DNA from: Pseudomonadota bacterium | Lineage (GTDB): Bacteria; Desulfobacterota; Syntrophia; Syntrophales; UBA8958 | Direction: 5' to 3' | Length of the DNA: 37,286 bases | NCBI GenBank assembly: GCA_030057915.1 | Contig: JASGUC010000006.1 | Coordinates: 1-37,286, forward strand | Shown: piece after piece, positions 1 to 37,286 of the stretch | Layout: the number at the start of each line of letters is the position of its first letter | How positions within the stretch are numbered: position 1 is the stretch's first letter | Made by a program: the position numbers and the translations under genes | Notes under the pieces: generated by a model | Seen by the model: only the letters and a program-made list of their open reading frames with translations | Told to the model about the DNA's origin: nothing | The model's database searches: none

Positions 1-59
1 TCAAATTTACCGTGATTTTTGCCACCCGCGACGCCGCCCTGGCAACCCAATGCGCCGCC

Positions 60-335
60 ATCGAGAGGCCGTCGGGCGCGTGGTAAATGACCACCAGGGC
101 AGGGCGCCGACAGGAATATCGAAAAAAACGCCGCCAGGGGGCCGTTCAGGGCGCCGACAAGACGCCGCCAGGGCGCCGACAAGACGCCGCCAGGGGGGCG
201 ACAAGACGCCGCATAGGGCGCCGACAGGAAGATCGAAAAAAACGCCGCCAGGGCGCCGTCCAGGGGGTCGACAAGGCGCCGCATAGGGCGCCGTCCAAGG
301 GGCCGACAAGACGCCGCATAGGGCGCCGCCGACAA
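60..335. repeat. GC-rich minisatellite array
   Basis: Imperfect tandem units built on the core GCGCCGACAAGACGCCGC (about 22 bp). Two longer variants at about 103-137 and 217-251 carry an A-rich insert (GATCGAAAAAAACGCC type), and short 12-bp units such as GGCGCCGTCCAG are interspersed. All frames are open through it only because the unit lacks stop codons; the low-complexity Arg/Pro/Gly translations do not look like protein. The array stops just before a palindromic dispersed repeat, an arrangement echoed near the right end of the window. Confidence 0.8.
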
Positions 336-350
336 AAGGTTTTCACAGGG

Positions 351-420
351 TATGCCGGTGCGCCGGCATAGGTAAAGTATCTGATATTATTGAGTAATTG
401 ACGACGGTCAAAAAGTTTTG
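351..420. repeat. Dispersed palindrome repeat, copy 1
   Basis: It starts with a 20-bp near-perfect palindrome (TATGCCGGTGCGCCGGCATA, one mismatch), followed by GGTAAAG and, after a variable stretch, GACGACGGTCAAAAAGTTTTG-type sequence at 400-420. The same head, spacing and tail recur at 36341-36411, where the palindrome is perfect. Function unknown; it could be a hairpin-type intergenic repeat or an element end. Confidence 0.75.
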
Positions 421-748
421 CCTCCGGAAATTTCCCCCATTTTTTGAGGAGCGTCCTTGTCCATGTAATCATCAGTTTGAATATCCCCCGAAAACATCAA
501 TTCGGTTCTCCCCCCCTTGTAGCTCTTTTTTTTACTTCCTTTAGTTCCTGAAAAACGGACAAAAGATATTTCATTGTTTTTTTGTTTCTCTTAGTCCTTT
601 GATTCCTCAGGTTTTTCTGGTTCCTTTGTCGTCACCATATCAGGGGGGGTGACGATGCAAGGGAAGAGAAAAACCTGTTGTATATGCTCCATGGGGGTCA
701 TCTACAACCGATGAAAAAGGGGGACAATCTCACCGATGCGAACAGCCG
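421..748. other. Gene-free AT-richer spacer
   Basis: No convincing coding sequence on either strand. The stretch is distinctly richer in T and A than the surrounding DNA, with runs of T, C and G (for example around 509-535 and 640-650), and every frame is short. It may be decayed mobile DNA, but I recognise nothing specific in it. Confidence 0.5.
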
Positions 749-874
749 GCGGAACCATCCAGGGTAAATTTGTTCTATCTCTAAGTGGCTGAAAACAGGA
801 CGAGCCTCAGTTTTAGTAGATCATTCAAGATCAACTACTTACATTGAGAACAAATTTACCCTGCAGAACCATCC
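749..874. mobile_element. MITE-like element with target-site duplication
   Basis: A 102-bp body (761-862) is bounded by perfect 16-bp inverted repeats, AGGGTAAATTTGTTCT at 761-776 and its reverse complement at 847-862. Immediately outside lie direct repeats GCGGAACCATCC (749-760) and GCAGAACCATCC (863-874), 11 of 12 identical and with GAACCATCC perfect. This is the signature of a transposed non-autonomous element with a 9-12 bp target duplication. The interior has a small hairpin around AGTAGATC and no coding capacity. The parent IS family is not identifiable from this sequence. Confidence 0.8.
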
Positions 875-1161
875 TTTTTGTTTGACCTCTTCGGGGAATT
901 TGCGTTACAGATCGCCGGACAGGCGTCCGCTCCCTGGCTTGGCGAACATGGCCCGCCATCGGGAGCGTCATGCATGGATTGCCAGGAGGCCTCCACAAAG
1001 GGCGAAGCGACCGTCTTCATCAGGGATCGGCCCGGAAAACGCCGCCGGGCCGTCCCCTTGCCGGACGCTCCGGGGCCGGTGGCGGGGGTCTTCTCTGGCG
1101 TTGTTGCCTTACCATATCCTCGGGGGATAGTCGCAGCCCCTCTTCCGGCGCCGTTGCGCCG
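875..1161. other. Leader region before the DUF1893 gene, no gene supported
   Basis: GC-rich DNA open in several frames on both strands. None of the possible proteins shows a recognisable domain, ribosome binding site or membrane segment. The frame of the downstream gene continues upstream to 970, but the added residues (Arg/Gly/Pro-rich) do not resemble the DUF1893 family, so I treat them as non-coding. Confidence 0.5.
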
Positions 1162-1647
1162 ATGGTCAACATGATGGATGACGATTTTCGGATTTACAAG
1201 CTTGCCATGTTCCACGGGGAAAAACGGGTTTTCATGTCCCGGGAATCGGGTCTGAAACCCCTGGTGGAGTGGCTGGATATCTTCCGGGGCAAATACCGGG
1301 ACTGCCGCCTTCATGACCGGGTGGTCGGTCTGGCGGCGGCGAGACTGATCGCCGCTTCGGGACTGGTCTCCGAGGTCGTGGCCCTGACGGCCTCCCGGCC
1401 GGCCCGGGATTTCCTGGCGGCGGCGGGGATCTCCCTCCAGGCGGGGCAGAGTGTGGACAATATCCTGACGACTGACGGATCCGCGGTCTGCCCGGAGGAA
1501 ATCATCGCCCTGGAAACGCCGGACCCGGATGAATTCCAACGCCGCATCCACCGCCTGGTCAATTACGACCCCCTGGATTACGAGAACTGCAAGGGAAGGT
1601 GCGGCTACACGCCCTGGTGCCGGGAGTGCATGAAAAACCGCCGCTGA
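1162..1647 (+). CDS. DUF1893 domain protein
   Basis: About 161 residues. The order of features fits the DUF1893 family (cytidine-deaminase-like fold, no established biochemical role): a short strand giving a self-descriptive segment near the N terminus, a KPLVEWLDI-type helix, then DRVVGLAAARL around the first conserved helix, a small-residue region and a PEEI/LETPDP segment near the end. The C-terminal tail has four cysteines (C-x3-C, then CxxC in PWCREC), which could bind metal or be redox active. Start choice is uncertain: ATG at 1162, 1171 and 1174 are all possible and none has a good Shine-Dalgarno. It stands alone between repeat elements. Confidence 0.75.
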   Translation: MVNMMDDDFRIYKLAMFHGEKRVFMSRESGLKPLVEWLDIFRGKYRDCRLHDRVVGLAAARLIAASGLVSEVVALTASRPARDFLAAAGISLQAGQSVDNILTTDGSAVCPEEIIALETPDPDEFQRRIHRLVNYDPLDYENCKGRCGYTPWCRECMKNRR

Positions 1648-1674
1648 TCCCCCCATCCCGGTGGCGGACGGCGC

Positions 1675-2010
1675 AAGGACGGCCCGGCGGCGATGCCGCG
1701 AGCGACGGGCTTAGGGCGGGGGATGCCCAGCCAGGACCTTTAAACCCAAATTTTCCATTGGAAGGTTCACGGGTCCATGATTCATGGCGCGATGCCCCTG
1801 GGTCATGGGCCAACGGGTCGCATGGCGAGAGCGACATAATGAAAGCGATGAAGAATCTCTGATGGTTTCCTTGGGGCAGCATCCGGAAATCCTTGCGGCC
1901 GCCATCTGCGGCGCCGCCGCGAAAGGGCGGAAACCTCCTGAAGGACGCCCCGGCGGCGATGCCGCGAGCGACGGGCTTAGGGCGGTGGATGCCCAGCCAG
2001 GACCTTTAAA
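1675..2010. repeat. 70-bp direct repeats flanking a miniature element
   Basis: Positions 1675-1744 and 1941-2010 are 68/70 identical, beginning AAGGAC and ending CCAGGACCTTTAAA. They bracket a truncated 231-bp-family element (1743-1937). The right copy runs straight into the left end of the neighbouring 124-bp element, because both element families begin with a similar CCTTTRAA sequence. The near identity suggests a recent duplication or recombination across element ends. Confidence 0.85.
1743..1937. mobile_element. Family B miniature element, copy 1 (right end lost)
   Basis: Starts with the 16-bp terminal sequence AACCCAAATTTTCCAT (1743-1758) and stays clearly similar to 35490-35720 through the ATGATTCATGG, GACATAATGAAA and GGCGGAAACCTCC landmarks. 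The match ends at about 1937, so the right inverted repeat seen in the second copy is missing. Short reading frames inside it show no family resemblance. Confidence 0.75.
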
Positions 2011-2123
2011 AAAGCCGTTTCCAAGTCTCTATCGTCATCCCGGTGGCGGGTGGTTTGTATTCATGGCCTTCCCGATCCCGGATTTTACCGGGGCGAGTGG
2101 AAAACGTGGATGTTCAAAGGTTT
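2000..2123. mobile_element. Family A miniature element, copy 1
   Basis: The left end GGACCTTTAAAAAAGCCG and the right end TTCAAAGGTTT form degenerate terminal inverted repeats. The right half, read in reverse, matches 35889-35935 (CCTTTGAAAATCCATG, TTTTCC, CACCCCGGTAAAATCC). At 124 bp it is one of four copies of similar length. It ends 28 bp before the mazG start codon, so it forms part of the mazG leader. Confidence 0.7.
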
Positions 2124-2151
2124 CGGACCCGGGATGGGCGGAGGGGAGAGG

Positions 2152-2946
2152 ATGAAGGAGCGGAAAACGACGACGGATGTGGCGGAGCTATTGGCGCTGA
2201 TCAGGACCCTTCGTGGTCCCGGCGGTTGCCCCTGGGATCGGGTCCAGACGGAGAAGGACCTGAAGCGGCATCTCTTGGACGAGGCCTATGAGGTCCTCGA
2301 CGCCATCGACTCCGGCGCGCCGGCGGAACTCCGGGAGGAATTGGGGGATCTCCTCTTCCAGATCCTCTTCCTTGCCGTCCTGGCGGAAGAGCGGGGGCAT
2401 TTCGATTTCTCCGGGGTGATCCAAGAGATCGGGGAAAAGATGATCCGCCGCCATCCCCATGTCTTTGGAGACGCCCAGGTCCGGGATGTGGGCGAGGTGA
2501 AGGCAAACTGGGAGAGGATCAAGACGATCCAGGAGCGCAAGATAGCCCGGGAGAGCCCTCTCTTTGCCGGGGTCTCCCGCTCCCTCCCCGCCCTGGCCCG
2601 GGCCCAGGCCATTACGGAGCGAGCCGCCACGGCGGGCTTCGACTGGGAGAGGACGGATCAGGTCATCGCCAAGCTATCCGAGGAGTTGGAAGAGCTGACG
2701 GAGGCCCTGGAGACGAAGGATCGCGAGGGGGCCGAAGAGGAAATCGGCGATTTGTTGTTTTCCGTCGTCAACCTCTCCCGGTTCGTCCAGGTCCGGGCGG
2801 AGGATGCCCTGCGCGGAACCACCGAGAAATTCCTGAGGCGTTTTAGGTATATGGAGGAGAAGCTCAAGGAACGGGGGCTGGCCGTCGAAGAGGCCTCGCC
2901 GGAGGAGATGGACCGGCTCTGGACCGAGGTGAAACAGGCCGGATAG
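2152..2946 (+). CDS. mazG: Nucleoside triphosphate pyrophosphohydrolase MazG
   Basis: 264 residues, essentially the length of E. coli MazG (263). Two MazG all-alpha NTP pyrophosphatase repeats are visible. The N-terminal one has GGCPWDRVQT, LLDEAYEVLDAI and EELGDLLFQILF. The C-terminal one has FDWERTDQV, KLSEELEEL and EEEIGDLLFSVVNL; the ExxD-type acidic residues that coordinate Mg are present in both. The enzyme hydrolyses (d)NTPs to monophosphates and pyrophosphate and is a cytoplasmic house-cleaning function, in some bacteria linked to ppGpp control. ATG at 2152 has a strong GGAGGGGAGAGG ribosome site just upstream; extension to 2050 would read through the family A element. It is followed 195 bp later by a peptidase gene on the same strand. 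Confidence 0.95.
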   Translation: MKERKTTTDVAELLALIRTLRGPGGCPWDRVQTEKDLKRHLLDEAYEVLDAIDSGAPAELREELGDLLFQILFLAVLAEERGHFDFSGVIQEIGEKMIRRHPHVFGDAQVRDVGEVKANWERIKTIQERKIARESPLFAGVSRSLPALARAQAITERAATAGFDWERTDQVIAKLSEELEELTEALETKDREGAEEEIGDLLFSVVNLSRFVQVRAEDALRGTTEKFLRRFRYMEEKLKERGLAVEEASPEEMDRLWTEVKQAG

Positions 2947-3141
2947 CTATTCCCGGCGAGGAAGGGGATCTTTGGCGGCCAGAAATTAATGCTGGAAAAA
3001 AAGACAAAAAAAATATACAGATGGGCGCATATCCCGGGGGGAGGAGCGGAGAATGACGGGAAAGGACGCCCCGCCCGGACCCGCGGGGAAGGGGAGAGGG
3101 CTCGCCAGGAAGGGATCCTTAATGAGGAGGGACCGAAAAGC

Positions 3142-4179
3142 TTGCGAAAACATTGGATAATTCTTGCATGTGCGCTCTTTTTCCTGGGGACGGTGGGGTT
3201 GCCCGCCGTTTGGGGCGTGACCAATGTGATCGAGCCGGCAAAGACGCCGGCAGCCGGAAAGACAAAAAAGAAGACAAGACATGCCAAAAAGGCCCGAGTG
3301 GCCGCGGCAAAATCGACTAAAACAAGGTCGGCGGCGAAATCCCGGGTTCGTTGCGGAACGAAACAAGCGCATAAGCGATCCCCGGCGGGGAAAAACAAGG
3401 GGCGTGAATCCGGGAAGCTGGTTTTGCATTCCGGATTTGCCCTGGTGGAGGATCAACGGACCGGGGAGACGCTCGTCCAGAAGAATCCCCAAGCCGTCGT
3501 CCCGATTGCCTCCATTACCAAACTCATGACCGCCATGGTGATTCTGGATGCCCAACTGGATCTGAACGAACCATTGGTCATCCAGCGGGAAGACATCGAC
3601 TGCCTGCGGCACAGTCGTTCCCGCCTGCCGGTGGGGACGAGCCTTACCCGGCAGGAGGCCCTGCTTTTGGCCCTGATGGCGTCGGAAAACCGGGCGGCCC
3701 ACGCCCTGGGTCGTACCTATCCCGGGGGGCGGGAGGCCTTTGTGGCCTCCATGAATGCCAAGGCCCGGGCCATAGGTCTGACGGCCACCCGTTTTACGGA
3801 GCCGACCGGGCTTTCCGAAGGCAACACCTCCTCCGCCCAGGACCTGGCCCGGATGGTCGGCGCCGCCTACCATTACCCCTTGATCCGCGAATTCACCACC
3901 TGCGAGGAAGCGTTCATCCAGTCGGGCCGTCGCATCCTGGCCTTCCATAACACCAATCGCCTGGTGAAGAGCCCCCGGTGGCAGATCGGCCTGTCTAAAA
4001 CCGGATTCATCGACGAGGCGGGCCGCTGCCTGGTGATGCAGGCCGAGGTGGCCCGGCGGCCGGTCCTGATCATCCTCCTCGACGCCCAGGGGAAGATGAC
4101 CCGCTACGGGGACGCCAATCGCATCAAACAATGGATGGAGCGCTCCCCCTCGGCAACGCGCATCGTCCACGAGGGCTGA
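3142..4179 (+). CDS. Secreted S11-family D-Ala-D-Ala peptidase (PBP5/PBP7 type)
   Basis: Penicillin-binding protein of peptidase family S11, expected to trim peptidoglycan stem peptides or cross-links in the periplasm. All three active-site motifs are present: SITK (S124, K127), SEN (181-183) and KTG (286-288). I prefer the TTG start at 3142: it has a GAGGAGGGA ribosome site 9 bp away and gives a textbook signal peptide (RKHW, then about 20 hydrophobic residues ending at VWG). An upstream ATG at 2989 would bury the signal sequence 50 residues inside the protein and lacks a ribosome site. Between signal and catalytic domain is a very basic Lys/Ala/Arg linker (about residues 32-90), possibly wall- or DNA-binding. 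There is no C-terminal amphipathic anchor, so it resembles PbpG more than DacA. Confidence 0.9.
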   Translation: MRKHWIILACALFFLGTVGLPAVWGVTNVIEPAKTPAAGKTKKKTRHAKKARVAAAKSTKTRSAAKSRVRCGTKQAHKRSPAGKNKGRESGKLVLHSGFALVEDQRTGETLVQKNPQAVVPIASITKLMTAMVILDAQLDLNEPLVIQREDIDCLRHSRSRLPVGTSLTRQEALLLALMASENRAAHALGRTYPGGREAFVASMNAKARAIGLTATRFTEPTGLSEGNTSSAQDLARMVGAAYHYPLIREFTTCEEAFIQSGRRILAFHNTNRLVKSPRWQIGLSKTGFIDEAGRCLVMQAEVARRPVLIILLDAQGKMTRYGDANRIKQWMERSPSATRIVHEG

Positions 4180-4204
4180 ACGCCGGAGGCCGGCAAGAAG
4201 AGGA

Positions 4205-4286
4205 TGGCCCTGGCGGCCTGGTGAATCGCTTTATTTTCACTTCCCCGCATTTTTTTTTATTCGGCTGGCCCTGGCGGCCTGGTGAA
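4205..4286. repeat. Short direct repeat
   Basis: TGGCCCTGGCGGCCTGGTGAA occurs twice, at 4205-4225 and 4266-4286, separated by a T-rich stretch with a run of nine T. It lies in the 380-bp convergent spacer after the peptidase gene; no gene is visible in that spacer. Confidence 0.7.
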
Positions 4287-4489
4287 GCTCGCCCCGGGCG
4301 CCCGCCCGCGCCGGGACCGCGGGTTTGTCTTACTCAGCTTCTACAGTAGCTAAAAAATAGTTGTGCTATTTTAGATAGATGGGTACCTTGAAAAGGTTCT
4401 TGGCACCACAGAATGCCCTTAGACAATGAGTTGGGCATCACACGAATTCCCGTATGGTCGGCGGGCGGACGCGGACCTCCAAGGAGGCT

Positions 4490-4528
4490 AAAAAAGGGAC
4501 GGCTAACCAGCGACGCCGTCCCTTTTTT
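4490..4528. terminator. Bidirectional intrinsic terminator
   Basis: Perfect inverted repeat AAAAAAGGGACGGC (4490-4503) and GCCGTCCCTTTTTT (4515-4528) with an 11-base loop. It gives an A-tract/stem/U-tract arrangement on both strands, placed between the convergent peptidase (+) and ferritin-like (-) genes. Confidence 0.9.
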
Positions 4529-4559
4529 GTTTTGCCGAGGGGTCCGAGGGAGGGTCCTT

Positions 4560-5081
4560 TCAGAAGAACCGGCCGAAACGCAGGGCGGCGTAGGCCGGAT
4601 CGTGATCGGCCCGGAGATTGGCCACCATGACCACGTGAGATTTCTCCTCCTTGACGATCTTTTCGAAGAATTTCTTTTGCTCCTTGTCCAGGGAGAGCTT
4701 GGCCAGTTCCGTATATAGAAGGATGGCGTTCTTCTCCGCCGCCATGGCAATGGCGGCGGCCTGGGCCACGGTTTCGACCTTCTCCAGGCGTTTGTTCACC
4801 GTCTCACCCTTAGGGAAAAGACCCTCTTGGACGATGGATTCGAGGTAGGCGTCAATATCCGGGCTCTTCAGCCACTGATCCACTCCCTTCCCCGCGGCCT
4901 TCTCCTTGAAATCGAGAAAGATCTTCATGTGATTGGCTTCCTCCTTGGCCAGGCCGAGAAAGAGATCCTTGAGGTCCTGGTTCGCGGAGAATTTCTTGGC
5001 TGCTTTCATGTAAAAGTCCATGCCGTCCTTTTCCGCCTTGACGGCGAAATCGAAAACACCCAAATCCTGTTTTTTTGCCAT
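4560..5081 (-). CDS. Ferritin-like diiron protein (rubrerythrin-type four-helix domain)
   Basis: 173 residues. Four-helix diiron signature in two halves: E17 in AEKDGMDFY, E48xxH51 in KEEANHM, E116 in AAEKNAILLY and E146xxH149 in KEEKSHV. These are the six carboxylate/histidine ligands expected for a ferritin-like/rubrerythrin diiron centre. No C-terminal rubredoxin domain is present, so electrons would come from another protein. Such proteins in anaerobes act in peroxide reduction or iron handling; the precise role here is inferred only. The start is ATG at 5081, preceded by AAAGGAGGT; the frame upstream to 5174 lacks support. It appears monocistronic and ends at the bidirectional terminator. 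Confidence 0.9.
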   Translation of the reverse strand: MAKKQDLGVFDFAVKAEKDGMDFYMKAAKKFSANQDLKDLFLGLAKEEANHMKIFLDFKEKAAGKGVDQWLKSPDIDAYLESIVQEGLFPKGETVNKRLEKVETVAQAAAIAMAAEKNAILLYTELAKLSLDKEQKKFFEKIVKEEKSHVVMVANLRADHDPAYAALRFGRFF

Positions 5082-5404
5082 CTTTTGACCTCCTTTGCAT
5101 GTTTGGCGAATCCATGTCGGGCCCGGCGGCGGCGAGGGTTTATCCGTCCGTCGTCGTCCCCTCGTTATCTCCACGCCGCGGGCGGCGAGGCTGTCCGGCG
5201 ATCCGGGGGGCGGACCGGCGGGAATCAGCCGCCGCGGCGCCTGACGCTATTTCGTTTGGCGGCGCAATACCTCCGTCCCATCTTCCTAAAGCCCTTTCCC
5301 GCGTTTGCGGAGGTTATGCGGAAATGACGAGTCCTCCCGGCGGTCGTCTCTGTCCCGTCCTTTCCGACGCCCGGGTGCCATCCCCGCCGTCGGGGCAATC
5401 GCCA
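5082..5404. other. Intergenic region, no gene supported
   Basis: About 320 bp between two minus-strand genes. GC-rich, open in several frames but without domain similarity. TTATGCGGAAATGACGA near 5313 resembles TTATGCCGAAATGACGA at 11462, inside a family A element, suggesting a decayed piece of the same repeat. No convincing promoter or terminator was found. Confidence 0.4.
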
Positions 5405-6091
5405 TTATTTCCCCGGCATTTTGAGGGCCGAGGGAAGCCACCGATAGACCGGGGACAGATTGGACCCCACCTGTCCCCGGGTGGGGATCATGAATACGAA
5501 GCACTTCCTTTCCTCCGGGACCAGGGCGATGTGGCGGATCGATCCCGGCGTCTCCTGGCGGTTGAGGAGCTGGCGGAGCCGCTGGCGGATCGTTTCGTTG
5601 GCGTAGTAGAGGAGGAAGAAACTGTCTCCCCAACGGATCTGCTCCTGCTGGAGGCGGGCCGCATTGGTGATCTTCGGCCCCCGGAAACCGGCGTAGCCCT
5701 TTTCGATGAGGTGTCCCTCGGCCAGGGGTTTGTGGCGGAGATGGAGGGTGATGAAGAGGCGGTCGTATTTGCGGATAAGCAGCGAGAAGGGCATCCAGAG
5801 GAGGGCCTGGCGGGGGAGGAAGGTGATGGTCGCCTCCACCTTTTCCACGAAATCGGCTTTTCCGGCGGTGAGTTGGGCATGGTAGCCGATCGACCCGCCG
5901 ATGTTGGTAAAGGTCTGATCCACAGGCCGGAAGACGTCGATGAGATCCTGAAAGGCGCTGCGGAACATCCGGTCGTTGACCCGCTTTCCCCGGAAAAAGC
6001 CAAAGCCCAACAGGGCGGAGAAGACGATGAAGAGATAGAAGAGGGGTTGCGTGGCGATGTCTTCCCGGGAAAGGAGATCACTAAAATTCAA
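5405..6091 (-). CDS. Unknown membrane-anchored protein of the ArsA-like operon
   Basis: 228 residues; I do not recognise the family. A single hydrophobic segment lies near the N terminus (about residues 16-34, LFYLFIVFSALLGFGFF), followed by a basic, mostly soluble cytoplasmic domain with a PRQALLWMPFSLLI hydrophobic patch. No catalytic motif or cysteine cluster is visible. It overlaps the 3' end of the ArsA-like ATPase gene by 11 bp, so the two are probably translationally coupled. The likeliest inference is a membrane partner, receptor or substrate for the ATPase. Confidence 0.7.
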   Translation of the reverse strand: MNFSDLLSREDIATQPLFYLFIVFSALLGFGFFRGKRVNDRMFRSAFQDLIDVFRPVDQTFTNIGGSIGYHAQLTAGKADFVEKVEATITFLPRQALLWMPFSLLIRKYDRLFITLHLRHKPLAEGHLIEKGYAGFRGPKITNAARLQQEQIRWGDSFFLLYYANETIRQRLRQLLNRQETPGSIRHIALVPEERKCFVFMIPTRGQVGSNLSPVYRWLPSALKMPGK

Positions 6092-7022
6092 GGTCCGCCT
6101 CCAGGTCTTCGGGGATGTCGTGGAGTTTGCCCGTGTTTGCCCACAGGGCGTCGTTCAAGGCCACATAGCGCAGCGGAACCCCGCCGCCGGCGGTCTGCCG
6201 GAGGGAATTGGCCACGGTGGCGGCGATCTCCTCGTTGGCCGCCGTCACCTTGTTCTGGATCAGGAGGCGCAGGGGAAGCTTTAGATCGTTGAGCCCCTCG
6301 ATGAGACGTTCCGACTCCCGCCGCGAGAGGAGGTCCGGATTGAAGACCAGGACGACGCCGCAATCCCCGCCCTGAAGGAGGTTCGTAAGCCGACGGTAAT
6401 TTTCGTGGAGGGATTTGAGGCGCGTCATGATCTCGTCTTCGTCCTCGCTGAACTTCAATAGGATTTCCTTCCGGGTTTCCCCTTCCCGGAGGGGACGACG
6501 GATCTTCTGGATGGTGTAGCGTTTTTCCAGGATCTGCCGACGGATGGCGACCAGACGGTCGATCCAGGTCACCGTTACCTGGGGAAGGGCGAGGAAGCGC
6601 AGGGTCAGCCCCGTGGGGGGGGTGTCGAAGATCAGGTAGTCGAAATCCCGCTCCTCCCGGATCGTCTGCTCGATGCCGGTCAGCAGGGCATATTCCTCGA
6701 TCCCCGGGGAGTATTTCAGCACGTTGAAGCAACGGTCGAGATTCAGAACGGATAGATACTTGTATGTTTCGGAAAGAACTTGCGCCTCCCTTTCGAGGTA
6801 GGCCCGGGCCATCTTCTTGATATCGAGTTCGTCCAGGTGGAGGCGGGACGTGAAGCGTCGGCGCCGCCCCTTGATCTCCACCCCGAAGATGTCGCCCAGG
6901 TTGTGGGCCGGATCGAGGGAGACGATGAGGACCCGGCGCCGCCGGGAGAGCTGCCAGGCCGCCGCCGCCGCGAGGGTGGATTTCCCCACCCCCCCCTTGC
7001 CGGTGAAAAAGAGGATCTTCAT
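6081..7022 (-). CDS. ArsA/Get3-family P-loop ATPase
   Basis: 313 residues with the deviant Walker A of the SIMIBI class, GKGGVGKST at 8-16. The SLDPAHNLGDIFG segment (35-47) is the ArsA/Get3 switch I type with its conserved Asp, the SPGIEE element is at 105-110 and switch II is DTPPTGLTLR (133-142). An LLIQNKV segment near 255 is the nucleotide-base contact. A single ATPase half is present, unlike the duplicated arsenite ArsA, and no ArsB, ArsD or ArsR gene is nearby. Arsenite export is therefore unlikely, and a Get3-like membrane-protein targeting or assembly role is a better guess. It overlaps the upstream gene by 4 bp and the downstream gene by 11 bp. Confidence 0.9.
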   Translation of the reverse strand: MKILFFTGKGGVGKSTLAAAAAWQLSRRRRVLIVSLDPAHNLGDIFGVEIKGRRRRFTSRLHLDELDIKKMARAYLEREAQVLSETYKYLSVLNLDRCFNVLKYSPGIEEYALLTGIEQTIREERDFDYLIFDTPPTGLTLRFLALPQVTVTWIDRLVAIRRQILEKRYTIQKIRRPLREGETRKEILLKFSEDEDEIMTRLKSLHENYRRLTNLLQGGDCGVVLVFNPDLLSRRESERLIEGLNDLKLPLRLLIQNKVTAANEEIAATVANSLRQTAGGGVPLRYVALNDALWANTGKLHDIPEDLEADLEF

Positions 7023-7309
7023 CCGTCGGCCCCCAGGGATCCCATCATCTCCGCCAGCATGTCATGGGCGTCCTCGGCCCGTTGGTGGAGAATCCGGATT
7101 TCCCGGTCCATGAAGGGCAGGAGTTCCACGGACAGGAAGGTCGGCGGGGCGGGGAGGCCCACAAAGGCCCCGAGGAGCAGGAGGGCGAAGATGTTTTCCA
7201 GCTCCTGGACCTCCAGGCAGGTCAGGGACGCCGCCGCCTCCCGTTGGGCGGCCCCCATGCCGGCGAGGAGTTCCCGGCACTGCTTGAGAAAAGAAGATGT
7301 TTTCACCAC
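7019..7309 (-). CDS. Small unknown protein, first gene of the ArsA-like operon
   Basis: 96 residues, family not recognised. The start is GTG at 7309 (followed by a second GTG), with GGAGG about 9 bp upstream. It is predicted mostly helical with a hydrophobic middle (IFALLLLGAFVGLPAPPTFLSVELLPF, about residues 39-65) long enough for one membrane segment or a hairpin, and charged ends. The stop overlaps the ATPase start in the ATGA manner. Genes of this size and position could be an adaptor or a client of the ATPase; this is inference. Confidence 0.65.
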   Translation of the reverse strand: MVKTSSFLKQCRELLAGMGAAQREAAASLTCLEVQELENIFALLLLGAFVGLPAPPTFLSVELLPFMDREIRILHQRAEDAHDMLAEMMGSLGADG

Positions 7310-7680
7310 CGATACGCTCCTCCGGTTCTCCCGTCGCTGCCATTTCCGGTCCGGACGTTACCTTTCAAAACGGAAGACGAAGCCCGTGGCGCCCACCGGC
7401 TCTCCGCATGAGACCGGCCCGGCAGGTGCCGCGAAACCCCGGCAAGACCTTGAGGACACTCATGGATGGCGCCGTTCATTCTATTTTCCGACGCCGTTGT
7501 CTTCCGCCCTCGACTTCCCGGTCCTCCTTGCCGGCGTTGGCCGGCACGAGGGAAGGGCGCGCCGCACCGGAAAGGGATTTCTCTGAACCTCAGCAGCAGA
7601 AAGCGTCGTCGTTGTAGGCGCGCCGCCCCGGACAGGGATTTCTCCCTTCCCCGGGGCGGCGGTCTTTCAATAGGTAAAAA
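7310..7680. other. Intergenic region with a duplicated GC-rich motif
   Basis: 370 bp between cstA and the ArsA-like operon, without a supported gene. A 27-bp segment GCGCGCCGC(A/C)CCGG...GGGATTTCTC occurs at 7557-7583 and 7618-7644 with two differences. The second copy forms the left arm of the hairpin noted separately. Confidence 0.5.
7621..7661 (-). terminator. Strong hairpin downstream of cstA
   Basis: CGCCGCCCCGG (7621-7631) pairs perfectly with CCGGGGCGGCG (7651-7661), and the loop itself contains AGGGA/TCCCT. It lies 20 bp past the cstA stop. No U-tract follows on the minus strand, so this is a stabilising or factor-dependent 3' hairpin rather than a classical intrinsic terminator. Confidence 0.5.
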
Positions 7681-9507
7681 TCAATCCGATTTCCTGGACT
7701 TCGCGAAGTCGTAGATGAAGAGGAAATTCAGGATTACCATGATGCCCATGATGATCTGGATGGTCCAGCCGGGTCCGGCGGCCTTGGCGATGGCCCCCGG
7801 CATGACCACGGCCATGAACCAGAGGATGGCGCAGGTCACGGTGAACCATAGGAACCAGGCGGGGACCACGGCCATGACGGCGAACTGAGATTTCATCCGC
7901 TTGGCTACATAGGCCGCTCCCGTCATCAGGGCGATGGAGGCGATGAGCTGGTTGGCGGCGCTGAAGGAGGGCCAGAGGATCGTGAACTGCTTGCTCCATG
8001 CCAGGTAGATGCCGATGACGGCGGGGATGAGGGATGCCGTCCAGCGGTTTGTCAGGGTGCCGTAGAGACCCGAGGCGGTCTTCTTCAGGGGATCGAGCAT
8101 CTCCACGAGGCAGTAGCGGGCCAGGCGGTTGGTCGTATCCAGAGTGGTCAGGGCGAAGGCGGAGATCCACAACCCGGCGATGACCTTGACGATCTTCGTG
8201 GGGATGAAGGACAGGAAGGAGGCGGCCGTCATGTCGGCGAAACACTGGACGATCATATTGGGGGGTGAGAGCTTCAGGGCCTCCGAGGTCTTTGTGTAGA
8301 GATCCCCCCAGTTATCCAGCGTCAGCGCCAGCGGCGGCGTCCCGGCGGCGGCCCCAGCGGCGGCCCCAGTGGCGGCGGCCCCAGCGGCGGCGGCCCCCGC
8401 GGCGGCCTTGGCGGCGGCAGCGGCGGCGGCAGCGGCGGCGGCGACGTGGGCGTTCTGGATGGCCGTATAGCCGAAGCCGCCTATGGCACAGATGATCACC
8501 GTGGAGAGGAAGCCCTCGGTGAACATGGCGCCGTAGCCCACGAAGAGGCCGTCGGATTCCTTGGCGAGCTGCTTGGATGACGTTCCCGAACCTACGAGGG
8601 AATGGAATCCCGAGAGGGAGCCGCAGGCGATGACCAGGGGGATGGCCGGCCAGAAGGGCGTCGGTTTGCCCCCCAGCAGGACGGGGGAGAAGCTGGAGTA
8701 CATGGGTACCTCAAAGCCCCGGAAGGTGAAGACGGCGGCGATGAACCCGATGGCGATGCCGAAATAGAGGAGGAACGAGTTCAGGTAGTCCCGAGGCTGG
8801 AGGAGGAGGTTGACGGGGATGGCGGCGGCGATGACGATGTAGAGAAACAGGACCACCATCCAGGTCTCGTAGCTTGCCGCCACGGGCGCATAAGTGGCGA
8901 TCCAGATGGAGAAGATCATGAGGATGATCCCGATGACCGTGGCGGCGGGGAGATTCATCTTCACCCGGTAAATGAGGAACCCGAGGATGATGGCGGAGAT
9001 GGTCATGTAGATGGAGGCCCCGGAGATCTCCGGCGTCTTGGCGAACATGGCGCCGATGACGTTGGCGAAGGCGGCGACGACGAGGATGAGGAGGAAGAAG
9101 ACGATCCAGTAGAAGGCCCGGCCGGTGCGCTTGGAGATGAGATCCGAGGCCACGAACTGGACCGATTTGCCGTCGTAACGCACCGAGGCCATGAGGGCCA
9201 GGTAGTCGTGGACGGAGCCGATGAGGACATTGCCGACCCAGACCCAGAGGAGCCCCGGCAGCCATCCCCAGCACATGGCCATGGCGGGACCGACCAGGGG
9301 GCCGGCGCCGGCGATGGAGGAGAAGTGGTGGCCGAAGAGGACCGCCTTGTGGGCGGGCACGAAGTCAACGCCGTCATAGAGCCGCTTCGACGGCGGCTCG
9401 ATGGCATCGTCCGCCTTGACTACATCCCTCTCGATCTTTTTGCCGTAGGTGAAATAGAGGGTCATGTAGATGAGAAAACCGATGACTACTACAACTGTTG
9501 TGGTCAT
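7681..9507 (-). CDS. cstA: CstA-family carbon starvation / pyruvate-type transporter with poly-Ala insertion
   Basis: 608 residues, inner-membrane protein with about 15 hydrophobic segments. CstA-family landmarks are GHHFSSIAGAGPLVGPA near residue 58, GSVHDYLALMASVR, the GSGTSSKQLAKE loop and ALTTLDTTNRLARY near the C terminus. CstA/BtsT proteins import peptides or pyruvate by cation coupling. Start ATG at 9507 has AAAGGAGG at normal spacing. Odd feature: residues 356-389 form an almost pure Ala/Gly tract with one Lys and one Thr, between two membrane spans, encoded by a GCN repeat; I know of no function for it. Monocistronic, preceded by a 209-bp spacer containing TATAAT (minus strand, 9545-9550) without a clear -35. 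Confidence 0.92.
   Translation of the reverse strand: MTTTVVVVIGFLIYMTLYFTYGKKIERDVVKADDAIEPPSKRLYDGVDFVPAHKAVLFGHHFSSIAGAGPLVGPAMAMCWGWLPGLLWVWVGNVLIGSVHDYLALMASVRYDGKSVQFVASDLISKRTGRAFYWIVFFLLILVVAAFANVIGAMFAKTPEISGASIYMTISAIILGFLIYRVKMNLPAATVIGIILMIFSIWIATYAPVAASYETWMVVLFLYIVIAAAIPVNLLLQPRDYLNSFLLYFGIAIGFIAAVFTFRGFEVPMYSSFSPVLLGGKPTPFWPAIPLVIACGSLSGFHSLVGSGTSSKQLAKESDGLFVGYGAMFTEGFLSTVIICAIGGFGYTAIQNAHVAAAAAAAAAAAKAAAGAAAAGAAATGAAAGAAAGTPPLALTLDNWGDLYTKTSEALKLSPPNMIVQCFADMTAASFLSFIPTKIVKVIAGLWISAFALTTLDTTNRLARYCLVEMLDPLKKTASGLYGTLTNRWTASLIPAVIGIYLAWSKQFTILWPSFSAANQLIASIALMTGAAYVAKRMKSQFAVMAVVPAWFLWFTVTCAILWFMAVVMPGAIAKAAGPGWTIQIIMGIMVILNFLFIYDFAKSRKSD
8341..8442 (-). repeat. Triplet-rich (GCC/GCG) tract encoding poly-Ala in CstA
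   Basis: 34 consecutive codons specify Ala or Gly apart from one Lys and one Thr. The DNA is a run of imperfect trinucleotides (GGC/GCC on the plus strand), prone to slippage. The number of codons may vary between strains while keeping frame. Confidence 0.85.
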
Positions 9508-9716
9508 AAACTGCCTCCTTTCCGGAAATTAAGGATGGAACAACATTATAAAAAATATAAAATTCACCGGCGCCCGTCGCGCCGTTTCAGAACGGAGACG
9601 ATGATCGCCCCCACATCCCGGGGAGGAACCGGACCACGCCGTGGAGAGCCCTCCGTGATCCGACAAGAAAAATACTCCCGCCCGCGGCGAAAGTCAACGG
9701 TTTATTGTCTATGAAT

Positions 9717-10511
9717 TCAACAAGGTGAGGAGAAATTTTCATACGACCGCCACTCGTACCAGTGGCCAAGCTCCAGGGCCGTGGCCCAGGCGTCGATCAT
9801 CGCCCGGTCGCCGGCGTGATTGTCCTCCTGTCGGGCCGCCGTTATCCGGAGCAGTGCGGCGGCGTCGAGGATGAAGATCGTTTCGTGGTATGGGGCGGTG
9901 AAGTCGCCGTGAAGACAATCCTCCAGGTTTTTGAAGAAGACGTAGTTCATGATGTTGGCGGCTCGGTAGATCCGGGCCGGGGTCGCCAGGCGCACGGCCG
10001 GAGACAGGGCCTGCCGGGCCTGCCGACGCTGGGCGGAGAGATCCTGGAGCTGGAGGCGTCGCAATTCCGGGAAACGGTCATGGAGCCATTTGTGGACCAT
10101 GATGTCCGCGGGCATCCGGGTGAGCTGAAAGACCAACCCCTGATACCACCGGGCGATCATCCGGCGCACCCGATCGCGGCTGAAAACGGCCACGAGCCGC
10201 TCCAGCTCGCTTTCCGTTTCCAGGATGAACGAGGCCATGGTCCGACGATTGGCCACGGAGACGAAGCGGGCCGCCGCCGGAGCGGCGAAGAACCGGAGCA
10301 GGTGCCCGGCCTGGTTGGCGACGAGGAAGTTGACGTCCTCTTCGGGGTTGGGCCGATAGTCGAGAACCAGGCGGGGCTCGCCCCTGCCGCCCAGACGCAG
10401 GTCGATCGGCGCCGCCAGTTCCGGTTTTCCCGTGCCGGCGATCTTCTCCCCCGCCAATCTTTCCACCTCGGTCAGGAGTTGCCGCACGCTGTCCAGGAGT
10501 TGCAGGTCCAT
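9717..10511 (-). CDS. Unknown cytosolic protein, possibly zincin-like remnant fold
   Basis: 264 residues, no signal or membrane segment, rich in Arg and Leu; family not recognised. NQAGHLLRFF around residues 66-75 occupies a place reminiscent of the HExxH helix of ImmA/IrrE-type metallopeptidases, but the first His and the Glu are absent, so catalysis is not supported. Other landmarks are MPADIMVHKWLHDRFPELRRLQ (about 133-154) and an aromatic C terminus WYEWRSYENF. GAGG precedes ATG at about 10 bp. It is co-oriented with cstA across 209 bp and divergent from mobB. The coding frame is long, uninterrupted and has plausible composition. Confidence 0.65.
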   Translation of the reverse strand: MDLQLLDSVRQLLTEVERLAGEKIAGTGKPELAAPIDLRLGGRGEPRLVLDYRPNPEEDVNFLVANQAGHLLRFFAAPAAARFVSVANRRTMASFILETESELERLVAVFSRDRVRRMIARWYQGLVFQLTRMPADIMVHKWLHDRFPELRRLQLQDLSAQRRQARQALSPAVRLATPARIYRAANIMNYVFFKNLEDCLHGDFTAPYHETIFILDAAALLRITAARQEDNHAGDRAMIDAWATALELGHWYEWRSYENFSSPC

Positions 10512-10824
10512 GTGGATCGATCCTCATCTTCGACCATGAAACAACCATGACGACGCCCCGTCGCATCCCACCGTCGCTGCCCGAACCGTGCCGTCAGTCC
10601 CTGGCGGGTCTATTGAATATCCCGCCTTGCCGGCGTTTCCGCACGGTGAAACCATGGCCCGGGAAGACAACCGGCAGGGAGGGGCCGGTCTCTCCAGGGG
10701 TTCATAGCACTAATGGCCGGTCTTGGGAAGCGCCGGTTCTCTCCGCCCTGACATCGGTGGGGCCAAGGCGGAGCGAAAGGCGAATCCTCTTGAATAAGAC
10801 CGGGATATTGTATATGAGCAGGAC
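10512..10824. other. Divergent spacer between the unknown gene and mobB
   Basis: 313 bp with no supported gene. A plus-strand frame (10547-10828) overlaps the mobB start but is Pro/Arg-rich and lacks similarity to anything known. The motif GCCGGTCT recurs around 10683 and 10715 (…CCGGTCTCTCC… and …CCGGTCTTGGG…), a short local duplication. Confidence 0.4.
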
Positions 10825-11343
10825 GTGAAGAAGACGATCCCCATCCTTTCCATTGTCGGCAAGTCCAATTCGGGTAAGACGACGCTTATCGAACGGATGA
10901 TCCCCGTATTGATCCGGCGGGGGTGGCGGGTGGCGACCATCAAGCACAACCGCCACGGCTTCGCCATCGACCACGAGGGCAAGGACAGTTGGCGCCATAA
11001 GCGGGCCGGCGCTCGAACCACCGTCATTGCCTCTCCCCATCAGGTGGCGGTGGTGGAGGACACGGAGCGGGATTATGAAATCGCCGAGCTGCGGGAGCGC
11101 TATATCCGGGATGTGGACCTGATCATCGTGGAGGGATACAAACAGAATCCCTTCCCCAAGATCGAGGTCTTCCGCCCCTCCCTGCGGCGGGAACGTCTCT
11201 GCGGCCCCGATGACCATGTTATCGCCGTGGCGAGCGATGAGGCGCTGCCGGGAGAGGAGATACCCTGTCTTGCCCTCGATGACGTCGAAGGGATCGTGGC
11301 CTGGGTGGAGGAGGCCCTGGGGCGCCCGACGCAAGAACCATAG
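10825..11343 (+). CDS. mobB: Molybdopterin-guanine dinucleotide biosynthesis protein MobB
   Basis: 172 residues. P-loop GKSNSGKTT at 12-20, followed by the MobB hallmarks ATIKHNRHGF (37-46), DSWRHKRAGA and a VDLIIVEGYK strand (98-107). MobB is a GTP-binding adaptor that assists MobA in attaching GMP to molybdopterin, giving the bis-MGD cofactor of formate dehydrogenases and related enzymes. It is a GTG start at 10825 with a GCAGGA site just upstream; the nearby ATG at 10814 is out of frame. It is not clustered with mobA or moa genes here. The tungsten AOR encoded at 21362 uses an unmodified pterin, so MobB more likely serves other enzymes. Confidence 0.93.
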   Translation: MKKTIPILSIVGKSNSGKTTLIERMIPVLIRRGWRVATIKHNRHGFAIDHEGKDSWRHKRAGARTTVIASPHQVAVVEDTERDYEIAELRERYIRDVDLIIVEGYKQNPFPKIEVFRPSLRRERLCGPDDHVIAVASDEALPGEEIPCLALDDVEGIVAWVEEALGRPTQEP

Positions 11344-11375
11344 CCGCCGGCTGCCGGGGCTCGCGTGTCCCTTTG

Positions 11376-11517
11376 TATGTCGAGAGCTTTGAAAATCCAC
11401 GCTTTTCCGTGGCCCCGAGCAAAACCGGCTTCCAGAACATCCTGGAGACACGGCCTTTGTCTTATGCCGAAATGACGACGGGGTTCGGCGGCGGCGTTTT
11501 TCAAAGGTCTCATGTCA
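11376..11517. mobile_element. Family A miniature element, copy 2
   Basis: Element 11383-11510 (128 bp) with ends AGAGCTTTGAAAATCC and GTTTTTCAAAGGTCT, matching the terminal repeats of the other copies. The flanks TATGTCG (11376-11382) and CATGTCA (11511-11517) share ATGTC, consistent with an eroded 7-bp target duplication. It fills most of the 269-bp gap after mobB. Confidence 0.75.
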
Positions 11518-11612
11518 ACGGAAATCGGGGGCCTGGCGTCGCCGCGGAAGACATGGTTCGCGAGCGGCGAATCGGATGCCTTTCGCCGTTTTCTGATCGA
11601 GCCTGACGATGG

Positions 11613-12275
11613 ATGGGAAAGATGGCGGAATTGTTGGATATTAGCACCTGGTCGGCATTGCAGTGGGCCTTGGTGGTCCTGGTGGCGGGGTTTATCGGCC
11701 AGTTTGGGAAGAGTTTCGCCCAATTCTTCATGCGGAAGATCGGGGCCGCCTGGAGGGGCAAGAGACCGAAGGGGGGCCGGGTGGAACTTCCGGACCCGCC
11801 CGTGCAAGTCAACGCCGAGGGAGACCAGACGATCGAGGAGGCCGACCGGGGTCTGATGGATATGCCGGACCGGGTGGTGCAAGTCAACGCCGAGGAAGCC
11901 CAGGCGATCGAGGAGGCCGACCGGGTTCTGATGGATATGCCGGACCGGGCGGTGCAAGTCAACGCCGAGGGAGACCAGATGATCGAGGATACCGACCGGG
12001 GCCGGGCGGGACTTCCGGATCGGGCTAAGCAAGAGGAGGACGGGGGAGAAGTCGTCGCCGTCGCCGTTGCCGAAAGAGAAAAGGCCTTGCCGCCCGCCGT
12101 GGTGGGCGCGGCGTCGGCGCCCATCGCCACCGTCGTTCCGCCCGTTCCTCGGGCGGAGGAACCACCGCCGCCGGTTGCGGCCTCCCCATCCGCGAAGGAG
12201 GAGAAAAAGCTCCTCAAGGCCCGGCTGAAGGCGCAGAAAAAGGCGGCGAAGGCGGCAAAGAAGGAGGCTTCATGA
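11613..12275 (+). CDS. Unknown single-span membrane protein with three 25-residue repeats
   Basis: 220 residues, family not recognised. Residues 17-37 form a membrane span (WALVVLVAGFIGQFG...), followed by a basic stretch. Three tandem 25-residue repeats of the form VQVNAEx3QxIExxDR...PDR then occupy 64-138; they are acidic and encoded by exact 75-bp units. A Pro/Ala-rich linker and a Lys/Ala-rich helical tail (KAQKKAAKAAKKEA) end the protein. The layout suggests an inner-membrane anchor with an extended charged domain. ATG at 11613 or 11622 could be used; neither has a clear ribosome site. It converges with the hydrolase gene, leaving 32 bp between them. Confidence 0.65.
   Translation: MGKMAELLDISTWSALQWALVVLVAGFIGQFGKSFAQFFMRKIGAAWRGKRPKGGRVELPDPPVQVNAEGDQTIEEADRGLMDMPDRVVQVNAEEAQAIEEADRVLMDMPDRAVQVNAEGDQMIEDTDRGRAGLPDRAKQEEDGGEVVAVAVAEREKALPPAVVGAASAPIATVVPPVPRAEEPPPPVAASPSAKEEKKLLKARLKAQKKAAKAAKKEAS
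11802..12026 (+). repeat. Three 75-bp in-frame tandem repeats
   Basis: Units start with GTGCAAGTCAACGCCGAGG at 11802, 11877 and 11952. Units 1 and 2 are very similar throughout, while unit 3 diverges in its second half. The period is a multiple of three, so copy-number change would keep the reading frame. Confidence 0.9.
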
Positions 12276-12307
12276 TTGCCTCTCCCCGCCCGGATGGTGG
12301 GAAGGGG

Positions 12308-13213
12308 TCAGTCCCGTAACCGGTCGCAGAAACCGCGGATGATCTCCATCACCTCCCGGGGCCTTTCCATGGGGATCAGGTGCCCGGCGCCGGCGATCAT
12401 CCGGTGTTCGCCCCGGGGAAACATCGACGTCGCCCGGCGCAGGTCGATGAAATGGCGGTTGTCGCTTTCCGCTCCCTCCAGAACGAGCACCGGGCAGACG
12501 ACCTTGGCAAGTTCCGGCCAGGGGTCGTACCGCATGCCCCCCATGAAGAGGGCTGCCTCCCGCTGGGGGGAGCAGGTCAGTTGCGCCCCTCCTCCATCCC
12601 CCGATCTCGTGCCGTATTTTATGTAGAGTTCCGTCATCTCGCCATCCCAGTTGCGGAAGAGCGACCGGGAACGCAGATAGTCGCCCGCAGCGGCCACGGA
12701 GGGCCAGTGGTCCCGCCGTTTGATGGCCTTGGCGGCCAGGGGATGCTGGTCCACGGTAATCTTCAGACGGTAGAAATCCTGGGGCAGGAAGATCGGCTCG
12801 ATGAGAACCATCCCCCGGGCCGCAAGACCGTAAACGGCGTTGGCCAGGGTCAGCACCGTCGCGCCCATGGAATGCCCCACGAGAAACGGGCGGTCCAGAT
12901 GCAGGGCGGCGGCGAATTCCGCCAGGTCCCGGGCGAGGGTTAGCCAGCTCAGCCCGCCGTCTTCCGGCGTTGCTTCCCGATGGTCGCAGAAATAAGGGGC
13001 GAGGACCCGATAACGCGGGGCGAGGTCCCGGGCCAGGGGATGCCAGAGCCAGGGAAGGAAACCCGTGGCATGGAGGAACATGAGGGGCGGCCCACTCCCC
13101 TCGTAGGACAGATAGGGGATCTCGCCGCCGTCGATGGTCTGGACGGCGGTCCGAGGTTCCGGGTGCTGGCCGGCGCGGTCCGGTCTTTCCCTGGCGGCGT
13201 CCATGAGGCTCAA
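12308..13213 (-). CDS. Alpha/beta hydrolase
   Basis: 301 residues. Canonical fold markers: oxyanion HATG segment at 48-51, nucleophile elbow GHSMG with Ser115, an acid residue expected in VLEGAESDNRHF (about 244-255) and the catalytic His278 in GAGHLIPMERP. It probably hydrolyses an ester, lactone or C-C bond; the substrate cannot be read from sequence. There is no signal peptide, so it is cytoplasmic. The first 20 residues are poorly conserved in character and the true start could be slightly downstream. It is convergent with the repeat-containing membrane protein gene, and a repeat-filled spacer separates it from the arginine decarboxylase gene. Confidence 0.88.
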   Translation of the reverse strand: MSLMDAARERPDRAGQHPEPRTAVQTIDGGEIPYLSYEGSGPPLMFLHATGFLPWLWHPLARDLAPRYRVLAPYFCDHREATPEDGGLSWLTLARDLAEFAAALHLDRPFLVGHSMGATVLTLANAVYGLAARGMVLIEPIFLPQDFYRLKITVDQHPLAAKAIKRRDHWPSVAAAGDYLRSRSLFRNWDGEMTELYIKYGTRSGDGGGAQLTCSPQREAALFMGGMRYDPWPELAKVVCPVLVLEGAESDNRHFIDLRRATSMFPRGEHRMIAGAGHLIPMERPREVMEIIRGFCDRLRD

Positions 13214-13322
13214 AAGAGAAGGACCTCGGTGCCGCGGAGGACAGATGGGTTATCCCGGGCGTCCGAGACGGCGGCAACGGTTGGCTGGGTCGCGGAAAGG
13301 ACATCCGCCGCCGTAGGGGCGG

Positions 13323-13444
13323 CCCCCTGTGGCCGCCCTGAAGCCCCCTGTGGCCGCCCTAATGACGGTTGCCGGCATAACAATGGGCAGGCACGCGGGC
13401 CTGCCCCTACGGCAAACGGTATAACAATGGGCAGGCACGCGGGC
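13323..13444. repeat. Two nested short tandem repeats
   Basis: CCCCCTGTGGCCGCCCT is repeated at 13323-13339 and 13344-13360 (period 21). ATAACAATGGGCAGGCACGC plus GGGC is repeated at 13377-13400 and 13421-13444 (period 44); GGGCAGGC can pair with GCCTGCCC. This looks like a cluster of dispersed hairpin-type intergenic repeats between two minus-strand genes. Confidence 0.8.
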
Positions 13445-13455
13445 GTGGGCCAAGG

Positions 13456-14004
13456 TCAAAAAACGAATACGGCGGCCGCTATGACGGTGGTAAAGCCGCC
13501 GTTCTTGACGATGGATGACTGGGTGATATTGCGGGTCCGCACGATCTTGCCGCTGATCTTGAAGATCTCCTTCTTTTCGTCCCAGCTTTCGTCCACGTTG
13601 AAATCGATGCCGAGCGTGGAGGCCAGCATGGCGGCCGCCAGGTCTTCCGCGTATTCGCCGGCCTGTTTTTCCGTTTGTCCGAAGGCGTGGTGCTCGCTGA
13701 TATAGCCGTAGGAGGTCTTGTCCGCCGGGATGGCGCAACCGATGGAAGCGGCCAGGAGGCGCTTGGGTTCGTTGCTGCACGCCCGGCTCATTACACAGTA
13801 GGTGATGGCCCCCGGCACCAGGGCCTTGAGGCCCTGGGTCCGGGAGATCATCTTCGATCCTGGGGGAAAGATGCTGGAAACCTGGACGAGGTTACATTTT
13901 TCAATGCCGGCATCACGGAGGGCCCGTTCGAAGGAATGAAGCTCGTCTTTATGGTTGCCGACCCCTTTTGTAAAAAAAACCTTGGTAGGTACAAGGGATT
14001 TCAT
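13456..14004 (-). CDS. pdaD: Pyruvoyl-dependent arginine decarboxylase
   Basis: 182 residues, converting arginine to agmatine and CO2, the first step of a polyamine or acid-response route. The self-processing site is present as [12 protein letters not shown], so cleavage between Ser43 and Ser44 would create the pyruvoyl group on the beta chain. [10 protein letters not shown] with Glu104 matches the conserved acidic active-site residue of PvlArgDC. I chose ATG at 14004 because AAGGAGGGG lies just upstream; a GTG two codons earlier overlaps that spacing. No agmatinase or speB-like gene is adjacent in this window. A TTGACA-type promoter lies upstream. Confidence 0.93.
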
Positions 14005-14042
14005 TGCCACCCCTCCTTGTGTCGCGGATTGAATTGGAACCG

Positions 14043-14071
14043 TGTTTATCAGTTTGCAGGGGCGGTGTCAA
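14043..14071 (-). promoter_or_regulatory. Candidate sigma-70 promoter of pdaD
   Basis: Minus strand: TTGACA (plus-strand TGTCAA at 14066-14071), a 17-bp spacer, then TAAACA (plus-strand TGTTTA at 14043-14048). The -35 is perfect and the -10 weak. The spacing to the start codon at 14004 gives a leader of about 30 bases that includes the ribosome site. Confidence 0.5.
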
Positions 14072-14090
14072 TGAGGATTTGGGATTTGTT

Positions 14091-14234
14091 TCAACCCCCT
14101 TCCGTCTGTGCAAACACTGTATTATCGTATAGATGTTCCATCTTCTCCTTGTGTTTGAACTCCTCGTTGGCCCTCCGCGCCAGGAGGTCCCTGGCCTTCC
14201 CCGGGGGGTGGATTTCGGCAAGTCGTCTGTAGAA
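14091..14234 (-). pseudogene. Ferritin-like domain fragment
   Basis: 47 residues beginning FYRRLAEIHPP and ending DNTVFAQTEGG. The pattern FYRxLAE ... ARDLLARRANEEFKHKEKMEHLY, with an EE-x2-KH helix, resembles the middle of a rubrerythrin/ferritin-like helix pair. The preceding first helix is replaced by the tandem repeat at 14236-14350, through which the frame stays open but reads as low complexity. The C-terminal half of the expected domain is absent as well. I infer a decayed or truncated gene downstream of the selenoprotein gene; an unusual short protein is the alternative. Confidence 0.45.
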
Positions 14235-14235
14235 G

Positions 14236-14350
14236 AGATGGGACTTCTGTCCCCGTTCCGCCGTGAGATAGGGACTTCCATCCTTGTTCCGCCGCCGTGA
14301 GATAGGGACTTCCATCCCCGTTCCGCCGCCGCGAGATAGGGATTCCCGCC
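14236..14350. repeat. 34-bp tandem repeat
   Basis: About 3.5 imperfect units starting GAGATAGGGACTTCCATCC and ending GTTCCGCCGCCG, at about 14236, 14265, 14299 and 14333. They lie between the ferritin-like remnant and the selenoprotein gene. Confidence 0.85.
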
Positions 14351-14413
14351 CTGGGCCGTGGTTTCGATTTCCGGTTTTTCCTGGTTGGTTGGTTGTCCTT
14401 GCCTCGGCACGAC

Positions 14414-14432
14414 GACCCATCACCGATGGGTC
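14414..14432 (-). promoter_or_regulatory. Candidate SECIS element for the second UGA
   Basis: On the minus strand GACCCATC (14432-14425), loop GGT (14424-14422) and GATGGGTC (14421-14414) form a perfect 8-bp hairpin with a GGU apical loop. The loop is 18 nt after the in-frame TGA at 14445-14443. That distance and a G/U-rich loop fit bacterial selenocysteine insertion elements. It lies just after the true stop, so it could also act as a 3' hairpin. Confidence 0.65.
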
Positions 14433-14433
14433 T

Positions 14434-14649
14434 TCAGACCCCTCAGGTGCCGCCGTGGCCGACCGTCACCCTGTCACCCTCCACGATGACGGGGACCCGC
14501 CGTTTCCCGCCGGAAAGCTTGAGCATCTCCAGAAGCCCGTCGGCGTCCTTTTTTACATCCACGTAAACCGCCCGACCACCATAGGCCGACCTGGCCTGGT
14601 CAGTGTAGGGTCATCCGCTTTTCCCGTAGATGACGATCTTCTCTTCCAT
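14434..14649 (-). CDS. Uxx-star family glutaredoxin-like selenoprotein, two in-frame UGA codons
   Basis: 71 residues if two TGA codons are read as selenocysteine. The first is codon 13 (14613-14611) in the context IVIYGKSG-U-PYT, the position of the glutaredoxin CPYC/T redox site. The second is codon 69 (14445-14443), giving the ending GGT-U-G-V-stop. Between them lies an uninterrupted thioredoxin-fold sequence: DQARSAYGG, VYVDVKKD, LLEMLKLSGGKRRVPVIVE with the cis-Pro, and GDRVTVGHGG. The C-terminal U-x-x-stop and this body match what I know as the Uxx-star (seleno)protein family. SECIS-like hairpins follow both TGA codons at the same 18-nt distance. The gene starts 21 bp after the cNMP-binding gene, probably in one transcript. 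Ordinary ORF calling breaks it into pieces. Confidence 0.88.
14583..14597 (-). promoter_or_regulatory. Candidate SECIS element for the first UGA
   Basis: Minus strand AGGCC (14597-14593), loop AGGTC (14592-14588), GGCCT (14587-14583). The loop begins 18 nt after the TGA at 14613-14611. The loop AGGUC is like that of the E. coli fdhF SECIS (AGGUCU), and an outer GACC/GGTC pairing is possible with a bulge. Confidence 0.7.
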
Positions 14650-14670
14650 GTCTTTTCCCTTCCCGCGGCA

Positions 14671-15156
14671 TCAGTACTCGGTGAGCTGGGAGAGGCCCCG
14701 CTCGCCGACCAGGATGATCCGCGTGTGGCTAAGTCGGGAGGCGATGATCTTGGCGATGGCCTTCATGGCCTTGAAACCCAGATCGCAGTCCTCATCCATG
14801 AGGTCGCGGAGTTTTCCGGCCTCCAGGGCGATCAGCCTGGTGTTGTCGATGCACAGGGCCCCCAGGGTGTAGATGAAGGGCTCGACGACGGCGGACCACC
14901 CCATGACCTCCCCCTTGGCCACGGTGTCCACCGTCACCTGCATCGGCGGGCGGTGTGGCCCCAGGTAGGACTCCAGGGACATGACCACTTTCCCCTCCTG
15001 AATGAGGAAGAGACTCCGGGCCGGATCTCCCTTTTTGTACATCTGTTTTCCCGCCGGATGAGACTCCTCCGTGGCGATGCCAGCGAGTCTCTCCAGTTGT
15101 TCATGGGAGAAATCTTTAAAGAAATTGAATTCCTTCAGCATGTTTGCCGTCACCAT
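14671..15156 (-). CDS. Cyclic-nucleotide-binding domain protein (Crp-type sensor domain only)
   Basis: 161 residues. The N-terminal helix MLKEFNFFKDFSHEQLERLAGIA and the beta-roll segments GKQMYKKGDPARSLFLIQEGKVVMSL and KGEVMGWSAVVEP form a cNMP-binding fold like Crp/Fnr, with GEVMGWSAV at the phosphate-binding cassette position. The usual Arg of the cAMP cassette is not obvious, so the ligand is uncertain. No DNA-binding helix-turn-helix follows, so it is not a transcription factor by itself. The start is ATG at 15156 with AAGGAGGAG; the frame open to 15888 is not used. It probably shares a transcript with the downstream selenoprotein gene. Confidence 0.87.
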   Translation of the reverse strand: MVTANMLKEFNFFKDFSHEQLERLAGIATEESHPAGKQMYKKGDPARSLFLIQEGKVVMSLESYLGPHRPPMQVTVDTVAKGEVMGWSAVVEPFIYTLGALCIDNTRLIALEAGKLRDLMDEDCDLGFKAMKAIAKIIASRLSHTRIILVGERGLSQLTEY

Positions 15157-15462
15157 GGCGCGTCTCCTCCTTATTCGCTTTTTAAGGGGATGGTAGCAAG
15201 ATTCGATGCGGAATTCCATAAAAATGTTTGCCTTCCAGGGAAAAAAATGATTGCCGGAGCGAGGAAAAATGCCTAAGTTGGTCGGGCGTTGAATCCCCCG
15301 TCCCCTGGTCCGGGCGGTCCCGGCGCGGGATGAAGGCGGGGGGCTATTTGTGGGCGTTTTCGCGCCAGGCCGCGTCCAGACCGATTGGCGGGCCAGGAGC
15401 ACCCCGGCCATGCCGCCGGGAATGACGCCGGCCCTTGCCGGCAGAGAGACGGAGGTGAGTTT
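15157..15462. other. Divergent intergenic region
   Basis: 306 bp between the cNMP-binding gene (-) and the NlpC/P60 gene (+). It must hold promoters for both directions; the AT-rich part at 15170-15260 is the likely place. I see no consensus pair strong enough to call and no gene. Confidence 0.4.
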
Positions 15463-16830
15463 TTGCCCGGATGTGGCCTTCCCCAGCGCCTCGATGCGCC
15501 CATGGCGGCGCTCCTCCTGGCGCTGGCCCTGGTTGTCTCCGGCTGCCTCCGCCTCGATGTCATCCGCGATATTCGGGAACTTCCCCAGGATCATTTCGCC
15601 TATCTCCCCCGGGATGGTGATTGCCGCCTCCCGGCGGATGGGTCCTGGCAGGAGGAGATGAAGGAACGGTACCTGAGGAATCATTTCCTCCCGTGGCGCC
15701 AGGATGCGCCGCGGGTCGCCGCCGAAGAGGTTGAGGCGGCGTGGCTGCCCTTCCTTCCCGATCCGGGCGACCGATGCCGCAACGCCCGCCGGCGCCGGAT
15801 CCGGAGGGCGGTGGCCAATGCGGGCCTCCACGATTATCCAAACGCCTCCCGGCCGGGAATCACCACCGCCGCCGTGCGCCTGCGGCATCTGCCCCTGGCG
15901 GCGCCGGTCGCCCCCGGCCGACGCGGCGAGGAAGACCCGCTGGATAAGCTCCAGGTTTCATCCGTCCCCCCCGGCGTCCCGGTGCATATCTACCACATCT
16001 CCAGGGACGGCGTCTGGGCGCTGGTGGAGTCCGGCTTTGCCCGGGGCTGGACGAAGAGGAAAGGGCTGGCGACAGTCGCCCCGGATTTTATGCGTCGCTG
16101 GGAGCAGGGGTCCCAGGCCGTTATCGTCCGTGACAAAACGCCCTTGCGCCGGCGCGATGGCCGATGCCTCTACCGGGCCTCCCTGGGCGCCATTTTCCCC
16201 CTGGCGGCCGCGTCGGGGGAGAAACTGGAACTCTGCGCGCCGGTGCGGGGAAAGGGAGGCTGGGCCAGGATACAAACCGCTGTCTTGTCCGGGGAAGCGG
16301 CGGCATTCCCCCTGCCGCTCTCCGCCGCCAATCTCGCCGCCCTGGGCAACGAACTCATCCGGGAACCATACGGTTGGGGGGGGATGAACGGCCGGCGGGA
16401 TTGTTCCGCCATGATCCGGGATCTCCTGGCGCCCTTCGGCATATGGCTTCCCCGGCATTCTGCCGATCAGGCCCGGGAGGGAGGGACCTTTATCGATCTT
16501 ACCGGCCTCGCCCCGGCGGAGAAGAAAAGGATCATCGTGGCCCGGGGGGTCCCCTATCTCACCCTCCTGTGGCTCAAGGGGCACATCATGCTCTATATAG
16601 GCTCTCTCTCCGGCGAGCCTCTGGTGTTCCACAATTTCTGGAGCATCCGGACCCGGAGCGAGTCCGGCCGTCCGGGCCGGAAGGTTGTGGGGCGGGCGGC
16701 GATCACCACCCTCTATCCGGGTCGGGAGTTCAACGGCGCCGTCGATCCGGAGGGGCCATACCTGGCCCATCTCCAGGGGATGACCCTGGTCGGTCCGGCA
16801 AGTACGGACACGCTTGAAAATCGGAATTGA
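15463..16830 (+). CDS. Lipoprotein NlpC/P60 (C40) peptidase with SH3-type domains
   Basis: 455 residues. The lipobox VSGC (Cys28) follows a hydrophobic segment, indicating a lipid-anchored envelope protein. After it come an N-terminal helical stabilising domain, two SH3b-like regions (about 160-215 and 220-285) and a C-terminal C40 cysteine peptidase: Cys314 in RRDCSAMI, His374 in KGHIMLYIG and a third residue in FHNFW (His390). Such enzymes cleave the gamma-D-Glu-diamino acid bond in stem peptides. I prefer TTG at 15463 because GGAGGTGA precedes it ideally; ATG at 15502 would also give a lipoprotein signal but has no ribosome site or N-terminal charge. truA starts 49 bp downstream. Confidence 0.9.
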   Translation: MPGCGLPQRLDAPMAALLLALALVVSGCLRLDVIRDIRELPQDHFAYLPRDGDCRLPADGSWQEEMKERYLRNHFLPWRQDAPRVAAEEVEAAWLPFLPDPGDRCRNARRRRIRRAVANAGLHDYPNASRPGITTAAVRLRHLPLAAPVAPGRRGEEDPLDKLQVSSVPPGVPVHIYHISRDGVWALVESGFARGWTKRKGLATVAPDFMRRWEQGSQAVIVRDKTPLRRRDGRCLYRASLGAIFPLAAASGEKLELCAPVRGKGGWARIQTAVLSGEAAAFPLPLSAANLAALGNELIREPYGWGGMNGRRDCSAMIRDLLAPFGIWLPRHSADQAREGGTFIDLTGLAPAEKKRIIVARGVPYLTLLWLKGHIMLYIGSLSGEPLVFHNFWSIRTRSESGRPGRKVVGRAAITTLYPGREFNGAVDPEGPYLAHLQGMTLVGPASTDTLENRN

Positions 16831-16879
16831 ATCTGTTAGTTATTCTGCGGCATTTTCCAAGGGGAGGAAGGTCCGCCCC

Positions 16880-17689
16880 ATGACCGGGACAAGGTTCTTC
16901 AAGTACAAATTGATCCTGGAGTACGATGGCTCGGGTTATCGGGGCTGGCAGATCCAGGAGAATGCCCGCTCCGTTCAGGGGACGCTCCTGGGCGCCGCCG
17001 CGGAGCTGTTCGGCCCCGAGGTCGAAATTCAGGGGGCGGGGAGGACGGATGCGGGGGTGCACGCCCTGGGACAGGTGGCCCATCTCACGGCGAGGAAGGC
17101 GCTGTCGCCCCCGCGGATCAAAACGGCGCTCAACGACCTCCTCCCCGGGGGCTTGAACATCCTCCAGGTCGAGGAGGCGCCGAGGGCGTGGCACGCCCGG
17201 CACGATGCGGTGGGCAGGAGCTACCTCTACATCGTTTCCCGACGCCGGAGCGCCTTCGGCAAACGCTATGTCTGGTGGGTGAAAGACCCGCTGGATGCGG
17301 AGAGGATGAAAGAAGCCTGCGGGCTGTTTCCCGGCTTTCACGATTTCGCCTCCTTTGCCGACCGCCGTCTGGACCGGAACGTTTCGACCCAGGTGCGGAT
17401 CGACGCCGCCACGATAGAGGAGCGGGGCGAACTGATCCTCTTCCGGGTGACGGGGTCCCATTTCCTCTGGAAGATGGTCCGGCGCATGGTCGGGGTGCTT
17501 GTGGAGACCGGACGGGGCAACCTGACCACGGCGGAGGTGGCGTCCCTGCTCGTCTCCCGGTCCGATTTCCCGGCCCGGCTCACCGCCCCGCCGTCCGGGC
17601 TCTACCTGGCTCAGGTGCTCTATCGGGGAGATGCGGTCGCGCCGCTCACCCTGCCGCCGCCGCTGATGCTGGCGGGAGAAGGGGAGTAG
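16880..17689 (+). CDS. truA: tRNA pseudouridine(38-40) synthase TruA
   Basis: 269 residues, typical for TruA. It isomerises uridines 38-40 in the anticodon arm of tRNAs. The catalytic Asp57 is in the GAGRTDAGVHA motif. Other conserved features are YDGSGYRGWQIQ near the N terminus, the WHARHDAVGRSYLY strand and a C-terminal FLWKMVRRMVG helix. The start is ATG at 16880 with GGGGAGGAAGG ahead; upstream TTG extension to 16814 overlaps the end of the peptidase gene and is not needed. It is probably co-transcribed with the NlpC/P60 gene. Confidence 0.96.
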   Translation: MTGTRFFKYKLILEYDGSGYRGWQIQENARSVQGTLLGAAAELFGPEVEIQGAGRTDAGVHALGQVAHLTARKALSPPRIKTALNDLLPGGLNILQVEEAPRAWHARHDAVGRSYLYIVSRRRSAFGKRYVWWVKDPLDAERMKEACGLFPGFHDFASFADRRLDRNVSTQVRIDAATIEERGELILFRVTGSHFLWKMVRRMVGVLVETGRGNLTTAEVASLLVSRSDFPARLTAPPSGLYLAQVLYRGDAVAPLTLPPPLMLAGEGE

Positions 17690-17782
17690 GCCGCGGCGGA
17701 GAGGGTTTTAACAGTTTGCTTGTAATCTGATTAATTCTCTGCTATTCTATTCAATATGGGGAGAATTGTAAGCATAGGTGAA

Positions 17783-17893
17783 GCAGCGATAAACCTGAAA
17801 AATATGGCCGTGAGTTCCCCGGTGTCCCCCTGTGGAGAGGCAAGGCTCTGGCGGTGGGTGCCGCAAGCCCGCCGTGAAACCGGCCTTCGGTGA
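17783..17893 (+). pseudogene. C-terminal remnant of an IS200/IS605-family TnpB
   Basis: In one frame the sequence reads AAINLKNMAVSSPVSPCGEA and continues to a stop at 17891-17893. NAAINLKNMAV..S.CGE is the familiar tail of TnpB (RNA-guided nuclease of IS200/IS605 elements) just after its last catalytic Asp. Upstream of 17783 the frame loses all similarity and the DRD triad residue is missing, so only the tail survives. Sequence directly after the stop (17894-17960) would correspond to the element's right end, the source of the omega RNA in intact relatives. No TnpA is present. Confidence 0.7.
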
Positions 17894-18101
17894 AGCGGGA
17901 AGTCAGCTTTGAGTCTGTATAAGCGGCTTTGGGTAGGTATGACGGAACGGCTGTCGAGAGGGGTCCGCGGCGGGGCCTTGCCCCCTGGAGGCCCCCCGGG
18001 GTGGACGGCGTTTCCGGGGGCGATCCGGAGGGGCCGCGGCGGCTTACGGGCGGCGGCGTAAGAGGCAGGGGTCGTCCGGATGAGAATCGGGGAGGGATCG
18101 T
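17894..18101. other. Remaining spacer after the TnpB tail
   Basis: GC-rich, no gene supported. It contains several complementary blocks (for example GGGGCCTTGCCCC around 17975-17988 and CCGCGGCGG near 18030) that could fold, but no recognisable RNA. Together with the TnpB tail and the next element it makes a 560-bp gene-free stretch. Confidence 0.4.
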
Positions 18102-18245
18102 CATTGCGAGACCTTTGAAAATCCGCGTTTTCCTTTCGCCCCGCCATGCTCCAGGCTCGGGAATGCCTTGAGAGCAAAGCATTCCGGCTTCCGCCGGCAT
18201 GGCGACGGGAACTCGGAAACGGCGGTTTTCAAAGATCTCATTGCG
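18102..18245. mobile_element. Family A miniature element, copy 3, with 7-bp target duplication
   Basis: Element 18109-18238 (130 bp). The left end AGACCTTTGAAAATCCGC and the right end GGCGGTTTTCAAAGATCT form inverted repeats of about 25 bp with few mismatches. CATTGCG directly abuts both ends (18102-18108 and 18239-18245). This is the best preserved of the four copies. It ends 10 bp before the first possible start codon of the SCP2-like gene, so it supplies that gene's leader. Confidence 0.85.
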
Positions 18246-18248
18246 GTT

Positions 18249-18797
18249 ATGGAGTCGTTCACCATGGAGAGCTTCCGGGAGATCCCCGCGGGCGGAAAAC
18301 CTGTCAAACGGGCCTATGTGGCCCTGATGCTCTGGTTCGTCGGTCGGGCCATTCAGGCGGCGGCCCGCGTCGATGAGGCGGTGGGGGAGGAATTCGCCGC
18401 CCTGCCAGAGGGATTTGCCTTTTCCCTGGAGGTCTTGCCCGGGGGACCGGCGATGATCGTGGGCAAGGACGAAGACGGGCGGGTGCGCTACCGGGGATGG
18501 CGGCCTGCGGGGCGGAGGTTGGATCTGCGGATGAAGATCAAGAACCTGGAAGGGGCCCTCCTGATGTTCACCTTTCAGGAAAGCACGGCGACGGCCACGG
18601 CCAGGGATCGCCTCATCGTTGACGGCGAGGTCCCCGCCGCCCGCGCCGTCGTCCGGATTCTCGACCGGGTGGAGGTCTATCTCCTGCCGAAGATCGTCGC
18701 CAAACTGGCGGTGAAGCGTTACCCCGACTGGCCCTGGCAGGAGAAGATCGCCAATCGCCTCCGGATTTACGCCGGGGCCATCCTGGGATTCCCGTAA
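18249..18797 (+). CDS. SCP2-like small protein, first gene of the AOR/ADH operon
   Basis: 182 residues. The arrangement FSLEVLPGGPAMIVGKDEDGRVRYRG ... DLRMKIKNLEGALLMFTFQES ... DRLIVDGEVPAARAVVRILDRVEVYLLP is like the sterol-carrier/SCP2-type lipid-binding fold, but I rate this as a resemblance only. A cytoplasmic hydrophobic-ligand carrier would make sense beside aldehyde and alcohol oxidoreductases. Start is uncertain: ATG at 18249 or at 18264, the latter with GGAG 8 bp ahead. The gene is 13 bp from the next and probably leads the seven-gene operon. Confidence 0.6.
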   Translation: MESFTMESFREIPAGGKPVKRAYVALMLWFVGRAIQAAARVDEAVGEEFAALPEGFAFSLEVLPGGPAMIVGKDEDGRVRYRGWRPAGRRLDLRMKIKNLEGALLMFTFQESTATATARDRLIVDGEVPAARAVVRILDRVEVYLLPKIVAKLAVKRYPDWPWQEKIANRLRIYAGAILGFP

Positions 18798-18810
18798 GGA
18801 GGGGCACAGG

Positions 18811-19980
18811 GTGTTTCGATCCGCGCACAGCTTCGTTTTCCGCAGCCCCACCAAGGTGCTCTCCGGGGCCAGGGCCCTGGAAAACCTGCCGGTGGAACTG
18901 GCGGGGATGGACGCCCGCCGGCCGTTGGTCCTCGCCACGGCCGACCTGGCGGCTCGGGGAATGGAGCGGGTCATGACGGCGGCCTTCGCCGACTCCGGGT
19001 TGACCGTGGGCTTCCTTGCCGGCGTCCCCGCCCGCCCTGATCGGGAGCTTGTCCGGGACCTCTACGGCCTGTATCGGGATCGGGGTTGCGACTCCCTGAT
19101 CGCCCTCGGGAGCGGACCGACGCCGGCCGTGGCCAAGGCCCTCAATATCGCCCTGTCGGGAAAGCCGGAGGATCTGGAGGCGGCGGCCGCCGGGGCGCTG
19201 GAGGATGGAAGGCCGCGGCCCCTGGCGGCGATCCCCAGCCTCGATGTTTCCGGCTACGAAATGACCCGGTATGCCGAACTCGCCTCCCTGTCCCTCACGG
19301 CGCCGACGGCGATTCCCGGACTCCTCGTTCTCGACCGACGCACGGTCCCGGCGGAAGACCGTAAAACAACCGCCGCCGCCGCTCTCCTCACCTTGACCCA
19401 GGCCTTGGAGGCCCTCCTCCATCCGGACCGCAACCACCTGACGAACGCCTATGCCCATGGGGCGGCCAGATTCGTCATGGAAAACCTCCGGACGGCCCTG
19501 AAGAAACCCGCCGAAGGAAAGAGCCGGCTCGCCTTGGCCAATGCGGCGTTCTTCGCCCAGACGGCCTTCGACAACCTGTCCGGGGGAAAGATCTTCTGCC
19601 TCGGCCTGGCCATTTCCCGACGCTGCGCGCTGAGCCCGGGCCTGATCATGGGGCTCCTTCTCCCTCATGGCCTCCTCATGGAAATGGACCGGGAGGAGGA
19701 CCCCGGCAAGGACCTTCTCCTCGCGGTGGGGGGTATGGACGATCATGCCCTGACCGGGAAGGGGCCGGGCGTCCGCAAGGCGGTGGACCGGGTCGTGGAG
19801 TTGCTGCTGGAACTTCAGAGCCTCATTCCCGAGTATCCCCGCGGCATCCGGGACATCGGCCTGAGGAGGGACGACCTGGAAGAGCTTCCCGACGCCGTAG
19901 GCGAGGTTGCCGGCCGGGGAACCCTTGACCCGTCCGAGGTTCGCTACCTTCTGGACAAGGCCTGGGAGACGAGATTCTGA
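18811..19980 (+). CDS. Iron-alcohol-dehydrogenase homologue lacking all metal ligands
   Basis: 389 residues, aligning end to end with the intact paralogue at 20050. Each of the four iron ligands of group III ADHs is replaced: Asp to Leu193, His to Gln197, His to Phe262 and His to Pro276. The nucleotide-binding GGGSxxD motif reads GSGPTPA (100-106) and the PTTAGTGSE loop reads PSLDVSGYE (142-150). Fold residues around these positions are kept (ALEALL, LLLPHGL), so the protein is probably stable but cannot be a classical ADH. It may be a regulatory or scaffolding partner of the active paralogue. GTG start with AAGGAGGGG. The frame is intact and composition normal, which argues against a decaying gene. 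Confidence 0.85.
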   Translation: MFRSAHSFVFRSPTKVLSGARALENLPVELAGMDARRPLVLATADLAARGMERVMTAAFADSGLTVGFLAGVPARPDRELVRDLYGLYRDRGCDSLIALGSGPTPAVAKALNIALSGKPEDLEAAAAGALEDGRPRPLAAIPSLDVSGYEMTRYAELASLSLTAPTAIPGLLVLDRRTVPAEDRKTTAAAALLTLTQALEALLHPDRNHLTNAYAHGAARFVMENLRTALKKPAEGKSRLALANAAFFAQTAFDNLSGGKIFCLGLAISRRCALSPGLIMGLLLPHGLLMEMDREEDPGKDLLLAVGGMDDHALTGKGPGVRKAVDRVVELLLELQSLIPEYPRGIRDIGLRRDDLEELPDAVGEVAGRGTLDPSEVRYLLDKAWETRF

Positions 19981-20049
19981 CCGGCGGGCTGGCCGGTTGC
20001 GGCGGACATCCCCGCCGCGGGAGCGAGAGGAGGAGGGATCGAGGAGAAC

Positions 20050-21303
20050 GTGTCGATGTGTCTGCCTGGGTATTATGAATATTCCTGCCGGGTGAAGATC
20101 GTGGCGGGGCATGACGCCCTGGAGAGGATCCCCGATCTGCTGCGTCGCCTCGGCGCCCGCCGGCCCCTGTTGGTCACCGACCGGGGCGTGGCCGGGGCGG
20201 GGCTCGTGGGCATCCTCCGGGAGGCGATGGGGGAGCGGCTGGAGATCGGCGCCGTCGCCGATGACGTCCCTCCCGATTCCGATCTCGAGGCGGTGAACCG
20301 CCTGGCCGTCCTGTACCGGGAAAGCGGCTGCGATGCCCTGATCGCCCTGGGCGGGGGTTCCGTGATGGATACGGCCAAGGGGATCAATATCCTGGTCTCC
20401 GAGCGGGGGGACGATCTCCTGAAGTTCAGCGGGGCGGGGACGCTGAAGCGGCCCCTGAAACCCCTGATCGCCGTGCCGACCACGGCGGGAACCGGTTCCG
20501 AGGTCACCCTGGTCGCCGTAATCAAGGATCGTCAGCGGCGTCTGAAGATGGCGTTCGTGAGCTATTTTCTCCTTCCCGACGCGGCCATCCTCGATTCCCG
20601 CATGACCCTGAGTCTGCCGGCCCCGATCACGGCGGCGACGGGGATGGACGCCCTGTCCCATGCCGTGGAGGCCTACTACTGCCTGGGCAAGAATCCCCTC
20701 AGCGATGTGACGGCCCTGGCGGCCATCCGGCTCATCGGTGGGAATCTCCTCAACGTCGTCCACAACCCCTCGGATCGGGAAGGGCGCCTGGCCATGGCCA
20801 ACGCCGCCGCCCTGGCCGGCATGGCCTTTTCCAATTCCATGGTGGGGATGGTGCATGCCCTGGGGCACGCCGTCGGTTCCGTCTGCGGGCTCCCCCACGG
20901 GGTTTGCATGGCCATCCTGCTTCCCTACGGCCTGGAGTACAACCGTCATAAACGGGAGGCCGTCATGGGGGAGCTTCTCTTCCCCATCGGCGGCCCGGAG
21001 ATCTACGGGAAAACCGCCCCGGAAGACCGGACAGGCCGGGTTATCGCCTATATCCGTCAGCTCAACGAAGACCTCCATGCGGCAACGGGAGGACGGCATG
21101 CCCGTTTTTTCGGCGAGATCCGGGACCGGGAGGGAAACCACGCGGCGCCCCGGCGACGGCTTCCGGAGATTGCCCGCACGGCCCTGGGCGACGGCGCCAT
21201 CTTCTACAATCCGGAAGATCTGGATTATGACGATCTGCTCATGGTGCTGGAGGCGGCCTGGGAAGGGATGCCCCTGGATTCGGGAAGGATCCGGAAGGGA
21301 TGA
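20050..21303 (+). CDS. Iron-containing alcohol dehydrogenase (group III)
   Basis: 417 residues. The NAD(P)-binding motif GGGSVMDTAK (101-110) and PTTAGTGSE (143-151) are intact, and the metal ligands are Asp200, His204, His269 and His283 in GMDALSHAVEA, MVHALGHAVG and GLPHG. It interconverts an alcohol and an aldehyde with NAD(H). Beside an aldehyde:ferredoxin oxidoreductase it probably feeds or drains the aldehyde pool. GTG start at 20050 with GAGGAG close; ATG at 20056 is an alternative. A segment at about 335-385 is longer and more charged than in many relatives. It lies 69 bp after its degenerate paralogue and 58 bp before the AOR gene. Confidence 0.95.
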   Translation: MSMCLPGYYEYSCRVKIVAGHDALERIPDLLRRLGARRPLLVTDRGVAGAGLVGILREAMGERLEIGAVADDVPPDSDLEAVNRLAVLYRESGCDALIALGGGSVMDTAKGINILVSERGDDLLKFSGAGTLKRPLKPLIAVPTTAGTGSEVTLVAVIKDRQRRLKMAFVSYFLLPDAAILDSRMTLSLPAPITAATGMDALSHAVEAYYCLGKNPLSDVTALAAIRLIGGNLLNVVHNPSDREGRLAMANAAALAGMAFSNSMVGMVHALGHAVGSVCGLPHGVCMAILLPYGLEYNRHKREAVMGELLFPIGGPEIYGKTAPEDRTGRVIAYIRQLNEDLHAATGGRHARFFGEIRDREGNHAAPRRRLPEIARTALGDGAIFYNPEDLDYDDLLMVLEAAWEGMPLDSGRIRKG

Positions 21304-21330
21304 GGGGATGAGGGGATGAGGGGATGAAGA
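21299..21330 (+). repeat. Short tandem repeat over the ADH stop codon
   Basis: GATGAGGGG is repeated about three times, from the last ADH codons into the 58-bp gap before the AOR gene. The gap is purine-only for over 40 bp and includes the AOR ribosome-binding region. Confidence 0.7.
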
Positions 21331-21361
21331 GAAGGAAGAGGAAGAGGGGGAGGGCGAGATC

Positions 21362-23323
21362 GTGAGCGGTGGTTATCTGGGACGGATCCTGTGGGTGGAG
21401 CTTGACGCCGGCGTCTGTCGCGAGGAGGAGGTCGCCGATGAGATCTACGGGCAATTTCTTTCGGGGATGGGCCTGGCGGTCAGTCTTCTTGGCGACCGCA
21501 TTCCTCCCGGGGCGGACCCGCTGGGGCCGGAGAACGTCCTCGCGTTCGTCTCCGGGCTCCTCACCGGCACGGGCGCCCTCTTCAGCGGCCGCTGGATGGC
21601 GGCGGGGAAATCGCCCCTGACCGGCGGCTGGGGGGATGCCAATTGCGGCGGCGTCCTGTCTCCGGCCATCAAACGTTGCGGCTACGACGGGATCTTTTTC
21701 GCCGGCGTCAGCCTCCGCCCGGTCTATCTACTTGTCGATCACGGCCGTCCGGAATTGCGGGACGCCTCTCATCTGTGGGGAGAGGACGCGCTCGCGGCGG
21801 AGGAGGCTTTACTTCGGGAAGCGGGGGGAGGCGCCCGGGCGGCGGTCATCGGCCTGGCGGGGGAGAAGCTTTCCCTCATCGCGGGAATATGCCATGACCG
21901 GGGCCGCATCGCCGCCCGTTCCGGGCTGGGGGCCGTCATGGGGTCCAAGCGCCTCAAGGGGCTGGTCCTAAAGGGCAAGGGACCCATTCCCGTCCATCAC
22001 CGGGAAGAGGTCCGGCGTCTGAGCAGGGGATGCAACAAATGGGTACGGTTTCAGCCGCCCTTCGTCAGCGGGAGGATGGCGGCCTACATGGGGACCCTGA
22101 TGCGCCTCCTGCCCTTCCAGATGGCCATGGATGGGCTGGTTTACCAACTCCTCCTGAAGAAATGGGGGACGGTGAGCATGAACCAGATGTCCGTGGAGAT
22201 GGGCGACGCTCCGATCATGAACTGGAAGGGGTCGAGCGCGGACTGGGGGATCGGGAAATCCCGGACGGTCAATCCCGACGCCTTCCGGGCCCTGGAGAGG
22301 GCAAAGTACCACTGCTACTCCTGTCCCTTGGGGTGCGGCGGCATTTGCGCAACCAACGGGCCTTTCGGGGAGGCCCACAAGCCGGAGTACGAATCCGTCC
22401 TGGCCTTGGGGGGGCTCTGCATGAACAGCGACCTGGAGAGCATCGTCGTCATGAACGAATTGCTCAACCGGGCGGGGATGGACACCATCTCGGCGGGGGG
22501 GACGGTGGCCTTCGCCATGGAGTGTTATGAACAGGGGATCCTGACCCGGGATGACCTGGATGGCCTGGAGCTGCGATGGGGAAACGCCGCCGCCATGATC
22601 GCCCTGATCGAAAAGATGATCCGGCGGGAGGGGGTGGGCGATTTGCTGGCCGACGGCGCCAAAAGGGCGGCGGAGAGGATCGGGCGGGGTGCCGAAGCAT
22701 ACGCCATCCACGCCGGGGGTCAGGAGCTGCCCATGCACGACGGCCGCAACGATCCCGGCTTCAACCTCCACTACGCCGTGGAGGCCACGCCGGGCCGTCA
22801 CACCATCGGGGCGCAGCTCTATTACGAGATGTTCCGGCTCTGGAAGCGGATGCCCTCCCTGCCGCGGCCGCCGCTGGTTTACCGCAAGGGGCGCAAGTAC
22901 CTGGCCGACGAGGAGAAGGCCATCATGGCCGCGGCGTGCAGCAAGTTCATGAACGTGGCCAATGGCGCGGGCCTGTGCCTCTTCGGGCTCTTTCTGGGGG
23001 CGGATCGGATCCCCTCCTTCGCGTGGCTCGATGCCGTGACGGGCTGGCGGAAGAGTCCCGAGGAATACCTGGCCATCGGGGAGGCCGTCCAGAACCGGAA
23101 GCGGGAATTCAACCGTCGGCAGGGCATCGATGCCCGCTCCTTTCAGGTTCCCGAGCGGGCGCTCGGCCGTCCTCCCCAGAGGCGGGGGGCCAATCGGGGC
23201 CGGACCGTGGATCTGGAAAAGATGCGGGGCGATTATTGGGGACAGTTCGGCTGGGATCGGGGGACGGGGCAGCCCGGGGAGAGACGGCGGCCGCCCGGCG
23301 GCACTGTCGCCCGCGAGGGATGA
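21362..23323 (+). CDS. Aldehyde:ferredoxin oxidoreductase (tungsten AOR family)
   Basis: 653 residues. AOR landmarks: GDANCGGVLSPAIKRCGYDGIFFAG (92-115) and RSGLGAVMGSKRLKGL (186-201), the pterin-binding loops; the [4Fe-4S] cysteines C318xxC321xxxC325 and C539; and an EYES Glu and a GRHT His480 near the active-site positions. The enzyme oxidises aldehydes to carboxylic acids with ferredoxin, or runs in reverse, on a tungsto-bispterin. There is a C-terminal tail of about 80 residues rich in Arg and Pro. GTG start at 21362 after a purine-rich stretch. The next gene encodes a polyferredoxin that should be its electron partner, and a functional ADH lies upstream, so acid/aldehyde/alcohol interconversion is the likely job. 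Confidence 0.95.
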   Translation: MSGGYLGRILWVELDAGVCREEEVADEIYGQFLSGMGLAVSLLGDRIPPGADPLGPENVLAFVSGLLTGTGALFSGRWMAAGKSPLTGGWGDANCGGVLSPAIKRCGYDGIFFAGVSLRPVYLLVDHGRPELRDASHLWGEDALAAEEALLREAGGGARAAVIGLAGEKLSLIAGICHDRGRIAARSGLGAVMGSKRLKGLVLKGKGPIPVHHREEVRRLSRGCNKWVRFQPPFVSGRMAAYMGTLMRLLPFQMAMDGLVYQLLLKKWGTVSMNQMSVEMGDAPIMNWKGSSADWGIGKSRTVNPDAFRALERAKYHCYSCPLGCGGICATNGPFGEAHKPEYESVLALGGLCMNSDLESIVVMNELLNRAGMDTISAGGTVAFAMECYEQGILTRDDLDGLELRWGNAAAMIALIEKMIRREGVGDLLADGAKRAAERIGRGAEAYAIHAGGQELPMHDGRNDPGFNLHYAVEATPGRHTIGAQLYYEMFRLWKRMPSLPRPPLVYRKGRKYLADEEKAIMAAACSKFMNVANGAGLCLFGLFLGADRIPSFAWLDAVTGWRKSPEEYLAIGEAVQNRKREFNRRQGIDARSFQVPERALGRPPQRRGANRGRTVDLEKMRGDYWGQFGWDRGTGQPGERRRPPGGTVAREG

Positions 23324-23359
23324 CGCCGCCGCCCGCTGGCATCGGGAAAATACGTACTC

Positions 23360-23806
23360 ATGTCCTATCACATAACGGAAAATTGCAACGGGTGCGGGGC
23401 CTGCGCCCGTATATGCCCCACCGGGGCCATCGCCGGTGAGAGAAAATCCCTCCACGTCATCGATCCCCGCCGGTGCCTCGAGTGCGGGGCCTGTGGAAGG
23501 GTCTGCCCGGTGGCGGCGGTGCGTGACGCCTTCGGCATCCTCTGCCGCCGGAGCAAACGTTCCACCTGGGAGAAGCCCCGGTTGGACGAGGGGCTCTGCA
23601 TGTCCTGCGGCATCTGCATCGACGCCTGCCCGGCGAACTGCCTGGACTGGTCGGCGCCGGTCATGAAGCGGGGGAAGCATGTCTATCCCCTCCTCAGGGA
23701 GGAGAAGGCGTGCATCGGATGCGGCTTCTGCGCCCGGGAATGCCCCGTTGGGGCCATAACGATGACGATGCCGGTGGCGGTGTCGGAAAGGAACGCGGAT
23801 GATTGA
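23360..23806 (+). CDS. Four-cluster ferredoxin, AorA-like electron carrier
   Basis: 148 residues with four complete CxxCxxCxxxCP motifs: Cys9/12/15/19, 39/42/45/49, 80/83/86/90 and 118/121/124/128. This predicts four [4Fe-4S] clusters on a cytoplasmic protein. Size, motif number and the position next to an AOR catalytic subunit match the AorA polyferredoxin of the Aromatoleum-type AOR complex, which forms filaments with repeated AorA-AorB units. The AorC FAD subunit of that complex is not encoded here, so the final acceptor differs. The ribosome site is weak; the start is 36 bp after the AOR stop. The end overlaps the HD-GYP gene by 8 bp. Confidence 0.9.
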   Translation: MSYHITENCNGCGACARICPTGAIAGERKSLHVIDPRRCLECGACGRVCPVAAVRDAFGILCRRSKRSTWEKPRLDEGLCMSCGICIDACPANCLDWSAPVMKRGKHVYPLLREEKACIGCGFCARECPVGAITMTMPVAVSERNADD

Positions 23807-25304
23807 CGACGACGAAGAGAAGAGGGCTTGCCGTGACGGCGCCGCCGGGGATGGAGGCGCTGCCGCCGCCGGGGACGCCGCGCATTCCGGGGAGACCCCG
23901 TGGATGGACGAGGCCGGACTTCGGGAGGTCCTCGAAAACGCCGTGAAAGGGATCTTCCGGAGTTCCCGGGGCGGCCGCTTCCTCGGCGTGAACCCGGCGC
24001 TGGCCCGGATGTGCGGTTACGACTCCCCCGAGGAGATGGTGGCCGGCATACGGGACATGGCCACGGATCATTATGCCCGTCCCGAGGAGTGCGCGACCCT
24101 CTTCCGCCTGCTGCGGGAGAGCGGCCGGGTGGAGAACTTCGAACACGAGACGCGGCGTCGGGACGGGACCTCCTTCTGGTCCTCCGTGAGCGTCCGGGAG
24201 GTGAAGGATAAAGAGGGGAGGTTCCTCTATTGCGAGGGAATCTACGAGGACATCGACAGGCGCAAGCGGGCCGAGGAGGCCGAGCGCGAAGCGGAGTGGC
24301 GGTTGGCGGATATCGTCGATTTTCTCCCCGACGCCACCTTCGCCGTGGACAGGGACGGCCGGGTCATCATCTGGAACCGGGCCGTCGAGGAGATGACCGG
24401 GGTGCCCAAGGAGGAGATGCTCGGGAAGGGCGACCATGAATACGCCCTGCCGTTCTACGGCAAGCGCCGTCCGATCCTTATCGATTTCGTCTTTCGCTGG
24501 GATGAGGATATCCAGAGTCAATACGCCTATATCAACCGGGACGGCGACATCCTCACCGCGGAAGCGGATGTTCCCCTGGTTCGGGGTCGGGCCCGGACGC
24601 TCTGGGGGAAGGCGGCGCCCCTCTACGACTCCCAGGGGAGAATTACGGGGGCCATCCAGTCCTTTCGGGACATAACGGACAAGAAACAGGCGGAGGCCCG
24701 TCTCCAGGACTCCCTGCGGCGGATGCGCAAGGCCATTAGGACCACGATCCAGGTCATTGTCGCCACGATCGAACGGCGCGATCCCTATACGGCGGGTCAT
24801 CAGAGAAGGACCGCCGATTTGTGCATGAAGATCGCCCAGGAGATGGGTTGGCCTCGGGAAAGGGTCACCGGCCTCGGGCTGGCCGCCTCGATTCACGATC
24901 TGGGCAAGATTTCCACGCCTACCGAAATCCTGACCAAACCCACGGCCTTGAGCGAACTGGAATACGCCCTGGTGAAAAACCACGCCCTCACCGGCTATGA
25001 GATCCTCCAGAATATCGAATCGAGCTGGCCGCTCGCGGAAATCGTCTATCAGCACCATGAACGCCTCGATGGATCGGGCTATCCCCGGGGTCTCAAGGGG
25101 GACGAGATTCTTATGGAGGCCCGGGTCTTGGCCGTGGCGGACGTGGTGGAGGCCATGTCCTCCCATCGACCCTATCGTCCCGCCCTGGGGGTGGAGAAGG
25201 CCCTGGAGGAGATAGAGACTCACGCCGGCGTCCGGTACGACGCCCATGTGGTGGAGGTATGCCTGCGCCTCTTCCGGGAGAAGGGCTATCGGTTCGTTGA
25301 CTGA
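23799..25304 (+). CDS. PAS-PAS-HD-GYP cyclic-di-GMP phosphodiesterase
   Basis: 501 residues. An Ala/Gly/Asp-rich N terminus is followed by PAS 1 at about 40-155 with its PAC (SVREVKDKEGRFLYCEGIYEDI), PAS 2 at about 168-295 ending FRDITDKKQAE, a short coiled linker, then an HD-GYP domain from about 315. Catalytic residues HD (366-367, in IHDLGK) and HHERLDGSGYP (419-429) are intact, so it should hydrolyse c-di-GMP to pGpG or GMP. No membrane segment, so it is cytoplasmic and senses through the PAS domains. It overlaps the ferredoxin gene by 8 bp, so it is translationally coupled to the AOR module, an unusual context. Confidence 0.93.
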   Translation: MIDDDEEKRACRDGAAGDGGAAAAGDAAHSGETPWMDEAGLREVLENAVKGIFRSSRGGRFLGVNPALARMCGYDSPEEMVAGIRDMATDHYARPEECATLFRLLRESGRVENFEHETRRRDGTSFWSSVSVREVKDKEGRFLYCEGIYEDIDRRKRAEEAEREAEWRLADIVDFLPDATFAVDRDGRVIIWNRAVEEMTGVPKEEMLGKGDHEYALPFYGKRRPILIDFVFRWDEDIQSQYAYINRDGDILTAEADVPLVRGRARTLWGKAAPLYDSQGRITGAIQSFRDITDKKQAEARLQDSLRRMRKAIRTTIQVIVATIERRDPYTAGHQRRTADLCMKIAQEMGWPRERVTGLGLAASIHDLGKISTPTEILTKPTALSELEYALVKNHALTGYEILQNIESSWPLAEIVYQHHERLDGSGYPRGLKGDEILMEARVLAVADVVEAMSSHRPYRPALGVEKALEEIETHAGVRYDAHVVEVCLRLFREKGYRFVD

Positions 25305-25319
25305 AAGGAAACGGGAAGG

Positions 25320-26855
25320 ATGACCGCAAGGAGGGTGACGATCGAGGTTGGCGTCGTGGTGGGACGTCGGGAGATCGGCGGATGTTTTGCCGGGAGCTTT
25401 CGGACCCCCGCCGGGGAAATCCTGACCGGGCCCTTCGTCCTCTCCTCCGGGCCGCCCTCTCCCCCGGCCCCGCCCCCTCGTGACCCGTTTGCGCCCCCCG
25501 GCGGCGGACTCCCCGCCGGGATCGAACCCCCCGGCGTCTGGCTGCAAACCCGGTCCCACCGCCGTTTTTTGCCTCCCTCGGAATGTCGGTTTTCCCCCCT
25601 GGATCGGGCCGTCTTTTCTCTGGACGCCGTTGTCATCGGCGTGAACTTTCACTGGGAACGACGGGAGCGACAGACCTTTCAGGGAGGCCTGACGGTGCGG
25701 CGGGATAACGACGGCCTCCTCACCGCCATTAACGAGATCGACATGGAGGACTATCTGGCCAGCGTCATCTCCTCGGAGATGGCGGCCACGGCGCCGGTGG
25801 AGTTCCTCAAGGCCCACGCCGTCATGTCCCGGAGCTGGCTGCTGGCCATGCTGGAGAGGAAAGACCGCGAGTCCGGCGGCGGCTCGGCGCATTCCCCGGG
25901 AGGCGTTGCGCGGGGGGGCGGCGACGGACGTCGGAACGGCATGGACGGCGACGGCCACCGGAACGGCATGGACGGCGGCGCCCCGGCGGCGGGGGAAGGG
26001 GAGGCCGGGAGGGAGACCGACGAGGGCGGGCTGGATAGCCCGGAGGAAATCGTCAAATGGTATGGACGGGAGGATCACGCCGACTTCGATGTCTGCGCCG
26101 ACGACCACTGTCAGCGCTACCAGGGAGTGACGAAGATCGTTTCCCCCCAGGTCCGGGAGGCCGTCGATGCCACCCGGGGCATGGTCCTCGTTTACGGGGG
26201 GCGGATCTGCGACGCCCGGTATCACAAGGCCTGCGGCGGTCGGACGGAGGATTTCGCCAATGTCTGGGAGGGGCGATCCGTTCCCTATCTGACCTCCGTG
26301 GCCGATGGCCCGGGGGATTTCCCCTCCCTGACCACGGAAGCGGCGGCGGCGGACTGGATCGCCTCATCGCCGGAGGCCTATTGCAACATCGCCGACACGG
26401 CCTTCCTCCGCCGGATCCTGCCCGCTTTCGATCAGGAAACCCCGGATTTTTTCCGCTGGGAGGTCTCCCATGAGCGGGAGGAAATGGAGGCCCTGCTCAA
26501 GGAGAAATCAGGAATCGATTTCGGGGAACTGCTCCACCTGAAACCCCTGCGCCGCGGTCCCTCGGGACGGATCGTCCGCCTGGAGATAAGCGGGACGCGC
26601 CGCCGCGTCATTGTGGGTAAGGAGTTGGAAATCCGCCGCTGGCTTTCCCCCAGTCATCTCTACAGCAGCGCCTTCGTGGTGGACGCGGAGAAGGACGCCG
26701 GGGGCGGAATCCGGCGTTTTGTCCTCCGGGGGGCCGGATGGGGCCACGGCGTGGGGCTCTGTCAGATCGGCGCCGCGGCGATGGCCATCCGGGGCTTCTC
26801 CATGGAGGCTATCTTGGGTCATTACTTCCCCGGCGCCGCGCTCCGGAAGATTTAA
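25320..26855 (+). CDS. SpoIID/LytB-domain protein
   Basis: 511 residues. Stage II sporulation protein D-type lytic transglycosylase-like domain: NEIDMEDYLASVISSEM with Glu153, LKAHAVMSRSWLL (163-175), CQRYQGV (264-270), KACGGRTE (303-310) and the C-terminal GWGHGVGLCQIGA (473-485). Relatives cut peptidoglycan glycan strands stripped of peptides. Two low-complexity insertions are seen: a Pro-rich stretch at about 43-70 and a Gly/Asp/Arg stretch at about 186-235 with NGMDG repeats, the latter splitting the conserved core. No signal peptide is evident, so export is unexplained. ATG at 25320, GGGAAGG ahead, 15 bp after the HD-GYP gene; last of the run. Confidence 0.9.
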   Translation: MTARRVTIEVGVVVGRREIGGCFAGSFRTPAGEILTGPFVLSSGPPSPPAPPPRDPFAPPGGGLPAGIEPPGVWLQTRSHRRFLPPSECRFSPLDRAVFSLDAVVIGVNFHWERRERQTFQGGLTVRRDNDGLLTAINEIDMEDYLASVISSEMAATAPVEFLKAHAVMSRSWLLAMLERKDRESGGGSAHSPGGVARGGGDGRRNGMDGDGHRNGMDGGAPAAGEGEAGRETDEGGLDSPEEIVKWYGREDHADFDVCADDHCQRYQGVTKIVSPQVREAVDATRGMVLVYGGRICDARYHKACGGRTEDFANVWEGRSVPYLTSVADGPGDFPSLTTEAAAADWIASSPEAYCNIADTAFLRRILPAFDQETPDFFRWEVSHEREEMEALLKEKSGIDFGELLHLKPLRRGPSGRIVRLEISGTRRRVIVGKELEIRRWLSPSHLYSSAFVVDAEKDAGGGIRRFVLRGAGWGHGVGLCQIGAAAMAIRGFSMEAILGHYFPGAALRKI

Positions 26856-26949
26856 ATCAATAGCATTTCAGCCAATTGCCAGACGAATCAAAATTCCGTG
26901 TTGGGTGCGGAATGACGAAAAAGTGATTAGCGACACTTCGGCAAATGGC

Positions 26950-27237
26950 TCATTTTTCCACTTGGCCTTCCTTCGGGACGACCCCGGCGACTCTTTTGGC
27001 CACGGAGGAGATGTTGTCGAAGATGTTCCGGACAATGGAGAAGGCAAGTAGGGAAAAAACGAGAACGGCGAAGATGAAGATGGGGATATACTCGTCATCG
27101 AGGAGTTGATAGCGGCAGGCGAAGAAAAAGAAGCCGGTGAGCGGGACGAGGAAGAAAAGGGCAAAGACAATGGTAAGCTTGTAATAAAGGCCCTTGCCCT
27201 CCATGGAGAGATTCCTGAAAATCTCTTTTATGTTCAT
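26950..27237 (-). CDS. Small two-span membrane protein
   Basis: 95 residues with two hydrophobic segments (about 20-41 and 50-69), a basic N terminus and a short charged tail. The KLTIVFALFFLVPLTGFFFFA and FSIVRNIFDNI pattern resembles the N-terminal membrane domain of some signalling proteins in related bacteria (upstream of PAS/GGDEF modules), but no signalling domain follows. It may be a free-standing version or the remnant of a larger gene. GGAGAGG precedes the ATG at about 10 bp. It is convergent with the SpoIID gene. Confidence 0.6.
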   Translation of the reverse strand: MNIKEIFRNLSMEGKGLYYKLTIVFALFFLVPLTGFFFFACRYQLLDDEYIPIFIFAVLVFSLLAFSIVRNIFDNISSVAKRVAGVVPKEGQVEK

Positions 27238-27326
27238 GACCCGTGTGCCTCTCCATGTTATTTTTCCGCCCTGCCTTGGATTTAGAGAAATTAGGCCGAT
27301 ATGTCAATGAAATAATGAATGAAATG

Positions 27327-27359
27327 CCGCCGGATCCGAGGCCGGGCCCGTCCCGGCGG
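27327..27359 (-). terminator. Candidate terminator of the liv operon
   Basis: CCGCCGG (27327-27333) pairs with CCGGCGG (27353-27359); the interior is also self-complementary (CCGGGCCCG). On the minus strand the hairpin starts a few bases past the livM stop and is followed by a T-rich CATTTCATTCATTATTTC. The U-tract is imperfect. Confidence 0.5.
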
Positions 27360-27365
27360 GTCCTT

Positions 27366-28304
27366 TCAACGACCGCGGTTCCTTTTTAGGAAGAAATGCA
27401 GGATGCCGTCGGGCATGAAGATGGTCACGACGATGAAGAGCGTCCCGTAGATGATCCGGGCAATCTCCGCCCGGGCGAAGGTGGAGAGGCCCTCATTGAC
27501 CATGGTGAGGATGACGGCGCCGATGATCGGTCCCAGCCAGGTGCCGCCGCCGCCGAACATGGCCATGAGAACGATGAGGATGGAGATGTTGATGCTGAAG
27601 ACCACGTCGGGGTGGATATAGGTGAGGTAATAGGCGAAAAGACCTCCGGCAACGCCGGGGAAGAAGGCGGAGAGGACGAAGGCCTGAATCTTGATATTCG
27701 CCGTGGGGATGGCCATGGTTTCCGCCACTTCCTCATCGGCGCGGACGGCCCGCAGGCCGGCGCCGAGACGCGAACGGCCGACCCACCAGGCGACGGCCAG
27801 GGTTGCGACCATGAGGATGAGCATGACTTCGTACATGATGGAGCGGGAGAGCTTTTCCTGGACATCCATGATCCGCATCCAGATCCCCTCGGCCCCACCG
27901 AGCCATTCGATATTCTTGACGGCCAGATCGACGACAAAGGCGAAGCAGAGGGTTACGACGGCGAAGTAAGGCCCCCGGATCTTCAGGCACGGATAGCCGA
28001 TGACGATGGCGACGAGGGCCGCTATCGCCCCCGCCGGGATTGCCGCCAGGATGGTCAACACGGGCGGCAATTCGAAAAGAGCCGCCATCTTTGCCGTGGC
28101 AAAGGCGCCGATGCCGAAGAAGGCCGCATGGCCGAAGGAGAGGTAGCCGGCGTAGCCGCCGATAAGATTCCACGAGGAGGCGAGAATCACGTACATGAAA
28201 ACCGAGAACATGAAGGACAGGTAATAGACCTCCGGCGAGAGAAAGGGGAAAGCGGCGAGCATGACGACGACGATTGCCGCGGCGATCAGGGGGGCCTTTT
28301 TCAT
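27366..28304 (-). CDS. livM: Branched-chain-type ABC transporter permease LivM
   Basis: 312 residues, about eight to ten membrane spans. Family markers: SSWNLIGGYAGYLSFGHAAFFGIGAFA, the RGPYFAVVTLCFA segment, and a cytoplasmic EAA-like loop RSRLGAGLRAVRADEEVAETMAIP. With LivH it forms the inner-membrane channel of a LivFGHMK importer. I chose ATG at 28304, 2 bp after the livH stop; the upstream frame to 28388 overlaps livH and is not supported. It is the last gene of the operon. Confidence 0.93.
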   Translation of the reverse strand: MKKAPLIAAAIVVVMLAAFPFLSPEVYYLSFMFSVFMYVILASSWNLIGGYAGYLSFGHAAFFGIGAFATAKMAALFELPPVLTILAAIPAGAIAALVAIVIGYPCLKIRGPYFAVVTLCFAFVVDLAVKNIEWLGGAEGIWMRIMDVQEKLSRSIMYEVMLILMVATLAVAWWVGRSRLGAGLRAVRADEEVAETMAIPTANIKIQAFVLSAFFPGVAGGLFAYYLTYIHPDVVFSINISILIVLMAMFGGGGTWLGPIIGAVILTMVNEGLSTFARAEIARIIYGTLFIVVTIFMPDGILHFFLKRNRGR

Positions 28305-28306
28305 CT

Positions 28307-29182
28307 CTACGCCCCCTGCTTGAACAGGCCGTGGGGCCGGAAGATGAGAAACACCATGAGGAACCCGAAGGTGACGAGATTCACCCACTGGAAGGGGAGA
28401 AAGGCCATGGAGAGACCCGTGATCGTCCCGATGATCAGTCCCGCCAGGGCCGTGCCGACGATGTCACCCACCCCACCCACAATGACCACCAAAAAGAGAT
28501 AGATCAGCCAGAGGTTATGGGAGTGAGGCTCGAAGGAATTGAGGAGCGCCAGACTGATGCCCCCGGCGCCCGCCGTGGAGACGGCCAAGGCGAAGGTGAT
28601 CATGCTGATCCGGTAAAGATTGACGCCGTACAACTGGGCGGCTTCGGGCTGCTGCCAGGCGGCCCGGACGGCCATCCCCGTGTAGGTTTTCTTCAAAAAG
28701 AAATAGACGGCGGCGATTCCCGCGATGGACAGGGCGAAACCGACGAGGTGGGGATGCTGAAAATAGAAGGGTCCCAGGATCAGGGCGCCGCTGGCGTAGG
28801 CGGGCGTCATGATCCGGGGATCGGCCTTCCAGATGAGGGCCATGATGTTCTCCAGGATGATGGCCAGACCGAAGGTGAGGATCATCGATGCCACGATGAC
28901 CTCCTTGGCCTTGGTGACGGGTTTGATGAGGAGCCGATAGACCCCGCAGGCCAGGATGAACAGGAGCGGCGCGGACGCCGCCGCCGAAACGACGGGATCG
29001 ATCCCGTAAATCGTCAACAGGCTGTAGGCCAGGTAGGCCCCCAGGAGTCCGAAGGCGGCATGGGAGATGTGGATGACGTGCATGACTCCCCAGGTCAGGG
29101 AGAACCCGACGCTGAGGAGCGCATACACCATGCCGATCATGATGCCGCTGATGAGCGACTGTATTACCAAAACGGCATCCAT
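28307..29182 (-). CDS. livH: Branched-chain-type ABC transporter permease LivH
   Basis: 291 residues, eight or so membrane spans. Family markers: GIMIGMVYALLSVGFSLTWGVMHVIHISHAAF near the N terminus, the TYTGMAVRAAWQQPEAAQLYGVN cytoplasmic loop that contacts the ATPases, and GGVGDIVGTALAGLIIG near the end. It pairs with LivM. It starts 1 bp after the end of the binding-protein gene and ends 2 bp before livM, so the three are translationally coupled. Confidence 0.93.
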   Translation of the reverse strand: MDAVLVIQSLISGIMIGMVYALLSVGFSLTWGVMHVIHISHAAFGLLGAYLAYSLLTIYGIDPVVSAAASAPLLFILACGVYRLLIKPVTKAKEVIVASMILTFGLAIILENIMALIWKADPRIMTPAYASGALILGPFYFQHPHLVGFALSIAGIAAVYFFLKKTYTGMAVRAAWQQPEAAQLYGVNLYRISMITFALAVSTAGAGGISLALLNSFEPHSHNLWLIYLFLVVIVGGVGDIVGTALAGLIIGTITGLSMAFLPFQWVNLVTFGFLMVFLIFRPHGLFKQGA

Positions 29183-29183
29183 T

Positions 29184-30392
29184 CTACTTTTTCCAGGCCG
29201 GTTTCGGATAGACCGGCTCTTTCGTCCGGATGTTCTTCGGGAAGATCAACTCCGCCTTGCCGTCGATGATCTGGGTGGCGAAGTTGATCGGCGCCGGGAG
29301 ACCGTATTTGTCGAAGGTCATGGGACCGGCGATGGTATCGACCTGGTGGGTCTTCAGCCAGTCGCGGATCTTCGTCTGATCCAGACTCTTGGCGCCGTTT
29401 ACCCCCTGCTGGAGGGTCTGCATCCAGACATAGCCGAACCCGAAATAGAGGGGGTAGGCCGGAAGCTTATATCTTTTCTTCACATAGGCATTGAGTTTGT
29501 CGTTTCCCGGGTAATTGAGCATGCCGTGGAGGACCGTTCCGGAAAAGACATAGTCGCCGTCCTTCCCCAGTTCCTTCACCCAGGCGGGGACGACGGAACC
29601 GATCCCCTGAACGATGGCCTTGGGGTTGTAGTCGAGGGCCTTGGCGGCCTTGACCGTCGTGACGCCGTCGGGGAAGAAGCCGTTGGAGAAGAGGATGTCG
29701 CAGTTCATCTGCTTGGCCTTGACGATGAGCGAGGTGGCGTCGGTCAGGGGGGAGTTGTACTTCTCGTTGATCACGACATCGATCTTGAGGTATTTCGTCC
29801 AGCGGTTGATGGAATCCTGCAGCGACAGACCGACGGGATTGTTGATCGTATAGACGGCGGCCCGTTTTGGACGCTGGTCGGCGGGCACGGTGTTGAGCCA
29901 CTGGAAGAACCCCTCGTACCACCACTCGCCCATGAGCGGCGGGGCGCCGAAGGAATAGGTGTAACCCTGCTGGAAGCTCTTCATGTGGCCGCCCATGGAG
30001 ACATAGACCCTCCTGTGCTTTTCCGCCACGGCCATGACGGCCCGGGCGGCGGTGCCGGGATAGCCGCCGAAGAGGAGATCGACCTTATCGACGGTGATGG
30101 CCTTCTCCGCGAAGGTCACGGCCTTGCCCACATTGGACTGGTCATCGTAGATCTTGAATTCCACGGGCCGTCCCAGGAGCCCGCCCTTGGCGTTGACCTC
30201 TTCCGCCCAGTAGCGCATGCCCCTTTCGATCCACAGGCCCGTTTCGGCAAACTCGCCCGTCAGAGGCAGCGAACCGCCGATAACGATGGGTTTGCCGGCG
30301 CCGATGGCGGCCCCCGGGGCCGTCAGCAGCAGACCGCAAAGCACGGCGACGGCCGCGAATAAAGAGATGCCTTTCCTCCGATTCCCTTGCAT
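29184..30392 (-). CDS. livK: Periplasmic substrate-binding protein of the liv-type importer
   Basis: 402 residues. Signal peptide at 1 to about 32 (MQGNRRKG then a hydrophobic stretch ending AAIGA). The mature part is a type I periplasmic binding fold: PIVIGGSLPLTGEFAETG, GLLGRPVEFKIYDDQSN, VDLLFGGYPGTAARAV and VYTINNPVG. The ligand cannot be read directly. The genes for a BKACE enzyme and a cyclase-family hydrolase upstream suggest a carboxylate or amide rather than leucine. ATG at 30392 has AAAGGAGG; the frame upstream to 30452 lacks a ribosome site. High expression is plausible given its own strong ribosome site after a 66-bp gap. Confidence 0.92.
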   Translation of the reverse strand: MQGNRRKGISLFAAVAVLCGLLLTAPGAAIGAGKPIVIGGSLPLTGEFAETGLWIERGMRYWAEEVNAKGGLLGRPVEFKIYDDQSNVGKAVTFAEKAITVDKVDLLFGGYPGTAARAVMAVAEKHRRVYVSMGGHMKSFQQGYTYSFGAPPLMGEWWYEGFFQWLNTVPADQRPKRAAVYTINNPVGLSLQDSINRWTKYLKIDVVINEKYNSPLTDATSLIVKAKQMNCDILFSNGFFPDGVTTVKAAKALDYNPKAIVQGIGSVVPAWVKELGKDGDYVFSGTVLHGMLNYPGNDKLNAYVKKRYKLPAYPLYFGFGYVWMQTLQQGVNGAKSLDQTKIRDWLKTHQVDTIAGPMTFDKYGLPAPINFATQIIDGKAELIFPKNIRTKEPVYPKPAWKK

Positions 30393-30458
30393 TATGAAAC
30401 CTCCTTTCCTGTGCATGTTTTTGTCTCCGGGGCCATTGCGGTTGTCACGCAACCAACC

Positions 30459-31163
30459 CTATAGCCCCAAATAGGACGCCTTGACTTGCGGATCCTCCCG
30501 CAGCGCCGCGGAAGGGCCTTCCATGGCCACCGCCCCGTTTTCCAGGACATAGCCGCGGACGGTGATCGCCAATGTTTCCAGCACCTCCTGGGACACCAGG
30601 AGCACCGACATCCCTTCCTGGTTCAATTGCCTGACGATGGCAAAGATCTCCGCCGCCGCCTTGGGCGACAGACCCAGGGAAGGTTCGTCCAGCATGAGGA
30701 GACGGGGCCTGGCCATCAAGGCCCTCCCCAGGGCCGCCATCTGCTGTTCTCCTCCCGAGAGGCTGCCGGCCAACTGGCGTCGCCGGTCGGCGAGGCGGGG
30801 AAAGATCTCATATACGTGCGCGAGGGCTTCCCGACTCCCCTTCCGGACCGTGGGCAGATAGGCCCCCATGACGAGATTTTCCTCCACCGTCATGGCGGGA
30901 AACAGCTTGCGTCCCTCCGGGACCTGAACGATTCCCTCCCGGCATATCCGGTCCGGGGCAAAACCCTTCAGGGCTTTGCCCTCCCAGCTTATGGCGCCGC
31001 CGGTGGCGGGGACCAGGCCGGAGATGGCGTTGAGGAGGGTCGTCTTGCCGGCGCCGTTGCCGCCGATGAGGGCCGCCATCTCCCCCGGCGCGACCTCCAG
31101 GGAAACGTTGCGCAGGGCCTCCATCCGGCCGTAACACACGGTTATATTATCAACACGCAGCAT
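30459..31163 (-). CDS. livF: ABC transporter ATP-binding protein LivF
   Basis: 234 residues. Walker A GGNGAGKTT (about 34-42), Q-loop VQVPEGRKLFP, signature LSGGEQQM, Walker B LLMLDEPSLGLSP. The H-loop position reads LLVSQEV, as in LivF-type ATPases, which often lack the His. It drives the LivHM channel together with LivG, and its start overlaps the livG end by 14 bp. Confidence 0.94.
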   Translation of the reverse strand: MLRVDNITVCYGRMEALRNVSLEVAPGEMAALIGGNGAGKTTLLNAISGLVPATGGAISWEGKALKGFAPDRICREGIVQVPEGRKLFPAMTVEENLVMGAYLPTVRKGSREALAHVYEIFPRLADRRRQLAGSLSGGEQQMAALGRALMARPRLLMLDEPSLGLSPKAAAEIFAIVRQLNQEGMSVLLVSQEVLETLAITVRGYVLENGAVAMEGPSAALREDPQVKASYLGL

Positions 31164-31881
31164 AAGCGGCCCCCAGATAGGCGGAGATCACCTCCGGATG
31201 ATTGGCCACCTCTTCCGGCGTTCCCTCGGTGATCTTGATTCCGAAATTCAGGACCATGATGCGGCTGCACGTTGACATGATGGCCTTCATGACGTGTTCG
31301 ATCATGAAGATCGTCGTTCCATATGCATCCCGGATCCGGAAGGTCAACTCGATGGCGCTGCCGATTTCCGTCGGATTCAGTCCCGCAAAGACCTCGTCCA
31401 GAAGGAGGACTTCCGGATTGAGGGCCAGCGCCCGGGCTATTTCCAGACGCTTACGGTCTTCCAGGACGAGTTCATCGGGAAAACGGCGGGCCTTCTCCGT
31501 CAAGCCCGTAAAGGCGAGGATCTCCAGGGCCTTTTCCCTGGCTTCCCTGGCGCCCGCCCCTTGCTTGCGGCCGTAAAGCACGCCCGTGGCGACGTTTTCG
31601 ACGAGGTTCAGTCCCGCGAGGGGGCGAACGATCTGGAAGGTGCGGCCTATGCCCAACTGGGCCCGCTTATAGGGAGGGAAATCCGTTATTCTCCGTCCCG
31701 CAAAAAACAGGTCTCCCCCTTCAGGCCGGTGGATGCCGGAGATAACGTTGAACAGCGTCGTTTTTCCCGATCCGTTCGGACCGATGAGGCCGACGATCTC
31801 GCCGCGGCGCACCTCGAAATCGACTTCCGAAAGGGCCGTCAGACCGCCGAAACGCTTGGTTATCTTTTTGCCTGTGAGCAT
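31150..31881 (-). CDS. livG: ABC transporter ATP-binding protein LivG
   Basis: 243 residues. Walker A GPNGSGKTT (about 34-42), the LivG-type GIGRTFQIVRPLAGLNLVENV Q-loop region, Walker B LLLDEVFAGLNPTE and H-loop MIEHVM. The signature is unusual: LVLEDRKRLEIARAL in place of LSYGxQRRLEIARAL, so the helical C-loop keeps RLEIARAL but not the small-residue motif. I believe similar variants occur in some LivG homologues, so this is not taken as inactivation. It is the first transporter gene, 84 bp after the cyclase gene. Confidence 0.93.
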   Translation of the reverse strand: MLTGKKITKRFGGLTALSEVDFEVRRGEIVGLIGPNGSGKTTLFNVISGIHRPEGGDLFFAGRRITDFPPYKRAQLGIGRTFQIVRPLAGLNLVENVATGVLYGRKQGAGAREAREKALEILAFTGLTEKARRFPDELVLEDRKRLEIARALALNPEVLLLDEVFAGLNPTEIGSAIELTFRIRDAYGTTIFMIEHVMKAIMSTCSRIMVLNFGIKITEGTPEEVANHPEVISAYLGAAYAAC

Positions 31882-31902
31882 TTTAACCCCATCCCCACCC
31901 CG

Positions 31903-31925
31903 TCCCTCCCCATGAAGGGGAGGGA
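31903..31925. repeat. Intercistronic hairpin between the cyclase gene and livG
   Basis: TCCCTCCCC (31903-31911) and GGGGAGGGA (31917-31925) form a perfect 9-bp stem with a 5-base loop. There is no U-tract on the transcribed strand, so it is more likely an RNA-stability or dispersed hairpin repeat than a terminator. It could set relative levels of enzyme and transporter mRNA. Confidence 0.7.
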
Positions 31926-31964
31926 GATATGATTAGGCGCGTGTGTTTTCCTCCTTCCTTTCCT

Positions 31965-32747
31965 TTACAGGTCGTCGACGATGGCTACGGGGCGGCACCA
32001 GCCCGCGGAGGCCCCTTTGATCTTCACGGGGAAACAACAGACCGTGAAACCGTGGGGCCGGCCGATAGCGGCAAGGTTCGCGAGCTTTTCCATATGGCAA
32101 TACCCCTTCTCGATGCCGGCGAAGTGGGCCTCCCAGATGACCCTCGGATCCCCCGTCTCCTGGAATTCCCGGGCCAGGAACGGCAGCGGACGGTCCCAGC
32201 TCCAGGCGTCGATGCCCACCACCTTCACCCCCCTTTCGGTGAGGTAGAGGGTGCTTTCCCTGGTCATGCCCGGTCCCTTGACGAGATACTCCGCCTTGCC
32301 CCAGGCGGCGTCGGCGCCTGTCTGGACGAGGACGATGTCCAGCGGCTTCAAGGCGTAGCCGATTCTGTCCAGTTCCTGGCGCACGTCGTCGGCGGTAATC
32401 CTCTCCCCGTCGTCCTTGTGGCGGAAATCGAGGAGGACCCCGTCGCTCATGCACCAGTCGAGGGGGACCTCGTCAATGGTAATGGCCCGCTTGCCCTGAT
32501 CCTGCGTGGGGTGGTAGTGGTAGGGGGCGTCTAAGTGGGTGCCGCTGTGGGTGGTGAGGGTGATGAATTCCAGGGCCCAGCCGAGGCCGCCGGGGAGCTG
32601 CTCCCGCTTGAGTCCCGGGAAGAAGTCGAGCATCTGCGTCGCCCCCGCCGCGTGATCGACATAATCGATCCGGGGAATCATCATGGGGGGGTCGCTGGGC
32701 AGGGACGCCTCGATGGCGATGCTCAGATCGACAATACGTTTTCCCAT
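31965..32747 (-). CDS. Cyclase-family metal hydrolase (kynurenine formamidase-like, PF04199)
   Basis: 260 residues. The metal-binding motif HxGTHxDxPxH is complete: His67, Thr70, His71, Asp73, Pro75 and His77. Downstream VVGIDAWSWDRP matches the conserved GID...S.D segment of the family. Members hydrolyse N-formylkynurenine, isatin or other cyclic or N-acyl amides; the substrate is unknown. No tryptophan-pathway genes are nearby. In this operon it could open a cyclic amide or lactone before cleavage by the BKACE enzyme. GGAGGAAAG precedes the ATG. No signal peptide, so it is cytoplasmic. Confidence 0.88.
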   Translation of the reverse strand: MGKRIVDLSIAIEASLPSDPPMMIPRIDYVDHAAGATQMLDFFPGLKREQLPGGLGWALEFITLTTHSGTHLDAPYHYHPTQDQGKRAITIDEVPLDWCMSDGVLLDFRHKDDGERITADDVRQELDRIGYALKPLDIVLVQTGADAAWGKAEYLVKGPGMTRESTLYLTERGVKVVGIDAWSWDRPLPFLAREFQETGDPRVIWEAHFAGIEKGYCHMEKLANLAAIGRPHGFTVCCFPVKIKGASAGWCRPVAIVDDL

Positions 32748-32790
32748 GTTCTTTCCTCCTCCCTGCCGTTCCGTGACAGGCTTGAAGCGG

Positions 32791-33714
32791 TTAAAAGTTC
32801 ACCTTGTCCAATCCCTTGAGTCCCAGGATCCGCCGCGCCTCCGACGGCGTCGCCGGTTCGATCCCGATCTCCCGGGCGATGCGGACGAGCTTGGCCACCT
32901 GTTCGGCGTTGCTTTTCGCCAACCGCCCCTTTTCGAGAAAGAGATTGTCCTCCAGACCGACCCGGGCGTGCCCCCCCATCATCAGGGAGGTCGTACAGAG
33001 GTTGAACTGGGTCCGGCCGGCGGCGCAGACGGAGAACTGGAAATCGCCGATGGCCTTCCGGGCGGCCTCCAGGAGGATGACGAAGTTTTCGATCGTCGCC
33101 GGGATGCCGCCGAGGATCCCCATGACAAACTGGAGATAAACGGGTTTTTTCACATGCCCCTTCTCGATGAGGAAGGAGAGGTTGTTGATCATTCCAAAGT
33201 CGTAGATCTCGAATTCCGGTTTGGTGTCCTGGAGGGCGAATCTTTCCAGGAACTGCCGCATCGTGAGGAAGGTGTTGGGGAAGATGAAGTCCTCCGATGC
33301 CTGGAGGTAGTTCCGTTCCCAGTCGTGCTTCCATTCCGTGTAGTTCTCGGCGATGTGGAAGAGGGCGAAATTGAGGGAGCCGGCATTGAGGGTCGCCAAC
33401 TCCGGCGACAGGCTGGCGACGACACGGACGCGGTTTTCCACCGGTTCCCCCAGACGGCCGCCGGTGGTGCAGCATACCACCATGTCGCAGCGTTTCTTTA
33501 TCCCAGCGGCCACCGTCCGGAAGAGTTCCTGATCGGCGCTGGGCAGGCCCGTGGCGGGGTTGCGGACGTGGACATGAGCGACCGCCGCCCCGGCTTCATG
33601 CGCCCTCACCGCCTCCTCGATCAGTTGCTCCGGGGTAATCGGCAGGTAGGGGGACATGCTGGGGGTGTGGATGGATCCGGTCAGGGCGGCGGTAATGATC
33701 CTTTTTTCCCTCAT
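32791..33714 (-). CDS. Beta-keto-acid cleavage enzyme (BKACE, DUF849)
   Basis: 307 residues. BKACEs condense a beta-keto acid with acetyl-CoA to give acetoacetate and a new acyl-CoA; Kce of lysine fermentation is the type enzyme. Zn ligands His47 and His49 lie in AGAAVAHVHVRNP and Glu255 in HARVGLEDNL. Arg251 and Asp256 sit at the same spacing as the catalytic Arg and Asp of Kce. CTTGGR near 82-87 matches the substrate-binding loop. ATG at 33714 with AAGGAGA ahead. Unlike in the lysine cluster, no aminomutase genes are adjacent, so the keto acid differs. It sits 43 bp upstream of the cyclase gene and is probably co-transcribed with it. Confidence 0.92.
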   Translation of the reverse strand: MREKRIITAALTGSIHTPSMSPYLPITPEQLIEEAVRAHEAGAAVAHVHVRNPATGLPSADQELFRTVAAGIKKRCDMVVCCTTGGRLGEPVENRVRVVASLSPELATLNAGSLNFALFHIAENYTEWKHDWERNYLQASEDFIFPNTFLTMRQFLERFALQDTKPEFEIYDFGMINNLSFLIEKGHVKKPVYLQFVMGILGGIPATIENFVILLEAARKAIGDFQFSVCAAGRTQFNLCTTSLMMGGHARVGLEDNLFLEKGRLAKSNAEQVAKLVRIAREIGIEPATPSEARRILGLKGLDKVNF

Positions 33715-33745
33715 GATCGACAATCTCCTTTCGATGCGGTGTCGG

Positions 33746-33767
33746 GGGAGGGCGTTTCCGCCCTCCC
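33746..33767 (-). promoter_or_regulatory. Hairpin between the regulator and BKACE genes
   Basis: GGGAGGGCG (33746-33754) and CGCCCTCCC (33759-33767) form a 9-bp stem with a TTTC loop. It lies in the 109-bp gap downstream of the regulator gene and ahead of the BKACE ribosome site. Without a U-tract it may attenuate or protect the mRNA rather than terminate it. Confidence 0.5.
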
Positions 33768-33823
33768 GGTTTGTAAGAAAACGCCCGCGGCCATTTGGAT
33801 GTTTTCGTCTCTTCTCCCTTCCT

Positions 33824-34639
33824 TCACCAATCCGCCTCGATATCCAGCAGCTTCTCCAGTTGCATCCCGTACTCCGCCTTCATCTGCCGTTCGAACCGAC
33901 AGATCATCTTGTTCGAATAAATATCGTGACGTATGTAGTTGGTCATCAATTTCACCACGCCGGGATTGCTGGTCCAGAAGCCGTTCCACTCCCGGTCCGG
34001 GGGGCGGCTCATAAACAGGCCCGAGGATTCATCCGCCACCATGGTCAATTCCCCGCTGTGGCGTTCATATACCGAATCCACCCGGACATGATGGAACACC
34101 TTGCCGACCTCGATGATCTCCCGGTCGAACTGGATGGAGAAGATCGCCACTCCCCGCTCCTGGGCGGCGATAAGGTTGTTTTCCAACAGCCTGCCCTGAG
34201 GGGGCCACAGGCTTGTCAGGACGCTGTTTTTCGCGGCGTCGATCAAATCCCGGGCCTTGGCGATGAGGAGGTCATGATCGGTCAACTGCCAGAGGGTGAT
34301 ATCCACGGCGGGCATGGACATCTTTTCCAGATTGGCCGCCAGGCGTTGCTCGGTGACTTGAAATTCGTTGCTTTTACGGGCGAGGAATTCCCGGTAGGGC
34401 AGGGGGGAGTACATCTGCGGATCCGTATTCAGCGCGGCCACCAGTCCCTTTTGCACCATCCGGTTCAGGGTTTCGTAAATCTTGGGACCGGGGACCCCGG
34501 AGCGGCGGCTGATCTCATGGCCGTGGGAAGGGTGTTTCCGCAGGAGGGTCAGGTAGGCCTTGGCCTCGTAGATTGTCAAGCCCATGCTGTTGAGAGCGTC
34601 CACCGTATCCTGGAATAAGTTGCGGAATCCTTCTTCCAT
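33824..34639 (-). CDS. TrmB-family transcriptional regulator
   Basis: 271 residues. An N-terminal winged-helix TrmB domain (NSMGLTIYEAKAYLTLLRKHPSHGHEISRRSGVPGPKIYETLNRMVQKGLV) at about 17-66 is followed by a coiled segment and a C-terminal effector domain with a phospholipase-D-like fold (LTDHDLLIAKARDLIDAAKNSVLTSLWPPQG). TrmB proteins are best known from archaea as sugar-responsive regulators. Here it heads an uptake and catabolism operon and probably senses its substrate. ATG at 34639 has GGCGGAG close by; a GTG two codons upstream is an alternative. A consensus promoter and a palindrome precede it (see separate entries), suggesting autoregulation. Confidence 0.9.
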   Translation of the reverse strand: MEEGFRNLFQDTVDALNSMGLTIYEAKAYLTLLRKHPSHGHEISRRSGVPGPKIYETLNRMVQKGLVAALNTDPQMYSPLPYREFLARKSNEFQVTEQRLAANLEKMSMPAVDITLWQLTDHDLLIAKARDLIDAAKNSVLTSLWPPQGRLLENNLIAAQERGVAIFSIQFDREIIEVGKVFHHVRVDSVYERHSGELTMVADESSGLFMSRPPDREWNGFWTSNPGVVKLMTNYIRHDIYSNKMICRFERQMKAEYGMQLEKLLDIEADW

Positions 34640-34651
34640 GTCCACTCCGCC

Positions 34652-34680
34652 TTGACATTACTACAGAGGTAGTTTAAAAA
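34652..34680 (+). promoter_or_regulatory. Candidate plus-strand promoter for the nucleotidyltransferase gene
   Basis: TTGACA (34652-34657), a 17-bp spacer, then TAAAAA (34675-34680). The spacer contains the palindrome at 34660-34673. The leader to the start codon at 34768 would be about 80 bases. Confidence 0.5.
34660..34673. promoter_or_regulatory. Candidate operator shared by two divergent promoters
   Basis: ACTACAGAGGTAGT is an inverted repeat with 5-bp arms and a 4-base centre. It overlaps the minus-strand -10 box and lies in the spacer of the plus-strand promoter, an ideal place for repression of both by the adjacent TrmB-family protein. That the regulator binds it is inference. Confidence 0.5.
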
Positions 34681-34699
34681 AGCAAACCATGATTGTCAA
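34671..34699 (-). promoter_or_regulatory. Sigma-70 promoter of the regulator gene
   Basis: Minus strand TTGACA (plus-strand TGTCAA 34694-34699), a 17-bp spacer, TAAACT (plus-strand AGTTTA 34671-34676). Transcription would start near 34664, about 25 bases before the ATG, and inside the palindrome. Confidence 0.65.
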
Positions 34700-34767
34700 G
34701 ATAAAAATCCGGGCCTCGCAAGACCGCGTTGGTCTAGCCTCCCCGTCCGGAGGTCAGGGGGTTGCGC

Positions 34768-35490
34768 ATGAGTAAGCCCTTCGCCTCGAAAAGGAGCATC
34801 AAGACCGCCTTCATCCTGGGCGCCGGTCTGGGAACCCGCCTGCGGCCCCTGACGGATCATTGTCCCAAGCCGCTCCTGCCGCTGGGGGGGCGGCCGATGA
34901 TCACTTACGCCATGGAACATCTCCGGCGGGCGGGGATCGAGAGGTTCATCGTCAATACCCATCATTGCGCCCAGGTCTATGCGGAGACCTTCCCCCGCCG
35001 CGAGTGGCGGGGCGTGCCCATCGTCTTCCGCCATGAACCGACGTTGCTCGATACGGGCGGGGGGATAAAGAACATCGAGGACCTCCTCGTCGAAGGCGAG
35101 CCGTTGTTGGTGTACAATGGGGATGTCCTTACCGATATGCCCCTGCAAGATCTCATGGAACGCCACTTTCAGGCCGGAGCGCCCGCCACCCTCGCCCTCC
35201 GCTCCGACGGACATCCCCGGAACGTGAATCTGGATGCCGAAGGCTATGTGTGCGACCTTCGCCACACCCTGGGCCATGACGGTGTGCGCTCCTGTCTGTT
35301 CACGGGGGTATATATCGTCGAAAAATCCCTCCTCGCCGGGATCGCCCCCGGGATCAAGCAGGACATCATCCCCGTGTTCGTCGCCATGATCCGGACACGT
35401 CCCCGCGCCGTGGCCGGGGCGGTCATCGACACCGGCCACTGGTCCGACGTCGGTTCCCCAGCGATCTACCGCGCCCTTCAGGATCTTTGA
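34768..35490 (+). CDS. Sugar-1-phosphate nucleotidyltransferase (NTP_transferase family, MurU-like)
   Basis: 240 residues. The nucleotide-binding signature LGAGLGTRLRPLT (17-29) is followed by KPLLPLGGRPM (34-44), the metal site YNGDVLTD with Asp119, and IDTGHWSDVGSP near the C terminus. It transfers a nucleotidyl group to a sugar phosphate. Short single-domain members of this type include MurNAc-1-P uridylyltransferase (MurU); its usual kinase partner AmgK is not in the window, so the substrate is open. ATG at 34768 has GGGGG ahead, while a TTG at 34762 is better placed for GGAGG. The final codon and stop (CTTTGA) are part of the left end of a family B element. Confidence 0.88.
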   Translation: MSKPFASKRSIKTAFILGAGLGTRLRPLTDHCPKPLLPLGGRPMITYAMEHLRRAGIERFIVNTHHCAQVYAETFPRREWRGVPIVFRHEPTLLDTGGGIKNIEDLLVEGEPLLVYNGDVLTDMPLQDLMERHFQAGAPATLALRSDGHPRNVNLDAEGYVCDLRHTLGHDGVRSCLFTGVYIVEKSLLAGIAPGIKQDIIPVFVAMIRTRPRAVAGAVIDTGHWSDVGSPAIYRALQDL

Positions 35491-35720
35491 ACCCAAATTT
35501 TCCATTGGAAGGTTCACGGCTCCATGATTCATGGTGCGCCGCCCCTGGGTCATTGGCCAACGGGTCGTATGGCGAAGGCGACATGGCGAAGGCTACATAA
35601 TGAAATCGATGAAGAATTTCTGATGGTTTCTTCCTTGGGGCAGGCTCCGGAAATCCTTACGGCCGCCATCTCCGGCGCCGCCGAGAGAGGGCGGAAACCT
35701 CCGGATGGAAAATTTGGGTT
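35490..35720. mobile_element. Family B miniature element, copy 2 (complete)
   Basis: 231 bp with perfect 16-bp terminal inverted repeats AACCCAAATTTTCCAT (35490-35505) and ATGGAAAATTTGGGTT (35705-35720). The interior matches 1743-1937. Reading frames inside are short and lack family resemblance. The left end touches the stop codon of the nucleotidyltransferase gene, so insertion may have reshaped that gene's C terminus. Confidence 0.85.
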
Positions 35721-35788
35721 GAACCCCTTGCAAAACCGCCGGGAATTGCCTTTTGCCGTGCCGCACTCAATGATGATCAACCTGCGAT

Positions 35789-35826
35789 CCGGGTGGGGCG
35801 GGGCAGAGCGGGGTGGGGCGGGGTAA
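35789..35826. repeat. GGTGGGGCGGGG short tandem repeat
   Basis: GGGTGGGGCGGGG is repeated about twice with a GCAGAGC interruption, a G-rich tract that could form quadruplex structure. It lies between two miniature elements; no gene is supported in 35721-35888. Confidence 0.65.
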
Positions 35827-35888
35827 ATACCCTTTGACACCCCGGGGCGATCCCCTTATACTCCCCCCGCCTGCGGGCCTCCAGGGAG

Positions 35889-36015
35889 AGGCCTTTGAAA
35901 ATCCATGTTTTCCTTTCACCCCGGTAAAATCCGGGGCTGTAAGGCCTTGAAAACACGGTATTCCGGCTGCCAATGGATGCCGAAGGGGCTTGGAAACAGC
36001 ATTCCTTAAAGGTCT
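35889..36015. mobile_element. Family A miniature element, copy 4
   Basis: 127 bp. The left end AGGCCTTTGAAAATCC and the right end CTTAAAGGTCT keep the family inverted repeats. The interior shares GGCCTTG and ATTCCGGCT landmarks with copy 3. No target duplication is recognisable. Confidence 0.75.
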
Positions 36016-36035
36016 CGTTGCAATGCCTACGGAAC

Positions 36036-36240
36036 GTGCCGCGAGGATGGGGGAGAAGGGGATATGAGAATTGCGGAAAGCGCGCCCTTGGAAGCGCTGC
36101 CGCGAGGGCGGGGGAGAAGTATAGCGGCTGAGCAAATTAACCGCGCACCTGTTACAGCGCCACGGCGAGGGCGGGGGAGAAGGGGCGCAGCTTTGCTTCG
36201 AAATCCCGCAGCTCCAGAACGCGCCGTGAGGCTGGGGAGA
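36036..36240. repeat. Degenerate 61-bp periodic array
   Basis: A core like GCCGCGAGGGCGGGGGAGAAG ends near 36060, 36120, 36182 and 36241, with about 35 bp of dissimilar sequence between cores. The core itself varies at several positions in every copy. A GCCGTTGGCGGGGG motif then occurs at 36243 and 36311. The array ends shortly before palindrome repeat copy 2. Repeat divergence argues against CRISPR. No gene in 36016-36340. Confidence 0.6.
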
Positions 36241-36340
36241 AGGCCGTTGGCGGGGGGTGTCGAGAGGCTGTTCAGGGAATTCTTCGTGTTGAAAAGACTC
36301 GGGTGGATAAGGCCGTTGGCGGGGGGGGGTGTCGAGAGGG

Positions 36341-36411
36341 TATGCCGGCGCGCCGGCATAGGTAAAGCAGTTGATTTTATAGGCGCAATCGACGACGGTC
36401 AAAAAGTTTTG
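36341..36411. repeat. Dispersed palindrome repeat, copy 2
   Basis: TATGCCGGCGCGCCGGCATA (36341-36360) is a perfect 20-bp palindrome, followed by GGTAAAG and ending in GACGACGGTCAAAAAGTTTT plus G. It is the same as 351-420 apart from the middle. As with copy 1, a GC-rich array lies on its left side. Confidence 0.8.
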
Positions 36412-36470
36412 AGGTGAGAAAACCCTGCCGCCGTCGGGGTGTTTTTGGCCCTGAAGAATTGGGGTCAGGT

Positions 36471-36581
36471 CTTGAAATGAGTTTTGATAGGAAAGGATGA
36501 AAAACCGTCACAGGACCTCAAGGAGCGGCAGGCCCTGCGGGCTTGAAATGAGAGTTTTGACAGGAAAGAATGAAAAGCCCG
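36471..36581. repeat. 40-bp imperfect direct repeat before the methyltransferase gene
   Basis: CTTGAAATGAG(AG)TTTTGA(T/C)AGG followed by AAAG(G/A)ATGAAAA occurs at 36471-36502 and 36542-36576. The first copy is preceded by AATTGGGGTCAGGT, a sequence type I associate with ends of IS200-like/REP elements in related bacteria (low certainty). The spacer between copies contains GCAGGCCCTGCGGG, which can fold. Confidence 0.6.
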
Positions 36582-36636
36582 CAGTGTTGACTCCTCCGGC
36601 AATAAGAGTCATTATGCCGAGGGAGACCGAGGAAGT

Positions 36637-37286
36637 ATGAAAGGAAAGACTCAAGCAGTGTTCAATGAGAATCGCGAGGTTGCCGCTGCATTCAGCCCAT
36701 CGGAATCTATCGTCGTTTATCCCGGCGATTGCCTTGACCTGTTAAGATCAATACCGGATGAGTCACTTCAACTCGTAGTCACTTCACATCCGTTACAACA
36801 TCGGCAAAGAATACGAGAAAAAACTTCACCTCGACGTGTACCTGCGACAACAAGCCCAGATCATCGCCGAATGTGTGCGTGCGTTGTCACCTAAAGGCAG
36901 CATTTGCTGGCAGGTAGGAAACTATGTTGACAGGGGGGCCATCATTCCTTTGGACACCGTCTTATATCCTGCCTTCGCAAACCTGGGTCTCAGGATGCGC
37001 AATCGAATTATATGGCATTTCGAGCACGGACTTCATTGCAGTCGCCGATTCTCTGGTCGCTACGAAACAATTATTTGGTTCACAAAATCTGAGGATTACG
37101 TCTTCAATCTGGATCCCGTGCGCGTGCCCCAGAAGTACCCAGGAAAAAAGTATTTCAAGGGTCCGAAAGCCGGACAGTATTCGTGCAACCCGCTCGGGAA
37201 AAACCCCGGGGACTTGTGGATAATTCCGAATGTAAAAAGCAACCATGTCGAGAAAACAGAGCATCCGTGTCAATTTCCTGTTGAAC
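36637..37286 (+). pseudogene. Beta-class DNA (N4-cytosine/N6-adenine) methyltransferase, frameshifted, partial
   Basis: The N terminus reads IVVYPGDCLDLLRSIPDESLQLVVTS, where the family motif SPPY should follow. Instead the frame reads TSHPLQHRQR and soon ends. From 36794 the +1 frame resumes the protein as YNIGKEYEKK and stays open to the window end (CVRALSPKGSICWQVGNYV, IIWHFEHGLHCSRRFSGRYETIIWFTKS, DLWIIPNVKSNHVEKTEHPCQFPVE). One extra T at 36793-36794 explains the shift, and SPPY would in any case be SHPY. The order catalytic motif first, with the SAM-binding motif expected after the window, indicates a beta-class enzyme. No restriction enzyme is visible upstream. GAGGAAG... precedes the ATG. 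A sequencing error cannot be excluded. Confidence 0.85.

Follow-up and report, generated by a model that had tools for sequence, protein, structure and literature searches.

Can a short frame that carries two in-frame TGA codons and ends in a third TGA be a complete gene, and how would each of the three codons be read? The question is raised by the reverse strand of the window (the whole stretch of DNA that was analysed, 37,286 nt), where a sequence-only reading had placed a hidden protein with two selenocysteine (Sec) residues and a hairpin behind each UGA. The answer that we consider very probable is that the gene encodes a minimal glutaredoxin-fold protein of UXX-star family 1, with UGA13 and UGA69 decoded as Sec and UGA72 as the stop.

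Reading Frame and Family Membership

The proposed frame of 71 codons, in which codons 13 and 69 are TGA, was found as described at 14649–14434 of the reverse strand. With TGA translated as Sec, the coding sequence (14437–14649, reverse strand) yields 71 amino acids, MEEKIVIYGKSGUPYTDQARSAYGGRAVYVDVKKDADGLLEMLKLSGGKRRVPVIVEGDRVTVGHGGTUGV, followed by TGA. A purine-rich GGAAGGG precedes the ATG. On the NCBIfam model NF041114 ("UXX-star selenoprotein family 1"), whose curated cut-off is 72 bits, the protein scored 106.5 bits (E-value 6.1e-31), with residues 5–71 covering model positions 1–70 of 70. It also matched the Pfam glutaredoxin model PF00462 (28 bits against a cut-off of 22.9, E-value 2.5e-6). 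These two matches bear out the suspected assignment to the Uxx-star glutaredoxin-like proteins. When the window was compared with L020, L023, L024, L025 and L067, dN/dS was 0.10–0.31 over the whole gene and 0.09–0.45 for the stretch after codon 13; judging from these alignments, purifying selection acts on the whole gene, across the TGA. Together, the NF041114 match and the low dN/dS after codon 13 indicate that the 71-codon frame did not arise by chance.

If "hidden" is taken to mean unknown, the word does not apply to this protein. A curated NCBIfam model exists, and a 2026 review (PMC13188914), which cites the UXX-star paper by Haft and Tolstoy, lists UXX-star family 1 with two Sec and the motif UxxT; a two-Sec protein of this kind was therefore already known. 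An earlier review (PMC9312934) lists a Grx-like protein with the motif UxxT. NF041114 was matched above the cut-off in 75 of 297 genomes of the same phylum, mostly with two TGA codons inside the match, and the gene studied here is the only such match in its own genome, likewise with two TGA inside. Our literature search on two-Sec glutaredoxins returned general papers only, the main text of the 2008 paper cited for the UXX-star family does not contain the family name, and a tblastn search against plasmids found no homologue. The gene is a further member of an already catalogued two-Sec family and a good new example of it, without being novel in kind. It adds one more genome with a two-Sec UXX-star protein and confirms that a raw sequence allows a pair of in-frame UGAs to be recognised.

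Conservation of Codons 13 and 69

Homologues were collected from named genomes and by a search of the phylum. In total, 92 were aligned, 82 of them to the end; the counts below refer to related sequences, not to independent events. Codon 13 (14611–14613, reverse strand) occupies the nucleophile position of glutaredoxins (U-P-Y-T). It was TGA in 75 of the 92 homologues and a Cys codon in 17, and nothing else was seen. The close relatives L020–L022, whose proteins are 83% identical to the window protein, carry a Cys codon in place of TGA13, which amounts to a direct exchange of Cys and Sec.

Codon 69 (14443–14445, reverse strand), in the C-terminal U-G-V-stop tail, was TGA in all 82 homologues aligned to the end. 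Both positions were TGA in 67 of these, and the combination of Cys at 13 with TGA at 69 accounted for the other 15. As none of the 82 has Cys at codon 69, the usual Cys/Sec pairing test is limited to position 13. Another kind of evidence comes from what follows codon 69, namely x-[V/I/L] in every one of the 82 homologues, with a stop codon immediately next in 81. The terminator itself varied (TGA in 38, TAA in 27 and TAG in 17 homologues). Conservation of the tail in front of three different stop codons shows that ribosomes pass codon 69 and that the tail is translated. Homologues with neither Cys nor Sec at both TGA positions had been named as a pattern that would speak against the two-Sec claim; position 13 was Cys or Sec in all homologues and position 69 was Sec in 82 of 82. 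Residues 13, 14, 19, 42, 53, 64 and 69 formed the invariant columns of the alignment. In a subgroup of seven homologues (L028, L029, L098, L100 and L106–L108), the insert preceding the C-terminal G-G-T-TGA was longer and the tail differed (e.g., TGA-P-V...); they possibly represent another UXX-star subfamily.

Selenocysteine Machinery

The genome encodes SelB (360 bits, E-value 9.6e-108, above the cut-off), SelA (591 bits, 1.1e-177) and SelD (390 bits, 8.1e-117), and it has one strong match to tRNA-Sec (selC; 77 bits, anticodon TCA). All four genes that the sequence-only reading had singled out are thus present, and absence of selB or selC is refuted. The SelD gene of this genome (L009), a selenoprotein gene too, has an in-frame TGA of its own near the N terminus, in the context GAG-U-ACKIGP, the usual Sec site of SelD. 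This TGA is independent evidence that the host organism uses Sec.

SECIS-like Hairpins

The putative bacterial SECIS of codon 13 lies at 14572–14603 (reverse strand) and has the loop AGGTC (14592–14588) on a 5-bp inner stem, AGGCC/GGCCT. That of codon 69 lies at 14406–14440 (reverse strand), mostly 3' of the stop codon, and has the loop GGT (14424–14422) on an 8-bp stem, GACCCATC/GATGGGTC (14432–14414). Their folding energies were -11.6 and -17.9 kcal/mol, respectively. The hairpins had been said to start exactly 18 nt after each TGA; this holds for the apical loops, whereas the stems begin 7–14 nt after the TGA. Both hairpins agree with the published bSECIS criteria. Taken alone, the codon-13 hairpin was not unusual in its folding stability (z -0.08, 60 nt), and the codon-69 hairpin was moderately so (z -1.6 to -1.9). 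An Rfam scan of 14350–14700 returned chance matches only. In a G+C-rich genome, one hairpin sequence by itself is weak evidence, and the strong evidence is geometry that recurs across the family.

We measured this geometry as the percentage of homologues that fit the SECIS model and as the percentage that fit a strict form of it (loop 17–20 nt after the TGA, stem of at least 5 bp). Dinucleotide shuffles served as the control, a fair one since the stems were picked for pairing. At site 69, 87% of the homologues fitted the model versus 26% of the shuffles, and 72% versus 3% fitted the strict form. The loops there were mainly GTT, GGT, GTG, GGC or CGTGC, carried by 36 different 5-bp stems that are complementary or nearly so. 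At site 13, the Sec homologues fitted the model in 57% of cases (shuffles 15%) and the strict form in 39% (shuffles 3%); the corresponding values for the Cys homologues were 47% and 18% (3/17). The loop was found at 18 nt in 49% of the Sec homologues at this site, versus 6% of the shuffles and 12% of the Cys homologues. A control position 120 nt downstream gave 12% versus 13% of shuffles for the model and 5% versus 2% for the strict form.

Site 69 is the cleaner of the two tests because site 13 is intragenic and protein conservation also shapes the RNA there. By these comparisons, UGA69 is the site with the strongest SECIS geometry in the family. The bSECIS criteria and the family-wide rates, which are far above those of shuffles and at site 69 also exceed the control 120 nt downstream, uphold the claim of SECIS elements at both UGAs. 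Decoding of both UGAs is supported by the family match, the Sec machinery, the conservation of codons 13 and 69 and the SECIS geometry, and we infer that Sec is actually inserted at UGA13 and UGA69.

The Third UGA

The real terminator is TGA codon 72 (14434–14436, reverse strand), three codons after a Sec TGA, a circumstance that the sequence-only reading did not mention. Its distance from the apical loop of the codon-69 hairpin is 9 nt. Where UGA is the terminator in the family, it fitted the SECIS model in 16% of cases versus 29% of shuffles, and the strict form in 3% versus 2%. In the window, a weak hairpin (-7.9) after UGA72 formally fits the model, but it can form only if the -17.9 hairpin gives up its 8-bp stem.

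In the proposed mechanism, SelB with Sec-tRNA-Sec would decode UGA13 and UGA69, each with the help of its own hairpin, whose loop lies 18 nt downstream. UGA72 would be read as a stop, since it is followed by no strong hairpin at the right distance. The loop lies 18 nt from UGA69 and 9 nt from UGA72, and under the model 9 nt is too short a spacing; this would account for Sec at the former and a stop at the latter. How far each UGA is from the strong hairpin would be a sufficient explanation for the two outcomes. We give about even chances to a bolder proposal, in which a Sec-UGA and a stop-UGA three codons apart in one frame (38 of 82 homologues, the window gene included), told apart by their distance from one strong hairpin, make the gene a natural ruler for the shortest loop distance at which SelB still works. 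In a further, possible reading, a diselenide bond joins Sec13 and Sec69 within the molecule. The arrangement UGA(Sec)-x-x-UGA(stop), served by a single hairpin, offers a compact natural test of the SECIS distance rule.

Gene Neighbourhood

The upstream neighbour encodes a protein with a cyclic-nucleotide-binding domain (14671–15156, reverse strand; PF00027, E-value 1.3e-8). Its frame ends 21 nt before the selenoprotein ATG, and the two genes are probably on the same transcript. The downstream neighbour (14091–14423, reverse strand) is a damaged rubrerythrin gene of which only the C-terminal part is left. The replaced part contains a 34-nt tandem repeat in 3.4 copies (14235–14346), within an open frame of 110 codons. 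In eight relatives (L020–L025, L027 and L047), the cNMP-binding gene is directly upstream and rubrerythrin directly downstream of the UXX-star gene; an intact rubrerythrin was found at the same place in L024 (PF02915, E-value 1.1e-11) and seven other relatives. This conserved order suggests that the function should be sought in oxidative stress. A gene for pyruvoyl-dependent arginine decarboxylase (13456–14010, reverse strand; PF01862, E-value 7e-61) adjoins the cluster and is also found downstream in L024.

The stop TGA of the cNMP-binding gene (14671–14673, reverse strand) shares the reading frame of the selenoprotein ORF, and the same was observed in L020–L022, L024 and L025. A read-through fusion of the two proteins was considered and rejected: this TGA has no SECIS-like hairpin, a site resembling a ribosome-binding site and the ATG come after it, and the two ORFs are out of frame in L023 and L027.

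Predicted Structure and Function

The AlphaFold model, built with 81 homologues (pLDDT 85, pTM 0.70), has elements in the order E-H-E-H-E-E (beta-alpha-beta-alpha-beta-beta), and as modelled the protein has a thioredoxin-like fold. Helix 14–26 begins directly after residue 13, and the invariant P53 corresponds to the conserved Pro before strand 3. Glutaredoxins were the best PDB matches both by fold (Foldseek) and by sequence. Among the best on both counts were the cGrx1 entries 7c10 and 7c12, from Clostridium oremlandii. The active site reads U-P-Y-T, with UxxT in place of the glutaredoxin CxxC/CxxS and Thr16 in the position of the second Cys. The sequence alignment to glutaredoxins stops at the glycine region; glutaredoxins continue beyond it, whereas the window protein ends in G-G-T-U-G-V. 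These last residues are the lowest-confidence part of the model (block mean pLDDT 71).

Sec13 would be the nucleophile, without a CxxC partner (Thr16). As Thr occupies the place of the other active-site Cys, the likely resolving residue would be Sec69, located on the flexible tail. In glutaredoxins, the glycine region sits beside the glutathione site, and Sec69 may for this reason be able to reach Sec13. A selenenylsulfide/diselenide pair of Sec13 and Sec69 is plausible as the putative chemistry. The protein would be a thiol/selenol oxidoreductase that works through selenols, or a metal(loid)-binding redox protein, and with cNMP-binding and rubrerythrin genes as its neighbours it would belong to an oxidative-stress module or work close to one.

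Alternative Explanations

Two alternatives concern decoding. In one, only UGA13 encodes Sec and UGA69 is an ordinary stop, so that the protein ends in G-G-T. This would fit the lack of Cys at position 69 in 82 homologues and the position of the strong hairpin, mostly 3' of the coding region. Conservation of x-[VIL] in 82/82 homologues and of a stop at codon 72 in 81/82, with three stop codons in use, is nevertheless sensible only if the tail is translated, and the SECIS geometry is strongest precisely after UGA69; we regard this alternative as very improbable. Even less credible, to the point of being negligible, is a glutaredoxin gene in decay that has acquired two nonsense mutations and yields no functional selenoprotein. 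The damage to the adjoining rubrerythrin gene in the window speaks for this, but both TGAs recur at identical positions in 67/82 homologues from many families of the phylum, dN/dS is well below 1 across the gene, and the Sec machinery is complete in the genome.

The remaining alternative accepts the two-Sec UXX-star protein and differs in function, which would be binding of metals or metalloids through Se ligands, not redox exchange. Sec residues of UXX-star proteins may indeed be metal-binding ligands or act on unknown substrates, as suggested in PMC13188914, and UxxT lacks the partner of a CxxC pair. Against this stand the glutaredoxin fold with the position of Sec13, and the nearest conserved neighbours, which are a cNMP-binding protein and rubrerythrin and not genes of metal transport. 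We consider metal binding in place of redox exchange unlikely, though far less so than either alternative on decoding.

Comparison with Known Systems

The preferred reading, a family 1 protein with Sec at 13 and 69 and a stop at UGA72, places the window protein beside several known systems. It shares the two Sec, UxxT and the U-x-x-stop tail with UXX-star selenoprotein family 1 (NF041114, also "distant Grx-like protein 1"), which is widespread in the same phylum, and it differs from that family in nothing essential. UXX-star families 2 and 3 and the HUGP/GUXX-star fusion (NF041211, NF047338 and NF045501) are related models with the same tail; the window protein scored 49.6 to 56.3 bits against them, under every curated cut-off (97–325 bits). 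With the selenoprotein glutaredoxins of the UxxC type, such as that of Clostridium oremlandii, it has in common the glutaredoxin fold and an N-terminal active-site redox residue. Those proteins, however, have a UxxC/CxxC pair and a chain that extends past the glycine region; in the window protein, the motif is UxxT and the chain ends in a short tail that holds another Sec.
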